From contig NZ_JARXHY010000012.1 in the NCBI RefSeq assembly GCF_031127815.1, positions 124,001 through 188,000 of the forward strand: DNA of 64,000 nucleotides. Reading direction: 5' to 3'. Under the pieces are notes generated by a model. The model had not been told where the DNA came from. It searched no databases and was given only the letters and a program-made list of their open reading frames with translations. Each line of letters begins with the position of its first letter. Position 1 is the first letter of the stretch. The translations under genes were made by a program, and so were the position numbers. Of this stretch, positions 1-64,000 are shown one piece after another. This DNA comes from Pelagicoccus sp. SDUM812003. Lineage in GTDB: Bacteria > Verrucomicrobiota > Verrucomicrobiia > Opitutales > Opitutaceae.

Positions 1-216
1 TGGATCGTCTATCAGTTCGCCCCGAACGGCAGGGTGTCGCCGGCCCAATGGGGCGGTGGCGACCACCAACCCGCAAATCGCATCGTGCTCGCCAACGCGG
101 GATGGGACGCTGATAAGATCGCTTTTCGCACGCCGGAGCGGTTGATCGCGATTTCCTTCAAGCTATCGGGCGCCAGTATCCAAAACGAACTGACGGAATT
201 GGAGGAGATGGAATGA
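1..216 (+). CDS. Pseudopilin-type protein, C-terminal part (Verru_Chthon cassette protein D-like)
   Basis: An open frame enters from the left edge and stops at 214-216; about 71 residues are visible, so its N-terminus and any prepilin cleavage motif lie outside the window. The tail is a mixed polar/hydrophobic stretch with no recognisable catalytic motif. The D-like assignment is by position: it is followed, with an ATGA stop/start overlap, by three genes that match the B, C and A members of the Verru_Chthon cassette, a pseudopilin-like gene set found in Verrucomicrobiota, and D is the remaining member. The overlap implies translational coupling in one operon. The function of the cassette is unknown; an envelope or secretion fibre is the usual guess from the type II/IV pilin-like N-termini. 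Confidence 0.6.
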   Translation, partial: WIVYQFAPNGRVSPAQWGGGDHQPANRIVLANAGWDADKIAFRTPERLIAISFKLSGASIQNELTELEEME

Positions 217-704
217 CCCGGCATCGCCATCCTTTCGTCGACAGACGCGCTGCGTGGAAACGAAGCGCTTTCACCCTATTGGAAGTCGTGGTGACCCTTG
301 CTATGTTGGCTGTCATCGCCATCCCAGCTCTTGGTCTCGCGACTATGGCGATTAGTCGCAACAAGGACCAGATGACCATCGGCAATGCCACCGAACTGAA
401 AAACCGTATCGATCTGGCCCTCAAAGCGGATCGGGACCTGACCTCAGGCGTTTTCGAGGAATCCTTCCTGCAAAGCGGACCGTTCGTCATTTTCGCGAGC
501 GAAGACCTCGAGTACATCGAGCACGGAACGCTCAGCGAGGAGAACGACCAATTCTATCGCATATCGGTCTCCGAGCCTGCTGGCTATCGCTATGCGGATG
601 AGGACGCCTATCGGGTGATGACTTACGAGTTCGTGTGGCCTTGGAACGGAGAAAATCCGGATCGGAACCAGCTTTTCTTCACGACCGTATTCAGAAAGTT
701 ATGA
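213..704 (+). CDS. Prepilin-type N-terminal methylation domain protein (Verru_Chthon cassette protein B-like)
   Basis: A 163-residue pseudopilin-like protein. Residues 18-40 hold a class III prepilin signal (polar leader, then AFTLLEVVVTLAML with Glu at the +5-type position) followed by the hydrophobic N-terminal helix typical of type II secretion and type IV pilus minor pilins. The remainder is a small globular domain. The start ATG overlaps the stop of the upstream gene (ATGA at 213-216), and its own stop overlaps the next start in the same way, so the four genes form one translationally coupled operon. It should be processed by a prepilin peptidase encoded elsewhere and inserted in the inner membrane. 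Assignment to cassette protein B is from its size, position and leader sequence; the role is unknown. Confidence 0.75.
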   Translation: MTRHRHPFVDRRAAWKRSAFTLLEVVVTLAMLAVIAIPALGLATMAISRNKDQMTIGNATELKNRIDLALKADRDLTSGVFEESFLQSGPFVIFASEDLEYIEHGTLSEENDQFYRISVSEPAGYRYADEDAYRVMTYEFVWPWNGENPDRNQLFFTTVFRKL

Positions 705-1660
705 CGAATTTCTCTAGAAACGGATTTACGCTGATCGAGCTGATCGTCGCGATGGCGATCTCAGTGGTGATCGCGGCTTTCGTTTTCAGTTTTGGCTCGA
801 GCCTAGCCGGCATTTGGAAAAACGCCAGCGGGCAAATCGATGCCGAACTCGATGCCAACCTCGCTCTGGATCAGATCGCCCGCGATCTGGAGTCAGCGAT
901 CATGCTGGAGAAAGCGAGTGGCGATGTGATGTTCGCTGTCGACATGCTGTCCAAGGAGGATATCTCAGCCATCCCCTTGAACGATCGCCTCTGGAAGATC
1001 GGCAGCGCCAGCCGGCCGGAAACGCTCGACGTGCATCTCTCGAACCACAACTACGGCTGGGCCGGCGCTTGGCTGCGCTTCTTTTCCTGCCAGCCGAGCG
1101 TGAACGCCGTTTCCTATCGCATCATTCGGAGGCCAGGCTTCACCGATTCCTCGACCGATCGCTATGTGCTCAACCGAAGCGTGGTCAGACAGGATCACAC
1201 GTTGGCTGCGGGCTGGGATATCACCAAGGGCGACTACGTGGATGGCTCGATTTCGAGAACGTCATACGATCTCGCTCCGAACATCAAGTTTCCCACCATC
1301 GACAACGCGTTTCTGGAAAACGTAGTGGATTTCGGGGTACGCCTCTATGTGTACGAAGCCGGAGCTCGGACGGAAGATGCTCCGTTCGGGATGCGGCTCG
1401 TCTTCCCTGCTGACGAGAATTCGCGACTGTCCGATGCGGATCGAACGCATCGGGGCCGAGCACGCCGCAACGTGACGAGTGAGAACCGTTATCCTGATGT
1501 CGTCGAAGTGTTCGTTCGAGTGCTCACCCAAAATGGAGCGGATCTCCTGAGAGAGCTAGAAAATGGAGCAGGGCAGTCCGACTACGAAGCCATCGTGTCG
1601 AGTCACAGCCGAGTCTACCGAAGGACGGTGAGCGTAGCGGGAACTCAATCGGAGCAATGA
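701..1660 (+). CDS. Prepilin-type N-terminal methylation domain protein (Verru_Chthon cassette protein C-like)
   Basis: A 319-residue protein with a classic class III prepilin leader: after about 8 residues comes GFTLIELIVAMAIS, with the Gly cleavage site and Glu5, then a hydrophobic helix. The ATG at 701 is chosen over an upstream in-frame start at 635 because it places the leader at the N-terminus and gives an ATGA overlap with the previous stop (702-704). The body resembles GspJ-like pseudopilins in size and layout (long globular C-terminal domain), as in Verru_Chthon cassette protein C. It is coupled by ATGA at 1657-1660 to the following large gene. Function inferred only as part of a pilus- or pseudopilus-like envelope assembly. 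Confidence 0.78.
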   Translation: MTNFSRNGFTLIELIVAMAISVVIAAFVFSFGSSLAGIWKNASGQIDAELDANLALDQIARDLESAIMLEKASGDVMFAVDMLSKEDISAIPLNDRLWKIGSASRPETLDVHLSNHNYGWAGAWLRFFSCQPSVNAVSYRIIRRPGFTDSSTDRYVLNRSVVRQDHTLAAGWDITKGDYVDGSISRTSYDLAPNIKFPTIDNAFLENVVDFGVRLYVYEAGARTEDAPFGMRLVFPADENSRLSDADRTHRGRARRNVTSENRYPDVVEVFVRVLTQNGADLLRELENGAGQSDYEAIVSSHSRVYRRTVSVAGTQSEQ

Positions 1661-4602
1661 AACGGATCGAGACAGGAAAGCCGACGGTTTCGTTGCGTCA
1701 GCGAAAAGGATTTGCCATCGTATTGGTGGCGGCTCTCGCCGGATTGGTGTTTCTACTGGGGGCCTCGCTCGTCGCCGTGTCGCAACTACAGCGCGCTTCG
1801 GCCCAATACGATCAACGCATGCAGCTCGCCCGCGACCACGCCCGAGCATCCTTCGAAATGGCCTTGGGCGAGCTTCAGCGACATGCCGGGCAGGATACCA
1901 CGGTGACGTTCACCGCGGACGCTTATCGTTCGCCAAGGGATGAGGATTTCAATGCGCCGAGCGATCCTGCCACCTCGGGCGTTTATCAACCCTTCTGGAC
2001 TGGCGTATCCAACGTAACCGGCGGGCCGCGATGGTTGGTGTCTAGGCCTTTCGGTCAATCCTTGGAACCGGATCCGCTGAAAGAAATACCGGATCCTGTC
2101 ACGCTCGTGGCTAGAGGCTCAGCGAAGCCGGCCAACGACTCGGATCAAGCCAGGCATGATGTCAGAGTCCCGAAGGCTCCGATCAAGGCAAAGGGCGTGC
2201 TAGGCTACCCTGCGCAAGAGGAAAGAGCCATTGGCCACACCGCCTACTGGGTCGGCGACCTCGGCGTCAAAGCCAGCTACGCCTTGTACGACAAGAGCGG
2301 CCAAGTGGAACACTACAAGGACAGCGAGAAGCTACGCCTGCGGCAAATGACCGCGTCTAATCCTCGTCACGACACAGTCGATACAAACCCCGTGCCCGTC
2401 GTCGCAGACGATGGAACCGTGTCGTATGACGACACGAACCCGATTCGAATCGATCAATATGTGAACGACTTCCAGTTTCGCCATCGGTTTGGCAGCGCCA
2501 ATGACGATCCGTACTTTTTCTTAAACGACCTCACCGAAGACGACGTCCAAAGGCGTTTTCATGACTACACGCCCCTCTCTATCGGCATCCTCTGCAACAC
2601 CGCCGAGGGCGGTTTGAAAAAGGATCTGACACCTGGAGTTGATATTGGGGAATCTGAAGGAGAGGAGCTATGGGATGGAACAGAGCTACAACGATTCAGT
2701 AATTTGTCGTTTCTAATAGAGCCTACCGCAAGCGCCTCGAATGGCTTGGCCTTGGCCTACGAGATCAGTCCAAGTGACAGTGAATCAGATACTCTCTTTT
2801 TTCATCCCATTCTCACCGACTTCAATCTGCGGGTAGGGTTTTGGCTACGATTCCAAGGTAATGTTGGAGAGTTGGTTCTGGGATACAACTTGGCAACCGA
2901 GCTATGGAATCCTTACTCTGCCACATTGATTCAAGATGGCAATATCAGGGTTAGGATCGAAAAACTGCCGTCTATCGCAGGAACCCTGAGAGGGCCTAGT
3001 GATACACGTGAATTTCTACTTAACCTGGAGGATGAAAGCCAGGTCTCGAGACCAATATACGAGCTGAGTAAATCGGTTTGGAGACCCGGAGAGATCGCGT
3101 TGTTCTCCGGGATCAGCGCAGTTCAACCTTCAAGCGACGTACATGAGCTTGATCGATTCAACCACGCCTCTATTGCTGAGGGGTTGCAACCAAGAATCTT
3201 TCGAGAGTCGGAAAGCGAGACTGTCCAACTTGATTTTAGTTTCGTAGATCCTGCTGACCCGACCACAGTCGTTCCTGCGTCTCTCGACGTTGTTCTCGAG
3301 ATCGATCGAGACGGATCCTTTATACGATTGGCTACTTACCGTTTGTCAGGTGAAGATTTACTTTTTCGTGCCAGCGAAGAAACGGTTGACCTAGGTATCG
3401 AATCGGACGCAACCTTTGCATTTACGTGGTCATTGAGTGACGAGGTTTTAAGTTCGGATTCTTTCAATGTACAAAAAACTGAATACGAGTTCGCGGACAT
3501 TGCGTCGAGTTTCACCAGCGAAGTGATTTCAGAGGATGCGTTGAATTCTCAGATCGTAGATGGCTCAATCACGCTCCTCGGCAGAAGGCCAGTGTCTGCT
3601 TCATCTGATGATTGGTCTTACGATATTCCATACGCTGAGATACCGCGACAAGAACTCACTTCTGTCGCAATGCTCAACCAATTCGGAGGCAGCTATGAAG
3701 GTCAGCCAGGAAAAGTCTCTTCGATACTCAACCCTCTTTTTGATACGAGTTTTTTCTCCACGGTTCCTCGCACCGGTCTGAATGCTCTAAACAATCTCAT
3801 TCTACCGAATGCGCATCTGCGAATCGAAGGAACTCCGACCGTCAGCGACCTGCAATCCATCAGGAGCGCTCAGTACCTCAAAGTACACGGGCAATTCAAC
3901 GTGAACTCTACCTCGAAGAATGCTTGGGCGGCGATATTGAGAGCAGTCGCGATGGATAACTGGCAATATGTGGCGCCGATCGTCGAAGAGGAGGACGAGG
4001 GTATTGGTATGTTAGATACAAGCGGCAAGTTCCTGTTTTTCAATTTTCCGCAAGCTTCACAAGAGGTTTATTCAGGTTCCTACGATTCCCCTTTTGCCGA
4101 CAGAATCGTGAAGCTTCGTAGAGGAATCATTCCACTAGACGATGGGGAAATTGTGGATCTTGCTCATAACATTGTATCCGAAATACGACAACACTTCGTG
4201 GCAGAAGGTGGTAGGCCGTTCAGGTCTATCGAGGATTTTCTAGATTCGGCGATCCTCGAAAGCGCGATCGCTGAAACATCGATCAACGACCCAGTACCGG
4301 ATGGAGAGGAACCTCGCGGCATACTCACTCAATCCACCATCATGAACGCATTGGCGCCTTATCTATCGGCTCGGAGCGAAACATTTTTGATTCGGGCCTA
4401 TGGGGATGCGGTGGATCCCGCCGATCCGAGTGACGTCTGGGCGAGGGCCTACTGCGAAGCGGTGGTGAGAAGGACGGTGGAAAAACATGAAACAGACTCC
4501 AATCCATCAGACACCATGAGCGCGACTTCGTCCGACGCCGGCGAGTTCGGTCGAAAGTTCGAGGTGATCGCCTTTCGATGGATGGATCCGGCGGACCTGT
4601 AG
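1657..4602 (+). CDS. Large membrane-anchored protein (Verru_Chthon cassette protein A-like)
   Basis: 981 residues. After a basic leader (residues 1-18) there is a single hydrophobic segment (about 19-43) like the PilX/GspK-type N-terminus, without the GFxxxE prepilin motif; the rest is a long extracytoplasmic region. Length and last place in the operon fit cassette protein A, normally the largest member. The start overlaps the upstream stop (ATGA at 1657-1660). The gene looks mosaic: about 1657-2630 and 4300-4602 are GC-rich like their surroundings, whereas 2640-4250 is visibly richer in A+T and uses AT-ending codons (TTA, AGT, AAT, AGA) more freely. The C-terminal third has helical segments reminiscent of GspK. 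The specific role is unknown. Confidence 0.75.
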   Translation: MKRIETGKPTVSLRQRKGFAIVLVAALAGLVFLLGASLVAVSQLQRASAQYDQRMQLARDHARASFEMALGELQRHAGQDTTVTFTADAYRSPRDEDFNAPSDPATSGVYQPFWTGVSNVTGGPRWLVSRPFGQSLEPDPLKEIPDPVTLVARGSAKPANDSDQARHDVRVPKAPIKAKGVLGYPAQEERAIGHTAYWVGDLGVKASYALYDKSGQVEHYKDSEKLRLRQMTASNPRHDTVDTNPVPVVADDGTVSYDDTNPIRIDQYVNDFQFRHRFGSANDDPYFFLNDLTEDDVQRRFHDYTPLSIGILCNTAEGGLKKDLTPGVDIGESEGEELWDGTELQRFSNLSFLIEPTASASNGLALAYEISPSDSESDTLFFHPILTDFNLRVGFWLRFQGNVGELVLGYNLATELWNPYSATLIQDGNIRVRIEKLPSIAGTLRGPSDTREFLLNLEDESQVSRPIYELSKSVWRPGEIALFSGISAVQPSSDVHELDRFNHASIAEGLQPRIFRESESETVQLDFSFVDPADPTTVVPASLDVVLEIDRDGSFIRLATYRLSGEDLLFRASEETVDLGIESDATFAFTWSLSDEVLSSDSFNVQKTEYEFADIASSFTSEVISEDALNSQIVDGSITLLGRRPVSASSDDWSYDIPYAEIPRQELTSVAMLNQFGGSYEGQPGKVSSILNPLFDTSFFSTVPRTGLNALNNLILPNAHLRIEGTPTVSDLQSIRSAQYLKVHGQFNVNSTSKNAWAAILRAVAMDNWQYVAPIVEEEDEGIGMLDTSGKFLFFNFPQASQEVYSGSYDSPFADRIVKLRRGIIPLDDGEIVDLAHNIVSEIRQHFVAEGGRPFRSIEDFLDSAILESAIAETSINDPVPDGEEPRGILTQSTIMNALAPYLSARSETFLIRAYGDAVDPADPSDVWARAYCEAVVRRTVEKHETDSNPSDTMSATSSDAGEFGRKFEVIAFRWMDPADL

Positions 4603-4703
4603 CCAATCCGCATGCTCCAGGCCGGGCGCGCCTGCTCCGTTTCAGAGTGAACTAGAGCGCGGCAGGTCGTACCCGCTCGGCGACTCGCGATTCGCAAGCC
4701 TCT

Positions 4704-4727
4704 CTCCCCCAGGGAGTTTTCATTTTT
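4704..4727 (+). terminator. Intrinsic terminator after the pseudopilin operon
   Basis: CTCCC (4704-4708), a 3-nt loop CCA, GGGAG (4712-4716), then TTTT-CA-TTTTT. It lies 100 bp past the stop of the cassette A-like gene and upstream of the SRP RNA, so it separates the two transcription units. Confidence 0.6.
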
Positions 4728-4769
4728 GCAAAAAAGGGGTTGAAACGTCGGTGAAGACCGTCGAGCCTC

Positions 4770-4882
<113 letters not shown>

Positions 4883-4890
4883 CCCAAGAC

Positions 4891-6039
4891 ATGAGCAGCG
4901 AAGGCTATCAGGTAATTGCCCGCAAGTGGCGCCCGCAGAAGTTCGACGACGTGGTCGGACAGGAGCACGTGGTGCGGACCCTGAAGAACGCTATCGAGCA
5001 GAATCGCATCGCTCACGCCTACCTCTTCGTAGGACCGCGCGGGACCGGCAAGACCACCACCGCCCGCATCTTCGCCAAATGCCTCAATTGCGAAGGCGGC
5101 CCGTTGGTCGATCCGCCTGAAGACTCCGAGATCTGCAAGGCGATCATGAACGGCAGCTGCATGGATGTGCTGGAGATCGACGGGGCATCCAACAACGGGG
5201 TGGAGCAGGTGAGGGCTCTGCGCGAGGACGCCCAATACGCCCCGAGCCAAGGCAAGTTCAAGGTCTACATCATCGACGAGGTGCACATGCTTTCCACCGG
5301 AGCCTTCAACGCGCTGCTGAAGATCCTCGAAGAGCCGCCGGCCCACGTGAAGTTCGTTTTCGCCACCACAGAGGCGCACAAGGTCCTGCCGACCATCGTG
5401 TCGCGTTGCCAGCGCTTCGACCTCAAGCCAATTCCGGAAAAGCTCATCCAGGAGCGCCTCGCCTTCATCGCTAAGGCGGAGGGCATTGAGGCCGACGACG
5501 CGGCCCTGAGCGCCGTCGCTCGGCTGGCAGACGGAGGGATGCGCGATTCGCAGTCCATCCTCGACCAGCTGATCGCCTTCTGCGGGAAGAAGATCACCGA
5601 AGCGGACGTGCTTCAGGTCTACGGTCTGGTCAGCGCGGACGACATTGACGCCCTCGCCATCGCCATCGCCACGGGTGACCACCCGCGCGTGCTGGAATTG
5701 AGCGACCAGTTCGACGCCTCTGGACAGGATTTCTACCGCGCACTGGTGGACCTGCAGGCCCGGGTGCGCCACGCCTTGATCGAAGCGGTGCGCGGAGGAG
5801 GGCAGACCGATAGTCTCGGCACCCCGCTGAGCACCGAATCGCTCACCCGTTTGCTCGATAGCCTGCGGCAGAGCGAATCCGGTTTGAAGTTTGGCCTCAC
5901 CGAAAAGGTCAACTTCGAGGTCGCGTTGTTGAAGGCCTCCGAGGAATGCCGAGCCCGGGCCATCGACAGTTTGATTCGCGAACTTTCGTCCCTAGCGGAG
6001 AACCTTCCGGAAACCGCTGACGAAAAAAAAAACGGCTGA
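4891..6039 (+). CDS. dnaX: DNA polymerase III subunit gamma (short dnaX product)
   Basis: 382-residue AAA+ clamp-loader ATPase that loads the beta sliding clamp in the replisome. Walker A GPRGTGKT is at 48-55, Walker B DEVH at 129-132, and the sensor 1/SRC motif (TIVSRCQRF) near 168-176; the Cys residues at 64, 67, 82 and 90 fit the zinc module. Domain III follows to about residue 365. The frame stops at 6037-6039 directly after a run of ten A (6023-6032, codons GAA AAA AAA AAC), far short of a full tau protein. The -1 frame stays open beyond (see the tau entry), so this is best read as the gamma product of a gene that also makes tau by slippage, as in E. coli (ribosomal) and Thermus (transcriptional). 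It starts 9 bp after the SRP RNA terminator. Confidence 0.95.
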
Positions 6040-6386
6040 GCGTCCCTGAACGGATTCCCTACACTGCGAATTCCATCAAAGCCGCTCCTGCTCGTCCGGA
6101 TCCGGTAGCCCCTCCGCCGGGCAGTCCCCCAGCTACAGACGAGCTAACCCCGGCCCACGAGGCGGACTACCAGATCGACGCTCCCGACGACGCCGATCTC
6201 GCCGAAATGCTCGGCAGCGCCATGCCGGTGAGAGACGAGGATATCGTGCCGGAAGACGGGTCCGAGCTGCCGGACATCGATACGTTGAAGAAGCGCATTC
6301 CTGAAAAGACGCAGGTGCTGATGGAGGAACTCTTTCGGGCCAAGCTCCAGAAGGTGGAGCGAGTGAATCCGAAAAAGATAAAGTAG
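6030..6386 (+). CDS. dnaX: dnaX tau-specific C-terminal extension, read in the -1 frame after the A10 run
   Basis: From the A10 run (6023-6032) the -1 frame is open for 118 codons to TAG at 6384-6386. It encodes a proline/alanine-rich linker (about 6080-6135) followed by an acidic segment and then a basic helical C-terminus containing [10 protein letters not shown] and ending in KKIK. This is the normal build of a tau C-terminal region (flexible linker plus small terminal domain contacting DnaB and the polymerase alpha subunit), giving a total of about 498 residues. It has no plausible ribosome binding site or start of its own. One inserted A (A11) or two lost (A8), by transcriptional slippage, or a -1 ribosomal slip on A AAA AAA, would fuse it to the gamma frame. 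A homopolymer assembly error would give the same picture; the precise stop after the run suggests real recoding. Confidence 0.8.
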
Positions 6387-6476
6387 GCCTGCCGGCTGAC
6401 CGCCCTGGCCCATGTCGCCGCAAGCGGGCGAACCGCGAAGCGTCTTCTCGTATCCGGAAATTGGAGATGCCTCGAG

Positions 6477-6989
6477 TTAGAGGCTTCGATCCGATTGCTC
6501 GACGAGCCAGTCGCGCAGCGTCGACAGATCTTCGTCCTTCAGGCTCATTTTCAAGTAGTTCGGGTCGAGCTCGAACGCTTTCAGAAGATAGAGCTTGGCG
6601 GAATCCAATTCGTCACTGCAACACGCGTAGCAGCCAAGGTTGTAGTGGATGATGGCTTCGTCAGGGAAGCGTTTGGCGGCTGTCTCCAGAATGCTGCGGG
6701 CGCCCGAGAGCGAGTTCGCCCGGCGCGTGACGAAAGCGAGATTGACCAGGTTTCCGGGATCGCTGGTTTCCAGCGACGCCAGATGGTTCGCCACTGGCAA
6801 GGCGTCGTTCCACCGCTCGGCTTCCATCAGAATCGCCAGTTTCATTTGCTGGGTCTCCTTGCGTTGCTCGTTCGGCGGACTCAAGTCCGCGAGCTCCCGC
6901 AGCGCGTCGTCAAACATGCCGAGCTCGCGATACCCGTTTGCGTAGGTCAAGGTCTTGCGGTACAGGATCTTTTCGCGCTCGCTCTGCAT
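6477..6989 (-). CDS. TPR-repeat protein
   Basis: About 170 residues from the ATG at 6989; an upstream in-frame TTG at 7076 would add 29 residues of low-complexity sequence and is less likely. Two to three TPR-like helical pairs are visible, the clearest in the second half (AIIHYNLGCYACC ... AKLYLLKAFELDPNYLKM), with the usual aromatic/Gly/Ala spacing. There is no signal peptide, so it is probably cytoplasmic and acts as a protein-protein adaptor. It converges on dnaX and is followed upstream by a 267-bp gap before the EF-hand gene, so it is probably monocistronic. The partner is not evident. Confidence is good that this is a real gene and a TPR protein, low for any specific role. Confidence 0.7.
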   Translation of the reverse strand: MQSEREKILYRKTLTYANGYRELGMFDDALRELADLSPPNEQRKETQQMKLAILMEAERWNDALPVANHLASLETSDPGNLVNLAFVTRRANSLSGARSILETAAKRFPDEAIIHYNLGCYACCSDELDSAKLYLLKAFELDPNYLKMSLKDEDLSTLRDWLVEQSDRSL

Positions 6990-7255
6990 TCGGCTCAAGC
7001 GTGGAAGGAGCGGGTGGATCAGGCAATAGCGAAACGAGCGCGGAGAAGAGGAGAGAAAAGCGCAACCGGGCTTCAAGCCAGGTTCCGCCTTCCAATCGAC
7101 ATCCCCCTGTCGAATCCTATCGTTGCGAATGAACCTTCACACGCAGGCGCTTCATCAGCGGCGATCGACGGACGAGACCGGAAGATGTCTAGAAAACCGG
7201 TCTCGCGTTTCGAAGCGCCGCCAAGTGGCACGGATCGTTCCGGGCTTCTGGACGA

Positions 7256-7708
7256 TCACTGTTCGGCAGCGTCGTCTGAGTTGTCGAGCGGGCAGTCTCC
7301 GCGACCCGGTCCGCCCCGATGCTTCCGGCCCATAGCCGATAGAGCGTTGAGAAGCTCTTCGGAGTCGAGCACGGCGTCTTCGTCGGCGTCGAAGTCTTCG
7401 ATCAGTCGGGCGGCGAGGTCTTCAGGACCTATCGGTCCACGACCCTTGCGATCATTGTTCAGCCCCTTGCCTGGGCGCTCCGCCCGTTGCTCCATGCGCT
7501 TCTCTCGCATTCCTTGCAGGGCGGTGGCAAGCTCCTGCTGAGTGAGCGTATTGCTCTCGTCCGTATCGTAGTCGGTGAAGAACTCGACCACGACCTCTTC
7601 GGCAGGCGGAGGAGGCGGGGGTGGTCCCCAGGGTCGGGCGGATGCGGTGGCTGCGATGATACTGGCCAATGGAACAAGCCCTCCGGCGATGAGTAGTTTC
7701 GTTTTCAT
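7256..7708 (-). CDS. Secreted EF-hand calcium-binding protein
   Basis: 150 residues. A signal peptide (about 1-24, basic start, hydrophobic core, ASA-R cleavage) is followed by a run of eight prolines (29-35 region) and two EF-hand loops: residues 48-59 (D48, D50, S52 and the 12th-position E59) and 107-118 (D107, D109, D111, E118). The region between is rich in Arg/Lys, and the C-terminus is Gly-rich and then acidic, with one Cys. It should be periplasmic or exported and bind Ca2+ or a similar divalent metal. An AGGAAAA ribosome binding site sits 6-7 nt before the ATG. The gene is divergent from the two-component system at 7884, sharing a 175-bp intergenic region that holds a perfect inverted repeat (7818-7835), so it is a likely target of that regulator. 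Confidence 0.85.
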   Translation of the reverse strand: MKTKLLIAGGLVPLASIIAATASARPWGPPPPPPPAEEVVVEFFTDYDTDESNTLTQQELATALQGMREKRMEQRAERPGKGLNNDRKGRGPIGPEDLAARLIEDFDADEDAVLDSEELLNALSAMGRKHRGGPGRGDCPLDNSDDAAEQ

Positions 7709-7817
7709 TACGTTTTCCTTTCGTTGATTCGTTTGAGTCCGTTTTCGGAAGCGCTCTGGCTCCTCGTTTGCAGGTCCCTAGTAAAGCGCAGGGAAATTAC
7801 AGGGCTTTGGCGGCGCC

Positions 7818-7835
7818 CATTACACATTTGTAATG
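7818..7835. promoter_or_regulatory. Inverted repeat CATTACA-N4-TGTAATG, candidate response-regulator binding box
   Basis: A perfect 7+7 bp inverted repeat with a 4-bp spacer (CATT), in the region between the EF-hand gene (start 7708, minus) and the response regulator (start 7884, plus). From memory it matches the CATTACA-N4-TGTAATG palindromes described for the E. coli CusR/HprR regulators, the same subfamily as the adjacent regulator. It is therefore a candidate autoregulatory operator controlling both divergent genes. Its position also argues against translation starting at the in-frame codon at 7833, which lies inside the box. Confidence 0.55.
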
Positions 7836-7883
7836 AAGCAGGCGCTTGTATTGAGGACGAGGCGGGCAATACTCGTCGAAGAA

Positions 7884-8555
7884 ATGAAGCTGCTACTGAT
7901 CGAAGATGAGAAGAAGATCTCGGACTTTGTCGTCAAAGGGCTGAGGGAGCAGGGGTTCGTGGTCGAACATGCTAGCGATGGGAACGATGGCTACCTGCAC
8001 GCCACCACGCAAAGCTACGATGTGATCATTCTCGACATCATGCTACCGGGGCGCGATGGGCTGAGCATTCTCAAAGCGCTTCGCAAATCGGGCAATACGG
8101 TGCCCGTCATTCTCGTGACGGCGCGGGGCGAGCTTGATGAGCGGTTGGAGGGCTTGAATCTAGGCGCCGATGACTACCTGACGAAACCGTTCTACTTGGA
8201 CGAGCTCATCGCTCGCATCCAGGCTTTGCATCGGCGCTCGACCGGGACTCAGCTTAGTTTGATGCAGGTGGGAGATCTCGTGATCAATCTAACCACACGA
8301 GAAGCAAAGCGTGGCGACGAGGCGATCGAGCTGACCATGCGCGAGTTCAATCTGCTCGAGTATTTGATGCGCTCGCCAGCCCGCGTGCTCACGCGTACCC
8401 AAATTTTGGAGCACGTGTGGGGGTACGATTTCGACCCCAATACCAATGTAGTCGATGTTTGCATACAAAGGCTTCGAAAAAAGGTCGACGCCGGTAGGGA
8501 AACCGCCTTGATCGAGACCGTACGGGGAGCGGGTTATCGAATGAAGAAGCTATGA
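7884..8555 (+). CDS. OmpR-family response regulator (CusR/CopR-like)
   Basis: 223 residues. Receiver domain 1-115 with the acidic pair E7/D8, phosphoacceptor D51 (VIILDIMLP), conserved Thr in VTARG and Lys in TKPF. A winged-helix DNA-binding domain (about 125-220) has the usual LTMREFNLLEYLM and VRGAGYRM signatures. The ATG at 7884 (MKLLLIEDE) is preferred over an in-frame codon at 7833, because the receiver fold begins there and because 7833 lies within a putative operator. The stop overlaps the sensor kinase start (ATGA at 8552-8555). Sequence style and the CATTACA box resemble the heavy-metal/oxidative-stress CusR-HprR group; the actual signal is unknown. Confidence 0.93.
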   Translation: MKLLLIEDEKKISDFVVKGLREQGFVVEHASDGNDGYLHATTQSYDVIILDIMLPGRDGLSILKALRKSGNTVPVILVTARGELDERLEGLNLGADDYLTKPFYLDELIARIQALHRRSTGTQLSLMQVGDLVINLTTREAKRGDEAIELTMREFNLLEYLMRSPARVLTRTQILEHVWGYDFDPNTNVVDVCIQRLRKKVDAGRETALIETVRGAGYRMKKL

Positions 8556-10108
8556 GGTCGTTTCGCTTGCGTTTGATCCTCTGGACGATCCTGATCTGCG
8601 GGACCGTGATGCTCGTCTTTGGTATCGGTACCGACATCGGGATCAGGACCCTGCGATTGAAGAGCTTCAACGCCCAACTGGAGCGGTTTGTCGATCGCCC
8701 CGCGCCGCCTCTCTCCCATTCTCGCTATTGGCAGCGCTTCGGAAACGAGGCGATCTACGAAATCGAACGCGATCTCGGAACGCGCGCCTTCACGCTCATA
8801 TACCAAGAGCAGGCTCCGCGAACGAAAGAGCAGGCGACGGAAGGGGACGCTCGCTATTGGGGCGATTGGGACGCTGTTTTCAGCGAGAGCGTGTCTTTGC
8901 CCGGCGTGATTGGCGAGCTGGATGAAGCTCCGGAATCGCCGCCGCCTCCAGGGGAGAGCGCGTTGGCGCCGGAACCCCGTGTAAGGCAAGGAGGCTGGCG
9001 GCGTGTCGGGCCGGACCGCTTTCCCGCATTCGACGGCCAGAGACCGCGCATCTCATTCTTTGATCATCAGTCCAGCGGCGAGGACAATGCTCGTTGGAGG
9101 TTCGTCGTGGCTCAGTTTTCTGGATACAATGTTCTTCTCGGGGCTGACTTGGAACCGGTATTGGCGGAACTGAGACAGTCCCGTCTGGCCTTGGTTAGCA
9201 TGTTTCCGCTGGCCATCGCGATACTCGCCGCGAGTATTTGGATTTTCGCTACGAGAGCGATGTCACCGATCAGACGGTTGAGTGAAGCGGCCCGGCTTGT
9301 TTCCGCTCGGAGACTGGACGCTCGACTTGATGCCCAAGGAGAGGATAAGGAATTCGCCGAGTTGATCCATGTCTTTAACTCCATGCTGGAGCGATTGGAG
9401 AAGAGTTTTCGCCAAGCTACCCGCTTCAGCGCCGATGCGGCCCACGAGTTCAAGACCCCCCTTGCCATCCTGCAAGGCCAACTGGAGCTTGGCCTTCAGA
9501 AGGCTCCTGACAATAGCGAACAACAACGGCTGCTGGCGAATTTGCTGGAGGAGGTGGAACGTTTGAAAAGCGTTTCTCGAAAGCTGCTTCTTCTCGCGCG
9601 GGCGGACGCGGGCAAGCTGCCGTTAAACCTCGAAAGCGCGAGTGTAAGGGTGTTGTTGGAAGACTGTATCGATGCTTTGGATATTGATAGCGATTCGCTG
9701 CGCATCGAGTATCAGAACGGGCGAGATGTTAGGGTCGAATGCGACGTCTCGCTGACGCGACAGATTCTGATGAACCTGATCAGCAACGCGGAGAAATACC
9801 GCTATCCGGAGAAGAGCCGCATCGAAATTTCGGTCCTGATCGAGGACGCTAGCCGAATGGCGTTGAGAATCGAAAACGATTGCGCCCCGCTCTCGCCGGA
9901 GGAGCGCGATACCTTGTTCGATCGATTCACGAGGGGTGACGCTTCGCGAAATCGTAGCACGGATGGGACTGGGCTGGGACTGAGTCTGGCTATGGAATTC
10001 GCCAACGCTCAAGGAGGCGATCTGAGGCTCGTCGCTTCGGATGTGGATACGCGAGCGATTTTCGAGCTACGCTTGCCCTTGGCGAAGGCTCCCATTTCAG
10101 GGAACTAG
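8552..10108 (+). CDS. Two-component sensor histidine kinase (HAMP, HisKA, HATPase)
   Basis: 518 residues, inner membrane. TM1 at about 8-28, a periplasmic sensor region of about 175 residues rich in Pro, Arg and Trp (about 30-205), TM2 at about 211-233, a HAMP linker (234-285), the dimerisation/phosphoacceptor domain with H298 (DAAHEFKTPL), and an ATPase domain with N box (NLISNAEKY) and G2 box (GTGLGLSLAM). It partners the overlapping upstream regulator and should phosphorylate its D51. The architecture matches CusS/CopS-type kinases, but the periplasmic domain lacks obvious His/Met metal-binding clusters, so metal sensing is not supported by sequence alone; the EF-hand neighbour suggests a divalent cation or envelope signal. 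Confidence 0.92.
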   Translation: MRSFRLRLILWTILICGTVMLVFGIGTDIGIRTLRLKSFNAQLERFVDRPAPPLSHSRYWQRFGNEAIYEIERDLGTRAFTLIYQEQAPRTKEQATEGDARYWGDWDAVFSESVSLPGVIGELDEAPESPPPPGESALAPEPRVRQGGWRRVGPDRFPAFDGQRPRISFFDHQSSGEDNARWRFVVAQFSGYNVLLGADLEPVLAELRQSRLALVSMFPLAIAILAASIWIFATRAMSPIRRLSEAARLVSARRLDARLDAQGEDKEFAELIHVFNSMLERLEKSFRQATRFSADAAHEFKTPLAILQGQLELGLQKAPDNSEQQRLLANLLEEVERLKSVSRKLLLLARADAGKLPLNLESASVRVLLEDCIDALDIDSDSLRIEYQNGRDVRVECDVSLTRQILMNLISNAEKYRYPEKSRIEISVLIEDASRMALRIENDCAPLSPEERDTLFDRFTRGDASRNRSTDGTGLGLSLAMEFANAQGGDLRLVASDVDTRAIFELRLPLAKAPISGN

Positions 10109-10172
10109 CTTGGCTGTTGGGCTCGTTGTTGGATTGACCACCTCGCGAGTGTTGGCTATCGCGTTGCTCATC

Positions 10173-10682
10173 ATGCGGAATAAAGGTCTCAATGGGTATC
10201 GAGCGTTGATGACAGTGATCGTGGCGGGCCTGCTCCTTTTGCTATCCGGTTGCGAGTCATCGAACATCCAGTACAACAAGCAAGGCTATGCGTCGCGATT
10301 CGGCGTGATGTCCCTAGGTCCGGATGGCAAGTACCACGTCTATGCCGAAACCACCCAGATCCATCGCCATGTTTCCCAGGACTACGCGCATGGCTTCGAA
10401 GTGAAGCGACGCGACAACGGGCGTTTCATGGGGTACTTCGAGGTCCGTTTCCCGGAGCCTATCGAGATTTCTCCCGAGTTGGAGAAGCATTACACAGTGC
10501 TTGAGGGGGGGCGGGTGATCCGCTCCGAATCCGAGTTGCATTGGGGGCTCTACAGCAGTCCATTCTGGTTTTCGGAAGACGATCCGCTCGGACAGTACGA
10601 GCTCAGCATCTACATCGATGGAGAGCTCTATCGCACCATCCAGTACGATGTGGTGCCCTTCGAGAGTGGCCTGCCGTTTTAG
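10173..10682 (+). CDS. Small lipoprotein of unknown function
   Basis: 169 residues from the ATG at 10173 (an alternative ATG at 10209 is also possible; upstream in-frame codons overlap the kinase gene). The N-terminus is a lipoprotein signal: basic start, hydrophobic LLLLLSG and Cys in a lipobox (LSGC-E), so it should be processed by signal peptidase II and anchored to a membrane; Glu at +2 does not mark inner-membrane retention. The mature part is a compact beta-rich sequence with many Tyr and Trp residues and no motif I recognise. It starts 64 bp after the sensor kinase and may be co-transcribed with the two-component system. Confidence 0.8.
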   Translation: MRNKGLNGYRALMTVIVAGLLLLLSGCESSNIQYNKQGYASRFGVMSLGPDGKYHVYAETTQIHRHVSQDYAHGFEVKRRDNGRFMGYFEVRFPEPIEISPELEKHYTVLEGGRVIRSESELHWGLYSSPFWFSEDDPLGQYELSIYIDGELYRTIQYDVVPFESGLPF

Positions 10683-10738
10683 GCGAGCGCCTGTCACCTT
10701 CGCCGACAAGCGTCGACAACGCTTACAGGGACTGCTGC

Positions 10739-10756
10739 ATCGATCAATTGATCGAT
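10739..10756. repeat. Perfect 18-bp palindrome upstream of the choice-of-anchor A gene
   Basis: ATCGATCAATTGATCGAT reads identically on both strands. It lies 57 bp after the lipoprotein stop and 120 bp before the next start. A second short inverted repeat, AAGCGT-N5-ACGCTT, is at 10708-10724. No T-run follows, so these look more like protein-binding sites than a terminator. The rest of the 194-bp gap holds no gene I can support. Confidence 0.45.
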
Positions 10757-10876
10757 AAATTAACATTTGCGCAAGTTGCTGTGGAACAAAGCGTAACGCG
10801 TCCGCTTGCGGCGCTATACGTAAGGCGGCATGGGGTTTGCTGAGAGCTTGCGGAACTCCAACTATCTATCGCCAAG

Positions 10877-11908
10877 ATGACAAACAAGACACTCGCCACA
10901 CTCTTCTTCGCCGCAACCACCGCCCTCGTTGCCACAAGCACCGCCTCCGCGGTATCGCTCAAGTCCCTGACTGACGGATACGACGTATTCGTACAGGGTA
11001 ACGCTACTCTAAATGGAAGCGTTCATGTGGAAGGATCTATTGCTGTTGGGGGTACTTTAACCACCAACGGGAACCAGAATTCGTTTGGATACCACCCCTC
11101 TGCGTCTGACTACACGATTCTCGCAAATTCAGTCGACTTTAACGGTATTGATAACGGGAAGTACGCTAACGATCATAACCACAATTCGAGAATAGGGACG
11201 CTGAACAGCCAAGTGATCCAACCTGACGGAATCTACGAAGGCAGCACTCGCATCTTCAATTTTGATGGTAAGGGTAGCGCTGTTGAAGATGCTATCGATT
11301 CGAATTATTTTAGCCGCAAGATTGGAGGGCTCGTTGATTTCTCCAACACTCTCAAGGGACTTGATGACACTAATGTAATCAGCGACTTTTTTGACACCAA
11401 CTCGGCGCCGAACACAAATCTAACACTAGAGTTTGGAGCAAGTCCGGGATTGAAGGTTATTAGTACTACATGGAATAGCATAACCAATATCGTCGGGAAC
11501 TTGCAGACAATAGGTACGGCACTCGCCGGCGAAGCTTACGTAATTAACGTAGACTTAACTGGAATAGGTACAAACTCCTTCGGAAACTTTAACGTCCAAG
11601 GACGCAACGCAAGTCTCGTTGCTGATAGCGCGGATTTCATCCTATGGAATTTTTTCGCCAGTGACGATAGCGTTCTAAAATTTGAAAAGGGCTGGCTTGG
11701 CAGCGTTTTGGCTCCAACCTTAGATGTCTCAAACGCATCTAATGACATTGACGGAATGATTGTCGCAAGGAGCTTGGAATACACAGGAGGAGAAATACAT
11801 GTCGACCCTTACGACTACGACTTCGAAGTCCCCGATGCCGGTTCCACCGCTTTGCTGCTGATTTTGAGCGCTCCGTTGTTCTTCTTCGCGCGTCGTCGAT
11901 TGCGCTAA
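10877..11908 (+). CDS. Choice-of-anchor A family protein with VPDSG-CTERM-like sorting tail
   Basis: 343 residues, exported. Signal peptide about 1-25 (ending ASA). Residues about 30-310 form one choice-of-anchor A domain (YDVFVQGNATLNGSVHVEGS near its start; DFILWNFF and GSVLAPTLDV near its end), a beta-rich surface module of unknown function that occurs with many different C-terminal anchors. The tail is VPDAGSTALLLILSAPLFFF then ARRRLR: the VPD(S/A)G motif, a hydrophobic helix and a basic end, as in the VPDSG-CTERM signal of Verrucomicrobiota, which is thought to be recognised by an exosortase-type system. Composition is visibly AT-richer than its neighbours and rich in Asn/Thr/Asp, as often seen in fast-evolving or transferred surface-protein genes. 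Confidence 0.88.
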   Translation: MTNKTLATLFFAATTALVATSTASAVSLKSLTDGYDVFVQGNATLNGSVHVEGSIAVGGTLTTNGNQNSFGYHPSASDYTILANSVDFNGIDNGKYANDHNHNSRIGTLNSQVIQPDGIYEGSTRIFNFDGKGSAVEDAIDSNYFSRKIGGLVDFSNTLKGLDDTNVISDFFDTNSAPNTNLTLEFGASPGLKVISTTWNSITNIVGNLQTIGTALAGEAYVINVDLTGIGTNSFGNFNVQGRNASLVADSADFILWNFFASDDSVLKFEKGWLGSVLAPTLDVSNASNDIDGMIVARSLEYTGGEIHVDPYDYDFEVPDAGSTALLLILSAPLFFFARRRLR

Positions 11909-11950
11909 GCGGACGAATCGAAACCAAAGAATTTGTAGAAACGCGGGCCT

Positions 11951-11974
11951 GCGAGAGCGGGCTCGCTTTTTTTT
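11951..11974 (+). terminator. Intrinsic terminator after the choice-of-anchor A gene
   Basis: GCGAG (11951-11955), a 6-nt loop, CTCGC (11962-11966), then eight T. It lies just before the stop codon of the convergent metallophosphoesterase gene. Confidence 0.7.
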
Positions 11975-11975
11975 G

Positions 11976-13046
11976 TCACGGGCTGGGGGTTATTTCGATC
12001 ACGGTGAGTTCGTTGGGGGCGAGCAGGCGGAGCTGCGGTCCCCAGGATCCGGTGCCGCGGCTGAGGTAAAGGTATTGTTTCGGGGCCAGTTCGCTGAGAC
12101 CAGGTTTCGCTTTGTATGCAAGCTTGGTCAGCAGGTGAAAAGGAGCGATCTGGCCGCCATGGGTGTGCCCCGACAGTTGGAGATCGAACCGACCTTTGGA
12201 TGCTGGCTCGAAAGCCGGTCGATGCTTCAGCAGCAGGGTGAAGGCCTTGTTGGTGATCAGGCCAAGCGCCGTGTCCTCGTCCGGACGCATGGGAGAAGCG
12301 GGATCTTCGACGCCTGCCACACGCATGGTCTCGAGTACGAAGCTCGCTTCGTTTCGCAACGGTTTGAAGCCTGCCAACTCCGTCAGCGAGAGGGCGTCGT
12401 CGAGCCCTGCGTAGACCTCGTGATTACCCGAGACCGCGAACTTGCCCAGAGGCGCGTCGATCGAGCGCAGTGCGTCCACAAACGGGGCCATGAGCTCGAG
12501 ATAGCCGTCGAACAGGTCTCCGGTGGACACCACCAGGTCCGGCTTTTCCTCATTGATGCGAGCTACCAGCTTCTTGACCCGTTTGAGCGAACTGCTATCG
12601 CCCAGATGAAGATCGGAGATCTGGATGATCTTCAAGGGCCGGTCTGCGAAAAGCTCTTTGTTGGAAACCATGGATACACGTTTGACCCGCACGCGCTGGG
12701 CCTCCCAACCGGCCCACATCCCTAGCGAGCCCGTGCCGATGGCGACGATCCAGAACTGGGCGCGATCGCTCAAGGAGCTCGTGAAGAGCTGAGCGAGGTC
12801 AGTCAGCGCCGCTAAGGTCAAAGCGATTCCCGCCAGCCCGAGCCAGGTATAGCCGATCCAGGAGAAAGGGAGCGAGGCGCGGATCGCCTTCCGCTTTTCA
12901 AGAAAGACCGCGGCGAAGAGCGAGAGAAAGAGAAGCCCGATCGACGTGGCCCAGAAGACCTCCAGCTGAGGAAAGGCAGTCCAGGCCGTCCGAAAGAGAT
13001 AGACGTTTATCAGCCCGTAGAGACCTACGAAGATTAAGATCTGCAT
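11976..13046 (-). CDS. Membrane-anchored metallophosphoesterase (YkuE-like)
   Basis: 356 residues. The N-terminal third has four membrane segments (about 1-22, 28-48, 62-86, 98-114); the rest is a calcineurin-like phosphoesterase domain. All metal-binding motifs are present in order: ISDLHLGD (about 142-149), STGDLFDG (about 172), SGNHEVY (about 206), and LSGHTHGGQ near residue 297, giving the di-metal centre. This build matches the YkuE/YaeI-type phosphoesterase family, some of which act on lipid or nucleotide phosphates; the substrate here is not evident. The catalytic domain lies on whichever side of the membrane follows TM4. The gene converges on the choice-of-anchor A gene and appears to be transcribed alone or with the upstream dienelactone hydrolase gene (63 bp away). 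Confidence 0.9.
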   Translation of the reverse strand: MQILIFVGLYGLINVYLFRTAWTAFPQLEVFWATSIGLLFLSLFAAVFLEKRKAIRASLPFSWIGYTWLGLAGIALTLAALTDLAQLFTSSLSDRAQFWIVAIGTGSLGMWAGWEAQRVRVKRVSMVSNKELFADRPLKIIQISDLHLGDSSSLKRVKKLVARINEEKPDLVVSTGDLFDGYLELMAPFVDALRSIDAPLGKFAVSGNHEVYAGLDDALSLTELAGFKPLRNEASFVLETMRVAGVEDPASPMRPDEDTALGLITNKAFTLLLKHRPAFEPASKGRFDLQLSGHTHGGQIAPFHLLTKLAYKAKPGLSELAPKQYLYLSRGTGSWGPQLRLLAPNELTVIEITPSP

Positions 13047-13109
13047 ACAACGCGCGCGGCGTCCAGTTTGGAGAAATGGGAGAGGCGACCAACCGTATTC
13101 ACCATTCGA

Positions 13110-13892
13110 CTACCATACCTCCGCCAGCAGATCGTTCATCATTTCGAAGGCACGCTGAGCTGAGCGGGCGTTGTAGCGAGATCCGTCCGAATCGGCTTCG
13201 GGGTTGGTGAAGCTGTGAACGGTGCCGCTGAATTGCACGAGCTGCCAGTCAACACCGGTCTCCAGCATTACGGAAACGAAGCTGTCTACATCCGTCTGGG
13301 GCACGTAGGGATCTTCGGCCCCGTGCAGAACCAGGACCTTGGCATGCGTTCTACCCGCGTCCTCTTGCAATGTTGGCGACAGCAGGTCGCCGTGGAAGGA
13401 AACGATCGCGTCGAGGTCCGCCCCCGTCCTGCCTAGTTCCAGAACGGCGCCACCGCCGAAGCAGAAGCCGATCGCAGCGATCTTTTGCTCATCCAGCCCG
13501 TGCTTCGATCCCGCATCTCGGAAAACCTCGAGCGCCTTCTGGGCCCTAGCGCGCATCAGGTCGCGATCCCCGCGTAGCGTTCCGGCGGCCGCCCCTGCCT
13601 CCTGGCCGTTGCTTGGCCGCGTATCCACCCCGTACATATCGACCATCATGACCAGCCGGGAGTCTCCGGCCACCAGTTTGGCTTTTTCCAAGGAAGCCTC
13701 CGTCGGGCCCATCCAGTTGGGGATCATCAGAACTCCAGGCGCTTTCGTCGAAACGTTGCTCGGATAGACGAGAACGCTCTCGAAGGTGACGCCGTCAAGT
13801 TCGTAGGAGAGGGTTTCAGTCTCGAGCGGCTTCGCCGACGCGAAGGAGATGAGCAAAGCGGAGCAGAGGAATAGCGTGTAGCGTTTTTTCAT
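13110..13892 (-). CDS. Secreted dienelactone hydrolase family protein
   Basis: 260 residues with an N-terminal signal peptide (about 1-20, ending FASAK), so periplasmic or exported. It is an alpha/beta hydrolase of the DLH type: nucleophile elbow GFCFGG (about 142-147) with a catalytic Cys instead of Ser, the acid in LVLHGAEDPYVP and the His in GTVHSFTNP near the C-terminus. Many family members with signal peptides hydrolyse small lactones or esters, but substrate cannot be deduced. It lies on the minus strand between the DUF2147 gene (upstream) and the metallophosphoesterase (downstream), with gaps of 100 and 63 bp, so co-transcription of the three is possible. Confidence 0.9.
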   Translation of the reverse strand: MKKRYTLFLCSALLISFASAKPLETETLSYELDGVTFESVLVYPSNVSTKAPGVLMIPNWMGPTEASLEKAKLVAGDSRLVMMVDMYGVDTRPSNGQEAGAAAGTLRGDRDLMRARAQKALEVFRDAGSKHGLDEQKIAAIGFCFGGGAVLELGRTGADLDAIVSFHGDLLSPTLQEDAGRTHAKVLVLHGAEDPYVPQTDVDSFVSVMLETGVDWQLVQFSGTVHSFTNPEADSDGSRYNARSAQRAFEMMNDLLAEVW

Positions 13893-13992
13893 GAAGTACG
13901 GTTAGGTTGAGTTGGTTTCCTTGAGGGCAGACGTTCGCCTCAGCGAACGGATTGCAGCGCAGCGCGTTCCGGTCGGAGAAGAACACTGGGAC

Positions 13993-14433
13993 TCATTTGA
14001 CGCGCTGCCACAATTGGCTCCGGCCGATTAGCGAAATTCCGATGTATCCGCGAACGTCTAGAACTTGGCCGTGTTTTCTGAGCCTCAAATGAGCGGAATA
14101 GATCTTGCCGTTGTTGGGGTCGAGGATCTCTCCGCCGGACCACTTGTTTTTATTCGGTTTGAATCCCCAGAGAATGGTCATGCCAAGGATCGGCTGATCG
14201 CGTCGCTCGCCCTCGCATTCCTCGCAGACCCGGTCTCGCCTGTCGGGGGCGAGGATTTGCTCCACTACGCCCTTCAAGGTGCCGTCCTTGTCGCGCGATA
14301 TGCGCACCAAGCTTTTCGCCTCGCCGGTTTCGTCGTCGATGGTCCTCCAGAGACCGACGGGGCTTTCGTTGGCGAAAGCGCAGGGGATTAGGAGGAACAG
14401 CAGTGGGAGCAATCGCTTCATCAGTGTTTTCAA
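13993..14433 (-). CDS. DUF2147 domain protein, exported
   Basis: 146 residues. Signal peptide about 1-21 (ends AFAN), then a DUF2147 domain: SPVGLWRTIDDETGEAKSLV at its start, a middle segment with two Cys close together (VCEECEG), and the characteristic ILDPNNGKIYSAHLRL / LDVRGYIG stretch near the C-terminus. The family is a small periplasmic beta-barrel-like fold of unknown biochemical role. The paired Cys could form a disulfide in the periplasm. The 150 bp upstream, between this gene and the divergent outer-membrane-protein gene, show no obvious operator. Confidence 0.88.
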   Translation of the reverse strand: MKTLMKRLLPLLFLLIPCAFANESPVGLWRTIDDETGEAKSLVRISRDKDGTLKGVVEQILAPDRRDRVCEECEGERRDQPILGMTILWGFKPNKNKWSGGEILDPNNGKIYSAHLRLRKHGQVLDVRGYIGISLIGRSQLWQRVK

Positions 14434-14583
14434 AGGTGACAGACGGGTCCGGTTCGATCAACCCGCGCCGAGCAAGATTCGGGAATTTGCGGACCGTTCA
14501 CCCCAAGGATGCGACGGTCTATCCCAACACCCTATCATCGAACGAGATATTAGGCTTAGGAATAAGGGCGAACAAATACGCTT

Positions 14584-15627
14584 ATGTTGCCATCAAAAAC
14601 AAGAAATACCCTTCGATCCTGCGTCCTGATGGTCGCGGGGCTTTTTATCTCCAGTCTTGGCTATTCTCAAGGCTGCGTCATCTCGCGCGGAGGCGCTGGA
14701 AACATGCATTCGACGAGCGCATTGCTTCAGGCGGGGCAATGGCAGGTCACGACCAGCTACCGCTGGCTTTACTCGGACCGGCATTTTTCCGGGCTCGAGG
14801 AGCAAACGCATCGCAAGGACGAGCACACCGAAGTGATCAACGATTCGCACTTTCTGGACGTCACCCTCACGCGTGCGATCAGTCGGCGTCTCTGGCTCAA
14901 CCTCACCGTTCCCACGGTCTACTCGGATCGATCCTCGCTCTACGAGCACATGGGCAACTCTTCCGGTCAGCGTTTTAGCACGCAAGCGGGAGGAATCGGC
15001 GACCTTCGCGTTTCCGCCAACTACTGGATGTTCGATCTCGAAAACCAACGAAGGAGCAATGTGCTGCTCGGGTTCGGGTTCAAGGCTCCGACCGGCGACT
15101 ACAAGGCTACCGATACCTTCCACCGGCCAACCGGCTTGCAGGAACGCTATGTGGACTCGTCGATTCAGCCCGGAGATGGGGGGTGGGGACTGGTTTTCGA
15201 TGCTCAAGGCTATCATCGGTTTTCCGAGCGAACGACCGCTTACGCCACCGTTTCCTATCTCGCCAATCCGCGCGAAATGGTGGAAGCGACAGGGTTCTCC
15301 GTGCCTGATTCGTACCTCTATCGAGCGGGCGTCGACTACTTGGCGTTTCCCATGCGAGGCGTCACGGTGAGTCTCGGGGGTAGGATGGAGGGCGTGCCCG
15401 AAGAGGATCTCTGGGGTGGGAGCAATGGGCGCCGCCGCCCCGGCTACTCGATAGCGATCGAACCAGGCTTCACCTACGCCAATGAAAGGCACAGCCTCAC
15501 GGTCAGCGTGCCCATCGCTTTGATACGCAACCGAACCCAGAGCATTCCCGAAATCCCTCGCGGCAGACATGGCGACGCGGCCTTCGCCGACTATACGCTG
15601 AACGCGAGCTATTCGTATCGATTCTGA
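14584..15627 (+). CDS. Predicted outer-membrane beta-barrel protein
   Basis: 347 residues. Signal peptide about 1-28 (hydrophobic core VLMVAGLFISSLG, cleavage near YSQ-G). The mature protein shows alternating hydrophobic/polar strands with aromatic girdles (for example WQVTTSYRWLYSD, RLWLNLTVPTVY, NVLLGFGFKAPTG, HSLTVSVPIALI) and ends in Tyr-Arg-Phe, the terminal Phe typical of BAM-inserted barrels. A Cys-Val-Ile-Ser-Arg-Gly motif lies just after the cleavage site. It resembles the MetA/transporter-like barrel group in layout; the substrate is unknown. Strong bias to Arg/Gly is normal for the region. Confidence 0.75.
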   Translation: MLPSKTRNTLRSCVLMVAGLFISSLGYSQGCVISRGGAGNMHSTSALLQAGQWQVTTSYRWLYSDRHFSGLEEQTHRKDEHTEVINDSHFLDVTLTRAISRRLWLNLTVPTVYSDRSSLYEHMGNSSGQRFSTQAGGIGDLRVSANYWMFDLENQRRSNVLLGFGFKAPTGDYKATDTFHRPTGLQERYVDSSIQPGDGGWGLVFDAQGYHRFSERTTAYATVSYLANPREMVEATGFSVPDSYLYRAGVDYLAFPMRGVTVSLGGRMEGVPEEDLWGGSNGRRRPGYSIAIEPGFTYANERHSLTVSVPIALIRNRTQSIPEIPRGRHGDAAFADYTLNASYSYRF

Positions 15628-15697
15628 GGATACAGCCGAATAGCAGTCCACTGACAACAAGAACGGAGGTGGGCGCTACCACGCTGAAAGGCATCCC

Positions 15698-15770
15698 TGA
15701 ACGCGTCCGGAGGAAGCGTTCCACCTTGGAGCGCGAATGAACGCGTCCGGAGGCCACGTTCCACCTTGGA
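15698..15770 (+). repeat. Tandem pair of the dispersed CCGGAGG...CCACC intergenic repeat
   Basis: Two 33-bp copies (15698-15730 and 15738-15770) spaced 40 bp start to start, identical except for three adjacent bases. Each contains GCGTCCGGAGG and then CGTTCCACCTTGGA. Related single copies are at 22340-22364, 55713-55740 (inverse) and 60434-60463, always between genes, so this is a small dispersed repeat family. Confidence 0.6.
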
Positions 15771-15780
15771 CCCGCTGACG

Positions 15781-15809
15781 AAAAAGCCGCCTCTCGAGGG
15801 AGGCGGCTA
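15781..15809 (-). terminator. Intrinsic terminator of thrS
   Basis: On the minus strand GCCGCCTC-CC-TCGA-GAGGCGGC followed by TTTTT. A long GC stem directly downstream of the thrS stop (15854). Confidence 0.85.
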
Positions 15810-15853
15810 GGGGGAAAGGGGGGGGGTGTGTTGGCCGCTAGGGACAGCAGCCG

Positions 15854-17686
15854 CTACCGTTTGATCTGCAGGACGCGCTCGTTTATGAGCTGCAGAACCT
15901 CGGTTTCGAACTCCTCGAAGAGCATGGTCGGCTTTCCGTCGTGGAAACGGCTGCGCACGCTGACCTTGCCTTCTTCCGCTTCGCGCTCGCCCACGATCAA
16001 GACGTTGGGCACCTTGTCGAGCTCGGCGTTGCGAATCTTGGCTCCGAGCTTGTCGGAGTTGAAATCCGCCGCGGCCCGCACGCCGTTTGCCTTCAATTCC
16101 TCGAGCAGCTTCTGAGCGTAGTCCCGCACCTTGTCGCTGATGGGTAGGATGCGAACCTGCTCCGGGGCCAGCCATGTCGGGAAGTCGCCGCCGAAGTGCT
16201 CGATGAGCAGTCCGCAGAAGCGCTCCATGGAGCCGAAGGGAGCGCGGTGCACCATGACCGGGCGGTGCGGCTTGTTGTCCGAACCGGTGTAGGATATGTC
16301 GAAGCGCTCCGGCAGGTTGTAGTCGACCTGCACGGTGCCGAGCTGCCATTCGCGACCGATCACGTCTTTTACCACGAAGTCGATCTTCGGTCCGTAGAAG
16401 GCGGCTTCGCCTTCCTCTTCGACGTAGGGAACGCCCAGGGTTTTGACCGCCTCGCGCAGAGCGGCTTCCGCCTTATCCCAGTTCTTCGGGTCGCCCACGT
16501 ACTTGTCGGAATTCGGATCACGTAGGGAAACGCGCACCGAGTACTCCTCCATGCCGAGGGTGTTGAAAACGATTTTCACCAGATCGAGACAGCCCTGGAT
16601 CTCGCCTTGCAGCTGCTCCTCTGTGCAGAAGAGGTGGGCGTCGTCCTGAGTGAAGCCGCGCACGCGCGTCATGCCGTTGAGCTCGCCGGATTGCTCCCAG
16701 CGGTAGACGGTGCCGAACTCGGCCAAGCGGATGGGAAGATCGCGATAGGAGTGCGGCTCCGAGTCGTAGATCTTGATGTGCATCGGGCAGTTCATGGGCT
16801 TGAGCAGGAAGCCATCGATGTCGCCCGTTTCCAGCTTGTTGGTCAGCTGGGAGCAAGGGGCGTTTTCATCGGCCAGGTCCGCCAGCGAGTCGCGCTCGAT
16901 GATGGGAGCGAACTGGGACTCCTGATAATACGGGAAGTGTCCAGATGTTCGATACAGGCCAAGCTTGCCGATGTGCGGGGTGAAGACTTGCGTATAGCCC
17001 TGCGTGATGAGCTGCTCGGAGATGAAGTCCTGCAGCTCCTGGCGAATGATGGCCCCTTTGGGTTTCCAGAGGACCAGGCCTTGGCCGACCGCTTCGTCGA
17101 TGTGGAAGAGGCCCATTTCCTTGCCCACGCGGCGATGGTCGCGCTTGCGAGCTTCTTCCAATTGCTCGAGATAGGCTGCCAGCTCTTCCTTCGAGGGAAA
17201 GGCGGTGCCGTAGATGCGCTGAAGCTGCTTGTTCTTTTCGTCGCCGCGGTGGTAGGCGCCTGCGACGGAAAGCAGTTTGAACGCTTTGATCTTCTTGGTG
17301 TAGGCGACGTGAGTGCCGGCGCAGAGGTCGAGGAACTCGCCGTTCTTGTAGAACGAAATGGTGTCGCCTTCCGGGATGTCCGCCAAGCGGCCGAGCTTGT
17401 ATTCGGCCTGACCGAACTCCTGGATCATCTGGGTGGCTTGCTCGCGGGAGACCTCCACGCGCTCGAACTTCTGGTTCTCCTTGATGACCTTCTTCATCTC
17501 CGACTCGATCTTTTCCAGATCTTCGGCGGTGAACTTATGATCCAGGTCGAAATCGTAGTAGAAACCGGTGTCGGTTGGCGGGCCGATGTCGAGCTTCGCT
17601 TCCGGAAAGAGGCGAAGAACTGCAGTGGCGAGAACGTGGGCCGAGCTGTGGCGGATCTCTTCGAGAGGAGTCATTTGTTCTTTCAT
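15854..17686 (-). CDS. thrS: Threonine--tRNA ligase lacking the N-terminal TGS domain
   Basis: 610 residues; charges tRNA-Thr with threonine in the cytoplasm. The order is the editing domain (about 1-190, with HSSAHVLA near residue 13 and CAGTH near 122), the class II catalytic core (about 215-500, with the zinc Cys in MNCPMHI, motif 2 around YRWEQSGEL and motif 3 in HRAPFGSMERF), and the anticodon-binding domain (about 510-610). The usual TGS domain of about 60 residues before the editing domain is absent: the protein starts only a few residues before the HSSAH motif. The ATG at 17686 is the only sensible start, since the upstream region has no matching coding sequence. A strong terminator follows. 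Confidence 0.97.
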   Translation of the reverse strand: MKEQMTPLEEIRHSSAHVLATAVLRLFPEAKLDIGPPTDTGFYYDFDLDHKFTAEDLEKIESEMKKVIKENQKFERVEVSREQATQMIQEFGQAEYKLGRLADIPEGDTISFYKNGEFLDLCAGTHVAYTKKIKAFKLLSVAGAYHRGDEKNKQLQRIYGTAFPSKEELAAYLEQLEEARKRDHRRVGKEMGLFHIDEAVGQGLVLWKPKGAIIRQELQDFISEQLITQGYTQVFTPHIGKLGLYRTSGHFPYYQESQFAPIIERDSLADLADENAPCSQLTNKLETGDIDGFLLKPMNCPMHIKIYDSEPHSYRDLPIRLAEFGTVYRWEQSGELNGMTRVRGFTQDDAHLFCTEEQLQGEIQGCLDLVKIVFNTLGMEEYSVRVSLRDPNSDKYVGDPKNWDKAEAALREAVKTLGVPYVEEEGEAAFYGPKIDFVVKDVIGREWQLGTVQVDYNLPERFDISYTGSDNKPHRPVMVHRAPFGSMERFCGLLIEHFGGDFPTWLAPEQVRILPISDKVRDYAQKLLEELKANGVRAAADFNSDKLGAKIRNAELDKVPNVLIVGEREAEEGKVSVRSRFHDGKPTMLFEEFETEVLQLINERVLQIKR

Positions 17687-17881
17687 GAGGAAAATCGGGC
17701 AGCTTTTCTAAGCGCGAAACTGCACAGATGGGCATAGATCGGGGAGCGAATCAAGACTGCGTTTGAGCAGCGGAAGAGGAGGGAGACAAACGGAGATTCT
17801 TGGTTCGCAGCCCTGGGGCTGGTCGCGCTTTCGCTAATCCGGGACCGTTTCCGTTCTCCTCGAGCGAGCCGCTGCTTGGCT

Positions 17882-19501
17882 TCAGCTATCGGAGTAGGTC
17901 TCGTCGATGAAGCGGTCGACCCGCTGGAGCAGCAGAGCGCAGCGCCTGTCGTTTCGTCGCTCGACCAGCAAACGCTTCGCGGCGTAGGGATGGTCGATGA
18001 GATTAGCTCCTGCCAGCTCGATCATTCGATCCAGCCGTTTCGCGTCGCCAGTCGCGTAGTACAAGGCGGTATTGACGATGAACTCGCTTCCGTTTCGCCC
18101 GTCGTAGCGGGAGATGGCCTCGATCGCTGGTTGATTTCCAAATCGAGCCAGGGCGGCGAACAGGGCGCCGTCGTCCACCATGGAGCTGATCAGATCGTCG
18201 AGATCCTTGGACTTCCCTCGATTCGTTTCGCCGGCAGCTATCGAATCGAGTCGACGGGCCAGGTAGGGCACCGCTCGTTCGTCGCCCAGAAGGGCCATGG
18301 TTTCCGCGATGTTCATGGGAAAGAAGCCGGAATCGTTGGGAAGCTGCTCCACCAGCAGGGGGAAGCAGGTTTCAGAATTCATGGTGGCGAGGGCCCGCAG
18401 GGATCCCCCGATGGCGCAATTGCTGGAGGCGTGGTGATAGATGTCCAACAGGAGCTGCTCCTCCCCGTCATTAGCCAGCTCCTCGAAGGCTCGTTTCTCG
18501 AGGCGTCCGTGGGCTAAGTGGCTGTGGCAGAGGGCTGCCAGCATCTTGTTGGCGTCGCCGCCGTGCGAGCCGCTCGCGAGATGGTCGATGGCCTTTTCCA
18601 TGGCTTCGAAATCCAGTTTCGCCCCAAAAAAACCGTCCGACTCGGATGCGAGCGGTGTCTGGCCGAAGAGGCGTTTCATGATGAACCAGCTATCGGTATC
18701 GAATTCCAGATCGATAAACTCTGGAATCATTTCGTAGAACTCAGCTTGAGCCTTGGCTTCGATCGCCTTGGGATCGTCGCGTTTCTCGTAGGTCTGCGAA
18801 AGCAGGTACCACAGGGCGCTGTAGCGCGGGAATCGCTGCAAGGCGTCCTGTCCCAGATCGAGCGACTCCTGGGTGCGTCCCAATGCGTTCAGGGCGTTCA
18901 TCGCTCCGCAGACCACCTGCGGGTCTGCCTGGTCGTCCTCCAGCGCCACCTCGGCCACCGCCAGGGCCTGCTCATGCTCGCCCAGTTCGCCGAGAGCGTA
19001 GATCAGAGCCGGGTAGGCCTCCAGATCGTGGAAGGGTGATTTCGCCGCTTCGCGCAGATGCTGCGCCGCGTCGCGGAACCGCTCGCGGCGAAACGTTTCT
19101 TCGTCGACGTCGCCAGCGGGCTGGAAACTGAGGCTTCCTCGCGAACGAATCACGCCAGGCCCATCTCTCGCTTCGGTCAGCAGCTGCTCGCCCAGCAGAA
19201 AGTGCAGCGGGGCGGGATTGTCCGACTTTTCGATGCCTTTGAGGAGGATCGATTTGGCCTGATCCACCTTTCCTTGTTGAAAGAGCACTTGAGCCGCGAT
19301 CCCATAGCCGGCCGCTTCCTCAGGCTGCTTCTTGCGCAGCTTGTGAAGCGTCTTGAACGCGGCATCGATTTCGCCCCGGTCGATCTGCTGCAGGGCCACC
19401 TCTTTGCTGACGAGGGCGCGGGCGGAATGGGACGCAGGGGTCAACTGGAGGGCAAGGACTACGGAAATCAGCAGCAAGGGGGCGGAGAAGGGGTGGCTCA
19501 T
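17882..19501 (-). CDS. Exported TPR/HEAT-like repeat protein
   Basis: 539 residues. A signal peptide (about 1-27) is followed by TPR-like helical pairs (about 35-260; e.g. AAFKTLHKLRKKQPEEAAGY, ALWYLLSQTYEKRDDPKAIE) and a C-terminal half with HEAT-like repeats (GDERAVPYLARRLDSI, GNQPAIEAISRYDGRNGSE). There is no catalytic motif. An exported alpha-solenoid suggests a scaffold or adaptor in the periplasm. It lies between cysS and thrS on the same strand with gaps of about 190 bp on each side. I cannot assign a named family. Confidence 0.75.
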   Translation of the reverse strand: MSHPFSAPLLLISVVLALQLTPASHSARALVSKEVALQQIDRGEIDAAFKTLHKLRKKQPEEAAGYGIAAQVLFQQGKVDQAKSILLKGIEKSDNPAPLHFLLGEQLLTEARDGPGVIRSRGSLSFQPAGDVDEETFRRERFRDAAQHLREAAKSPFHDLEAYPALIYALGELGEHEQALAVAEVALEDDQADPQVVCGAMNALNALGRTQESLDLGQDALQRFPRYSALWYLLSQTYEKRDDPKAIEAKAQAEFYEMIPEFIDLEFDTDSWFIMKRLFGQTPLASESDGFFGAKLDFEAMEKAIDHLASGSHGGDANKMLAALCHSHLAHGRLEKRAFEELANDGEEQLLLDIYHHASSNCAIGGSLRALATMNSETCFPLLVEQLPNDSGFFPMNIAETMALLGDERAVPYLARRLDSIAAGETNRGKSKDLDDLISSMVDDGALFAALARFGNQPAIEAISRYDGRNGSEFIVNTALYYATGDAKRLDRMIELAGANLIDHPYAAKRLLVERRNDRRCALLLQRVDRFIDETYSDS

Positions 19502-19693
19502 GGTGGGCCAATAGATACTACATGTGTAGGATTTTCAAGTCCCGCCAGCGTTTGCAGGGGAGCGTTTTTTTGAAATGCGGTCTTCGTCTGGGGTCGACTT
19601 CGGGTTTGGACGGATACGCAGGCTGCCGAGCGTCCCGTCCGATGAGGGCGAGCTGTCTGCGGACGGGCGTTTCGGCGGCGCTTCCGCGCTTTC

Positions 19694-21130
19694 CTAGAGC
19701 TGCTCCAGGTCGTAGCCGTCCTTGCGGTCGAGGGCTTTCCAACCGGCGGCGGCGAGCTGATCGCGCAGGGCGTCCGCGGCGGTCCAATCCTTTTCCTGTT
19801 TGGCCTGCCAACGCTTCTCCGCGATGGCCTTGACCTCCTCGGGGGCGTCGACCTTGGGTTTTTCGATGACCACCTGTTCCAGATCGTAGCCGAGGGCGAA
19901 GATGATGCGATGAAACGCCACCGCCGCGTCGGGGCCGGTAGGTTTGGCTTTGATGGCGGTGAAGATCGCTCCGAGCGCCGCGGGCACGTTCATGTCATGG
20001 GAGAGCTTGGTCCAAGCATCGGCGAAGACGCCCCAATCGTCCTTGGCATGCTTGCCCTTGGCGATCGCTTTCAGGACCGCGGACCGCTTCAGGCCAGCGG
20101 CGGCCAGGATGTCGTCGGAGAACTTGCGCAGTTTCACCAAGGCGCTCTGAGCGGCCACCAGCGAGTCGTCGGTGAAGTTGATGGTCTGTCGATAGTGTCC
20201 GCTGGTGAGGGCGTAGCGAAGCACCACCGGAGCATAGCCTTTGGCTTCGATGTCGTCGACGGTGTAGAAATTGTTCAGGCTCTTGGACATCTTGGCCCCG
20301 TCGACCATCAGGTGAGCGGCGTGTATCCAATATTTGAAGAACTGCTTCTGGTGGCCGCAGGAGCATTCGGACTGGGCGATTTCGTTTTCGTGATGAGGAA
20401 AGGTCAGGTCGACCCCGCCGGAGTGAATATCCAGATTGTTGCCCAGATACTTCATGGCCATGGCGGAGCATTCGAGGTGCCAGCCCGGACGGCCTTGGCC
20501 CCAAGGGCTGTCCCAAAAGACGTCACCATCGGTCGGCTTGCGGCTTTTCCACATCACAAAGTCCGCTGCCGAATCGCGGGTGTATTCATCGGAATCAACC
20601 GGTCCTTGCTCTTCGTCCGCTGGCGTATCCGTGAGAAGCTGACGCTCCTTGATGCGGGAAAGCTTTCCGTATTCATCGAATGAAGACACTCGAAAGTAAA
20701 CCGAACCGTCATCCGACGCGTAGGCGTAGCCGCGCTCGATGAGCTGCTCGATCATGGCGATTTGCTCTTCGATGTGCTCGGTGGCCTTGGGTTCGACCAT
20801 AGGCGGCAACATATTGAAGCGCTCGCAGTCTTTCTGGAAAACCTCGGTCCAGTGTTCGGTGAAGGCCTTGAGCGGCTTTCCTTCTTCGATCGAGCGGGCG
20901 ATGGTCTTGTCGTCCACGTCGGTCAGGTTGCGCACGTGCAGGACCTTGAACCCAGCGGTCTGCAGCACGCGCCGCATGATGTCCTGATTGAGGAAGGTGC
21001 GGAAGTTTCCGATGTGGGCTTGGGCGTAGACGGTGGGTCCGCAGCAGTACATGCCCACGACGTTTCCTTTGGTGGGAACGATCGGTTCCGCCTTGCGAGA
21101 AAGGGTGTTCTGAAAAGTGACTTCGGACAC
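19694..21130 (-). CDS. cysS: Cysteine--tRNA ligase
   Basis: 478 residues, class I aminoacyl-tRNA synthetase. The zinc-binding first Cys is C30 (CCGPTVY); HIGN at 39-42 is the HIGH motif; the other zinc ligands are in WHLECSAM and FPHHENE; KMSKS occurs in GAKMSKSLNNF (about 270-280). The C-terminal anticodon-binding helical domain follows. Length is normal for the family. It is divergent from hemB, with the starts 111 bp apart (21130 and 21241). No other start fits better. Confidence 0.98.
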   Translation of the reverse strand: MSEVTFQNTLSRKAEPIVPTKGNVVGMYCCGPTVYAQAHIGNFRTFLNQDIMRRVLQTAGFKVLHVRNLTDVDDKTIARSIEEGKPLKAFTEHWTEVFQKDCERFNMLPPMVEPKATEHIEEQIAMIEQLIERGYAYASDDGSVYFRVSSFDEYGKLSRIKERQLLTDTPADEEQGPVDSDEYTRDSAADFVMWKSRKPTDGDVFWDSPWGQGRPGWHLECSAMAMKYLGNNLDIHSGGVDLTFPHHENEIAQSECSCGHQKQFFKYWIHAAHLMVDGAKMSKSLNNFYTVDDIEAKGYAPVVLRYALTSGHYRQTINFTDDSLVAAQSALVKLRKFSDDILAAAGLKRSAVLKAIAKGKHAKDDWGVFADAWTKLSHDMNVPAALGAIFTAIKAKPTGPDAAVAFHRIIFALGYDLEQVVIEKPKVDAPEEVKAIAEKRWQAKQEKDWTAADALRDQLAAAGWKALDRKDGYDLEQL

Positions 21131-21240
21131 TGCTGGGTGGGAGGTTGTTTAGCGTTTCGGCTGTCAGGAGCTGGTCGGATCCGGCGGTAGGTTTCGGTTT
21201 GCGTGTTACGAGCGAATCCGCAGCTTGCCTGCAAAGAGCC

Positions 21241-22266
21241 ATGAAGAGTTCCCATAAGACCGAGGATTTCAAGCTGGATTTGCCGCGCCGCCCGCGCCGA
21301 CTGCGCCGCACCGACTCGTTGCGTCGCATGGCGCAGGAGACCTTCGTGCGGGTGGAGGACCTGATCGCTCCATTGATCGTGAAGGAATCCGGCGAGAAGG
21401 AGCCGGTCGGATCGATGCCGGGGCTTTATCGTCTCAGCATCGAGGATCTGGTGCGCGAATGCTGCGAACTGGCCGAGCTCGGGGTGCCGGCGGTGGCGAT
21501 TTTTCCCAACATGGACGCCAGCCTCAAGGACGCCCTCGGCTCCGAAGCGGGGAATCCGGACACCTTGACTCTGCGAGCGGTGCGGGCGTTGAAAAAGGAG
21601 GTGCCTCAGCTCTCGGTTATCACCGACGTGGCGCTCGATCCCTACACCTCCCATGGGCATGACGGGGTGCTCAACGAGGACGGCAGCTACGTGATGAACG
21701 ACGAGACCGTGGCCCGGCTGTGCCAGATGGCTCTGCTGCAAGCGGAAGCTGGCGTGGATATCGTGGCTCCATCCGACATGATGGACGGGCGGGTGGGGGC
21801 GATCCGTTCGGCATTGGACGAGGCTGGCCACATCGATACTGCGATCATGGCCTACTCCGCCAAATTCGCTTCCGCCTACTACGGACCGTATCGCGAGGCC
21901 GTCGGAAGCGCTAGCGCCGCAGGAACGACTTTGCTGGGCAAGGAAACCTATCAAATGAACCCCGCCAACCGTCGGGAGGCCATCATGGACGCTTTGATGG
22001 ACCAAGACGAAGGCGCTGATTTCGTGATGGTGAAACCAGCCGGGGCGTATCTGGACATTATTCGGGAGTTGCGCGACGCTGCGGAGGTGCCGGTGGCGGC
22101 CTATCAGGTTTCGGGCGAATACGCCCAGATCCACGCTGCGGCCAAACTCGGCTGGCTCGACTACGAGAAGACGCGCGACGAGTCGCTACTCGCCATCAAG
22201 CGCGCCGGAGCGGATGTGATTTTATCCTATTTCGCCAAAGAGGTCGCGGCGAAGCTCAATGGGTGA
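21241..22266 (+). CDS. hemB: Delta-aminolevulinic acid dehydratase (porphobilinogen synthase)
   Basis: 341 residues from the ATG at 21241; an in-frame ATG at 21145 would add 32 residues not found in the family. Condenses two 5-aminolevulinate molecules to porphobilinogen in haem and corrin biosynthesis. Both Schiff-base lysines are present: K208 (YSAKFASAYYGPYR) and K265 (FVMVKP). The metal-binding loop reads DVALDPYTSHGHDG, with Asp/Ser/His in place of the Cys triad, so it is the zinc-independent, Mg2+/K+-type enzyme as in Pseudomonas. The MMDGRVGAIR active-site segment is complete. Divergent from cysS; a bidirectional terminator follows. Confidence 0.97.
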   Translation: MKSSHKTEDFKLDLPRRPRRLRRTDSLRRMAQETFVRVEDLIAPLIVKESGEKEPVGSMPGLYRLSIEDLVRECCELAELGVPAVAIFPNMDASLKDALGSEAGNPDTLTLRAVRALKKEVPQLSVITDVALDPYTSHGHDGVLNEDGSYVMNDETVARLCQMALLQAEAGVDIVAPSDMMDGRVGAIRSALDEAGHIDTAIMAYSAKFASAYYGPYREAVGSASAAGTTLLGKETYQMNPANRREAIMDALMDQDEGADFVMVKPAGAYLDIIRELRDAAEVPVAAYQVSGEYAQIHAAAKLGWLDYEKTRDESLLAIKRAGADVILSYFAKEVAAKLNG

Positions 22267-22339
22267 CGGGTGGAACGGCTCGTCCCCGAAGCGTTCGAAA
22301 CCGAGGATCCGCCTTCGCCAGTTTGCGGCCGAAGGCTAG

Positions 22340-22364
22340 GCGCGCCCGGAGGTCCCGCCCCACC
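22340..22364 (+). repeat. Copy of the dispersed CCGGAGG...CCACC repeat
   Basis: Reads GCGCGCCCGGAGGTCCCG then CCCCACC, between hemB and its terminator. It belongs to the same family as the copies near 15700, 55720 and 60440. Confidence 0.5.
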
Positions 22365-22370
22365 TCATGA

Positions 22371-22404
22371 AAAGGCCCGCCTCCGAAATCGGAAGCGGGC
22401 TTTT
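22371..22404. terminator. Bidirectional intrinsic terminator between hemB and the acidic-tail gene
   Basis: AAA, then GCCCGC (22375-22380) pairing with GCGGGC (22395-22400), with an inner TCCG/CGGA stem, then TTTT. The A tract on the left gives a T tract on the minus strand, so it can serve both convergent genes. Confidence 0.8.
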
Positions 22405-22431
22405 GATTAAATCTGTGGTCCGGCAGAGTGA

Positions 22432-23202
22432 CTACTTGTCTTTGTCGTCGTCTTCCTCCTCGTCGTCGATGTCGAAATCGTCATCGTCTTCGTCAGGGGG
22501 AGGACCTTGATAGGTGTCGTCATCCTCGTCCTCATCCTCCTCGTCGTCATCGTCCCACTTGAGGCTTTCGTCCTTTGAGATCTGTGACGTGTCTTCCTCT
22601 TCGATGTCGGGGATGTCGTCCAGGTCGTCGTCCTCTTCCGAATCGTCGTCCTCGTCCTCGTCGATTTCCCAGCCTGCGGGAACGTAGTCGAGAATCGCGG
22701 TGACCTCTCCGAAGAGATGGATGGCGCGTCCTTCGATGAAGTTGTTGTTCTCCTCCTCGCGGATTTCCTCTTCAACTTCATCCACCGTGAGCTTGCTTTC
22801 GAAGTCGAACATGTCGTTGAGCATGTTCACGCGCACCTTGGTGATGTGGTTGATGAAGTCAGCGTATGGGCTGTTCTCGTCGTCCACGACATTGGGCAAT
22901 CCGAAAAGCGGCTCGTCTGCGTCCGCAAAACCCTCCTTCGAACGAACGAGTCGGATGATACCGTCGCCCAAATCACGCTGGATGCGGAAGGGGATGAAGG
23001 CTGAGTCGAAAAGATCCTGATCCAGCTTGTACTCCTGCAGCGGCTCCAGGAGGTCGAGGATGTGGGAAATCTGTCGCGGGTCGATTATGCTCAGGCCGTC
23101 CACGTCCCAGTGAATGTCGTCGCTTACTTCGACGACCCACCAGTTCATGTCTTCTCCGAGACGTACCGAACACCATTCAAGTTGTTTTCCTGCTCTTGGC
23201 AT
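22432..23202 (-). CDS. Unknown protein with a long Asp/Glu-rich C-terminal tail
   Basis: 256 residues with no signal peptide. Residues about 1-175 form a soluble folded domain (two Trp near 20, an SDDIHWDVDGL segment, VNMLNDMFDFESKL helix). From about residue 180 onward the protein is almost entirely Asp and Glu with scattered Ser and Pro, net charge extremely negative. Such tails are seen in nucleic-acid mimics, cation buffers and chaperone-like histone/ribosome partners, but nothing in the folded domain tells which. It faces hemB convergently and pyrD divergently. I do not recognise a named family, but the fully open, strongly biased frame supports a real gene. Confidence 0.75.
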   Translation of the reverse strand: MPRAGKQLEWCSVRLGEDMNWWVVEVSDDIHWDVDGLSIIDPRQISHILDLLEPLQEYKLDQDLFDSAFIPFRIQRDLGDGIIRLVRSKEGFADADEPLFGLPNVVDDENSPYADFINHITKVRVNMLNDMFDFESKLTVDEVEEEIREEENNNFIEGRAIHLFGEVTAILDYVPAGWEIDEDEDDDSEEDDDLDDIPDIEEEDTSQISKDESLKWDDDDEEDEDEDDDTYQGPPPDEDDDDFDIDDEEEDDDKDK

Positions 23203-23449
23203 GTTTTACAATTTACGCTTATCCAAAAAGACCGAGCTGCTGCTAAGTCAATCAATGAAACCCTAAAAAACGACGAAAACTGAGAATTGTCGTTTCGCAA
23301 GGGAATCCATCCATTGAGCCTTGTTGGGCTAGGTCCGACTTGTCACGATTTTTTGGATATTCCTTTCGGTTCGGGAGCGAGTCAGTTTAGGCGTAGATCG
23401 AGCTTTTTGCTTTTCATCGCTCAGCTCTTGTCATTCTAGTAGCCACGAC

Positions 23450-24514
23450 ATGGGCGCTCTCTACCAGAACCTTGCACGACCACTTTTTTTCAAACTCGAC
23501 CCTGAGCGGGCTCACGAAGTCACAGTCGACGGTTTGAGGGCGCTTTGCGCCGTTCCCGGGATGGCCCGGGTGTTGGCGTCCTTCAATCAGCTGCCGTCGG
23601 CAGCCAAACCGGTCGAGCTGTTCGGGGTGCGTTTTCCCAATCGCATCGGATTGGCCGCTGGCTTCGACAAGAACGCGGTCTGCTGGCGAGCCTTCGAAGC
23701 CTTTGGTTTCGGTCACGTGGAGATCGGTACGGTCACCTTCAAGGCCCAGCCGGGAAATCCCAAGCCGCGGCTCTTTCGCTATCCGGAACACAAGGCGGTT
23801 CTCAATCGCATGGGTTTCAACAACCACGGAGCTCAGTCAGTGGCCGTTCGGCTAGGAAAAGGACCGGCGGTCGGCGAGCGCCGCATTCCGCTCGGCGTAA
23901 ATATAGGAAAGTCCAAGGTCGCCCCCTTGGATAAGGCGGTGGAGGACTACATCGGCTCCTTCACCTTGCTCGCGGAACATGCAGACTACGTGGCGATCAA
24001 CGTCAGCAGCCCGAATACGCCGGATTTGCGAAAGCTGCAGGAAGAGTCTCGCCTGCGCGAGCTGCTCAGCGAATTGACGCGCTGCAACAATGAACGCGAA
24101 ACGAAGAATCCTGGCAGCCGAAAGCCGATCCTGCTCAAGATCGCTCCGGATCTGAGCGTCGGTCAGCTGGACGATATCCTTTCGATTCTGAGCGAGCTGC
24201 ATCTCGACGGTATCATCGCTACCAATACAACGATGGCGCGCGAGGGACCATTCGCTGACATCAACCAGCCTGGCGGCATCAGCGGAGCTCCAATCTGCGA
24301 CATGTCTACCAAGATGATCGCACACATCGCCAAAGTGACCGATGGCAAGCTGCCGATTATCGGAGTCGGAGGTATCACTAATCCTGATACGGCCGCTCAG
24401 AAACTCGACGCTGGAGCGTCCATCGTGCAAATCTATTCGGGCATGATCTTCGAAGGACCTTTGGTCGCCAAGCGCGTCGCGAGGGCTTTGGCGGAAAAGA
24501 TGGGCGACTTATAG
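23450..24514 (+). CDS. pyrD: Quinone-dependent dihydroorotate dehydrogenase
   Basis: 354 residues, class 2 (membrane-associated, quinone-using) enzyme of pyrimidine synthesis, oxidising dihydroorotate to orotate. The N-terminal helical extension (about 1-45, YQNLARPLFFKLDPERAHE) that contacts quinone and the membrane is present, and the catalytic base is the Ser in NVSSPNTP (184-191), both class 2 marks. FMN-binding segments LAAGFDKN, GFNNHG, TNTT and the C-terminal GVGGI and QIYSGM are intact. Normal length. The ATG at 23450 places the first helix correctly. A long hairpin without T-tract follows in the convergent gap with dapF. Confidence 0.97.
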   Translation: MGALYQNLARPLFFKLDPERAHEVTVDGLRALCAVPGMARVLASFNQLPSAAKPVELFGVRFPNRIGLAAGFDKNAVCWRAFEAFGFGHVEIGTVTFKAQPGNPKPRLFRYPEHKAVLNRMGFNNHGAQSVAVRLGKGPAVGERRIPLGVNIGKSKVAPLDKAVEDYIGSFTLLAEHADYVAINVSSPNTPDLRKLQEESRLRELLSELTRCNNERETKNPGSRKPILLKIAPDLSVGQLDDILSILSELHLDGIIATNTTMAREGPFADINQPGGISGAPICDMSTKMIAHIAKVTDGKLPIIGVGGITNPDTAAQKLDAGASIVQIYSGMIFEGPLVAKRVARALAEKMGDL

Positions 24515-24525
24515 AGTGGGGCGCC

Positions 24526-24570
24526 GCCGCTTCATGAGACTTCGGGTTTCGATGTCTCGAGCGAAGCGGC
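24526..24570. repeat. Long inverted repeat in the pyrD/dapF convergent gap
   Basis: GCCGCTTC (24526-24533) pairs with GAAGCGGC (24563-24570), with an inner GAGAC (24536-24540)/GTCTC (24554-24558). There is no T-run on either strand; it could act as a 3-prime-end stabiliser or a terminator without U-tract. Confidence 0.4.
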
Positions 24571-24641
24571 CCGCTCGACGCAGTATCGAGCCTGCGACGC
24601 AGTGGACGACGAAGCGTGGGCAGGGCCGAAGAGCCCTGAGC

Positions 24642-25454
24642 TCACACCTCGACCGTGCCGGTGAAGACGTTCACCGCTGGACCGGTCAAAGTGATTTCCG
24701 AAACGGAACCGCCGTCCCGCTTGAAGCCAATCGTCAAGACGTCGCCTCCCGCCACCAGCACTGAAACGGGCTGCTGTGACAATCCCTTCAAGACCGCTGC
24801 GATAGCGACCGCGGTGACGCCAGTGCCGCAAGCGAGCGTTTCGTCCTCCACTCCGCGTTCGTAGGTGCGCACCTTGATGACGCCGTCGGGCATGATTTGG
24901 GCGAAGTTGGCGTTGGTCCCTTTAGGGGCGAATTGCTCGTGATAGCGAATGGCGCTGCCTTCAGGGCGGATGTCAACCTCTTCGACATCGTCCACGAAGC
25001 AGATCACGTGCTCCACTCCAGTGTTCATGAAGTGGTAGTTGAACGTGCCGTGCGGGGTCGTCAGGCTTTGGTCGAGGGCCAGGTCCTTCAAAGGCGTCAT
25101 GCGAATGGTGAACTGCCCGTTGTCTGCATCTGCGGTCATGGGCCCGGCATCGGTCTTGAACGCTACACGAGAACCGTCGCCCACGCCGTTTTGAATGGCG
25201 AAGGAGGTGAAGCAACGGGCGCCGTTTCCGCACATGTCGACTCGGCCGCCATCCGAGTTGTAGTAGACCATGGTGGCTTCGACCGAGTCGTCCGCAGGCG
25301 GGTTGAGCAGAATGAGTCCATCCGCCCCGATGCCGAAACGACGATCGCACAGCTTGGCGACCTGCTCAGAGGTGAGCTCGATCTTTCCGTCGAGATTTTC
25401 GATCATTACGAAGTCGTTTCCGGCTCCGTGCATCTTCGTGAATTCGATTTCCAT
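24642..25454 (-). CDS. dapF: Diaminopimelate epimerase
   Basis: 270 residues from the ATG at 25454; a further in-frame ATG at 25481 would add nine residues ahead of the conserved MEIEFTKMHGAGNDF start. It interconverts LL- and meso-diaminopimelate for lysine and peptidoglycan synthesis by a two-base mechanism; the two catalytic Cys are C75 (MCGNGARC) and C209 (LACGTG). The pseudo-symmetric two-lobe layout and length are normal. It follows the giant transglutaminase-like gene on the same strand in reverse order (that gene lies upstream, ending at 25517), about 60 bp apart, so the two could be transcribed together. Confidence 0.97.
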   Translation of the reverse strand: MEIEFTKMHGAGNDFVMIENLDGKIELTSEQVAKLCDRRFGIGADGLILLNPPADDSVEATMVYYNSDGGRVDMCGNGARCFTSFAIQNGVGDGSRVAFKTDAGPMTADADNGQFTIRMTPLKDLALDQSLTTPHGTFNYHFMNTGVEHVICFVDDVEEVDIRPEGSAIRYHEQFAPKGTNANFAQIMPDGVIKVRTYERGVEDETLACGTGVTAVAIAAVLKGLSQQPVSVLVAGGDVLTIGFKRDGGSVSEITLTGPAVNVFTGTVEV

Positions 25455-25516
25455 GGTGAAAGACTGCAAATGAAGCATCACGAACCGCGATGCAATGATT
25501 TCGTGCGTCGCAGACC

Positions 25517-28500
25517 CTATTCAAAAACGTTCGAGCCATCGATCCGATTCAGGTAGTCGCGAACGAACAGCAACAGCGAATCCCTAGATCGGTACTTCAA
25601 GTAGGTTTCGAAGGCCTCTTTGGAAGCCAGAGGTTTTTCCAGTTCGTAAAAGGCGACGCCCCGCAAAACCTCGAGATCCCAGAAGCCGGGGGAAACCTCC
25701 TCCGCTTCCGCCGCGTTTTCGATCACGCCTTGCCAATCCTCTTCCGCGTAGGCTTTCAAGGTGGCGGCGTGCGCCCTAACGAGTTCGTTTCGAGAAACTT
25801 CAAGCACGTAGTCGAAGAACCACTCCATCTTTTCGCGATGCTCCGGGAAGCCCACCAGCAGGCTGGTCATTGAGATCGGGGCGAGCTCCCAGCTGGAAAT
25901 GCTCCAAGCGGCTTTCTTTTCGATTTGCTCCACAATCCGGTCAGAGAGCAGCTCCGTGGTCAAATCGTCGCCATAGGCTTGAGCGATTTGGTAGAACAGG
26001 GCGATGAAATGATCTGCGAGCAGCGTTTCGCTATCGAAGCCTTGCAGCATGGCCAAGGCTTTGCTTTTTTTGCCTTTCTCCACGAGATCGAGCAAGCGAG
26101 CGACTCGTTCGTAGGCCGGGTCATAGCCAAGCATTCTCAGGAACGGTTGGACGCCTTCCGAGGTTCCAGACGGGAAATAGAGGGACAGGCTATTGTAGAC
26201 ATCCGTCATCATGGCGTCCTGATTCTCCACCGCGAACTGCCTCATAGCGGAAAGCAAAGGCTCGCGCTGTTCAGGGTTGTCCACATCGATTCCCTCCAGG
26301 AGACAGAGGGCAATGGCGCTCCCTAGAAGCGGGTTGGCGAGATTCTCCAGTTGCTCGACGGACTCTGCCAGAAGAGAGGTGATGTCTTGGTGAACGACAG
26401 AGTTCTGATAGAAAATCATATCCGCTAGATGGGTGATCAGCTGCTCCGAATAGCCGAATCTCGAGACCTGGAGAGCCAGTTGTTCGGGGTATTCCGATAG
26501 GCTAAGCAATTGGAAAGGGGCGAAACTGGAAGCCGCCGAATCGCCAACAGGGAGGTTTGCAGTGACGGACTCGTAGAAGGGAGCCAAGGAGCTGGCCATT
26601 CGCAGAGTCTGCAATGCGTCGAGCCGCACTTGGGATTTGTCCATGTTTTGACGATCGCTGATCTCGATGGATTTCAAATTCTCCAAGATCGGCTTCGCCG
26701 CATCTTCGCCGAACCTGACTGTTCCGTAGCCGATCGCTTTCTTGATCTGGACTACGTCCATGCCGATGATGGGTCCTTCGAGAAGAAAGGCTACCGAAGC
26801 CTTCCAGTCCTCTAGCGACTCTTGCGGCAGCTTCAGATACTCCAGCAGGTGTTTGTATTCAGTCTTATAATACTCAGTGAGAAAGGACGCGTCTTGCATC
26901 AAGCGGTCGAGCAGCTGGACATTTCGAGTGTCTACCAAGTGCTCCACAAAATTCAGCTTGATCAGGTTGCGCGTGTGGAGATCGATTTGCTCGTCGCTGG
27001 TGATCGACTCGATGCGATCGAAAAACCAATCCGGATCTGGAGCGAAGCGTTGCCAATTGTAGACGCCATTGACCAAGGCTTTTCGGCGAACCGACAGCGG
27101 TTCCTCCTCGTTCTCCGCCAGCAGGAAATAGTACTTCGCCATCTCAAGCGCCGATAGGCTCTCAAGCTTGCCTGGAATATCATTTAGCAAGGCCGTTCCA
27201 TCGGCATAGAGCTCGGACATTTCGAACGGGCGCACATGATCCCACCAAAGAAGGTGATTCTCGGAACGAAACGCCTTCACTTTTTGCGTGAATTCTCCCT
27301 TCACATCGAACTCCCTGTTGGCGGTCGCCAGGTAGCCGCGCAAGGCGTCGCATATCGGCTCGTTTTGCGAAATCAGTGGATGTTGCAACTCCCGTTCAAC
27401 GAGTTGCTTCAAGGCCTTGTAGTCCTTTTTGTCGACCTTCTGGGCAGCGACAAGATTCACTGCCTGGGCTCGAAAGCGCCCCATGTCCGCTTGGTCGAGG
27501 TAGGCCTCTAAGCTGGAGAAGGACTCATGCTCCAACACCCCGTTGACCGCGATCAGACTTGTCCAAATCAGAAGAGCATAGCTCATCGTTTCCTCGGAGG
27601 TCTCCGGAGCTGATCGGACCTCCGACACCCAGCGATCCATGTTATCGATATCCCGACTGAGATAGTAGGCGTGAACGACGAGTCGCTTGAGCAGCTCCCG
27701 ATTGAGATAGCTGCCATTTTCCACCGCGAATTCTCCGAGTGGTGCTAAGGCCGCGAAGAGTTCGACTGAGGCGGGATCGCTCAAACCGTTGAGCGAAATA
27801 AGCTGCATCAATCCGACAAGATCCTGTTCGTTGGCACAGGCGCTGATCGCGTAGCGTAGCAGTCCTTGGTGCAGCGTATCGAGATCTTCATCACGTATCG
27901 CTTCGCGACAGGATTTCTCCAGCTCTTCATAGTCGGAGATAAGAGGTGATAGTGAACTAAGTCCGGAAATTCGCAGATTGTATCCAAGTTTCTCGATCAG
28001 GTTTTTCACCGCCTCCATCGGCGTATGGCTCTGCGTTGCATAGTCACGATAAAGCCCTTCGTTTTGTCGCATGCGAAGGATCCGGCCGGTTTGATCCGCG
28101 ACATTCGCCGCGGCGAGTTGATCGGAATCCGCATCTGCAAGGAAATCGAGAGCCTGTTCAGCTTTCGTATTCAACCCTTCGAGACGCGATAGAAAATAAG
28201 CCCTCAGCAGCCCTTCGTAGATATTGCGATTTTCGAAGTGGTCTTTTCCTCCTTCCAGATAGGCGTCGATCGCTTCAGCGGTTCTCCCCGCATCCAACAA
28301 GGCGTCGCCTAGACGCGCGCGCAGGATGCCGCGGTTCCCGGCAGGGTGAGCCGGATACTCCAGCCAGCCCGCAATGAGTTCGACCGCTTCGTTTGCTCTA
28401 CCGCGCGAGCGAAGGATTTGGGCGAAGTTCAGGTCGGCGTTTACGATGTTGTCGTTGCTAGGCACGAGTGTGGAGAGCACCTCCTTCAGCGGATCGGTCA

Positions 28501-31500
28501 GCTCGGGAGCCGCCACATGGTGGGTGATGCTCCAGATGGCCCAGTAGAGGTATTTCGTCGCGAGTTCTTGATCGTCAGGAAAGCGAGTGAAGAAATCGAA
28601 ACTGAGAGCAGCTTGGCGGTCCCATTCTTGTTCTTGCTCGGTGGCGAGAATCATTTCCTCTAGTTCCTGTTTGGATACGCGTTTGGGAGCCTGGTTTTCG
28701 GTGTACCATTTAGCATCCAGTTCCTGAAAAGAGGAGGCGATAGTCGCGGCGGCATCCTTTAGTTGGCGAGAGAGCTTCAGGCTTGATTCGATTCTCTCGA
28801 CCGAGACGAGAGAGTCGGACAGTCTTGGGCGATTGGACGCCAGGTCCTGCAAAGCGTTTTTCCAGATCTCTAGGCTCTTCTCGGAGCTAATGTCGACGTT
28901 GTCCTCAAGTTCCTCCGCGGCGTATTCGATCATTTGCTCAAAGGCCTCTGCATGCGCGTTCTCGAGCCATTTTAGATCCGAGGCCAATCGGCGGGCATCC
29001 TCCTGCGTGACATGGAAAGCGATCAGCAGATAGGCGAGGTCGTTTTGAGCTGGCGACTCCTCGCTCAATCCCTCTTTCGCCATTTTCACGAGTTCCTTGG
29101 AACCGCGTTCTCGATAGATCCAAGCGGCGTTGTAGGCTGACCAGCCACGTCGATAGGGCGTGAGCTCATCGTTTCCGAGGTGACTTTTGAAGAGCTTCAA
29201 AGCCTCATTGTCCTTGTCCGCTGTATCCAGTTCTTGGGCAAGCAAGTATTCGCCCCAAGCTTTCATGGAGGGAGTCACTTCATCGCCGTATTCAGCGAGC
29301 TGATCCTTGATCCACTTCGCCAATTCGAGCGGCGGCGTTTCACCCGTGTCGATGCGAGCGATTTCCATTTTCGCTTCGTAGAGCTCAGGCCGATCTTCGG
29401 GGAACCATTCGATAGTTCGCAAAAGCGCTTCGCGTCGCTTTTTCGGCTCTTTTTCCAGTTCGTAGAGCTCGTCGAGAAGGGCGAGTTGAGCCTTAGCGGA
29501 CGAGAGCTTGGGAAAAGGTGCGTCCGACTCCGACTCGGCGCTTTGCAGAGACTCGACATTCGAGAAGCTGATAGGCTTGTTCCACCAACGGTTCAAGGAA
29601 GTGACCGCGTTGTGAAAGGCGCTAAATTCGGCCGCTTCGATTCGGTCGGTCCGGTTCTCTACCGTGATGCGAGCGCGGAGACTATTTTGCTCAAGCCACC
29701 AAGAGCCCGCGTATTTATATTTTGGAGTCGCTAGGTTGATTTCCTTTGGGAGAGCGTTCGGCTTGATGTTTCCTGGCAAGGCGATCGTTAGGTCGATGAT
29801 CGATGAATCGAAATCAACTCGATAGTCTGAGAACCGATCGTTCGGGGAATCGCCAACAGTTGGTAGAATCCAGGTGACGTCCGGCAATCCAAAGGTGAAC
29901 TGATTCGGGTCGCTCGATTCGTCTCCTTTGATCACGAAGTAGGCGCTTACCATGGGTTGCCCTTCAGCGGGACGTCCGTCGAAAATGACGTCAGCCATTT
30001 CGGCGCCGGGGTAGAATCCATCGATCTGATCGTGAAGCGAGTTTCGAAGACCTTCCGGCGACTTGTCTTGATAGAAGGTAAGATAGGAGGACTCGTAATA
30101 CTCTGTGGCGTAGAGACGATACCACCCGGAAGCGGTGTGGTCACCGGTGAGCTTCAAATCGAAGGAAAAGGTAAGCGTGCCAGCGGGAGTGGCGGGAGTT
30201 CGCTCGAGGGTGGCTCGGTCTTCTCGAACGACCAACACATCTCGATCAATGTCACTCAGAGGCAGACTGCCCAAGCGAAGGTTTTCCACTGTAGGATCGA
30301 GAAACAGCGACTGGCCGTCGCTGAACTCGACCAAAGCGATGGCGTGGTTGAAATAGAAGGGCGATGGGCAGCGTTTGTCGAATTTTCCAAATCCATCGGT
30401 ATCGATCAGAACGAGAAACGCTGGGATTCCTTTATGCCTCAACGCGGCAGCGAGCAGATTCGATTTGTCCTTACAATCTCCATACTTGCGATCCCACACC
30501 GCATTGCAGTCGGCGGGCTGAAAGCCAGCCAAGCCAAACTCCAGCCCTGTGTAGCGCACGTCATTGGCTACGCGATCGAGGATGGCTTGGGCGATTTCGC
30601 GTTCATCGGACATTCCTTCAGTCCAGGCGTCGATGCTCGTGCGCATCTCTTGTGATAGTTGATTCCTCTCGTTCGCCAGATCGCGTATCCAGTTGCCAAC
30701 CACATCCCACCTATCGAAGGTGGTAACGCGAGCGATAGGGCCGACGTCGCTCATCGGCTCTCGCTTCACTTCGTAGTCTTTTCCTTCTCGATTCAGGTCT
30801 TCCCAGATCCATTTGGTTCGACCGTCGTAGGTGGTCGACTGCGGATCGGGAACCTTTGATCCAGAATTGGAAAACGACATGCGGGCAGCGAAGTCTTCTG
30901 GCACATCCAGTTCATAGTGGGTGCGATGAATCGGCCAGTTGAATTGGAAGGGAAAGCTGTGCATGGTGTGCGAGGATACCAATGGTTTGGTTTCCTTCGT
31001 GATGACGATGCACTCCGTGATGCTGCCGACAGCTACGTTGGGATAGATGACTACAAGCTCTTCTTGATCGGTGTAGAGATCGGAATCCGCTTCGTCTTGT
31101 GGTGATTGCGTGAATACAGCGTCTGGGTCCACGTCGATGATTCTGCCGTCTGGCAGGTAAGTCCTACCCAGGACGAGGAATGGCTCTTCCTGATCCTTAC
31201 GATAGCGGAAAATCTCCTTGGAGGAGGCGCTCACGCCCGACTCCGCCAGCACATAGTAGATGCCATGATCGACCCGGTAGCGCTCGGTATCGGAAACGAT
31301 GTATTCGATGCGCTCGTTGAGCAGGACGATTCCAGGTTCGGAAGAATCCTTAAAGCGTTCGATTCCACCGCGTACGTCCTCCACTTGGAGGAGCCTATCC
31401 TTGACGGTCTCGTAAAAGGGGATGTCCGCGAGAAAGGCCGGTTTCTCTTCGGATCGAAGGGGGTGAGATAGGAGTAGGGAGACTAGAAGGGAGAAGAAAA

Positions 31501-31516
31501 CAAAGCGAAAACGCAT
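25517..31516 (-). CDS. Giant exported DUF3857/transglutaminase-like protein with TPR solenoid
   Basis: 1999 residues. Signal peptide 1-22. Residues about 55-240 match DUF3857, followed by a transglutaminase-like papain-fold domain (about 270-420) with an intact triad: C348 (YGDCKDKSN), H391 (FNHAIALV) and D407 (LFLDPT). A beta-rich domain (about 440-650) follows, resembling the DUF3858 region of such proteins. From about 690 to the end are roughly 1300 residues of TPR-like helical hairpins. In the family, DUF3857-TGc proteins occur in Bacteroidota and Verrucomicrobiota envelopes; the reaction may be peptide or isopeptide cleavage or crosslinking. At 6 kb this is the largest gene in the window and unusually long for the family (commonly 600-1200 residues). 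Confidence 0.9.
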   Translation of the reverse strand: MRFRFVFFSLLVSLLLSHPLRSEEKPAFLADIPFYETVKDRLLQVEDVRGGIERFKDSSEPGIVLLNERIEYIVSDTERYRVDHGIYYVLAESGVSASSKEIFRYRKDQEEPFLVLGRTYLPDGRIIDVDPDAVFTQSPQDEADSDLYTDQEELVVIYPNVAVGSITECIVITKETKPLVSSHTMHSFPFQFNWPIHRTHYELDVPEDFAARMSFSNSGSKVPDPQSTTYDGRTKWIWEDLNREGKDYEVKREPMSDVGPIARVTTFDRWDVVGNWIRDLANERNQLSQEMRTSIDAWTEGMSDEREIAQAILDRVANDVRYTGLEFGLAGFQPADCNAVWDRKYGDCKDKSNLLAAALRHKGIPAFLVLIDTDGFGKFDKRCPSPFYFNHAIALVEFSDGQSLFLDPTVENLRLGSLPLSDIDRDVLVVREDRATLERTPATPAGTLTFSFDLKLTGDHTASGWYRLYATEYYESSYLTFYQDKSPEGLRNSLHDQIDGFYPGAEMADVIFDGRPAEGQPMVSAYFVIKGDESSDPNQFTFGLPDVTWILPTVGDSPNDRFSDYRVDFDSSIIDLTIALPGNIKPNALPKEINLATPKYKYAGSWWLEQNSLRARITVENRTDRIEAAEFSAFHNAVTSLNRWWNKPISFSNVESLQSAESESDAPFPKLSSAKAQLALLDELYELEKEPKKRREALLRTIEWFPEDRPELYEAKMEIARIDTGETPPLELAKWIKDQLAEYGDEVTPSMKAWGEYLLAQELDTADKDNEALKLFKSHLGNDELTPYRRGWSAYNAAWIYRERGSKELVKMAKEGLSEESPAQNDLAYLLIAFHVTQEDARRLASDLKWLENAHAEAFEQMIEYAAEELEDNVDISSEKSLEIWKNALQDLASNRPRLSDSLVSVERIESSLKLSRQLKDAAATIASSFQELDAKWYTENQAPKRVSKQELEEMILATEQEQEWDRQAALSFDFFTRFPDDQELATKYLYWAIWSITHHVAAPELTDPLKEVLSTLVPSNDNIVNADLNFAQILRSRGRANEAVELIAGWLEYPAHPAGNRGILRARLGDALLDAGRTAEAIDAYLEGGKDHFENRNIYEGLLRAYFLSRLEGLNTKAEQALDFLADADSDQLAAANVADQTGRILRMRQNEGLYRDYATQSHTPMEAVKNLIEKLGYNLRISGLSSLSPLISDYEELEKSCREAIRDEDLDTLHQGLLRYAISACANEQDLVGLMQLISLNGLSDPASVELFAALAPLGEFAVENGSYLNRELLKRLVVHAYYLSRDIDNMDRWVSEVRSAPETSEETMSYALLIWTSLIAVNGVLEHESFSSLEAYLDQADMGRFRAQAVNLVAAQKVDKKDYKALKQLVERELQHPLISQNEPICDALRGYLATANREFDVKGEFTQKVKAFRSENHLLWWDHVRPFEMSELYADGTALLNDIPGKLESLSALEMAKYYFLLAENEEEPLSVRRKALVNGVYNWQRFAPDPDWFFDRIESITSDEQIDLHTRNLIKLNFVEHLVDTRNVQLLDRLMQDASFLTEYYKTEYKHLLEYLKLPQESLEDWKASVAFLLEGPIIGMDVVQIKKAIGYGTVRFGEDAAKPILENLKSIEISDRQNMDKSQVRLDALQTLRMASSLAPFYESVTANLPVGDSAASSFAPFQLLSLSEYPEQLALQVSRFGYSEQLITHLADMIFYQNSVVHQDITSLLAESVEQLENLANPLLGSAIALCLLEGIDVDNPEQREPLLSAMRQFAVENQDAMMTDVYNSLSLYFPSGTSEGVQPFLRMLGYDPAYERVARLLDLVEKGKKSKALAMLQGFDSETLLADHFIALFYQIAQAYGDDLTTELLSDRIVEQIEKKAAWSISSWELAPISMTSLLVGFPEHREKMEWFFDYVLEVSRNELVRAHAATLKAYAEEDWQGVIENAAEAEEVSPGFWDLEVLRGVAFYELEKPLASKEAFETYLKYRSRDSLLLFVRDYLNRIDGSNVFE

Positions 31517-31576
31517 TCGTCTTCGAATGTCCGACTAAAGGGATTTGGCAAACCAAAAACTAGTGTTTCTACGGAG

Positions 31577-31625
31577 GTCGCTACGCATAGTGTACCTGTT
31601 CTCGCACGGTACTATTCGTAGCGAC
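31577..31625. repeat. Near-perfect 49-nt hairpin between two minus-strand genes
   Basis: GTCGCTACG (31577-31585) pairs with CGTAGCGAC (31617-31625). Inside, ATAGT (31587-31591) pairs with ACTAT (31611-31615) and ACC with GGT, separated by an 11-nt loop. It lies 20 bp downstream of the acidic-protein gene and 60 bp upstream of the giant gene. On the minus strand a weak TTTTT occurs about 20 nt past the stem. Confidence 0.55.
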
Positions 31626-31644
31626 AGCGCCGCGTGGACCGAGG

Positions 31645-32766
31645 TCAGGAGCGGTAGCTTTGCATCAGGTCGATGATCGTCTCCCGCAGTTCGAAGAGCT
31701 CCTTGCGGGCTTCGGAGGTCCACTTGAATTGGTCGGCGCTCACGGTAGTGCATGCCTCGAGGGTGGCGATGGTGAGGTGCAGCAAATGCAGCGCGCGCTT
31801 GAGGGTGGCGATGATGAAACCATCCTCGGCGGGCACGCCTTCGGAAACGGGTTCCAAGGCGGCGATGAGCTTGCTCACTGTCATTTGAGCGTGCCAGATC
31901 AGCTGATTCCAGGGATTGACGGTGTCTTCGGTGATCAGACCTCGGTTTTCCGCCTCGTAATAAAGCTGCGAAGTCAGCTCGACCATGCGGCTGATCACCG
32001 GATGATTGGGGATCGCTTCGTCAGGTTCGTTTTCAGGATCGTCGTCATCCCAATCATCGAACATTTCTTCGGTGACCTCCATGGACTCGATGTCCCAGCC
32101 CATGGCTTGCGCGATGAGGTTTTCGCAATCGGGATCGTCCTCGTACTTTTCGAAGAGCTCGAGCAGCATGTCGCTGCGAGCGTCGGTCTTCTGCAGGTAG
32201 GCTTCCCATTGAAACTCGTTCATCTCGCCCTCCGGGTCCGATATCTCGGATTCGACCTTGGGATCCAGCACACGCGAGACTTCCTCCATGAACTTGAACA
32301 TGGCCTGCTTGTTGGCTTCGACCTGCTGGCGCTCGTCGTCCGCCGAGAGGGACCATTTCGGCAGTCCGATCTTCCAAGAGAAATCCACCGACTCGACCAG
32401 CACCCGTCCGTTCGCCTCGCTGAACCATTCGAGATACAGGCAATTCGCCCATGTGAACGCTGGGCCATCGTCGGTGGATTCGGATTCCTCATCCTCGGGA
32501 TCGACCAGCACCTTGACCTTCTTCGATGCGGTTATATCGCCCACCGTGCCGTCCTGAAAGAGGTCGAAGCCGGTGTAGTCACCTTCGATCGGACTCGGGT
32601 TCTTGAATTCCAGCCGGGCGCCCGCAATGTCGCGGTAGCAGTTGCCGCGCAGGTTCAGCTCGATGGGTTGATTGAGACCCTTCAGCCAGATGGTGCCGAC
32701 TACTCTTCCGGGCACTATGTTTTGAATGAGTCCGCGAACGACGTACTTATCTATGCGCCAAGCCAT
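31645..32766 (-). CDS. Unknown conserved-looking acidic protein
   Basis: 373 residues, no signal peptide. The N-terminal part (about 1-130) is beta-rich and includes an IWLKGLNQPIELNLRG segment and a Cys at about 43. A central acidic region (about 135-250: FDDWDDDDPENEPDE) leads into a C-terminal four-helix-like region (about 255-373) with LHLLHLTIATLEACTTVS. The overall build, a folded head, an acidic middle and a helical tail, has no match that I recognise. It begins 211 bp from the divergent AEC transporter gene and is followed by a hairpin, so it is probably its own unit. Strong open-frame integrity and codon use like neighbours support a real gene. Confidence 0.75.
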   Translation of the reverse strand: MAWRIDKYVVRGLIQNIVPGRVVGTIWLKGLNQPIELNLRGNCYRDIAGARLEFKNPSPIEGDYTGFDLFQDGTVGDITASKKVKVLVDPEDEESESTDDGPAFTWANCLYLEWFSEANGRVLVESVDFSWKIGLPKWSLSADDERQQVEANKQAMFKFMEEVSRVLDPKVESEISDPEGEMNEFQWEAYLQKTDARSDMLLELFEKYEDDPDCENLIAQAMGWDIESMEVTEEMFDDWDDDDPENEPDEAIPNHPVISRMVELTSQLYYEAENRGLITEDTVNPWNQLIWHAQMTVSKLIAALEPVSEGVPAEDGFIIATLKRALHLLHLTIATLEACTTVSADQFKWTSEARKELFELRETIIDLMQSYRS

Positions 32767-32977
32767 GTTTCGGCGGAGAGTTTTTCAGTGCCGAGGGAGG
32801 CTTGTCAATCCCAGCGGCGCAAGGAGATAAAACCTCTGCCCGGCGCTGCCCCTCTCGGTCGTCTGTTTTGTATCTTGCTGATGCTAGGCGGCATACGGAT
32901 ATTCCAATAGGCCCTCGGCGCGAGCAAGTCTTGACGCGCCGCCGCCGTCTAGGCAAAGCAGGACCGAGTACCTGCCC

Positions 32978-33925
32978 ATGTCTAACTACTTGAACGTTCT
33001 CGCTTTGATCGCTCCCGTCTTCCTCCTGCTGGCCATCGGGATGGGGTTGCGATGGAAAGGAATTCTCCAGCCGGAAGCCGAGAAGGGGATCGTGAACCTG
33101 GTGGTCAAGGCGCTCTATCCCTGTCTCATCGTGAAGTCCATGCTGGAGGCGGACTCCTTTCGGCGGCAGCCAGACGTGCTGCTGGCCCCGGTCGCTGGGT
33201 TTGCCACCATCGTGTGCGGTTTTCTGCTGGCGAAACTCGCTGCTCGGGCCATCGGCATGCAGACCGGAAAAGGCCTGCGAACCTTCGCTTTCTCGGTGGG
33301 AATCTTCAACTACGGCTACCTGCCGATTCCGCTGGTGGAAAGCCTCTATGGTCCCAATGAGCTGGCAGTTCTCTTCATGCACAACGTGGGCATCGAGTTC
33401 GCCATATGGACCATCGGGGTCGCTTTGCTCGCAGGCGGTTCGGCTAAGGACGGAATAAAGAAGATCTTCAATCCCATGGTGGTGGCCCTGGTGATCGGCG
33501 CCACGGTCAACTTCTCCGGGTTCGCAAGCGACCTTCCGGACATTGTTATGACCACGCTGCGCCTTCTGGGCGGCTGCGCCATCCCGCTTGGCCTGTTGGC
33601 GATTGGGGCCAATCTCTACGAGTACCTCGATACCAAGGAACCGCTCTGGAATACGCGGGACGTGCTTGGGGGAATCGTGCTCAGGCTAGGGCTGCTGCCG
33701 CTTATCGGCATCGCAATCGCCTGGTTCGCTCCGCTTTCCATCGAGCTGAAGCGAATCCTTGTCATCCAAGCCGCCATGCCTGCGGGAATCATGCCGATCG
33801 TGTTGGCGAAGCACTACGGAGGCCAACCCATCGTGGCGGTGCGTATCGTGTTCGCCACTACGATTGTTGGCTTTGCCACCATGCCGCTTTGGATACACTT
33901 TGGCTCGCTAGTCCTGGAGCGCTGA
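32978..33925 (+). CDS. AEC (auxin efflux carrier) family transporter
   Basis: 315 residues, integral inner-membrane protein with about ten hydrophobic segments in two five-helix repeats (first about 10-150, second about 170-310). The N-terminal half carries NLVVKALYPCLIVKSM and FSVGIFNYGYLPIPLV (conserved Asn/Gly/Pro of the crossover helix); the second half has GIMPIVLAKHYGG, matching the repeat symmetry. Family members export or import small carboxylates, auxin-like or malate-type substrates; here the substrate is open. The gene converges on the PAS hybrid kinase with only 30 bp between the stops. Confidence 0.92.
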   Translation: MSNYLNVLALIAPVFLLLAIGMGLRWKGILQPEAEKGIVNLVVKALYPCLIVKSMLEADSFRRQPDVLLAPVAGFATIVCGFLLAKLAARAIGMQTGKGLRTFAFSVGIFNYGYLPIPLVESLYGPNELAVLFMHNVGIEFAIWTIGVALLAGGSAKDGIKKIFNPMVVALVIGATVNFSGFASDLPDIVMTTLRLLGGCAIPLGLLAIGANLYEYLDTKEPLWNTRDVLGGIVLRLGLLPLIGIAIAWFAPLSIELKRILVIQAAMPAGIMPIVLAKHYGGQPIVAVRIVFATTIVGFATMPLWIHFGSLVLER

Positions 33926-33955
33926 TCAGGTGGGAGAAACGAAGGTCGCAGCGAT

Positions 33956-36661
33956 TCAGCTCGGCACGCCGAGCAGGGATTCGATCAGCTCCAGGAGCTT
34001 TCGGATGGAAAACGGCTTGTCGACGTAGGCGTCGATCTTCAGGCCCTTGCATTCCTCCGCTTCTTGCTGGGGAAGTCCGGACATCATGATAACCTTGATA
34101 TCTGGATACAGCTCGCGAACCCGTTTGACCACCGCGAATCCATTCGCTTTCGGCATGATCGAGTCGGTGAGCAGCAGGTCGATCTTCCCTTCGTTCTTTT
34201 CCGCGAGTTCGATCGCCTTGGCTCCATCTTCGCCGATGAGAAGGTTGTATCCGCTTTGTCCCAGGCCGAGCTCCAAGATTTCGCGGACCTGATCCTGATC
34301 TTCCGCCACGAGGATGGTTGGAAACTCGTCGCCGTCGGATACTTGAGCGCTTGGCATCCGAGCCTGGTGGTCAGTGTTCTCCTCCTGAGGAATTTCTTCG
34401 TGCACCTGCGGAAAGTAGAAGGAAAACTCGGTGCCTCGTCCGACCTCGCTATCCACCATGAGGTGACCGCCATTGCTTTGTATGATGCCGTAGACGATAG
34501 ACAGCCCCAGCCCCGTTCCGGCTCCTTTCTTGGTGGTGAAGAACGGCTCGAAGATCTTCTCCAAGGTCTCCCGCGCGATGCCTTGGCCATTGTCGCGTAC
34601 TGAAACCTTGGCATAGCGACCCTCCTTGGGCTGGCCAGTGATGCAGATCTCGTTGCCCGTGAGCTCGACTTCGCTTGTATTCAAAGTAACGATACCCTCG
34701 TTCGAATTGATGGCTTCCTGCCCGTTCACCACGAGGTTCATGATAACCTGTTCGATCTGCGAAGGATCGACGCGAACGTTGCAAAGCTGGGGTTCGAGCT
34801 GAGAGGTGAACTGAATATCCTTTTTCAGGATACGGGAAAGCATTGGCGTAAGGTTGCCTACGATGTCGTTGAGGTTCGCCACGACAGGCTTGTCGCTTTT
34901 CCCTCGGCTGAAGGATAGCAGGCGACTGGTGAGTTTGCTGGCGCGATCGGTTATCTTCAGTATCTCGTGGGCGTAGACGTGATCCTTCTTGGTCAAGTCG
35001 CGCGAATTGCAAAGCAGTTCGCTGAAGCCGCGCAAACCGGCCAGAAGGTTGTTGAAATCGTGAGCGATTCCTCCGGCGAGACGGCCGACCGCCTCCATGC
35101 GCTGGGCGTGTCGAAGCTGCTCTTCCAGGGCCCGTTTTTCGGATACGTCGCGCAAGGTGACGAAAAGGGCCATCGCTTCGCCGATCGGCGTGCGATTGAC
35201 CGAGAGCTCGACTGGACGGCGATCTCCTGAGCTGGTGACGATGACTCCGCTTTCGCGAATGGACCGATCATCCTGCTCGACCAGCGTATTGAGATTCTCG
35301 ATATCGAGAAAGGTGCTGTCGACGCTGACCTCGTCGAGCTTTCGTCCCACGAGGCGCTTGCTGTCGAGCAAGGACACCGCCGCTTCGTTGGCCTCGATGA
35401 TGACGCCGTCCTTCGGCGAAAGCAGGAGCAGGGCGTCGTTTGAGTTGTCGAAAAGGGAGCGAAACTTGATCTCGTTTCGGAGGATGGCGTTCTGCGTCTT
35501 CTTGGTTTCAGTGATATCCGTCTGGAATAGGATGAAGCGAGTGATCTGCCCGTTTTCGTCCACCAGTGGATTTCCGTCGACCCGCACCCAGTACGGAGCT
35601 CCATTTTTCTTGTACTGAACCAGCTCCGCGTGAAAGGCCTTGCCGCGGCGCATGCGGTCTCGCACGTAGTCGGTGGCGCTCTGATCGGTTGCTGGCCCTT
35701 CCAGCAGAGTGTAGGGGATTTTTCCGAACACCTCGTCGAGCTCGTATCCGCTCACTTCCGTGAAGGCGTGGTTGCACCAGCTGATGCAGTCATGCGAATC
35801 GGTGACCAGGATGGAAAGCTGGGCCTTCTGTGCGAGGTAGGAAAAGAGCTTCAGGTCGTCGATGACGTTGGTCGCTTCGGTTTCGTCGCGATGCATGCCG
35901 ACCACCAGCTCTCTGCTCCGTTCTCCGCTCTCCGCAGTGCGGCGTCTGGCGATGGTGGATAGGTAGCGGATGGATCCGCTGAGCGAACGAACCCGGTAGA
36001 TCAGATTCACGCTCGATATCTTGCCGGAGAGAAGCTGTTCGAAACTGTCGCGAAACCGCGCCTTGTCCTCGTCCTCGATGCGGGCGATCCAATCCTCGAG
36101 GCTGACGCTCTCGGCGACGCCGTCGGTCCGGGAGTTCGCGACAGAGGAGAGCACCAAAAAGCAGCGTTGATCGACATCCATGGACCACAGCTCTATGCCC
36201 GAATCGACGATTTGGGCCGGGCCCGATTTGGTGCCGTGCGTGTGCTGGTGAATCGGTTCGAAATAGCAGAGGGCCACAGGGCGGGCGTTTTTCTGCTCCT
36301 GCTTTTCGAACGTTACGCAGTAGGGCCGCTTGCTGATCCCGTTGGTCAGTTGGAGCCGCAGGTAGGCTTCGGATTCGTTGGACTGCTTGAAGAGCGATGA
36401 AAGAATCGACTTGAAGCGTCGCCGCTGCGCCTTGTCGAGGTGCTTGCAATCGTCGATGGAGCAACGCTTCCGAGTGGGAAGACCGAGCAGGGACGCGGCG
36501 AAGGCGTCGCTGTCTAGGACGAGAAGCGAGTCGTCCACCAGGGCGCACGAGGCGCCTTCTTCGGGGAGCTTGTCCAATGCGCTTATTTCGAGCTCCAGCT
36601 GCTCCAGCATGGCAGAGGAATCCTCTGGACTCGCAGTGCTCGCTGATACGTTTTTCGCCAT
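33956..36661 (-). CDS. Multi-PAS hybrid histidine kinase with C-terminal receiver
   Basis: 901 residues, no clear membrane segment, so a cytoplasmic sensor. Four PAS-like regions can be seen (about 25-130 degenerate, 150-275, 285-410, 415-530), the third with a LOV-like stretch ([18 protein letters not shown]) but without the flavin-binding Cys. Then HisKA with His in GGIAHDFNN (about 560), HATPase with N box [11 protein letters not shown]1 DNGQGI and G2 [12 protein letters not shown] (to about 770), and a receiver (about 785-900) with LLLTDSIMP phosphoacceptor and DKPF Lys. It starts 190 bp from the divergent M20 peptidase gene. No partner regulator is adjacent, so phosphotransfer is likely internal or to a distant partner. 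Confidence 0.93.
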
Positions 36662-36704
36662 TGAAGAGTAAGGTTTTTAGGAGGAAGGTGATAGCCAGCC
36701 GGAT

Positions 36705-36753
36705 CCCGAGCTCGGGTTAGAGTCGAGCTGGTGAGAAGGTAGCCAGACTCGAC
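36705..36753. repeat. Palindrome plus hairpin in the divergent kinase/peptidase promoter region
   Basis: CCCGAGCTCGGG (36705-36716) is a perfect 12-bp palindrome. Directly after it, GTCGAGCTGG (36722-36731) pairs with CCAGACTCGAC (36743-36753) with one bulged base. Both lie between two divergent genes and could be regulatory sites or a 5-prime-UTR fold. Weak evidence only. Confidence 0.3.
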
Positions 36754-36853
36754 TTCGTAACAAGGCGTTCCTACAGTTTTATGAGTATTTCATCCGCCTG
36801 TGGAATATTCCCCTATACCTTTGTTTCCGAGTTGTACTAGGGTGTGCGCCCAT

Positions 36854-37996
36854 ATGAGGCGTGATGACAGCGGAGAATCTGCGGGTGAACTACTTTCGAA
36901 ACTAGTTGCCATCGAGAGCGTGAATCCAGTCTACGGGGGATCGGGAGAAGATGCCGTCGCCAGCTTCGTGCAAGGCTGGCTAGAGGAGCGCGGTATCCAG
37001 TTTTCAACACATGAGCTAGTCCCTGGGAGACGAAACGTAGTGGCTCGTATTGGTCCTTTGGATGCTCCCGCTTTGCTGCTTGAAGCGCATATGGACACGG
37101 TCGGAGTCGCTGGCTGGGCCAATGGGTCTCCTTTCGAACTGCAGGAACGAAGCGGTAGACTCTATGGCAGGGGGGCGTGCGATACCAAAGCCAGCCTGAG
37201 CTGCTTCATGCTGACCCTTGACTACTTCCATCGAAATCCTGGCGAGCTGTCAGGCGCCCTGGTGTTCGCCGCGTCGGTCGACGAAGAAAGCGAGCAGATC
37301 GGAGCGTACCAGCTGGCGGAACTGAAACGGGACCTCAACATCGACCGGGCCATCACGGGAGAGCCTACCAGAAGCGACGTGGTTTCCCGGCACAAGGGAG
37401 TGGGCAGGTATCGCATCGAGCTAGGCGGCAAGGCGGCCCATGGATCGACGCCCCATCTCGGCGAGAACGCGATTCTCAAAGCCGCCAAGGTCTGCGCGGA
37501 GCTGGGCGATCTGGCGGATCGGCTCCGAGCAGGTCCTGGTGAGATGGAGATCGATCTGGGCAGCCTCAACATCGGAGCAATCGAAGGGGGCATCGGGTTC
37601 AACGTAGTGCCCGATCGTTGCGTCATCGATCTGGATCGACGCTACGGGATTCGGGAAACGCCAGCCGATGGGCGGAGCCAATTCGAGGCGATCTGTTCGC
37701 GCTGGCAGGGCGCCAGGCTGGAGTCGCTCATCGAGCGTCCGGCCCTCACGGGCGAGAATTCCAAGGCCTTCGTGCAGTCCATGCTGAGGGCGGGCCGCGC
37801 CTCCGGCGTCGCGATCGAAGAAAGGGAGGTCGCCTACATGACCAACGCGGTGGCTTACGAGGAGGCCGGCATGCAATCCCTCGTTTTCGGACCTGGGGAT
37901 ATCGCTCAAGCCCACAAGAACGACGAGTTTATCGAAGTCGGAGAGATGGAGCGCTGTCTGAAAATCCTCCGAACGCTGCTTCGGGCTGAATGCTGA
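36854..37996 (+). CDS. M20-family metallopeptidase (ArgE/DapE/ACY1-like)
   Basis: 380 residues from the ATG at 36854 (an in-frame GTG at 36800 would add 18 residues of unlikely sequence). The di-zinc M20 motifs are present in order: His-x-Asp in LLEAHMDTVGV, Asp in GRGACDTKASLS, the Glu-Glu pair in ASVDEESEQIGA, a Glu in GEPTRSD, and the late His in DIAQAHKNDEF. The inserted dimerisation domain (about 185-300, GGKAAHGSTP) is complete. The family removes N-acyl groups from amino acids (N-acetylornithine deacetylase, succinyl-diaminopimelate desuccinylase, aminoacylase). ArgE-like features (HAVHGSTPH-like loop) fit an acetylornithine or acetyl-citrulline deacetylase, but no arg genes are nearby. 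Confidence 0.88.
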   Translation: MRRDDSGESAGELLSKLVAIESVNPVYGGSGEDAVASFVQGWLEERGIQFSTHELVPGRRNVVARIGPLDAPALLLEAHMDTVGVAGWANGSPFELQERSGRLYGRGACDTKASLSCFMLTLDYFHRNPGELSGALVFAASVDEESEQIGAYQLAELKRDLNIDRAITGEPTRSDVVSRHKGVGRYRIELGGKAAHGSTPHLGENAILKAAKVCAELGDLADRLRAGPGEMEIDLGSLNIGAIEGGIGFNVVPDRCVIDLDRRYGIRETPADGRSQFEAICSRWQGARLESLIERPALTGENSKAFVQSMLRAGRASGVAIEEREVAYMTNAVAYEEAGMQSLVFGPGDIAQAHKNDEFIEVGEMERCLKILRTLLRAEC

Positions 37997-38154
37997 GAAT
38001 CCCCGCATTTTGTGAGTCCATCTGACGTTCCTGAGTGAAACACCCCAGCTGAAGGGCAAGCTTTCTCAGTGAATTCTTCAATCGCGAGCTAAATGCCCCG
38101 TCGACCAAGGACGATAGAAGAGGGAGGTTAACACGTTCCTAGCTTCTCAAAGAA

Positions 38155-38691
38155 ATGGTTATCGGTTTCATCGCCCTCGCAATCGCAGCAATCGCCATCG
38201 TCTACATGGTCTTGCATAGCTCCAACTCCCCGAAAACGTCTATCGTGGATGTGGTTGGCTATATCGACGGCAGGACGGTGGAGGTAATACACGAAAAGAG
38301 GAAGGAAAGGGTGATCCTGGCTGGTATCGGATTTCCTCCCGGCGACCAGCGCTCCGAAAAGGACTGCGCCGAGGTGGTGGAGGATGTGGTGGTCGGACGC
38401 CGGCTCTACATGGAAGTCCATCGTGAGGTCGAAGGTTGCCGCTACGTATCGCTCAAGTCCTCCAACGGAGACTGCTTGAACGCCATGATGCTCAGCAAGG
38501 GCCTCGCTCGCTACGAATCGACGGGCATCGGCTACATCGCCCCGCTGGTGGAGGCCGAAAGCAAGGCCAAGACGGCTGGAGTAGGCGTCTGGGATAAGAA
38601 TCGCGAGTTGTTCAAGCACCTATCCGACGTCACCGACGACGATCACTACACGGATAGTTCGGTGGACGAATTCGCATCGGATCGCGACTAG
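38155..38691 (+). CDS. Membrane-anchored staphylococcal-nuclease-fold protein, catalytic residues apparently lost
   Basis: 178 residues. One N-terminal membrane anchor (about 3-20), then an SNase-like OB fold (about 30-150): VDVVGYIDGRTVEV, RVILAGIGFPPGD, a helix (CAEVVEDVVVGRRLYMEV), DCLNAMMLSKGLARYE, and the closing AKTAGVGVWDKN. The family motif at the active site normally reads GIDAPE followed by an Arg, a Glu and a DRYGR Arg; here the Asp of GID is Gly and the DRYGR segment is EGCRY, so nuclease activity is doubtful. The C-terminus is acidic. It probably binds nucleic acid or protein at the membrane surface. It has 158 bp free upstream and is likely monocistronic. Confidence 0.75.
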   Translation: MVIGFIALAIAAIAIVYMVLHSSNSPKTSIVDVVGYIDGRTVEVIHEKRKERVILAGIGFPPGDQRSEKDCAEVVEDVVVGRRLYMEVHREVEGCRYVSLKSSNGDCLNAMMLSKGLARYESTGIGYIAPLVEAESKAKTAGVGVWDKNRELFKHLSDVTDDDHYTDSSVDEFASDRD

Positions 38692-39030
38692 GGAGCGAAC
38701 CCTTCCCTCGCCGGTCCATCCCGCTCGAGCGAGGGCCAAGCTCTCGCCTGCGGCGAAACCAAACTCCGACCTGCCCCACGCGAACGCGGACAGGCGCGGT
38801 TCCGCCCGGTTTCATCGTGCCAGGTTTTTCCACTCATCAGCGGAGCGATCGAACCCGCGCCGAACAGGGGCCCTGTTGGATCCGTTGTCAGGCAGGTGGC
38901 GCAAACCACAAGCGGAGCGATCAGTGGCTACTTGCGGTCTGCGAAGTCTGGCGAACCGTCAGGACTCGACGCAAAAAAGCGCCACCCGTCTTGAGAGGAT
39001 GACGCTGCTTGAAAGTCGGGTCCGCTTCGA
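38692..39030. other. Gene-free stretch with short inverted repeats
   Basis: About 340 bp with no supportable gene. It holds CCCTCGC/GCGAGGG (38705-38711 with 38729-38735) directly after the SNase-like gene, AACAGGG-G-CCCTGTT (38863-38877), a twice-repeated AGCGGAGCGATC (near 38839 and 38911), and the terminator of the converging coiled-coil gene. Confidence 0.4.
38973..39008 (-). terminator. Intrinsic terminator of the receiver/coiled-coil gene
   Basis: On the minus strand AGCGTCATCC pairs with GGGTGGCGCT (some G-U pairs) across a short loop, followed by TTTTTT. It lies just downstream of the stop at 39031. Confidence 0.75.
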
Positions 39031-40761
39031 CTAGAAGGAAGAGCGACGTCCGATGCGTAGCGGCCCGCGGCCTGCCTTCTTCTTTTCGAAATCCGGCTTG
39101 CCCCAGCTGCTGGGATCCTTGGGCTGCCCGTCTGGGCCCTTGCCTTCGGCGCCTTGCGGCGTGGAAGCGGGAGCTGACGGGGAAGGTGCGCCTTGCTCGA
39201 TTCCGTTGGATGGAGGCGGAGCGCTGGGCTTCGGATTGTGGGCCGCAGAGTTCACCTCTATCGGATCGAGCGCGGAGGAATCCGGCTTCGGCAAGGCGTT
39301 TTCCATGTTTCCGTTCTGGATGGTTTTTTCCATCTGCTGGAGGTACGCCTCCATCTTTCGGAGCTCGGCTTGCTTGCTCTGCAGGTCCTGCACGTCCTCC
39401 TGGAAGTTTTGGCGGGCTTGCTCGAACTGTCGAATCTCGTCCTTCAGAGAAGCCTGATCCACCTTGAGCTTCAATTGCTCCTCCTTGATCTGGTTCTGAA
39501 GCTCACGCAGCGAGACCTCCGCATCGCGACGCTCCACCTGCAGCTCGCGCTGATTCTTGGTATGCGTCTCCTGAGCCATGCGCTTCTCGATCTCGAACTG
39601 GTCGATCTTCTCGCTTAGCTTGTGCTTTTCGATCTCCAGCAAGCGCCTTTCCTCCTCCAGAGCTTCGCGCTCCGGCTGGCTGAGGTTTTGGGGCTCCCGA
39701 GCTTCCTCGAGCTCTCGCTCGCGTTGCTGGATGAGAAAGTCCTTCTGCGAAATCTGCTCCTGGGCGTCCTGAAGCCGATCGTTCAGCTCGCGCACCCGCG
39801 CTTCGAGCTCCGCGACCGCGGAGTCGCCTGCCTGAGCGGCTTCCAGCTCGCGCTCCAGATCCTTGATGCGAGCCGCCTGCTCGAGGCGCTTCTCGTTCAT
39901 CTTGGTCCGCTCGACCTCGAATTCCTGATTGAGCTGGTACAAGGCGGCCGGGTTGGCGTCGAGGTTGTCCTTTACCTCCTTCTGCGCCTCTTCCAGCTCG
40001 ATCTTTTGCGCTTCCAGCTCGGCGATTTGCGTTTCGAGATCCACCTTTTGCTGGGCGATCTTGGATGAAAGGTCCTTGATGCGCTTTTCGCGCTCGTCGA
40101 GCTCGGCCGCTCGTTCCGCGATCTCGCTATCGGTGCTATGGTGACCGTTCTCGTTTTTGAGCTCCTCGATCATCCGCTTGGATTTTTCGAGGTTCGAGAT
40201 AGCGAAGGAAAGCTCGCCGCTGATGCGATCGCGTTCCTTCAGCGCTTCATCCAGCTTGAGCCGCATCTGGGCCACTTCAGCGGAGCTCTCGATGCTGCCG
40301 CCACGGGCTCTCCCGCCGCCGATGGTGGACTCGAGCATTCTTTCCACCTCGAGAATATCCTGCCAGGTCACTTCGTTTTCCGGTTCTTCGGTGGTCGGAG
40401 CTCGGAAAAAGGAGTGCGTGGTCTCGATGACTTTCTGCAGGTCGTTGGGGTTGTGCACCACCTCGTTCACGCCTGCCCGGATGCAGCTGATGACTGTCTC
40501 CAGATTCTCTTCGTCGGAGAGGTAGAGGACCGGGAGGCTGGGCTGCGCCTCCTTGAGGGTGGAAACGAGGCCGAGGTCGGGCTGGTTTTCGGGCAGAACT
40601 CCGTCGGTTATGGCGAGATCGAAACGCTGGTGCCTAGCCGCTTCCACCGCTTCGCCAGCGGTGGCGTGCGTGCAAATCTGATAGCCCGAACCCGCCAGCA
40701 GGAAGGACAGGGCCTTCGCCTTCTGCCGATCCCCGCGAACGATTAGAATCTTCTTATTCAA
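39031..40761 (-). CDS. Degenerate receiver domain fused to a long coiled coil
   Basis: 576 residues, cytoplasmic. An N-terminal receiver fold (1-120) keeps the phosphoacceptor position D53 (LAITDGVLP) and S82, but the acidic pair is broken (IVRGD instead of IVDDD) and the conserved Lys is Asn104 (VVHNPND), so phosphorylation is doubtful. Residues about 160-480 are a nearly continuous coiled coil (heptads rich in Glu, Lys, Leu, Arg), and the tail (about 490-576) is Pro/Ser-rich with a basic end (RRSSF). It resembles cell-organising scaffolds (FrzS/PilZ-type or CC-REC proteins) more than a signalling regulator. A separate unit, transcribed alone, with a good terminator. Confidence 0.85.
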   Translation of the reverse strand: MNKKILIVRGDRQKAKALSFLLAGSGYQICTHATAGEAVEAARHQRFDLAITDGVLPENQPDLGLVSTLKEAQPSLPVLYLSDEENLETVISCIRAGVNEVVHNPNDLQKVIETTHSFFRAPTTEEPENEVTWQDILEVERMLESTIGGGRARGGSIESSAEVAQMRLKLDEALKERDRISGELSFAISNLEKSKRMIEELKNENGHHSTDSEIAERAAELDEREKRIKDLSSKIAQQKVDLETQIAELEAQKIELEEAQKEVKDNLDANPAALYQLNQEFEVERTKMNEKRLEQAARIKDLERELEAAQAGDSAVAELEARVRELNDRLQDAQEQISQKDFLIQQRERELEEAREPQNLSQPEREALEEERRLLEIEKHKLSEKIDQFEIEKRMAQETHTKNQRELQVERRDAEVSLRELQNQIKEEQLKLKVDQASLKDEIRQFEQARQNFQEDVQDLQSKQAELRKMEAYLQQMEKTIQNGNMENALPKPDSSALDPIEVNSAAHNPKPSAPPPSNGIEQGAPSPSAPASTPQGAEGKGPDGQPKDPSSWGKPDFEKKKAGRGPLRIGRRSSF

Positions 40762-40930
40762 AACTGGTCCTGTGGTTAGAGTTTAAGTGTAGGAAAGGTG
40801 TAGAATCACTCTTCCAACCTATTCGGTTCCACCCGCTGATCCTGAAGAGCTTAACGAGCTTTTTACCCGCTTTTGATTCAGTAGAAACCACCCTCGAGCA
40901 TTACATATTCTTACATACGGAAAGCACTAG

Positions 40931-40936
40931 TATAAT
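40931..40936 (+). promoter_or_regulatory. Candidate -10 element for pckG
   Basis: TATAAT at 40931-40936, 63 bp before the pckG start, in an AT-rich 230-bp gap between two divergent genes. No convincing -35 hexamer is seen at the right distance, so the assignment is tentative. Confidence 0.3.
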
Positions 40937-40998
40937 AAATGCTTATCCGAAGGGCGGCTCCGTTGCTCTTTTATTAATTTCATTTACGCTTTTCTGTG

Positions 40999-42813
40999 AT
41001 GAAAACAAGAAGCTCTAATACCCCTCTCACTGATAATCAGCCGCTTATCAAGTGGGTTGAGAAGATGGCGGACCTGTGCAAGCCGGACGCCATCCACTGG
41101 TGCGACGGCTCTCAAGAGGAGTACGACGCGCTATGCGAGCAAATGGTTCTCAAAGGCACTTTCGTTAGGCTGAACGAGGAAAAGCGCCCCAATAGCTATT
41201 GGTGCCGATCCGACCCCTCGGACGTTGCCCGCGTGGAAGATCGAACCTTCATCTGCAGCCTCAGCGAGGATGCGGCAGGTCCGATGAACAACTGGCGCGA
41301 ACCTGTCGAAATGAAGAAGCAGCTCAAGGCTCTCTTCCATGGCTGCATGCGTGGGCGTACCCTCTATGTCGTGCCGTTCAGCATGGGGCCGATCGGTTCT
41401 CCCATCTCCCACATCGGCATTCAGATCACGGATTCGCCCTATGTCGTGGTGAACATGAAAATCATGACCCGCATGGGAAAGGACGTTTTGGACAATCTTG
41501 GCGACAAGCGCGTTGTGCCCTGCATGCACTCGGTGGGCATGCCGCTCGCTCCTGGGCAGGAGGACGTGCCATGGCCCTGCGAACCAGATCCTCAAAAGAA
41601 GTACATCGTGCATTTCCCGGAAGAGCGTGCCATCTGGTCTTACGGAAGTGGATACGGAGGCAACGCCTTGCTGGGCAAGAAGTGTTTCGCCCTGCGCATC
41701 GCATCATGCATGGCCCGAGATCAGGGGTGGATGGCGGAGCACATGCTCATCCTGGGGGTAGAGGACCCGAATGGCGAGAAGACCTATGTCGCCGCCGCTT
41801 TCCCTAGCGCTTGCGGAAAAACGAACTTCGCGATGCTGATCCCGCCAAAGTCCTTCAAAGGATGGAAGATCTGGACCGTGGGGGACGACATCGCCTGGAT
41901 CAAGCCGGACGAGTTCGGCCGGCTCCGAGCCATCAATCCGGAAGCGGGATTCTTCGGCGTCGCCCCGGGAACCTCCTACAAGACCAATCCGAACGCCATG
42001 GAGTCGATCAAGGAAAACGCGATCTTCACCAATGTGGCGCTCACCGACGATGGCGACGTCTGGTGGGAAGGCATGGATGGCGAGCCGCCGGCCCACTGCA
42101 TCGATTGGCAAGGAAACGACTGGACGCCCGCCAGCGATCGGCCCGCAGCCCACCCGAACGCGCGCTTCACCGCTCCGGCAGCCCAGTGTCCGACGATCGA
42201 TCCCGCATGGAACGACCCCAACGGGGTGGAGATCAGGGCCATCATCTTCGGTGGCCGTCGCATGACGACTATACCCCTGGTTTTCCAGGCCTTCAATTGG
42301 TCGGACGGCGTATACATCGGAGCAACCATGGGATCCGAGATGACGGCTGCCGCCTTTGGAAGCGTGGGCAAGGTCCGGCGAGATCCGATGGCCATGCTGC
42401 CGTTCGCTGGCTACCATATGGGCGACTACTTCCGTCACTGGATCAAGATGCAGCGCCGCATCCGCGAAACGCCTCGCATCTTCCATGTCAATTGGTTCCG
42501 CAAGGATGAACAAGGAAACTTCATCTGGCCGGGATTCGGCGAAAACATGCGCATCCTGAAGTGGGTCGTCGAGCGCGCCAGAGGACATGGCAACGCTCGG
42601 GAAACACCCATCGGATGGGTTCCGCACTACGCGGACATTGACTGGGAGGGCCTGGACTTCCCAAAGGAAAAATGGGATCAGATCATGACGGTGGATCGTG
42701 ACGCCTGGAAGAGCGAGGTCATCATGCACGACGAGCTCTTCCTCAAGCTGCATGATCACTTGCCGAAGGAACTGATCTTCGAGCGGGAGCTTCTCATCTG
42801 CCGCCTCTTTTAG
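40999..42813 (+). CDS. pckG: Phosphoenolpyruvate carboxykinase (GTP)
   Basis: 604 residues from the ATG at 40999 (an overlapping GTG three bases earlier gives one extra residue). Decarboxylates and phosphorylates oxaloacetate to phosphoenolpyruvate, the entry step of gluconeogenesis. GTP-type signatures: the P-loop kinase motif in [16 protein letters not shown] (about 282-297) and the following GDDIAWIK metal/nucleotide segment, plus the ACGKT-type active-site Cys and the PNCPFG-like stretches near the N-terminus. Length is normal for the GTP enzyme and the sequence lacks the ATP-type signature. It converges on the sigma factor gene with a shared terminator. Confidence 0.96.
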
Positions 42814-42876
42814 GAAGGAAACGCCACCGCCTTGTCCGAGCCGCCACCGGAATCGCCCTCGTTGCTCGGACAAGCA

Positions 42877-42913
42877 AAAGCCCTGTCACCAGAAAACGGT
42901 GACAGGGCTTTCG
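42877..42913. terminator. Bidirectional terminator between pckG and the sigma factor gene
   Basis: AAAA, then AGCCCTGTCACC (42879-42890) pairs with GGTGACAGGGCT (42898-42909) across a 7-nt loop, then TTT. Twelve base pairs without a mismatch; it serves both convergent genes. Confidence 0.85.
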
Positions 42914-42953
42914 ATGTGAAACCCAATTCGGAAACCGTATTCGATTTCGTCAG

Positions 42954-44015
42954 CTACGAGCGCGACGCCGTGGCTTCGTAGAATTCCTTGAAGACTTCCA
43001 TGCGTTGGCGTTCGCGATTCTCCTCTTCGATCTCTTCGAGCGTGTGCTGACGCTCCTTGCCGGCCATGACTTTGCGCATGCGCGAGAGAGCGATGTTCTG
43101 CAGCTGGCGAACGCGTTCGCGAGTGATTCCGAAAAGCTGCCCGACTTCTTCCAGGGTCATGGGCGTTTCGCCATTGAGTCCGAATCGAAGCTTGATGATT
43201 TCCGCTTCGCGCTCGTCGAGATTGGAAATCATCTCCTGCAGGTCCATGCGTAGCGACTTTTCGTGGAGATTTTCGTACGGCGTAGGGGAATTGTCGTCGC
43301 CCACGATTTCGCCAAATTCCGTGCCTTCGCCATCGTCGCCCACCGGAGCGTTTAGCGACGCCGGACGCACGCTGACCGATTTCAGATGGGAAACCTTGTT
43401 GACGGGCAATTCCAGCACTTCTGCCAGCTCCTGATCGGTAGGCTCACGACCGAGCTCTTCGGTCAGCATCATGGCGGTCTTGCGCATGCGCGAGATCTTG
43501 TCCACCAGATGGACCGGGAGGCGGATGGTTTTGCTCTGGTTGGCCAAAGCTCGTTTGATCGACTGCTTGATCCACCACGCTGCGTAGGTGCTCAGCTTGC
43601 CGCCTTTTTCCGGATCGAAACGCTCGACCGCCTTGATGAGTCCAATGTTGCCTTCGCTGATCAGATCGAGCACCGGAAGGCCGAAATCCTTGTAGTCGTG
43701 GGCGATCTTCACCACCAGGCGAAGGTTCGACTTGATCATGAGGTCCCGCGACTCCTTGTCGCCGTTTCGGATACGCCGCGCTAGGGATATCTCCTGAGAC
43801 GGGGTAAGGAGCGGAATGCGACCGATCTCCTGTAGGTAGATTTTGATGCTGTTTCGCTCGAGATGCTCGACTGGAGCGGGTTTCTCGGACGGCTCGGTAA
43901 AGGATGGAGGGGTAGTTACGGACTGCGCCGATTCTGATCTAACGTGTTTGCTTTCAGCACTCTGCGAGTTGGAAGGATCGACGTTCAATCGCTCGGTAAA
44001 CGCTTTTTTAGGCAT
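42954..44015 (-). CDS. RpoD/SigA-family sigma factor
   Basis: 353 residues. After about 55 variable residues it shows region 1.2 (SIKIYLQEIGRIPLLT), region 2 (about 90-160: NLRLVVKIAHDY, DLISEGNIGLIKAVERFDPEKGGKLSTYAAWWIKQSIKRAL), region 3 (about 165-260) and region 4.2 (about 295-325: LEEVGQLFGITRERVRQLQNIALSRMRK), so it recognises -10 and -35 promoter elements. It lacks a long region 1.1 acidic domain and is short for a principal sigma factor; it may be a group 2 (RpoS-like) factor or a compact primary one. Its upstream region is 645 bp long and AT-rich with a strong hairpin (see there). Confidence 0.9.
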   Translation of the reverse strand: MPKKAFTERLNVDPSNSQSAESKHVRSESAQSVTTPPSFTEPSEKPAPVEHLERNSIKIYLQEIGRIPLLTPSQEISLARRIRNGDKESRDLMIKSNLRLVVKIAHDYKDFGLPVLDLISEGNIGLIKAVERFDPEKGGKLSTYAAWWIKQSIKRALANQSKTIRLPVHLVDKISRMRKTAMMLTEELGREPTDQELAEVLELPVNKVSHLKSVSVRPASLNAPVGDDGEGTEFGEIVGDDNSPTPYENLHEKSLRMDLQEMISNLDEREAEIIKLRFGLNGETPMTLEEVGQLFGITRERVRQLQNIALSRMRKVMAGKERQHTLEEIEEENRERQRMEVFKEFYEATASRS

Positions 44016-44660
44016 AGATATGGGTCTCCGACGTAGGTTGCTAGGTTTTCAAAACAAGCGGCGAATCTAGAGGGCTTCCGGGAGATCTATCAGAAAATCC
44101 AGCGATGATTTAGAGTAGAAATTGGAACTGGACTAGGCGCTTGAGACTATGAGGTAACTAAAGGTCTTATCGGACTTCCTGTTGAGCTTAAAAAAGCGGT
44201 AGGGTACTACACCCACTAGCTTTTAAACCGCATTTACAAAAACTCCGCTAAAACTAACGTCTTTTTACATAAGACAACCTAGTGTTAGCGGACAGTTTAC
44301 ACAAAAGCGAGAAATCTCTCCCAAAACTAGGAGAAAAGGTAAGTTTTTTGGTCCTAAAACTATCGCATTCCCCTATGTTTAAAAAACGGGTAAGTCCCGA
44401 TTGCTAATAAATGTAAAACGACAGGGCGTTCGCGGTCGCTGAAGGAAAATAGCCTCAGGAGACTGGAGAATCCTGAGAAAGGGCTTCGGTCAAGCAGGTT
44501 GGCTCGAGCGAAATTGGAGGCTGCGACGCCAAGCAAACGCGCTTCAAAGCGTCGGTGAGCCGCTTGCGGCTACGCTTTGCCGCCACGCCGATGTCGAATC
44601 GCCTCGATAGACCCTGAAATTCCTCGTCCGTCGAGGCTCGCCTTGAGGCGGACGCAGAGT
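44016..44660. other. Long AT-rich non-coding region upstream of the sigma factor gene
   Basis: 645 bp with no supportable gene between trpE and the sigma gene (both on the minus strand). It holds the 44245-44291 hairpin, three near-copies of TAAAACTA (around 44250, 44325 and 44356), a GTGGGT/ACCC-TAC foldback with T6 on the minus strand near 44195-44218, and CTCAGGA-N10-TCCTGAG (44454-44477) just past trpE. Together these suggest trpE termination near 44450 and a long regulated leader for the sigma gene. Confidence 0.5.
44245..44291 (-). promoter_or_regulatory. 47-nt nested hairpin in the sigma factor upstream region
   Basis: CCGCTAAAACTA (44245-44256) pairs with TAGTGTTAGCGG (44280-44291) at 11 of 12 positions; inside it GTCTT (44259-44263) pairs with AAGAC (44271-44275) around a 7-nt loop. 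It lies about 230 bp upstream of the sigma factor start, in an otherwise low-complexity AT-rich region, so the structure stands out. It may be a leader fold, a terminator remnant or a small RNA; the strand is assigned only by the downstream gene. Confidence 0.45.
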
Positions 44661-46166
44661 CTAGGCCTTGAAGTCCGAAGCCAGCCCGACCGCTTTGAAG
44701 AGGGCGGAGGCTTTGAAGATGGTTTCCTGATACTCGCTCTCGGGCACCGAGTCGGCCACGATGCCAGCGCCTGCCTGGATGATCACTTTTCCGTCCTTTA
44801 TCATAGCGGTGCGCAGCGTGATGCACGAGTCGAGATTGCCGTTGTAGCTGAAGTAGCCAAGGGCGCCGGAGTAGAACTCCCGCTGATCCGGTTCGTTTTC
44901 AGCGATGATTTGCATGGCCCTGATCTTCGGAGCTCCGCTGACCGTGCCGGCCGGGAACGTTGCTCGCATGAGATCGAAGGCGCTTTTATCGCTAGCGAGG
45001 GTGCCTTCCACCTGCGACACGATGTGCATGACGTGGGAGTAGCGCTCCACAATCATATAGTCGGGCACTTCCACTGAACCAAATTTGCAAACGCGGCCGA
45101 TGTCGTTTCGGGCCAGGTCGACCAGCATGAGGTGCTCCGCCTTCTCCTTCTCGTCGGCAAGCAGCTCCTTCTCCAGCTCCAAGTCCTGCTCGACCGACTT
45201 GCCGCGATGGCGAGTGCCAGCGATGGGGCGAATCTCCACCTTGTCGCCTGTCAATCGTACGTGCACCTCGGGTGACGCTCCCACAATAGCGAAGTCGTCC
45301 GTTTCCAGAAGGAACATGTAGGGAGACGGATTAACCGTCCGCAATGCGCGGTACAGATCGAGGCCGGAGTTTTGAAAGTCCTTTTCGAAACGCTGGCTCA
45401 GCACCACTTGGATGATGTCTCCGGAACGGATGTACTCCTTTGTCCGCTCGACCATATCCTCGAAGTCGCTCTTAACGAAATTGCCCGACGGCACCTGAAT
45501 TTCGCCTGGCGGGTTCAACGGGGCGGCGTTCAGCGAGCAGCGCCCTTCGAGCTTGCTCTTCAAATAGCTCAACTCTTCGAGAGCGGAGTCGTAAGCTTCA
45601 GCCGGAGAGGACTTGCCTTCCAACCGAGCGTTCACTAGCAGGCGCATGGTCTGCTTGGCGCGATCGAAGATCACCATCGAATCGGCCAGCATGTAGTAGG
45701 CGAGCGGAGAGCCGTGGCAATTGTTCGCGGCCAAAGGGACCACCGGTTCGATCCGCGAGATGTATTCATAAGAAAGATACCCAACCGCGCCTCCGGTGAA
45801 AGGGGCCAAGTCCGGCATCTCCACGGGTTGGTGCTTGGCGATTTCCTCCTCGATCAGAGTCAGGGGATCCTGAGGCGTTTCGATTTCGATCGGAGCTCTT
45901 CCCGCTTCCTCTATGATGGTGCGGTCCTGGTAGCTTTTGAAAATCTTTCGAGGGCGACAGGCGATGAAGGTGTAGCGCGACAGCCTCTCGCCCCCTTCGA
46001 TCGATTCCAGAAGAAACGCTGGCCCATCGGTCTTCAGTTTGCCGTAGGCAGTGACCGGCGTCTCCAGATCCGCCATCAGGTCGGCGAAAACCGGTATGAC
46101 ATTTCCTTGCTGAGCAAGCCTTTCGAAGGTTTCTAGATCGATGTTCGGGTGTAGTTGATGAGCCAT
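44661..46166 (-). CDS. trpE: Anthranilate synthase component I
   Basis: 501 residues. Converts chorismate to anthranilate with ammonia supplied by the TrpG glutamine amidotransferase subunit; no TrpG domain is fused here and none is adjacent. The feedback-binding LLES motif (AFLLESIEGGERLSRYTF, about 50-66) for tryptophan is present. The chorismate-binding core (about 230-495) has IRSGDIIQVVLSQRF, PSPYMF, GASPEV, the PIAGTRHRG segment, HLMLVDLARNDIG, and GTVSGAPK with the catalytic residues. Length fits a stand-alone TrpE. It is separated from the downstream sigma gene by 645 bp, and lies 173 bp upstream of tRNA-Arg on the opposite strand. Confidence 0.96.
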   Translation of the reverse strand: MAHQLHPNIDLETFERLAQQGNVIPVFADLMADLETPVTAYGKLKTDGPAFLLESIEGGERLSRYTFIACRPRKIFKSYQDRTIIEEAGRAPIEIETPQDPLTLIEEEIAKHQPVEMPDLAPFTGGAVGYLSYEYISRIEPVVPLAANNCHGSPLAYYMLADSMVIFDRAKQTMRLLVNARLEGKSSPAEAYDSALEELSYLKSKLEGRCSLNAAPLNPPGEIQVPSGNFVKSDFEDMVERTKEYIRSGDIIQVVLSQRFEKDFQNSGLDLYRALRTVNPSPYMFLLETDDFAIVGASPEVHVRLTGDKVEIRPIAGTRHRGKSVEQDLELEKELLADEKEKAEHLMLVDLARNDIGRVCKFGSVEVPDYMIVERYSHVMHIVSQVEGTLASDKSAFDLMRATFPAGTVSGAPKIRAMQIIAENEPDQREFYSGALGYFSYNGNLDSCITLRTAMIKDGKVIIQAGAGIVADSVPESEYQETIFKASALFKAVGLASDFKA

Positions 46167-46339
46167 AGCGCCTGGGGGCTTACAAGATGGGCGAGAGGCT
46201 AGCCCTAAAGCGCTCTCTGTCTACGAAATTGTGCGCGCTCGCTGGCGGTGAAACCCTCGCCTGTTTTCCGCTTTGACAAGGCGTGGACGACGACTTTTAA
46301 ACGCAGCTCTATTCGACGCCCTGTTGCGTCGGTTCTCAC

Positions 46340-46416
46340 GCGGCAGTAGCTCAGCTGGATAGAGCAACGGATTTCTAATCCGTGGGTCGGGGGTTCAAGT
46401 CCCTCCTGCCGTGCCA
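46340..46416 (+). tRNA. tRNA-Arg (anticodon TCT)
   Basis: Complete 77-nt cloverleaf with an encoded CCA end. Acceptor GCGGCAG pairs with CTGCCGT (first pair G-U), D arm GCTC/GAGC, anticodon stem ACGGA/TCCGT with loop TTTCTAA so the anticodon is TCT (decoding AGA/AGG), and T arm GGGGG/CCCTC with loop TTCAAGT. No intron. Confidence 0.97.
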
Positions 46417-46553
46417 GGCCAAGCCGAGAAGGAGAGCGGCGGAGAGCAAAGGCACTCGCTTGTTGCAATGATATGCAAGACATCGTTTTGCTTGAAGTTG
46501 CATTGATTTGCATCTTATAACCCAAAACTGACCCCGTAACCCTTTCGTACCCC
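46417..46553. other. Short region between tRNA-Arg and the beta-helix gene with TTGCA-type repeats
   Basis: TTGCA-N7-TGCAA and several further TTGCA/TGCAT copies occur within 46463-46515, followed by a pyrimidine-rich ACCCCGTAACCC segment. tRNA 3-prime ends often serve as integrase attachment sites; no integrase gene or flanking copy of the tRNA end is present, so this is only noted. Confidence 0.3.
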
Positions 46554-49500
46554 ATGACGCACCTGCCTCGATTTTCGACCTTTCTCGCCGCTTTCGTTTT
46601 CGTATGCTCATTTGCCTGCCGACTGGACGCTTCGGGCTCGTTCTACACCGATGCGTTTCCCGACGACCAGGCCATCACCTTGAGCGCGGACCGGTTTCCC
46701 GTGGTCGGCGACGGCCACGCCGACGACACCGAAGCGCTGCAAATGGCGATCAACGCGGTGCAGGAGCGATCGGAATACGGGATTCTGCTGGTTCCGCCCG
46801 GACGCTACCGAATCACCGATACCGTCTACGTTTGGAAAGGCATCCGCCTCATCGGCTACGGCGAAGAGCGGCCTGAGATCTATCTCGGAAAAAATACGCC
46901 TGGCTTCCAGGGCGGCAGCTCGCGCTACCTGATACACTTCGCCAGCAATCGCCCGAGAGAAGGTCAGGCGATTCGCGACGCAAATCCGGGCACCTTCTAC
47001 AGCGCCTTGAGCAACCTGAATATCGTCATCGATGACGGAAACCCAGCAGCGGTCGGAGTACGCTCGCATTTCGCTCAGCATAGCTTTCTCGCCCATATCG
47101 ACTTTCACACCGGCTCCGGGAAAGCAGGGGTGGAGAAAGTGGGAAACATAATCGAGAACTGCCGTTTCCTAGGCGGCGACTACGGCATCCTCACGACGAA
47201 GCCGTCTCCGAGTTGGCCGTTCGTGATGGTCGATTCGCAGTTCAAGGGACAACGCAAGGCATCGATCCGCACGGAGGAAGCAGGACTGACCCTGCTGCGT
47301 ATACAGTTTTCCGATACGCCCACTGCCATCTTGGTAAACCCCGACCGGGCCGAAGAGCTCTTTCTAAAGGATTCAACCTTCACGGACATCTCCGGACCGG
47401 CTCTCGTCATCAGCGACGAGTTCAACGCTCGACCCCAGTTCAACCTTGAAAACGTGGTCGCCAAAAACACGCCGGTCCTCGCTACGTTTCGAAAGAGCGG
47501 CGAAAGCGTGCGCAGCGAGGAGGAAATCTATCGGATTTCATCGTTCACACATGGCCTGCAAATCGCCGATCTGGCCAGCGAGCCGGTTCTGAAGACCACT
47601 TTCGAAATTGAGGCGCTCGAGGAAATGCCCGCAGCGGTGTCGTCCGACATCCCCCCGCTGCCGCCGCAGTCGAGCTGGGCGAACGTCAAGGATTTCGGGG
47701 CCGAAGGCGACGGTGAAACAGATGACACCGTAGCGATTCGATCCGCTATCGAAGCGAGCAGGGCGGTCTACTTTCCGACGGGCCGGTATCGAGTGACGGA
47801 CACCATCGACCTTCTCGAGAAAAGCGTTTTGGTCGGACTGAGCCCCATCACCACGCAGATCCTTATCGACGACTACACGCCGGCTTTCATGGGACTGGCC
47901 GAAGAGCCAACCGCCGATCTCCAACGCATCGAGCGCTTGGGGCTGGATCCAGATGACCCAGCTGTCTTGAGGCGATTCACGCCTGCAGCTCCCCCTGTTT
48001 CGGGAAGTCCGGTGCCGCTATTGCTCGCCCCTCGCGGCGGCGAAACCGTGATCACTGGCATCGGCTTGAACACCGGCGGAGCCAATCCTAGCGCCGTCGC
48101 TCTAAAATGGATGGCCGGAGAGAACTCCATGGTGAACGACGTGCGCTTTCTCGGGGGCCACGGAACCTACCGGGCCGATGGATCGCCGGTGCCCGTCTAC
48201 AACGAAAATCGAACGGGCGATGGCGACTACCGACGCCGATGGGACTCTCAATACGCAAGTCTGTGGGTCACAAACGGTGGAGGCGGAACCTTCAAGAACA
48301 TCTGGTCGCCCAGTCCGTACGCCCAGGCCGGTATCTACGTTTCGGATACGAAAACCGAAGGTCGCGTGTACCAACTCTCTTTGGAGCACCATGTACGTTC
48401 AGAGATGAAACTCAGGAATGTCGAAAACTGGAGATTCTATGCAGTGCAGTTCGAGGAGGAAAGCGGGGAGGGGCCCGATGCGCTTCCGATCGAAATCGAA
48501 AACTGCCGAAATCTGCTTTTCGCCAACACCTATCTGTACCGAGTCGATCGCATGACCACGCCTTATCCGCATGGGATTCGCGTGCGCGGATCGGACGACC
48601 TGACCTTCAAGGGGATTCACGTCTACAGTCCCACCAAATTCTCCTTCGACGCCACGCTCTACGACCAATCGAGAGATGTGGAAATTCGCTCGCGTGAGAT
48701 CGCTAGGCTGAACCTTTCATCGCAGCCGCTGCCAGCGGAAAGAAACCAGAGAAAAAGCCCGGTTCGACCGAAGGAGAGTAGCGTTCGAGAATTGGCCAAG
48801 GGATTCGACTTCATCGATGGCAGCGCTACGGACAGTCAAGGCAATCTCTACTTCGTGGATGCGCGCCTGCATCGAATCTATCGATGGGAGGCTGGAGACG
48901 AAACCTTGTCGCTGGTGCGCGACACCCCATTTGAACCAATTGCGCTGGAAGTCGATACGCAAGACAACCTGATCGTCCTCGCAAAGAACCAGCGTGTCTT
49001 CGCGTTTTCGCCGACCGATGTATCCGAAGAGTTGCTACCTCTGAAAAGAGAAACGGCAAAGGAGCGGGCGTCCGGCATCGCCATTCACCCCGGGCACCGC
49101 TGGCGGGATTCGCACGATCTTCTCGAGGTGTCCACTGCTCCGTCACGCTATCACTTTATCTGTCCTGACGGCGAAACCTATCTCACTGGACTAGATGCGT
49201 TGCGATCGCGCGGATGCTACTCGCTGCGAAAGGCGCGGCCAAACGTCCATTTCTATCTGGCCGACGAGTTTGGGCAAAAGACTTGGCGGTATTCGGTATC
49301 CAATGACGGAAACTTGCATTCGCCCTCTCTCTTCGCGGAGGAGGGGGAACTTGATCTCGCGGTCGACGAAAACGGAAACGTCTATATCGCCGCTGGACAG
49401 ATTCACGTCTATGACCGCAATGGACGGAAGATCGACACCATAGAGGTTCCTCAACGACCCGCCTCGATCTCCTTCGGGGGAGAGTCCTTCAAGACGCTCT

Positions 49501-49562
49501 ATATCTGCGCTCGAAGCGCGCTCTACAGCATCGAGCTCGAGGTGGCAGGACAGCGGCTTTAG
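46554..49562 (+). CDS. Exported double beta-helix (pectate lyase-3 / GH55-like) protein with C-terminal propeller
   Basis: 1002 residues. Signal peptide about 1-26. First parallel beta-helix domain (about 40-340) begins with VGDGHADDTEALQMAIN ... PPGRYRITDT and a second (about 375-700) with FGAEGDGETDDTVAIRSAI ... PTGRYRVTDT, the standard starts of pectate_lyase_3 superfamily repeats. Two tandem right-handed helices in one chain are the fold of GH55 exo-beta-1,3-glucanases and some phage-tail/pectinase proteins. Residues about 740-1002 look like a six-bladed propeller of the SMP-30/NHL type (DSQGNLYFVDARLHRIYRW, LDLAVDENGNVYIAAGQIHVYDRNGRKID). Probably exported and active on, or binding to, a beta-glucan or other polysaccharide. 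The catalytic residues could not be placed. Confidence 0.85.
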   Translation: MTHLPRFSTFLAAFVFVCSFACRLDASGSFYTDAFPDDQAITLSADRFPVVGDGHADDTEALQMAINAVQERSEYGILLVPPGRYRITDTVYVWKGIRLIGYGEERPEIYLGKNTPGFQGGSSRYLIHFASNRPREGQAIRDANPGTFYSALSNLNIVIDDGNPAAVGVRSHFAQHSFLAHIDFHTGSGKAGVEKVGNIIENCRFLGGDYGILTTKPSPSWPFVMVDSQFKGQRKASIRTEEAGLTLLRIQFSDTPTAILVNPDRAEELFLKDSTFTDISGPALVISDEFNARPQFNLENVVAKNTPVLATFRKSGESVRSEEEIYRISSFTHGLQIADLASEPVLKTTFEIEALEEMPAAVSSDIPPLPPQSSWANVKDFGAEGDGETDDTVAIRSAIEASRAVYFPTGRYRVTDTIDLLEKSVLVGLSPITTQILIDDYTPAFMGLAEEPTADLQRIERLGLDPDDPAVLRRFTPAAPPVSGSPVPLLLAPRGGETVITGIGLNTGGANPSAVALKWMAGENSMVNDVRFLGGHGTYRADGSPVPVYNENRTGDGDYRRRWDSQYASLWVTNGGGGTFKNIWSPSPYAQAGIYVSDTKTEGRVYQLSLEHHVRSEMKLRNVENWRFYAVQFEEESGEGPDALPIEIENCRNLLFANTYLYRVDRMTTPYPHGIRVRGSDDLTFKGIHVYSPTKFSFDATLYDQSRDVEIRSREIARLNLSSQPLPAERNQRKSPVRPKESSVRELAKGFDFIDGSATDSQGNLYFVDARLHRIYRWEAGDETLSLVRDTPFEPIALEVDTQDNLIVLAKNQRVFAFSPTDVSEELLPLKRETAKERASGIAIHPGHRWRDSHDLLEVSTAPSRYHFICPDGETYLTGLDALRSRGCYSLRKARPNVHFYLADEFGQKTWRYSVSNDGNLHSPSLFAEEGELDLAVDENGNVYIAAGQIHVYDRNGRKIDTIEVPQRPASISFGGESFKTLYICARSALYSIELEVAGQRL

Positions 49563-49590
49563 CAAGTTGCGATGCCACGCTTGTCCTCGG

Positions 49591-51573
49591 TCAAAGCGAC
49601 TGCGAGGTGCCGAGCCAGTGGGTCAGCATTCGTTTGAGCTTCGAGAAGCTCACTGGCTTGGATAGGTAGTCGCTCATGCCCACCTCGACGCAGCGTTCGC
49701 GGTCCTCTGGTGTGGCGTGAGCGGTCATGGCGACGATCGGAACGTCCTTGTTGGGCGTATTCGAAGCGCGTATCCGCTTGCTGGTTTCGAAGCCATCCAG
49801 CTTCGGCATGCTGATATCGAGCAAAATGAAGTCGTAGCTTTCCTTTTCGATCATCTCTAGGGCTTCCAATCCATTGCTGGCGACGTCGACACGGTGGCCT
49901 AGGTCGTTTAGCAAGGCGCTCATCAACTCGCGGTTCACCAGCTCGTCTTCCACCAGTAGGATATCCGCAGCGTTGTTCTGCGCTTCGAGCGCCTCTTCGG
50001 ATCCGTCCGATTTCACATCTTCGAAAGGCGATAGGACCGGCTGGACTGGGATCAAAACGTGAAAACGGCTACCCATTCCCTCTTTGCTCTCGCATTCGAT
50101 GGTCCCGTTCATGGCGTTCACGATCTTTTGCGATATGGCGAGTCCCAATCCCATGCCGCCGTACTCGCGCGTCCAGCTCCCGTCGATCTGCGAAAACGGT
50201 TTGAAGAGCATCTTCTGGTTTTCCGCGGAAATCCCGATTCCGGTGTCCTCCACTGTGAGTCTTAGGATGTATCCATCGCTTCGCGACGTCAGGCGCGTGC
50301 GGACACGCACGAAGCCTTTGTCGGTGAACTTGACCGCGTTGTTCACCAGATTGAGCATCACCTGTCTCAGGCGTCCTTCGTCCAAGAGCAACAGAACATC
50401 CTCGAACCCGTCTTCGCTAGAATCCATGTAGGTCAGCTCGACGTCTTTGGCCGCGGCCTGCGGCTCGAGCAGAAATACCACATTCTGGCAGACTTCCTGA
50501 TAGGAAACGCGATCCTCTGATAGCTTGAGCTTTCCGCGTTCGATGCGGCTGAAATCGAGGATTTCGTCGATCAGCCTCAGGAGTTGTTCCGCGGATTGAC
50601 GGATCAAGCCGAGCTCCTTTTGGCTCAAATCGTCTTTTGATTCCCGTTGAAGCTTCTCCACGTAACCAATGATCGGATTCAGCGGAGTTCTCAGTTCATG
50701 CGAAGTGGTCGCGAGAAACTCGCTCTTCGCAACCGAAGCCGCCTTGGCCGCTTCCATAGCGGCTTCCAGTTCCTCGTTGCGCTTCTTCAAGTCTACAGTG
50801 CGCTTTTCCACCTTTCGCTCGAGTTCCGCATTCATGTCTCGGAGAGATGCGTCGCGCTTGCTGATCTTTTCCAACATGAGATTGAAGCTGTCGACCAACT
50901 TGCCGATTTCATCGTTGTAGCGCTTGCGCGCCCGTCGCTCGAGCGTGTCTTCGTTGGTTACGTCGGAAGTCACCTCGACGAGCTCCTGTATCGGTTCGGT
51001 TATCAGCTTTATCAGTCGGGCCGCGAGAAGGAGCGTGATGCCCACGCCTGCGCTCAGTAGGAGCAGCGCCATCCAGATGCTTCGGTTTACGAATCGAGTG
51101 TAGGAATCGGTCCCCATCTCGATCAGCAGCTTCCCGAGGAACTGGCCGTCTTCGCTATGGATGTCGCTGGCGAAGTGGAGACGCTTGCCCATCCATTTTT
51201 CGCCATCGAAATCTGGATACTCCGAAGGGGCGCTGCCTTGCGTGCGAGAGTACGAGGAAAAGACATTTCCCTGTTCATCATACAGTACGACCGCTTCGAG
51301 ATCGGCTTCAGCCTTCAGCGAGTCGACGTATTCCTTGGCCGTAGCAGGATCCTGATACAGAAGCGCCGCCTCCGTATTGCTCTCCAGAATCTCGCTCAAC
51401 GCTCGCAGCATGCTGACCTTTCGCTCCAGGAAGGAGTCCCACTCGCGGTAGAGCGAGATCGAAAGCAATCCGGTCAAGGTGACGAGGCTGGAGATGGCGC
51501 AAATCCCCAGGAGCTTATTTCTCAGGGAGAGGTTGCGGAAACGCGACTGGAAAGCTGCTTTCATTTTGCTCAT
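49591..51573 (-). CDS. Hybrid histidine kinase with CHASE8-like sensor and receiver
   Basis: 660 residues, membrane-bound. TM1 at about 20-43, an extracytoplasmic CHASE8-like domain of about 110 residues (44-160, SEILESNTEAALLYQDPATA), TM2 at about 164-186, HAMP (187-245) and a coiled-coil helix, then HisKA with His in TTSHELRTPLN (about 290), HATPase (N box MLNLVNNAVKF; G2 GGMGLGLAISQKI), and a C-terminal receiver (about 540-655) with ILLDISMP and LSKP. Its start overlaps the stop of the YfiR-family gene (ATGA at 51570-51573), so it is translationally coupled to it. The order receptor, YfiR, kinase places it as the readout of a periplasmic signal module. Confidence 0.93.
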   Translation of the reverse strand: MSKMKAAFQSRFRNLSLRNKLLGICAISSLVTLTGLLSISLYREWDSFLERKVSMLRALSEILESNTEAALLYQDPATAKEYVDSLKAEADLEAVVLYDEQGNVFSSYSRTQGSAPSEYPDFDGEKWMGKRLHFASDIHSEDGQFLGKLLIEMGTDSYTRFVNRSIWMALLLLSAGVGITLLLAARLIKLITEPIQELVEVTSDVTNEDTLERRARKRYNDEIGKLVDSFNLMLEKISKRDASLRDMNAELERKVEKRTVDLKKRNEELEAAMEAAKAASVAKSEFLATTSHELRTPLNPIIGYVEKLQRESKDDLSQKELGLIRQSAEQLLRLIDEILDFSRIERGKLKLSEDRVSYQEVCQNVVFLLEPQAAAKDVELTYMDSSEDGFEDVLLLLDEGRLRQVMLNLVNNAVKFTDKGFVRVRTRLTSRSDGYILRLTVEDTGIGISAENQKMLFKPFSQIDGSWTREYGGMGLGLAISQKIVNAMNGTIECESKEGMGSRFHVLIPVQPVLSPFEDVKSDGSEEALEAQNNAADILLVEDELVNRELMSALLNDLGHRVDVASNGLEALEMIEKESYDFILLDISMPKLDGFETSKRIRASNTPNKDVPIVAMTAHATPEDRERCVEVGMSDYLSKPVSFSKLKRMLTHWLGTSQSL

Positions 51574-52109
51574 CGTATTTCAAGAGCGACGTCCAGTAGC
51601 TTGGACCTGAAGTCGACTCCGTGCTCTCGCGCGTTTTCGATGTGAATCATAAACCGGATGGTGTTCCTGCGGGTCACAAACTCGATGCATCCCCCCGCGC
51701 TGAGAAAGCCCTCCTCCTCGCCGATGGTCAGGATGTCGTGCTCCCGGCACGTCTTCATGAGCCGGCTCCAGCTCGATTTGTGCCCCTTGGCAACGTAAAG
51801 CACATCGATCGCTGAGAGGTCGTCTCCAGGATCTATGGTGACGATTTGCACAACGTCGCTGCGACCAGGCTGCTTGATGGCGCCCGCAGCGAGTCGACGC
51901 TCGATCTCTTTCGAGCCAACGACTCCGATCACGATGCCGTCCGCGGCCTGATCAGCGGTCCAGTTCACGTATTGGAGAAAACCGCTGATGTAGTTCGCCT
52001 TCACCTCGTCGATCTGCATCAACTGCCCGCTCGCTGGCGTGATGAGGCACGCGCAAGCGACGAAGGCGCTCGCCAAAACCGATAGCAATCTGGAGGGCAG
52101 GTGGCTCAT
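51570..52109 (-). CDS. YfiR-family periplasmic protein (DUF4154)
   Basis: 179 residues. Signal peptide about 1-28 (ends ASG), so periplasmic. The domain begins VKANYISGFLQYVNW and includes the conserved IVIGVVG segment and a C-terminal NTIRFMIHIENAREHGVDFRSKLL stretch, both typical of the YfiR/DUF4154 family; a Cys pair (C122, C141) may form a disulfide. YfiR proteins bind and repress partner membrane signalling proteins in the periplasm. It lies 10 bp after the TonB-dependent receptor and overlaps the hybrid kinase gene, so receptor, YfiR and kinase are one operon; the likely job is to relay a periplasmic or outer-membrane event to the kinase. Confidence 0.9.
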   Translation of the reverse strand: MSHLPSRLLSVLASAFVACACLITPASGQLMQIDEVKANYISGFLQYVNWTADQAADGIVIGVVGSKEIERRLAAGAIKQPGRSDVVQIVTIDPGDDLSAIDVLYVAKGHKSSWSRLMKTCREHDILTIGEEEGFLSAGGCIEFVTRRNTIRFMIHIENAREHGVDFRSKLLDVALEIR

Positions 52110-52119
52110 CTCGACGGGG

Positions 52120-54225
52120 CTAGAACTCGACTTTCACCTCCAAATACACTTCTCGCTTCATTTCGGTCCAGTGCCCGAAAAAGTCCTTCAGCCGGGCTTC
52201 CTGGGTGTAGGGATCCAACAGGTTGCGACCGACGAGGGAGAGCCGGACATGGTCGGACTTCATCCACGTTAGGCGGGTGTCGAGCTGGAAGATCGAAGGC
52301 TGATACCCTTTCGGGAAATCGTAGCCGCTCGAGTAGCGGAGGCCTGTATCCATTCTCCAATGACTGTTGAACGTCGACTCGAGGTTCAATGTCGCGAGGT
52401 GGCCGGGCGTGCTGTTGTCGAATTCCGAGAGCGAGAAGTCGATCGAAGACTGCACGAAGGGATCATCGGTCTCCACGATCGATTCGAAGGAATCCACCAG
52501 GCGCGAATAGGAAAAGGACGTTCGCAGCCAGTCGCTGACCTTCCAGTCGCCAAAAACTTCGAACCCGTAGGCGTCTCCCTTCAGCAGGTTCGTGTAGCTG
52601 CCTTGAACGTCGAGGTAAGGATATTCGACCCCGAGGACCGGCGTGGCGCTGATTCCGATCCGAGCGAAAATTTCGTCGTAGGAATAGGAAAACGCGTTGA
52701 AGGACAGGCTTCCTTTCTCGTCGTCGAACACTTTGCGGTAGCCGATTTCGAGGGCATCCAATCGCTCCGTGTCGAGTTCTTCATTGGAGCGGGCGTCGGT
52801 TAGATTGCGATCAATGATGATTGGACCTCCCGGAGTTGGGATCGACAAGGGTTCGTCCACGATCTTTCCGCTGCGAAGGCTATCGATCACGCTGAGCGAA
52901 ACCGGGGTGGTGCGCTGGGCTTGCGAGAAGGAGAGCCAGACCCGGCTCGACCGGTCGAGGTCGTAGATGATGCGGGCGTTTGGCGATATCGTATCGAGCT
53001 TGGACTTGTCCTCGTACCGGGCGTCCAAGCCCCAGGAGAGCAGGAGCTGGTCCGGCGCCAGCTCCCACTCGTGCTGGAAACCGGAATAAAGGGCGAAATT
53101 GTGCAGCAGATCGCTAGTGAAATCCGAGGCTTTGGTGGAGTCGGTGTATTCCTCGTCGTAGGCACCGCCAAGATTTACGTTCAACACCTGCGTATCCGAC
53201 AGAGGAATACGCGCTCGTCCCTCGACGCCACCCGTCGCGATGCCGAAAGCGGCATACGGCGCTTCCATGTCGGAGTAGGCGACCCAGCTGCGCACGGAGT
53301 AGGCGCTGTCGTTGGAGTTGTTTCGCGTCCACTTCACCTGGGCGTTCGCCCCTTTGAAGGTCTCGCTATCGGCCATGAACTCGAGCGCTCCTGTGTCGAA
53401 GTTCGCCAGATTGTAGGCGTATCCAAGGTCGGAATAGAAGACTTCGCCGGACACGCTGATCAGGTCGCGCGAGCTCGGGCGCTTGTCGTAGCGAAAGCCC
53501 GCGCGTGCCGTATCCCACTCGTTTCCGTAGTCGAAGCGAGTGAAACTGGAGTCGCGCATGTCGCCCTTCACGAAAACGCGAGCGGAGCTGGATTCGTCGA
53601 TCGCCCATCCCACGCGCCCCGCCACGCCCCGGCTTTCGGTGCCCAGCTTCGTTTCCAGTATGGTTCCTTCGGTTTCAAAAGCGGTCTTCATGAGCACGTT
53701 GACCATGCCGTTGACCGCGTTGTTGTCCCAGGTGCCGCCGCCTGGCCCGTAGGCGACCTCCACCGAGGCGACGTCTTCCATGAGCATGTCGTGCTGGCTG
53801 CCGAACAGGCCCGCGAAGATCGTGCTGTAGACGTTCTGCTCGTCCACAGTGAACTGCACACGATTGAAGAACCTCGAGTTTATGCCGCGGATGCCGAGGC
53901 CCCAGATGCCGTTGCTTGGACGGACGATATGGGTTCCCGGGGCGTAGCGCAGCATTTCCGGGAGCGAGTCGACGGGCAGGTTCTCGATTGCATCTTGGTC
54001 GAACACGAACGAACCGGTCGGAGCGTTGAAAAGCTGCGAGGGCAGTTTGGATGAGACGACGGCAGGCACCTTCCCAAGCTCCTCCAACGAAAGCTCGGAA
54101 AGCGAAGGCTCTTCGCCCTCCCTGAACTGAGCTAGAGCATTGGAGAGAAGGAAGAAGGGGGACAAGAGTGCAGCCAGAATTAGGCGCCCGTAACACGACC
54201 TAATCTTTCTGACTATGAATTCCAT
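52120..54225 (-). CDS. TonB-dependent receptor of the type that pairs with YfiR/kinase
   Basis: 701 residues from the ATG at 54225 (an in-frame GTG at 54243 is also possible). Signal peptide about 5-32. The short N-terminal extension carries LSELSLEELGKVPAVVSSKLP, the pattern seen in receptors encoded beside YfiR and hybrid kinases. The plug domain (about 60-170) reads SFVFDQDAIENLPVDSLPEMLRYAPGTHI and IRGINSRFFNRVQFTVDEQN, then GGGTWDNNAVNGMVNV. A large beta barrel follows and ends EVYLEVKVEF, with a C-terminal Phe. It should move an unknown ligand across the outer membrane using TonB energy. The neighbouring mannan-type enzymes suggest an oligosaccharide. Confidence 0.93.
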   Translation of the reverse strand: MEFIVRKIRSCYGRLILAALLSPFFLLSNALAQFREGEEPSLSELSLEELGKVPAVVSSKLPSQLFNAPTGSFVFDQDAIENLPVDSLPEMLRYAPGTHIVRPSNGIWGLGIRGINSRFFNRVQFTVDEQNVYSTIFAGLFGSQHDMLMEDVASVEVAYGPGGGTWDNNAVNGMVNVLMKTAFETEGTILETKLGTESRGVAGRVGWAIDESSSARVFVKGDMRDSSFTRFDYGNEWDTARAGFRYDKRPSSRDLISVSGEVFYSDLGYAYNLANFDTGALEFMADSETFKGANAQVKWTRNNSNDSAYSVRSWVAYSDMEAPYAAFGIATGGVEGRARIPLSDTQVLNVNLGGAYDEEYTDSTKASDFTSDLLHNFALYSGFQHEWELAPDQLLLSWGLDARYEDKSKLDTISPNARIIYDLDRSSRVWLSFSQAQRTTPVSLSVIDSLRSGKIVDEPLSIPTPGGPIIIDRNLTDARSNEELDTERLDALEIGYRKVFDDEKGSLSFNAFSYSYDEIFARIGISATPVLGVEYPYLDVQGSYTNLLKGDAYGFEVFGDWKVSDWLRTSFSYSRLVDSFESIVETDDPFVQSSIDFSLSEFDNSTPGHLATLNLESTFNSHWRMDTGLRYSSGYDFPKGYQPSIFQLDTRLTWMKSDHVRLSLVGRNLLDPYTQEARLKDFFGHWTEMKREVYLEVKVEF

Positions 54226-54672
54226 ATTTTTGAGAGGTAACACGGCGAGTATCCCTAGGCGCTTCCTCCGCGCAAGTAATTATATTACCGGAACTTGGAT
54301 ACAGGAGCCTCCCTCGCTGACAATCGCCGGATTTACTAGCCGCTCGCTAGGGGCGGCCTCTTAGAGTGGATCCTCTTCGCAGTCGCCTGAGACTGCTTCA
54401 AGCCGCTCATTTGGCTGGGCGACCTGCGGGACAAAGTTGGCCGCCAGCAGGATAACTCGACAAGGCCGATCCTCTGCTTCGGAAAACGCGGCATCGCATG
54501 CGAAGCCAGACAGGAACGGCCGGGAGGCAGCGATCTCGCTTAGAACTGCGAGCGAACGTCTAACAGCATTGCCTCTTGCAAGGTGGAGGGTGGGCGGTAC
54601 AACCGGTGCCGAATTATCGCCCAGCGCCTCCCTCGGGAACTGGCGAGAAACCCTCATACCGGAAAGCGAACT
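54226..54672. other. Intergenic region between TonB-dependent receptor and GH43 gene
   Basis: About 450 bp. It includes GTAATTATATTAC (54276-54288), a 13-bp palindrome that also contains a TATAAT on the minus strand at the right distance to be the receptor promoter, and a CCGC-rich inverted pair near 54340. The rest, before the GH43 start, shows no gene I can support. Confidence 0.4.
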
Positions 54673-55629
54673 ATGTCCGAAAAGCCTCTCATCAAGCACC
54701 TGTACACCGCCGATCCATCGGCGCACGTATTTGAAGGCAAGCTATACATCTACCCGTCTCACGACCGCGAAACGGATCAGCCGACCAACGACAACGGCGA
54801 TCAGTACGACATGGTGGACTATCATGTGTTCTCCATGGAGTCCATCGACGGGGAGGTCACGGACCACGGCGTCGCCCTCGACATGAAGGACGTACCTTGG
54901 GTTAAACAGCAGATGTGGGCGCCGGACGCCGCTGCTAAGAACGGCAAGTACTACCTTTACTTTCCGGCTCGCGGAAAGGACGACATCTTCCGCATCGGCG
55001 TGGCGGTGGGAAATCGACCGGAAGGACCGTTCACCCCTCAGCCCGAACCGATGAAAGGCAGCTTCAGCATCGACCCGGCCGTGTTCGTCGACGATGACAA
55101 CGAGGCCTACATCTACTTTGGCGGCATCTGGGGCGGACAGTTGCAAAACTGGGAAGGCGACTCCTTCGACCCCGACGGCAAGGAGCCGGAAGGGGATGCT
55201 CCTGCCTTGCTGCCGCGCGTGGCCAAGTTGACCGATGACATGCTTGAGTTCGCCGAAACGCCTCGTCGCATCGAGATCTTGGACGAAAATGGCGATCTGC
55301 TGAAGGGGGGCGACCACGACCGCCGCTTTTTCGAAGCAGCTTGGCTGCACAAGTACAACGGCAAATACTACTTTTCGTACTCCACTGGCGACACCCACTA
55401 TCTCTGCTATGCGATGGGGGACTCGCCCTATGGCCCCTTCACCTATGGAGGCCGCATTCTGGAGCCAGTGCTGGGCTGGACGACTCACCACTCCATCGTC
55501 GAGTTCAAGGGCAAGTGGTACCTCTTTCACCACGATTGCGAACTCTCGGATGGCGTGAACCATCTCCGCAACGTCAAGGTGAAGGAGATCTTCTACGACG
55601 ACGATGGGAAGATCCTGCCCGCTAAATGA
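54673..55629 (+). CDS. Glycoside hydrolase family 43 protein
   Basis: 318 residues from the ATG at 54673; upstream in-frame codons (from 54583) give an unlikely N-terminus. A five-bladed propeller of the GH43 type: the catalytic base Asp near residue 14 (TADPSAHVFEGKLYIYPSHD), the pKa-modulating Asp in SIDPAVFVDDDNEAYIYFGG (about 135) and the acid Glu in FFEAAWLHKYNGKYY (about 224). No signal peptide, so probably cytoplasmic, acting on imported oligosaccharides (beta-xyloside or alpha-arabinoside in most of the family). It is followed by a strong terminator, so it is monocistronic, transcribed away from the receptor operon. Confidence 0.93.
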   Translation: MSEKPLIKHLYTADPSAHVFEGKLYIYPSHDRETDQPTNDNGDQYDMVDYHVFSMESIDGEVTDHGVALDMKDVPWVKQQMWAPDAAAKNGKYYLYFPARGKDDIFRIGVAVGNRPEGPFTPQPEPMKGSFSIDPAVFVDDDNEAYIYFGGIWGGQLQNWEGDSFDPDGKEPEGDAPALLPRVAKLTDDMLEFAETPRRIEILDENGDLLKGGDHDRRFFEAAWLHKYNGKYYFSYSTGDTHYLCYAMGDSPYGPFTYGGRILEPVLGWTTHHSIVEFKGKWYLFHHDCELSDGVNHLRNVKVKEIFYDDDGKILPAK

Positions 55630-55666
55630 TGACCCGCGATTTCGAACAGTAGTTTCTAGTTGCAAC

Positions 55667-55696
55667 AAGGGGCGGCTCGTGCGAGTCGCCCCTTTT
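55667..55696 (+). terminator. Intrinsic terminator of the GH43 gene
   Basis: AAGGGGCGGCTC (55667-55678) pairs with GAGTCGCCCCTT (55683-55694; one G-T pair) across a 4-nt loop, followed by TTTT. Confidence 0.85.
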
Positions 55697-55712
55697 CGTA
55701 TACCTGAATCGT

Positions 55713-55740
55713 GGGTGGAGCGGGAACTCCGGGCCCGCTC
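55713..55740 (-). repeat. Inverse copy of the dispersed CCGGAGG...CCACC repeat
   Basis: On the minus strand reads GAGCGGGCCCGGAGTTCCCG followed by CTCCACCC, closely like the copies at 60434 and 22340. It lies between the GH43 terminator and the CE2 stop. Confidence 0.5.
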
Positions 55741-55755
55741 TCTTTGAGTCCCCAC

Positions 55756-56838
55756 TCACCAGCCGAGCCACTGGCTCAGCGTCCGCGAAATATCCTCTGC
55801 CATGGCCCTGTGCTGAGGCGAGATGGGATGAGCGTCGCGCTTCGTGCCCGGGTAAGTCGTATCGAAAAAATGGTGACTCGCATAGTCGGAGCCATCCGCC
55901 GATACCGTGGCGATGGTCTCCTCGATATAGCTGTTCAACGCCTCTTTCTTTGGATCGCCGTCCCCGAACCAAGGGCTGGATATCAAGAGGATCCTGGCAT
56001 TCGGATGCACCTCATGAATGCGCCTCACGAACGCCACGTATGCCGAAACGAAATGCTCGCGCTCCGGAATCCCTTGGCTGAAATCATTCGTGCCGAGGCA
56101 GACGGTCACCAAGTCGGGCGAGAAGCGGTCATGATTCCACTGGAGCGACTCGTTGTCTGGCAATACGCGCTCGAAGAGTTGCGGTCCGGTAGCGGGCTCG
56201 CTGAGACCTTGCCAATCGCGAATCAAACCGCGCCCGCCGTAGCTCACCAGATGCGCTTCGGCGTTGAAACGCTTCGCGAGCCGCCATCCGTAGGATTTTT
56301 CCGCATTCCACGCCACCGGGCCATTCTCCACGTAGCCGTAAAGATCAGCCTTTTCCCCGCATGTGATGGAATCGCCAATACAAATCAGCTTGCGAGAAGG
56401 AGTCGGCGGCGCCGGCAGCAGTTTCCCGCTTTCAGAAAGGGTCACGCTATCGAATCGCGCAACGCCTATCCAGGATTCCGAGCGACGCACGAGGCGCAGC
56501 TCGTGTTCCGCCTTGGCATCGAGTCCGCTGGCGATTTCCACATCGAAGCTGCCCGATGGCAGATCCAGGCGAGGAAGGGACTCGCCATCGAGCGTCACGT
56601 TGAAGTGGGCGCTCTGGCCAAGCGTCGCTCCCGACAAGGCAATGCTCGATCCGGTAAACCGAATCACCGTTTCGATGCCCGGAAACCCCATAACGGCCGA
56701 ACCGTCCTCGGTCGCTACGCGGCCGCTATAGCGGATTTCTGGAGACGCGGCCGGAAAGGAGTTTATCTCGGAAACGTCTTGCGATTGGGCGTATGAAAGC
56801 AGCATGGCCATAAACACGAGGGAAAGAAAACGGTTCAT
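55756..56838 (-). CDS. Exported SGNH esterase (carbohydrate esterase family 2-like)
   Basis: 360 residues. Signal peptide about 1-19. Residues about 25-135 are a beta-sandwich of the CE2 type; residues 148-360 an SGNH/GDSL hydrolase with S157 in GDSITCG, the Gly/Asn of the oxyanion hole in VCLGTNDFS, and Asp and His in DAHPIS near the C-terminus. This order, jelly roll then SGNH domain, is the CE2 architecture of acetylxylan/glucomannan acetylesterases, so the likely reaction is removal of O-acetyl groups from plant or algal polysaccharide outside the cytoplasm. It converges on the GH43 gene. Confidence 0.9.
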   Translation of the reverse strand: MNRFLSLVFMAMLLSYAQSQDVSEINSFPAASPEIRYSGRVATEDGSAVMGFPGIETVIRFTGSSIALSGATLGQSAHFNVTLDGESLPRLDLPSGSFDVEIASGLDAKAEHELRLVRRSESWIGVARFDSVTLSESGKLLPAPPTPSRKLICIGDSITCGEKADLYGYVENGPVAWNAEKSYGWRLAKRFNAEAHLVSYGGRGLIRDWQGLSEPATGPQLFERVLPDNESLQWNHDRFSPDLVTVCLGTNDFSQGIPEREHFVSAYVAFVRRIHEVHPNARILLISSPWFGDGDPKKEALNSYIEETIATVSADGSDYASHHFFDTTYPGTKRDAHPISPQHRAMAEDISRTLSQWLGW

Positions 56839-56966
56839 GAGGTAAAGTCTCCTTCAGCCACGGCGAAACGCAATGCGCCAAAATGACGTTTTTCCGCATC
56901 CCATCTTAGATTTCGAAGATCTGACCGGCCTACCAAAACGTGGTTAACATCGAGGCCCCTATCGGC

Positions 56967-58892
56967 TCAGTTGAACAAGACAACGGACTCCATTCGGTCT
57001 TCCCGCTTTTGCGATGGGGTTGCAGGAAGCTGGGGGGCGGGTTGACCACGAGCCGGGCGCGGCCGCGCTCCGGCACGCGCATTTCCTCTCAGCATGCGTT
57101 CCAGCTTTTCGATCTGCCTCAGCAGATCCTGAGAGTGATTCTCCATCTCCTGCGCGGTCGAGGAGCATTCCTCGGAGCTGGCGGCATTCTGCTGGGTCAC
57201 GCTATCGATTTCGCTGATGGATGTAGTGACTTGACCAATACCGCTATTCTGCTGCGAGGAGGACTGAGCCACCAGATCGAGGGCGGCTCGCGAGCGTGAC
57301 GCCTGTTGCACGATCTTCTCCAAGTGAGTATGAACGTCCTCCGTAATGCGAGTGCCTTCCTTCACGCTGCGAATGGCGGTCTCGATCTTCTCACGGGTGG
57401 AATTCGCAGAGCCCGCGCTCTTGTGGGCGAGAGATCGCACCTCTTCGGCTACAATGGCGAAACCGGCTCCCGCTTCGCCAGCGCGCGCCGCTTCCACGGC
57501 TGCGTTGAGGGCGAGGATGTTCGTCTGGAACGCGATCTCCTCGATGGACTTGGCAATGTCGGCGATCTGGTCGCTGGACTCCTCGATGCACTTCATCGAC
57601 TTGCCCATTTGATCCATGGCTTGAGACCCTTGAAGGGCGGTCTGGTCAGTCTCGCGGGCGATGGCTTGCGCATCGCGAACGTGCTCTTCATTGGTATCCG
57701 AAATCGCCTTCATTTCTTCCATGGTGGCGCTGATCTCTTCGATCGAGGCAGCCTGTTGGGCGCCCCCATCCGCGAGGCGCTGGCTCGAGCTCGCTAAAGA
57801 GCGTGAACGCTCCAAGCCCTCGTCAGCTTTCTTGCGCAGGGTGTCCGCGATCGAACCGATCGTTTTGTAAAGATTGCTCGCTAGGAAATGGCCCGATCCG
57901 ATGCAGACTCCAATGCAAAGGAGACCGAGCGCGACCGCTTGCCACTTGTACCATTGAGCCTCCGCAAGGCGCTCCTTGGTGTACGTTTCGATGTCGTTCA
58001 GAATGAAATCCTTCAGCGATCCGATTCCAGCCATCACCTGAGCGCCAGCTTCCTCAGTCGGCTTCACGATCGACTGGTCGAAAACGAGAGGCTGGTTGAT
58101 TCCCTCGCGATAGACTCCCTCATCGATGAGCAGTCGCGTGGACTCCAACACGAGATCCCAATGGTGATTGGTGATTTTCCGATCGATCAGTTTGCGAGCG
58201 TCCTCAGGAGCATTGGCTCGAATCTTAGATAGCAGCGTTTGGGAGTCGGTGAGATACTGCTTGCTCACGGTATTGACGGTCTCCGTGACCTCGCCTGTAT
58301 CGAGGTTGTAGACCATCATGCCCACATGCCGCTCCGTACGCAGCCGAAGCTGCATGGTGGCATCGGCTAGGATCATTTTTCTAACCAGTTCGGCATCGTG
58401 CGCTTCGATCGCCAGCTGGGGAATCAGACCGATGAGCCAATTGATCTCCTCGACGTAGCGTTGCACGCTAGGCCACGCGGCCACGCGGCCGCTTCGCAAC
58501 CCATCGCGTATCTCGTCCACATGAGCGTGAAAATCGAGTTCGTTTTGGACCATATCGATAAACCGATCCGAGTACTGGCTTTTGTCCAAATCTTGCACCA
58601 GAGCTTCGATATCGTCGAAGAGTCCATTGGTCAGCTCCACCTGTTGTTCGTAGCGGTCGACGCTCTCCTGCGAGTAGTAATCCATCGTCGGACTCGCTCC
58701 CCAAGCCGCTACAGATTCCTCCGCAAAGGACTCCGAGGTCTTGATGAACAAGACCAGCAGCTCGCTTACTTTTGAAAAGCTTCGCAGCTTGCTAACCTCG
58801 CTACTGTGGTCGACGTAGAGCACAGTGGCTAGGATCAGGGCGAACACTGCAATGAATAGATTCGAGACGAAGATTCGTGCCTTGAGGGACAT
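56967..58892 (-). CDS. Methyl-accepting chemotaxis protein
   Basis: 641 residues. TM1 about 7-27, a long helical periplasmic sensor of about 290 residues (30-325) that resembles NIT-type four-helix sensors (it has repeated DxExH/RxxL helices but no identified ligand site), TM2 about 328-350, then a HAMP-like linker and the cytoplasmic signalling domain (about 360-600) with the conserved hairpin tip [38 protein letters not shown]. The C-terminus is Pro/Arg-rich and lacks a CheR-binding pentapeptide. It lies between the CE2 gene and the GH130 gene, so its ligand may be related to the glycan locus; no che genes are nearby. Confidence 0.93.
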
Positions 58893-59065
58893 AAAACGGT
58901 GGGGCCTAAATTTTGAAAACGACCGGGTCGCGAGCTGCCTGTTCGCGCGCGAACCGTATCGTCTCTATCGGGTTTCGCCTCTACCGGGTGAGCGCCGACC
59001 CCATGACCGAGCGAAATTGACAGTGATTTTACGCACTGCCGACTGCTTTGAGCGCCCCAGACGCT

Positions 59066-59094
59066 AAAAAGCGCCGGACGTATCCGTCCGGCGC
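59066..59094 (-). terminator. Intrinsic terminator of the GH130 gene
   Basis: On the minus strand GCGCCGGACG, loop GATA, CGTCCGGCGC, then TTTTT: a perfect 10-bp stem just downstream of the GH130 stop (59133). Confidence 0.88.
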
Positions 59095-59132
59095 CCTAGG
59101 AGGAAGTCTCCCAAAACTACTACGAGTAAAAC

Positions 59133-60134
59133 TTAGACTTCGGAATCGTTCTTGATGAAGTCGATCAGCTCGTCGACCTGCGTGAAGGCGACGGCGGAGT
59201 AGGTGTCGGCCGCCCCGTAGTAGATGGCGATTTTGCCGCTCGGCGCATCGTACATGGTAGCGCAAGGGAAGGTCACGTTGGGCACGAAGCCGGTCGATTC
59301 GTAGCTCTTTTCCGGAGTGAGCAAATAGCCGCGCGTGCGGTAGAGCACTTTGGATGGATCGTCGATATCCAATATGGCCGCTCCGATGCTGTAGACGAAA
59401 CCGCTACAAGTGGTGGAGACGCCGTGGTAGAACATCAACCAACCTTCCTTGGTCTCGATGGGGATCGGCCCAGCGCCGATCTTTACGCCTTGCCACCAGC
59501 CGGAACCGCCAGCCTTCATCACGAGACGATGCTTGCCCCAGTAGGTCATGTCCTTGGAGTGGCTGAGGAAAATGTCGCCAAACGGCGTGTGGGCGCTGTC
59601 GCTAGGACGGCTCAAAAGCACGTATTCGCCATTGATCTTTCGAGGGAAGAGCACGCCGTTGCGGTTGAAGGGCATGAGCGGGTTCTCGGTTTTCACGAAG
59701 GTCTTGAAGTCCTTGGTGTAGCCCATGCCGATGGAGGCTCCGCCGAGGTCGTCGCACCAGGTGATGTAGTACCTGTCGTCGATCTTGACCACGCGCGGGT
59801 CGTAGGCGAAAGAGTTCGGATTCGGGTTTCCGTTTTCGTCCACCCAATCGATCATCTTGTCTTCCAGGTCCCAGTTGAGGGCGTCCTTGCTCCTGCCGAA
59901 ATGCAGACCGGCCCGGCCGCTCTTGCTGTCGATGCGGAAGACGCCGACGAATCCGTCGCCGTAGGGAACCACCGCGCTGTTGTAGGCGCGAGCTCCGCTT
60001 GGGATCGGATTCCAACCGATGATAGGATTGGCGCTGTAGCGCCACATCACGTCGCTGGAACCCGCGGGACGTTCCTCCCAGGGTAGATTTGGCAAGGGTT
60101 CGCCAATGATAGTAGAAGACTTTGAAACGCTCAT
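59133..60134 (-). CDS. Glycoside hydrolase family 130 (mannoside phosphorylase-like)
   Basis: 333 residues from the ATG at 60134; in-frame codons up to 60236 give an unlikely N-terminus. The five-bladed propeller has the GH130 hallmarks: YNSAVVPYGDGFVGVFR near the start, the catalytic Asp in FAYDPRVVKIDDRYYITWCDD, FNRNGVLFPRKINGEYVLLSRPSD, GAGPIPIETKEGWLMFYHGV and VTFPCATMY. GH130 enzymes cleave beta-mannosides with phosphate (mannosylglucose, mannooligosaccharide or mannosyl-GlcNAc phosphorylase), feeding mannose 1-phosphate into metabolism. With the GH26 mannanase and CE2 esterase nearby, a beta-mannan breakdown role is likely. No signal peptide, so cytoplasmic. Confidence 0.92.
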   Translation of the reverse strand: MSVSKSSTIIGEPLPNLPWEERPAGSSDVMWRYSANPIIGWNPIPSGARAYNSAVVPYGDGFVGVFRIDSKSGRAGLHFGRSKDALNWDLEDKMIDWVDENGNPNPNSFAYDPRVVKIDDRYYITWCDDLGGASIGMGYTKDFKTFVKTENPLMPFNRNGVLFPRKINGEYVLLSRPSDSAHTPFGDIFLSHSKDMTYWGKHRLVMKAGGSGWWQGVKIGAGPIPIETKEGWLMFYHGVSTTCSGFVYSIGAAILDIDDPSKVLYRTRGYLLTPEKSYESTGFVPNVTFPCATMYDAPSGKIAIYYGAADTYSAVAFTQVDELIDFIKNDSEV

Positions 60135-60543
60135 GAGCTTAACAGTTTGAGGAGAGTGAGGGGGATTTTCGCGCCCCGAAACGCTCGGGTCGAGACGATG
60201 AAACGAAGGTTCAGCAAAGGGGAGTTTCAACCTCAAAACCGGTCGAGTTGCCCGAATGCCATCCTCAACGAGCGCTTTTCAATCGCGGAGGTGAACCTGT
60301 CTTAGAATCGGTGCAAGCAGTCTCAGATTTTTCGCACGAGTCAGCGCAACTGATACGCAAAATTATAGGCAAATTGAGAAAACGCCTCCCAAACCGCCAT
60401 TTTCTCGAAACCTGCTCAGCTTCCTAAGGACCAGAGCGTGCCCGGAGGTCCCGCTCCACCATCGACCCGAGAAAAGGAGGAACGCGACCTCCCGGCGCGT
60501 TCTAAAACGTCGGACCAGTCCACGTCGCCTCCGCCAAACACGT
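60135..60543. other. Upstream region of GH130 with a dispersed repeat copy
   Basis: About 410 bp between the GH130 start and the DUF1080 stop, both on the minus strand. A TATAAT on the minus strand (60362-60367) is a candidate -10, without a clear -35. A repeat copy is at 60434-60463. No gene is supported. Confidence 0.4.
60434..60463 (+). repeat. Copy of the dispersed CCGGAGG...CCACC repeat
   Basis: Contains CCCGGAGGTCCCGCTCCACC (60441-60460), the best match to the family consensus, preceded by GAGCGTG. Confidence 0.55.
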
Positions 60544-61392
60544 CTAAAGCTCACGTACCCAGATGTTGCGAAAGCGTACCGGGTTGTCGTGGTCCTGCAG
60601 CACGATTGGCAATTTGTCGGGATGCGGGAAGTAGTACGGTTCGCCGATGAAGGAGGTTGGTCCCTGCAGGACAGCGTTGTACTGAATCAGCACCCCGTTG
60701 TGCAAAATGGTCATGAGGGCAGGGGAGATCAGCGTGCCCTTCTCCGAAAAGCGAGGAGCGGTGAAAAGAATGTCGTAGGTCTGCCACTCGCCGGGCTTGC
60801 GGGACGCGTTCACCATGGGCGCGTGCTGCTTGTAGATCGAGCCCGCCTGGCCGTTGGAATAGGTTTCATTCTGGTAGGAGTTCAGAACCTGAATCTCGTA
60901 CATGCCCATGATGAACACGCCGCTGTTTCCGTACTCCTGACCGTGCTTGTCCTCCAAAACCGGCACCTGCCACTCGATGTGCAGCTGCATGTCGCCAAAG
61001 GCTTGCTTGGAGGCGATCGCGCCTTGCTTCGCTCCGGCGATCATCATGCCGTCTTCGACTGTCCACGCCGCTTCGCCCCAGTCATCGCCTTTTTGGTACT
61101 GTTTCAGGTAGTAAGCGGTGCGATCCGCACGCACGCCTTCGCCGAAGGGAGTCTTCTCCCAGTTCGAAAGATCGGTTCCGTCAAAAAGCACCACCGCGTC
61201 GGAGGGCGCCGAGCTGACGCTCGGTCCCGGGTCGACCACCGGCACGTCCACGTTCACTTCCGTGATTATCCAGGGATTGGTTTCACTCAGCTTCTCCCAG
61301 TCGAGCGGCTCGAGCCACTCCTCAGCGAGAGCGATGGCCGCGAAGCCGGTTGAAACGAAGGCGGAAAGGGCGATCAGTTTAACGATTTTCAT
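60544..61392 (-). CDS. Exported DUF1080 (3-keto-disaccharide hydrolase-like) protein
   Basis: 282 residues. Signal peptide about 1-23 (ends ALA). A DUF1080 concanavalin-like beta sandwich fills about 65-282: VVLFDGTDLSNWEK, GDMQLHIEWQVP, GNSGVFIMGMYEIQVLNSY, AGSIYKQHAP, and EWQTYDILFTAPRF. The family includes 3-keto-glycoside hydrolases and is common in Verrucomicrobiota and Planctomycetota glycan loci. An exported role on a sugar or glycoside is likely; the substrate is not known. It is divergent from the AICAR transformylase gene with about 146 bp between the starts. Confidence 0.9.
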   Translation of the reverse strand: MKIVKLIALSAFVSTGFAAIALAEEWLEPLDWEKLSETNPWIITEVNVDVPVVDPGPSVSSAPSDAVVLFDGTDLSNWEKTPFGEGVRADRTAYYLKQYQKGDDWGEAAWTVEDGMMIAGAKQGAIASKQAFGDMQLHIEWQVPVLEDKHGQEYGNSGVFIMGMYEIQVLNSYQNETYSNGQAGSIYKQHAPMVNASRKPGEWQTYDILFTAPRFSEKGTLISPALMTILHNGVLIQYNAVLQGPTSFIGEPYYFPHPDKLPIVLQDHDNPVRFRNIWVREL

Positions 61393-61538
61393 AGGGTTCT
61401 AGGGGTTGCTGCCTGTTAGCAACACAATGCTTGAAGGCGCTTGGCAAGCGCAGAAAGGCATGTTCCGATTTTTCGATAAATCAACTTCCCGCGCTCGCTG
61501 TGGTTGCATTTGCCAAAACAGCACGCATAGACAGGGGC

Positions 61539-62702
61539 ATGATCACTCTCCGCTACGGCACGAACCCTCATCAAAAAGAAGCCTTCCTCGAGTTTCCGGA
61601 GCCTTCTCCCATCAAGATCATCAACGGCGCTCCGGGCTACATCAACATGCTGGACGCCCTCACGTCCTGGCAGCTCGTGCGCGAGCTGAAAGAGGCCACC
61701 GGCAAGGCATCCGCGGCCTCATACAAGCACGTCAGTCCGGCCGGAGCGGCCATCGCCAAGCCCATCGACGACGCGTTCAAGGAGTCGCAGTTTCTCAAAA
61801 CAACCGACTTCTCGCCGGTCGCCAGCGCTTACGTGCGGGCTCGGGGAGGGGACCGTCTTTGCTCGTTCGGCGACGTGCTGGCGGTGAGCGACGTGGTGGA
61901 CGTTAGCCTGGCTCAGTTTCTCAAAACCGAGGTCAGCGACCTGATCATCGCTCCTGGCTACGAGCCGGAAGCAGCCGAAATCCTCAAGCAGAAGAAAAAG
62001 GGCGGCTTCTGCATGCTGGAGATCGACTACGACTTCATGCCGACCGGCATCGAAAAGCGCGAAATCTTCGGTATCACCGTAGCCCAGGAGCGCAACAGCC
62101 GCCTCTATACCAAGGCCGATTTCACCAACGTCGTTTCTGAAAATAAAAACGTCTCCGAGGACGCTCTCGACACCTTGCTCGTCGCGGCGATTTCCCTGAA
62201 GTACACCCAGTCGAACTCCATCAGCGTGGCCTACGATGGCCAGATCGTGGGCATGGGCGCCGGCCAGCAGTCCCGCATTCACTGCACCCGCCTGGCTTGC
62301 GACAAGGCCGACAAGTGGTTCCTGCAGCGCCACCACAAGGTGCGAGGCCTGGACTTCAAGGACGGCCTCAAAAAGGTGGAAAAGACCAACCTCATCGACC
62401 AGTACCTGCTCTGGGACAGCCTCAGCGCCCACGAGGAAGCGAACATGTTGGAAAACTTCAACACCCGCCCCGAGCCCATCAGCCGCGAGGAGCGGGCCGA
62501 GTGGATCAAGCAGTACGACGACATTTGTCTCGGCTCCGACGCTTTCATCCCATTCCGCGACAATATCGACCGAGCCAGCCGCTCTAACGTGCAGCATATC
62601 GTGGAAACAGGCGGTTCGCTACGCAGCGACCTGGTTATCGACGCCGCCAACGAATATGGCATGACCGTCACCGCCACCGGCATCCGCAGCTTCCTGCACT
62701 AG
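61539..62702 (+). CDS. Stand-alone AICAR transformylase, eukaryote-like
   Basis: 387 residues from the ATG at 61539; the earlier in-frame codon (61431) adds unlikely sequence. It formylates AICAR with 10-formyl-tetrahydrofolate, the ninth step of purine synthesis. The usual PurH N-terminal IMP cyclohydrolase domain is missing, leaving only the transformylase fold. K63 and H64 in the active-site SYKHVSPAG and the GAGQQSRIHCTRLA, SSDAFxPFRDN-like and YTQSNS segments follow the animal ATIC sequence rather than the E. coli PurH style (KHANPCG). A small group of bacterial stand-alone enzymes of this type is known. IMP cyclohydrolase must come from another gene. Confidence 0.93.
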   Translation: MITLRYGTNPHQKEAFLEFPEPSPIKIINGAPGYINMLDALTSWQLVRELKEATGKASAASYKHVSPAGAAIAKPIDDAFKESQFLKTTDFSPVASAYVRARGGDRLCSFGDVLAVSDVVDVSLAQFLKTEVSDLIIAPGYEPEAAEILKQKKKGGFCMLEIDYDFMPTGIEKREIFGITVAQERNSRLYTKADFTNVVSENKNVSEDALDTLLVAAISLKYTQSNSISVAYDGQIVGMGAGQQSRIHCTRLACDKADKWFLQRHHKVRGLDFKDGLKKVEKTNLIDQYLLWDSLSAHEEANMLENFNTRPEPISREERAEWIKQYDDICLGSDAFIPFRDNIDRASRSNVQHIVETGGSLRSDLVIDAANEYGMTVTATGIRSFLH

Positions 62703-62734
62703 AGCAAGAGCGCCCAGCTCATTGACAGACTCTC

Positions 62735-62766
62735 AAGCGTGTCAGAGCTTTCTGGCACGCTTTTTT
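62735..62766 (+). terminator. Intrinsic terminator of the AICAR transformylase gene
   Basis: AAGCGTGTCAGA pairs with TCTGGCACGCTT (one T-G pair) across a 4-5 nt loop, and the T-run follows to 62766. Confidence 0.85.
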
Positions 62767-62825
62767 ATGTGCCTGAATGAAGGCCCATTTCCCTCAACCC
62801 ATTCATAAAGCTACCCCACGAAAGA

Positions 62826-64000
62826 ATGCCCCATTTCCTTAGGCCCGCCCCAAAGCCTCTCACCACGCTCGTCCTCATCGCAACCACCTGCGTCCAGGCC
62901 CTCGCCGCCGCCGACAGCCCCGATCAATCGCCGCCCACGCTCATCGACCCCGACGCCACCCCGCAAACCCTCGCTCTCTATCGAAACCTCAAAGAGCTCG
63001 CTCCGCAGGCCACGCTATTCGGCGCCCAAGCCACACTGGCCTACGGCTACCATTGGTTCGACGAAGAAGGGCGCTCGGACGTTAAAACGGTTACCGGAAG
63101 CTATCCCGCGGTCTACGGATGGGATGTCATGGAAATCGAACTACCGACTGAGGCCCGTTCCGAAAACCACTACCGCTACGACTTCGACGACCGTATCCGC
63201 TGGGCCAAGGAAGCCTACGCTCGCGGCGGGGTCATCACTTACGCTTGGCACAAATCCAATCCCGTCTCCGGCAAGAATTTCTACGACAAGACGCCCGCCG
63301 CCGCCACCTTGCTCCCGGGTGGCGAGAACCATGAAGCCTTCATGGAAACGCTCGACCGGCTGGCCACGTTTTTCAAAGCCCACGAAGAAGTCCCCATCAT
63401 CTTTCGTCCTTGGCACGAGCACAACGGAGATTGGTTCTGGTGGGGCAAGGGCTATGTATCCGAAGAAAACTACATCGCTCTCTGGCGTCTCACCGTCGAC
63501 ACCCTCAGAGACGAAAAAGGCGTGCACAACCTCATCTACGCCTTCTCGCCCGACCGCAGCCGGATGTATGAGCACGAGGGCAGGGATGCCTATTTTTATG
63601 CGTATCCAGGAGATAACTACGTCGACATCATCGGCATCGACAACTACTGGGACGTCGGACATCCGGGCAACCGGAAGCCGAAGGAGGAACGCATCGAGGA
63701 TTTCGTCGCCAGCCTCGAGCTAGTGGTCTCCATCGCAAACGAGAAAAACAAAGTAGCCGCTCTCACCGAAACCGGACTGGACCGCCTAGAGGATCCGACC
63801 TGGTGGACGGAGGTGCTGCTGGCTGGAATCAACCGCAACGAAACCACCCGGCAGATCGCCTACCTGCAAGTCTGGAGAAACGCCAATCGCGAGCTCGAAG
63901 GACGCGACCACTTCTACGTGCCCTACGAAGGCCACCCCAGCGTCCCTAGTTTCATCGAATTCAAAAACGACCCCAGCATCCTTTTCGAAGACGAGCTGCC
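62826..64000 (+). CDS. Glycoside hydrolase family 26 beta-mannanase, N-terminal 391 residues (runs off the window)
   Basis: The frame opens with an ATG at 62826 and is uninterrupted to the right edge (391 codons plus two bases), so the C-terminus is not seen. Signal peptide about 1-29 (ends ALAAA). The GH26 (beta/alpha)8 signatures are clear: acid/base E198 in RPWHEHNGDWFWWG, the nucleophile E315 in ALTETGLD, plus YAWHKSNP and GIDNYWDVG. GH26 enzymes are mostly endo-beta-1,4-mannanases acting on mannan, glucomannan or galactomannan outside the cell. It fits with the CE2 deacetylase and GH130 phosphorylase nearby. Confidence 0.92.
   Translation, partial: MPHFLRPAPKPLTTLVLIATTCVQALAAADSPDQSPPTLIDPDATPQTLALYRNLKELAPQATLFGAQATLAYGYHWFDEEGRSDVKTVTGSYPAVYGWDVMEIELPTEARSENHYRYDFDDRIRWAKEAYARGGVITYAWHKSNPVSGKNFYDKTPAAATLLPGGENHEAFMETLDRLATFFKAHEEVPIIFRPWHEHNGDWFWWGKGYVSEENYIALWRLTVDTLRDEKGVHNLIYAFSPDRSRMYEHEGRDAYFYAYPGDNYVDIIGIDNYWDVGHPGNRKPKEERIEDFVASLELVVSIANEKNKVAALTETGLDRLEDPTWWTEVLLAGINRNETTRQIAYLQVWRNANRELEGRDHFYVPYEGHPSVPSFIEFKNDPSILFEDEL

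Follow-up and report, generated by a model that had tools for sequence, protein, structure and literature searches.

The gene studied here is a dnaX on the plus strand of the window, by which we mean the whole stretch of 64,000 nucleotides of DNA that was analysed. The product of its upstream frame matches the NCBIfam model TIGR02397 (dnaX_nterm, E 1.8e-127) and the Pfam models DNA_pol3_delta2 and DNAX_ATPase_lid. This gamma frame runs into ten consecutive A residues and reads GAA AAA AAA AAC GGC TGA at the junction, with four bases between A10 and TGA. The frame at -1 is open from 6021 to a TAG at 6384-6386, that is for 121 codons if they are counted from 6021 and for 118 if they are counted from 6030. 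The initial annotation had described a gamma frame that ends five bases past A10 and a -1 frame open for 118 codons, and both can be read directly from the sequence. The features of the locus are as follows.

4891-6039, plus strand: dnaX gamma reading frame, 382 amino acids, AAA+ clamp-loader ATPase (TIGR02397 and Pfam matches).
6023-6032, plus strand: A10 run, proposed to be slippery (sequence; 9-13 A in 203 of 232 loci of the order, with a readable tail).
6037-6039, plus strand: stop codon of gamma in the templated frame, TGA (spacing shared by all 8 genomes found for the genus).
6047-6049, plus strand: TGA in the third (+1) frame (frame reading; enrichment test in relatives).
6021-6386, plus strand: putative tail specific to tau, read at -1, 121 codons plus TAG (open frame, coding signature, relatives).
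6276-6383, plus strand: conserved C-terminal element of tau, with two predicted helices and an ELFRA motif, after a variable linker (alignment, AlphaFold2).

With the TGA at 6047-6049 and the gamma TGA in place, every register other than that of tau leads to a gamma-sized protein. The run at dnaX is longer than chance would give, because a search of both strands of the 5.75-Mb genome finds an isolated A10 (with non-A flanks) at only two places, and the genome has no run of A14 or longer; the other isolated A10 is at G000:C2:191687-191698. Upstream in the window's dnaX, lysine is encoded once by AAA and 18 times by AAG, while the run itself is all A; the GC content of the window is 57%. Directly 5' of dnaX, at 4776-4874, lies a bacterial small SRP RNA, the sole match in an Rfam search of 4500-6600.

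The arrangement is conserved among relatives. All eight genomes of the genus found by our search, the window's own included, have an exact A10, the stop of gamma four bases further on, and a -1 tail that stays open. The family search covered 120 genomes, 115 of which matched at E 1e-60, and the order search covered 132 genomes, 122 of which matched. In all, 232 loci were read, 119 from the family and 113 from other families of the order, in a first batch of 196 (113 and 83, respectively) and a second of 36 (6 and 30); a second dnaX copy of genome G223 was left out. Within the family, 113 of the 115 loci that extend beyond the run have tau at -1 behind an A9 or A10, and four more loci end before the run. 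The two exceptions, L045 (A12) and L056 (A11), have tau in frame; each is a single locus and could be a sequencing error. Outside the order, 60 of 63 matching genomes of the class have an open frame of at least 528 amino acids among the matches listed, and the three remaining matches are at or near contig ends. None of the 19 class loci outside the order that were read has A9 at the junction, two of these loci being cut by contig ends.

Is the tail a genuine part of a protein? When the eight genomes of the genus are compared, mismatches in the tail frame fall on the three codon positions at 0.212, 0.170 and 0.554, and the other seven tails share 61-66% identity with that of the window. Judged by this substitution pattern, the -1 frame of the tail is a translated coding frame under selection. 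No model of Pfam or NCBIfam matches the tail, so its identity as tau rests on its position and on its homology to the tails of relatives. In an alignment of 38 tails, a variable linker is followed by a consensus end, LPxLxxLVxRIPxxTRxLxxELFRAxFxxVxR. An AlphaFold2 model of the tail, with a pTM of 0.33 overall, places helices at tail residues 85-91 and 94-104, where block pLDDT is 89-93. Several other Verrucomicrobia records have a continuous DnaX with a similar end, e.g. KALEIFKGQIVEVR; on this resemblance those ends are probably homologous to the end of the tau tail.

Several simpler accounts of the frame break can be offered. Homopolymers are a classic site of error, and single A11 or A12 variants in relatives (L045, L056, L231, L272) could be errors. 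The initial annotation had kept open the alternative of a homopolymer sequencing error within a gene that is really continuous. An error of this kind, in sequencing or in assembly, is now hardly credible, because many separate assemblies share the break, in the genus and in the family alike, at the counts given above. One might also take the tail for the decaying relic of a lost tau, or suppose that the lysines are kept for reasons of the protein. Small-genome families (f6, f7, f25, f27, f28) lack the run, and several of their tails are short, as a relic would allow. However, the excess of third-position mismatches marks a translated frame, which argues against decay as well as against sequencing error, and the run-less relatives L258 and L239 have no lysine tract at this place; we regard the chance that either version is right as close to nil. 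Re-initiation after the gamma stop, which would make the tail a separate protein, could draw on the closeness of the tail to that stop. In the window, however, the tail frame extends for 58 codons beyond the run before it reaches an ATG, GTG or TTG; among 187 loci such a codon is found within the first ten tail codons in 49, and ATG in six, so that we consider re-initiation very improbable. The relic tail, lysine selection, re-initiation and sequencing error were rejected on the tail substitutions, L258 and L239, the start codons and the conserved break, respectively.

The register of tau varies across the order. A run of 9-13 A and a readable tail are present in 203 of the 232 loci (A10 in 152, A9 in 45, A11 in four, A12 and A13 in one each). 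Of these loci, 148 have tau at -1, 34 have it in frame 0 and 21 have it at +1; a continuous tau ORF, absent in the window, is therefore present in 34 of 203. The remaining 29 loci comprise four that have the run and a cut tail (L279, L288, L377, L406), four cut before the run (L202, L409, L411, L412) and 21 without a run of 9 A. These last are L242 (A8, classed here as without run), L239, L258, L310, L311, L312 and 15 loci of f7, f25, f27 and f28, families whose genomes are about 1 Mb. Throughout the small-genome families f6, f7, f25, f27 and f28 (L310-L312, L386-L388, L392-L395, L398-L405), there is no 9-A run at the junction, and dnaX is mostly continuous or short. In f8, the sisters L239 and L242 have lost the run next to +1 relatives with A10; L239 has a C7 nearby, and L242 has A8 and no nearby stops.

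More than one register occurs within each of the families f1, f8, f19, f20, f22 and f24, and close sisters may differ, as do L042 and L045 (A10, A12) or L229 and L231 (A10, A11). A FastTree tree (130 labelled rows) requires at least 15 register changes and an IQ-TREE tree (95 labelled rows) at least 14. These minima fall to 8 and 9, respectively, when eight mostly solitary loci are omitted (L045, L056, L231, L242, L245, L272, L280, L290). Both trees, like the codon-shuffle test below, were drawn from the first 196 loci only. Solitary register cases could be homopolymer errors. The grouped cases could hardly be: +1 in f8 (five loci), f16 (seven), f19 (three) and f22 (three), and frame 0 in f2 (seven), f19 (six) and f20 (six). 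Two assignments were made by judgement. L303 was placed in frame 0 by hand, and its tail agrees with those of its sisters; the longest open frame of L408 would put this locus in frame 0, but its -1 frame has the conserved end motif, and it was counted as -1.

What varies little is the closure of the frames that do not lead to tau. Both are closed within 40 nt of the run in 191 of the 203 loci. When tail codons are shuffled, a procedure that preserves protein composition, 32 loci on average, and at most 47 in any of 500 shuffles, close both frames within this distance, as against 178 of 187 real loci. If each family and register is represented by a single locus, the double stop is present in 23 of 26 (7.7 expected, maximum 16); the loci of the second batch, which were not shuffled, have it in 13 of 16. 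The nine misses among the 187 (L047, L160, L219, L230, L268, L278, L295, L302, L303) have their farther stop at 41 to 358 nt. The lack of nearby stops in L242, with its A8, is as expected if slippage was lost there. Contrary to what slippage leads one to expect, L408 has A10, tau at -1 and no nearby stop in either other frame. This locus is the second dnaX of genome G059, which is rated 7% contaminated, and its gamma frame is open for 466 nt past the run. To judge from the loci compared, selection preserves the homopolymer and the double stop, not the frame.

How would such a gene give its two products? We think it very probable, on the strength of these sequence comparisons, that the dnaX of the window makes gamma and tau through programmed transcriptional slippage. 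RNA polymerase would slip on the A10 and yield mRNAs with a varied number of A. An mRNA of templated length would give gamma, which would end five bases past the run. One extra A, or two fewer, would let translation continue in the tail's frame and so produce tau, and mRNAs of other lengths would lead to the second nearby stop and again to a protein of gamma size. The slippage in RNA, its efficiency, and the production and use of both proteins are what we infer from the conserved run, frames and stops.

The serious competitor is programmed -1 ribosomal frameshifting, in which a faithful A10 mRNA would give tau by a shift on A_AAA_AAA or A_AAA_AAC. The phase of both heptamers fits a -1 shift in the window, and the phase fits in the -1 group as well. 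Slippage in RNA is favoured nonetheless, because at least nine A are kept where a ribosomal heptamer needs six or seven and AAG would be synonymous. All that a ribosome requires for a shift to -1 is a heptamer, a single direction and a single close stop, whereas the order keeps at least nine A, three directions and two nearby stops, which again favours transcription. There are orthologues whose tau lies in frame 0 or at +1, and the closure of both non-tau frames is more than a -1 shift calls for. Of 17 loci in the +1 group, nine have a stop of the -1 frame directly behind the run and 16 have one no more than 30 nt away, and a -1 ribosomal slip would yield no tau there because that frame closes so near the run. 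The argument from registers rests on relatives, the window's own family having tau at -1 in 113 of 115 loci. Since the homopolymer and the double stop are kept and the frame is not, slippage of RNA polymerase fits better than a ribosomal shift.

Ribosomal stimulators and tRNAs bear on the same choice. The initial annotation had seen no stem-loop or SD-like stimulator. For the window this holds: the fold 3' of the run has a z of -0.90, and there is no SD-like core within 20 bases 5' of the run. It does not carry over fully to the relatives, in which structure is weakly enriched both upstream and downstream of the run, a point in favour of the ribosomal shift. In 113 of 187 loci, downstream folds have a mean z of -0.59 with 12% below -2 and upstream folds a mean z of -0.34 with 9% below -2, compared with mean z of -0.10 to 0.27 and 2-4% below -2 in five control stretches. 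In a second fold test (131 of 187 loci), the downstream bias was strongest in f22 and f8, where tau is mostly at +1. SD-like cores in the 187 loci show no excess over the nearest control: strong cores precede the run in 28, against 27, 4 and 3 at three control places, and weak ones in 64, against 56, 22 and 4. The genome of the window has one tRNA-Lys UUU and one tRNA-Lys CUU (all 40 tRNA matches read), and two lysine tRNAs also speak against a ribosomal shift. Weighing both sides, we consider ribosomal frameshifting unlikely as the source of tau in the window. The preference of the initial annotation for transcription over the ribosome is thus supported by run length, the register changes of relatives, the double stops and the two lysine tRNAs.

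We know other examples of dnaX genes that are read in two ways, and the comparisons that follow draw on portions of the published accounts. The arrangement itself is already known. In its cited part, Antonov 2013 (PMC3711429) describes two-ORF dnaX genes with a poly-A, in which tau is at -1 in the DNA and transcriptional realignment was proposed. Nine of 17 such genes have ten A; they come from 12 genera and have tau at -1 only. Those nine may include a genome of the window's family. The window resembles them in that gamma ends directly after the poly-A, tau is at -1 and the arrangement is conserved in relatives; the difference is that here one order, in many genomes, has tau in all three registers. 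According to the same source, differing direction among orthologues is a sign of transcriptional realignment.

In Thermus thermophilus, an A9-type run with double non-tau stops gives mixed mRNAs and hence gamma and tau (PMC1088944, PMC5009743), and there are two lysine tRNAs, compared with one in E. coli (PMC5009743). The window likewise has at least nine A, stops in both non-tau frames and two lysine tRNAs. The difference from the Thermus gene, as these accounts give it, is that tau is templated there, whereas gamma is templated in the window and tau would need a slip. Thermus-like candidates, with an in-frame A9 or A10 at the gamma/tau junction and stops in the other frames within 33 nt, were seen in 8 of 95 loci of other groups (L072, L081, L087, L108, L109, L115, L142, L144), the run lying 1124-1270 nt from the start of the dnaX match. 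Their record titles name Verrucomicrobia, Ignavibacteria/Ignavibacteriae, Bacteroidetes, Desulfobacteraceae and Pyrinomonadaceae. A T-run of 8 or more at 1000-1350 nt was found in none of the 95.

With the -1 ribosomal frameshifting of E. coli dnaX, in the portions of the literature used here, the window shares the gene, the two products and an A-rich site. In E. coli, however, tau is in frame 0, an SD-like sequence and a stem-loop act as stimulators, and there is one lysine tRNA, whereas the window has gamma as its templated frame and lacks an SD-like core in the 20 bases before the run. In Blochmannia and Buchnera, poly-A frameshifts, dnaX being one case, are thought to be corrected by slippage (PMC3017870, cited in part). 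Tolerance of poly-A indels via slippage would be common to both situations. In the symbionts, however, GC is low, the frameshifts lie inside the tau-only part and slippage is read as the correction of a defect, whereas slippage at 57% GC in the window would be programmed.

Neither slippage of dnaX in this order nor drift among three registers was found in the titles and abstract beginnings of the openly licensed papers that our searches listed. Whether RNA polymerase or the ribosome acts at poly-A frame breaks of dnaX is a question often left open. Sister lineages whose register was changed by small changes of the run offer a natural experiment on the mechanism and on the gamma:tau ratio. In practice, gene callers should be expected to overlook tau in many of the order's genomes. 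With somewhat more confidence than doubt, we suggest that dnaX in this order is indifferent to frame: slippage would supply three registers, the frame would have drifted at least 8 to 15 times, and a single-base indel in the A-run would cost little although it moves tau to another genomic frame, because slippage would supply all registers. If true, an essential replication gene would have a reading frame in the genome that is nearly neutral.
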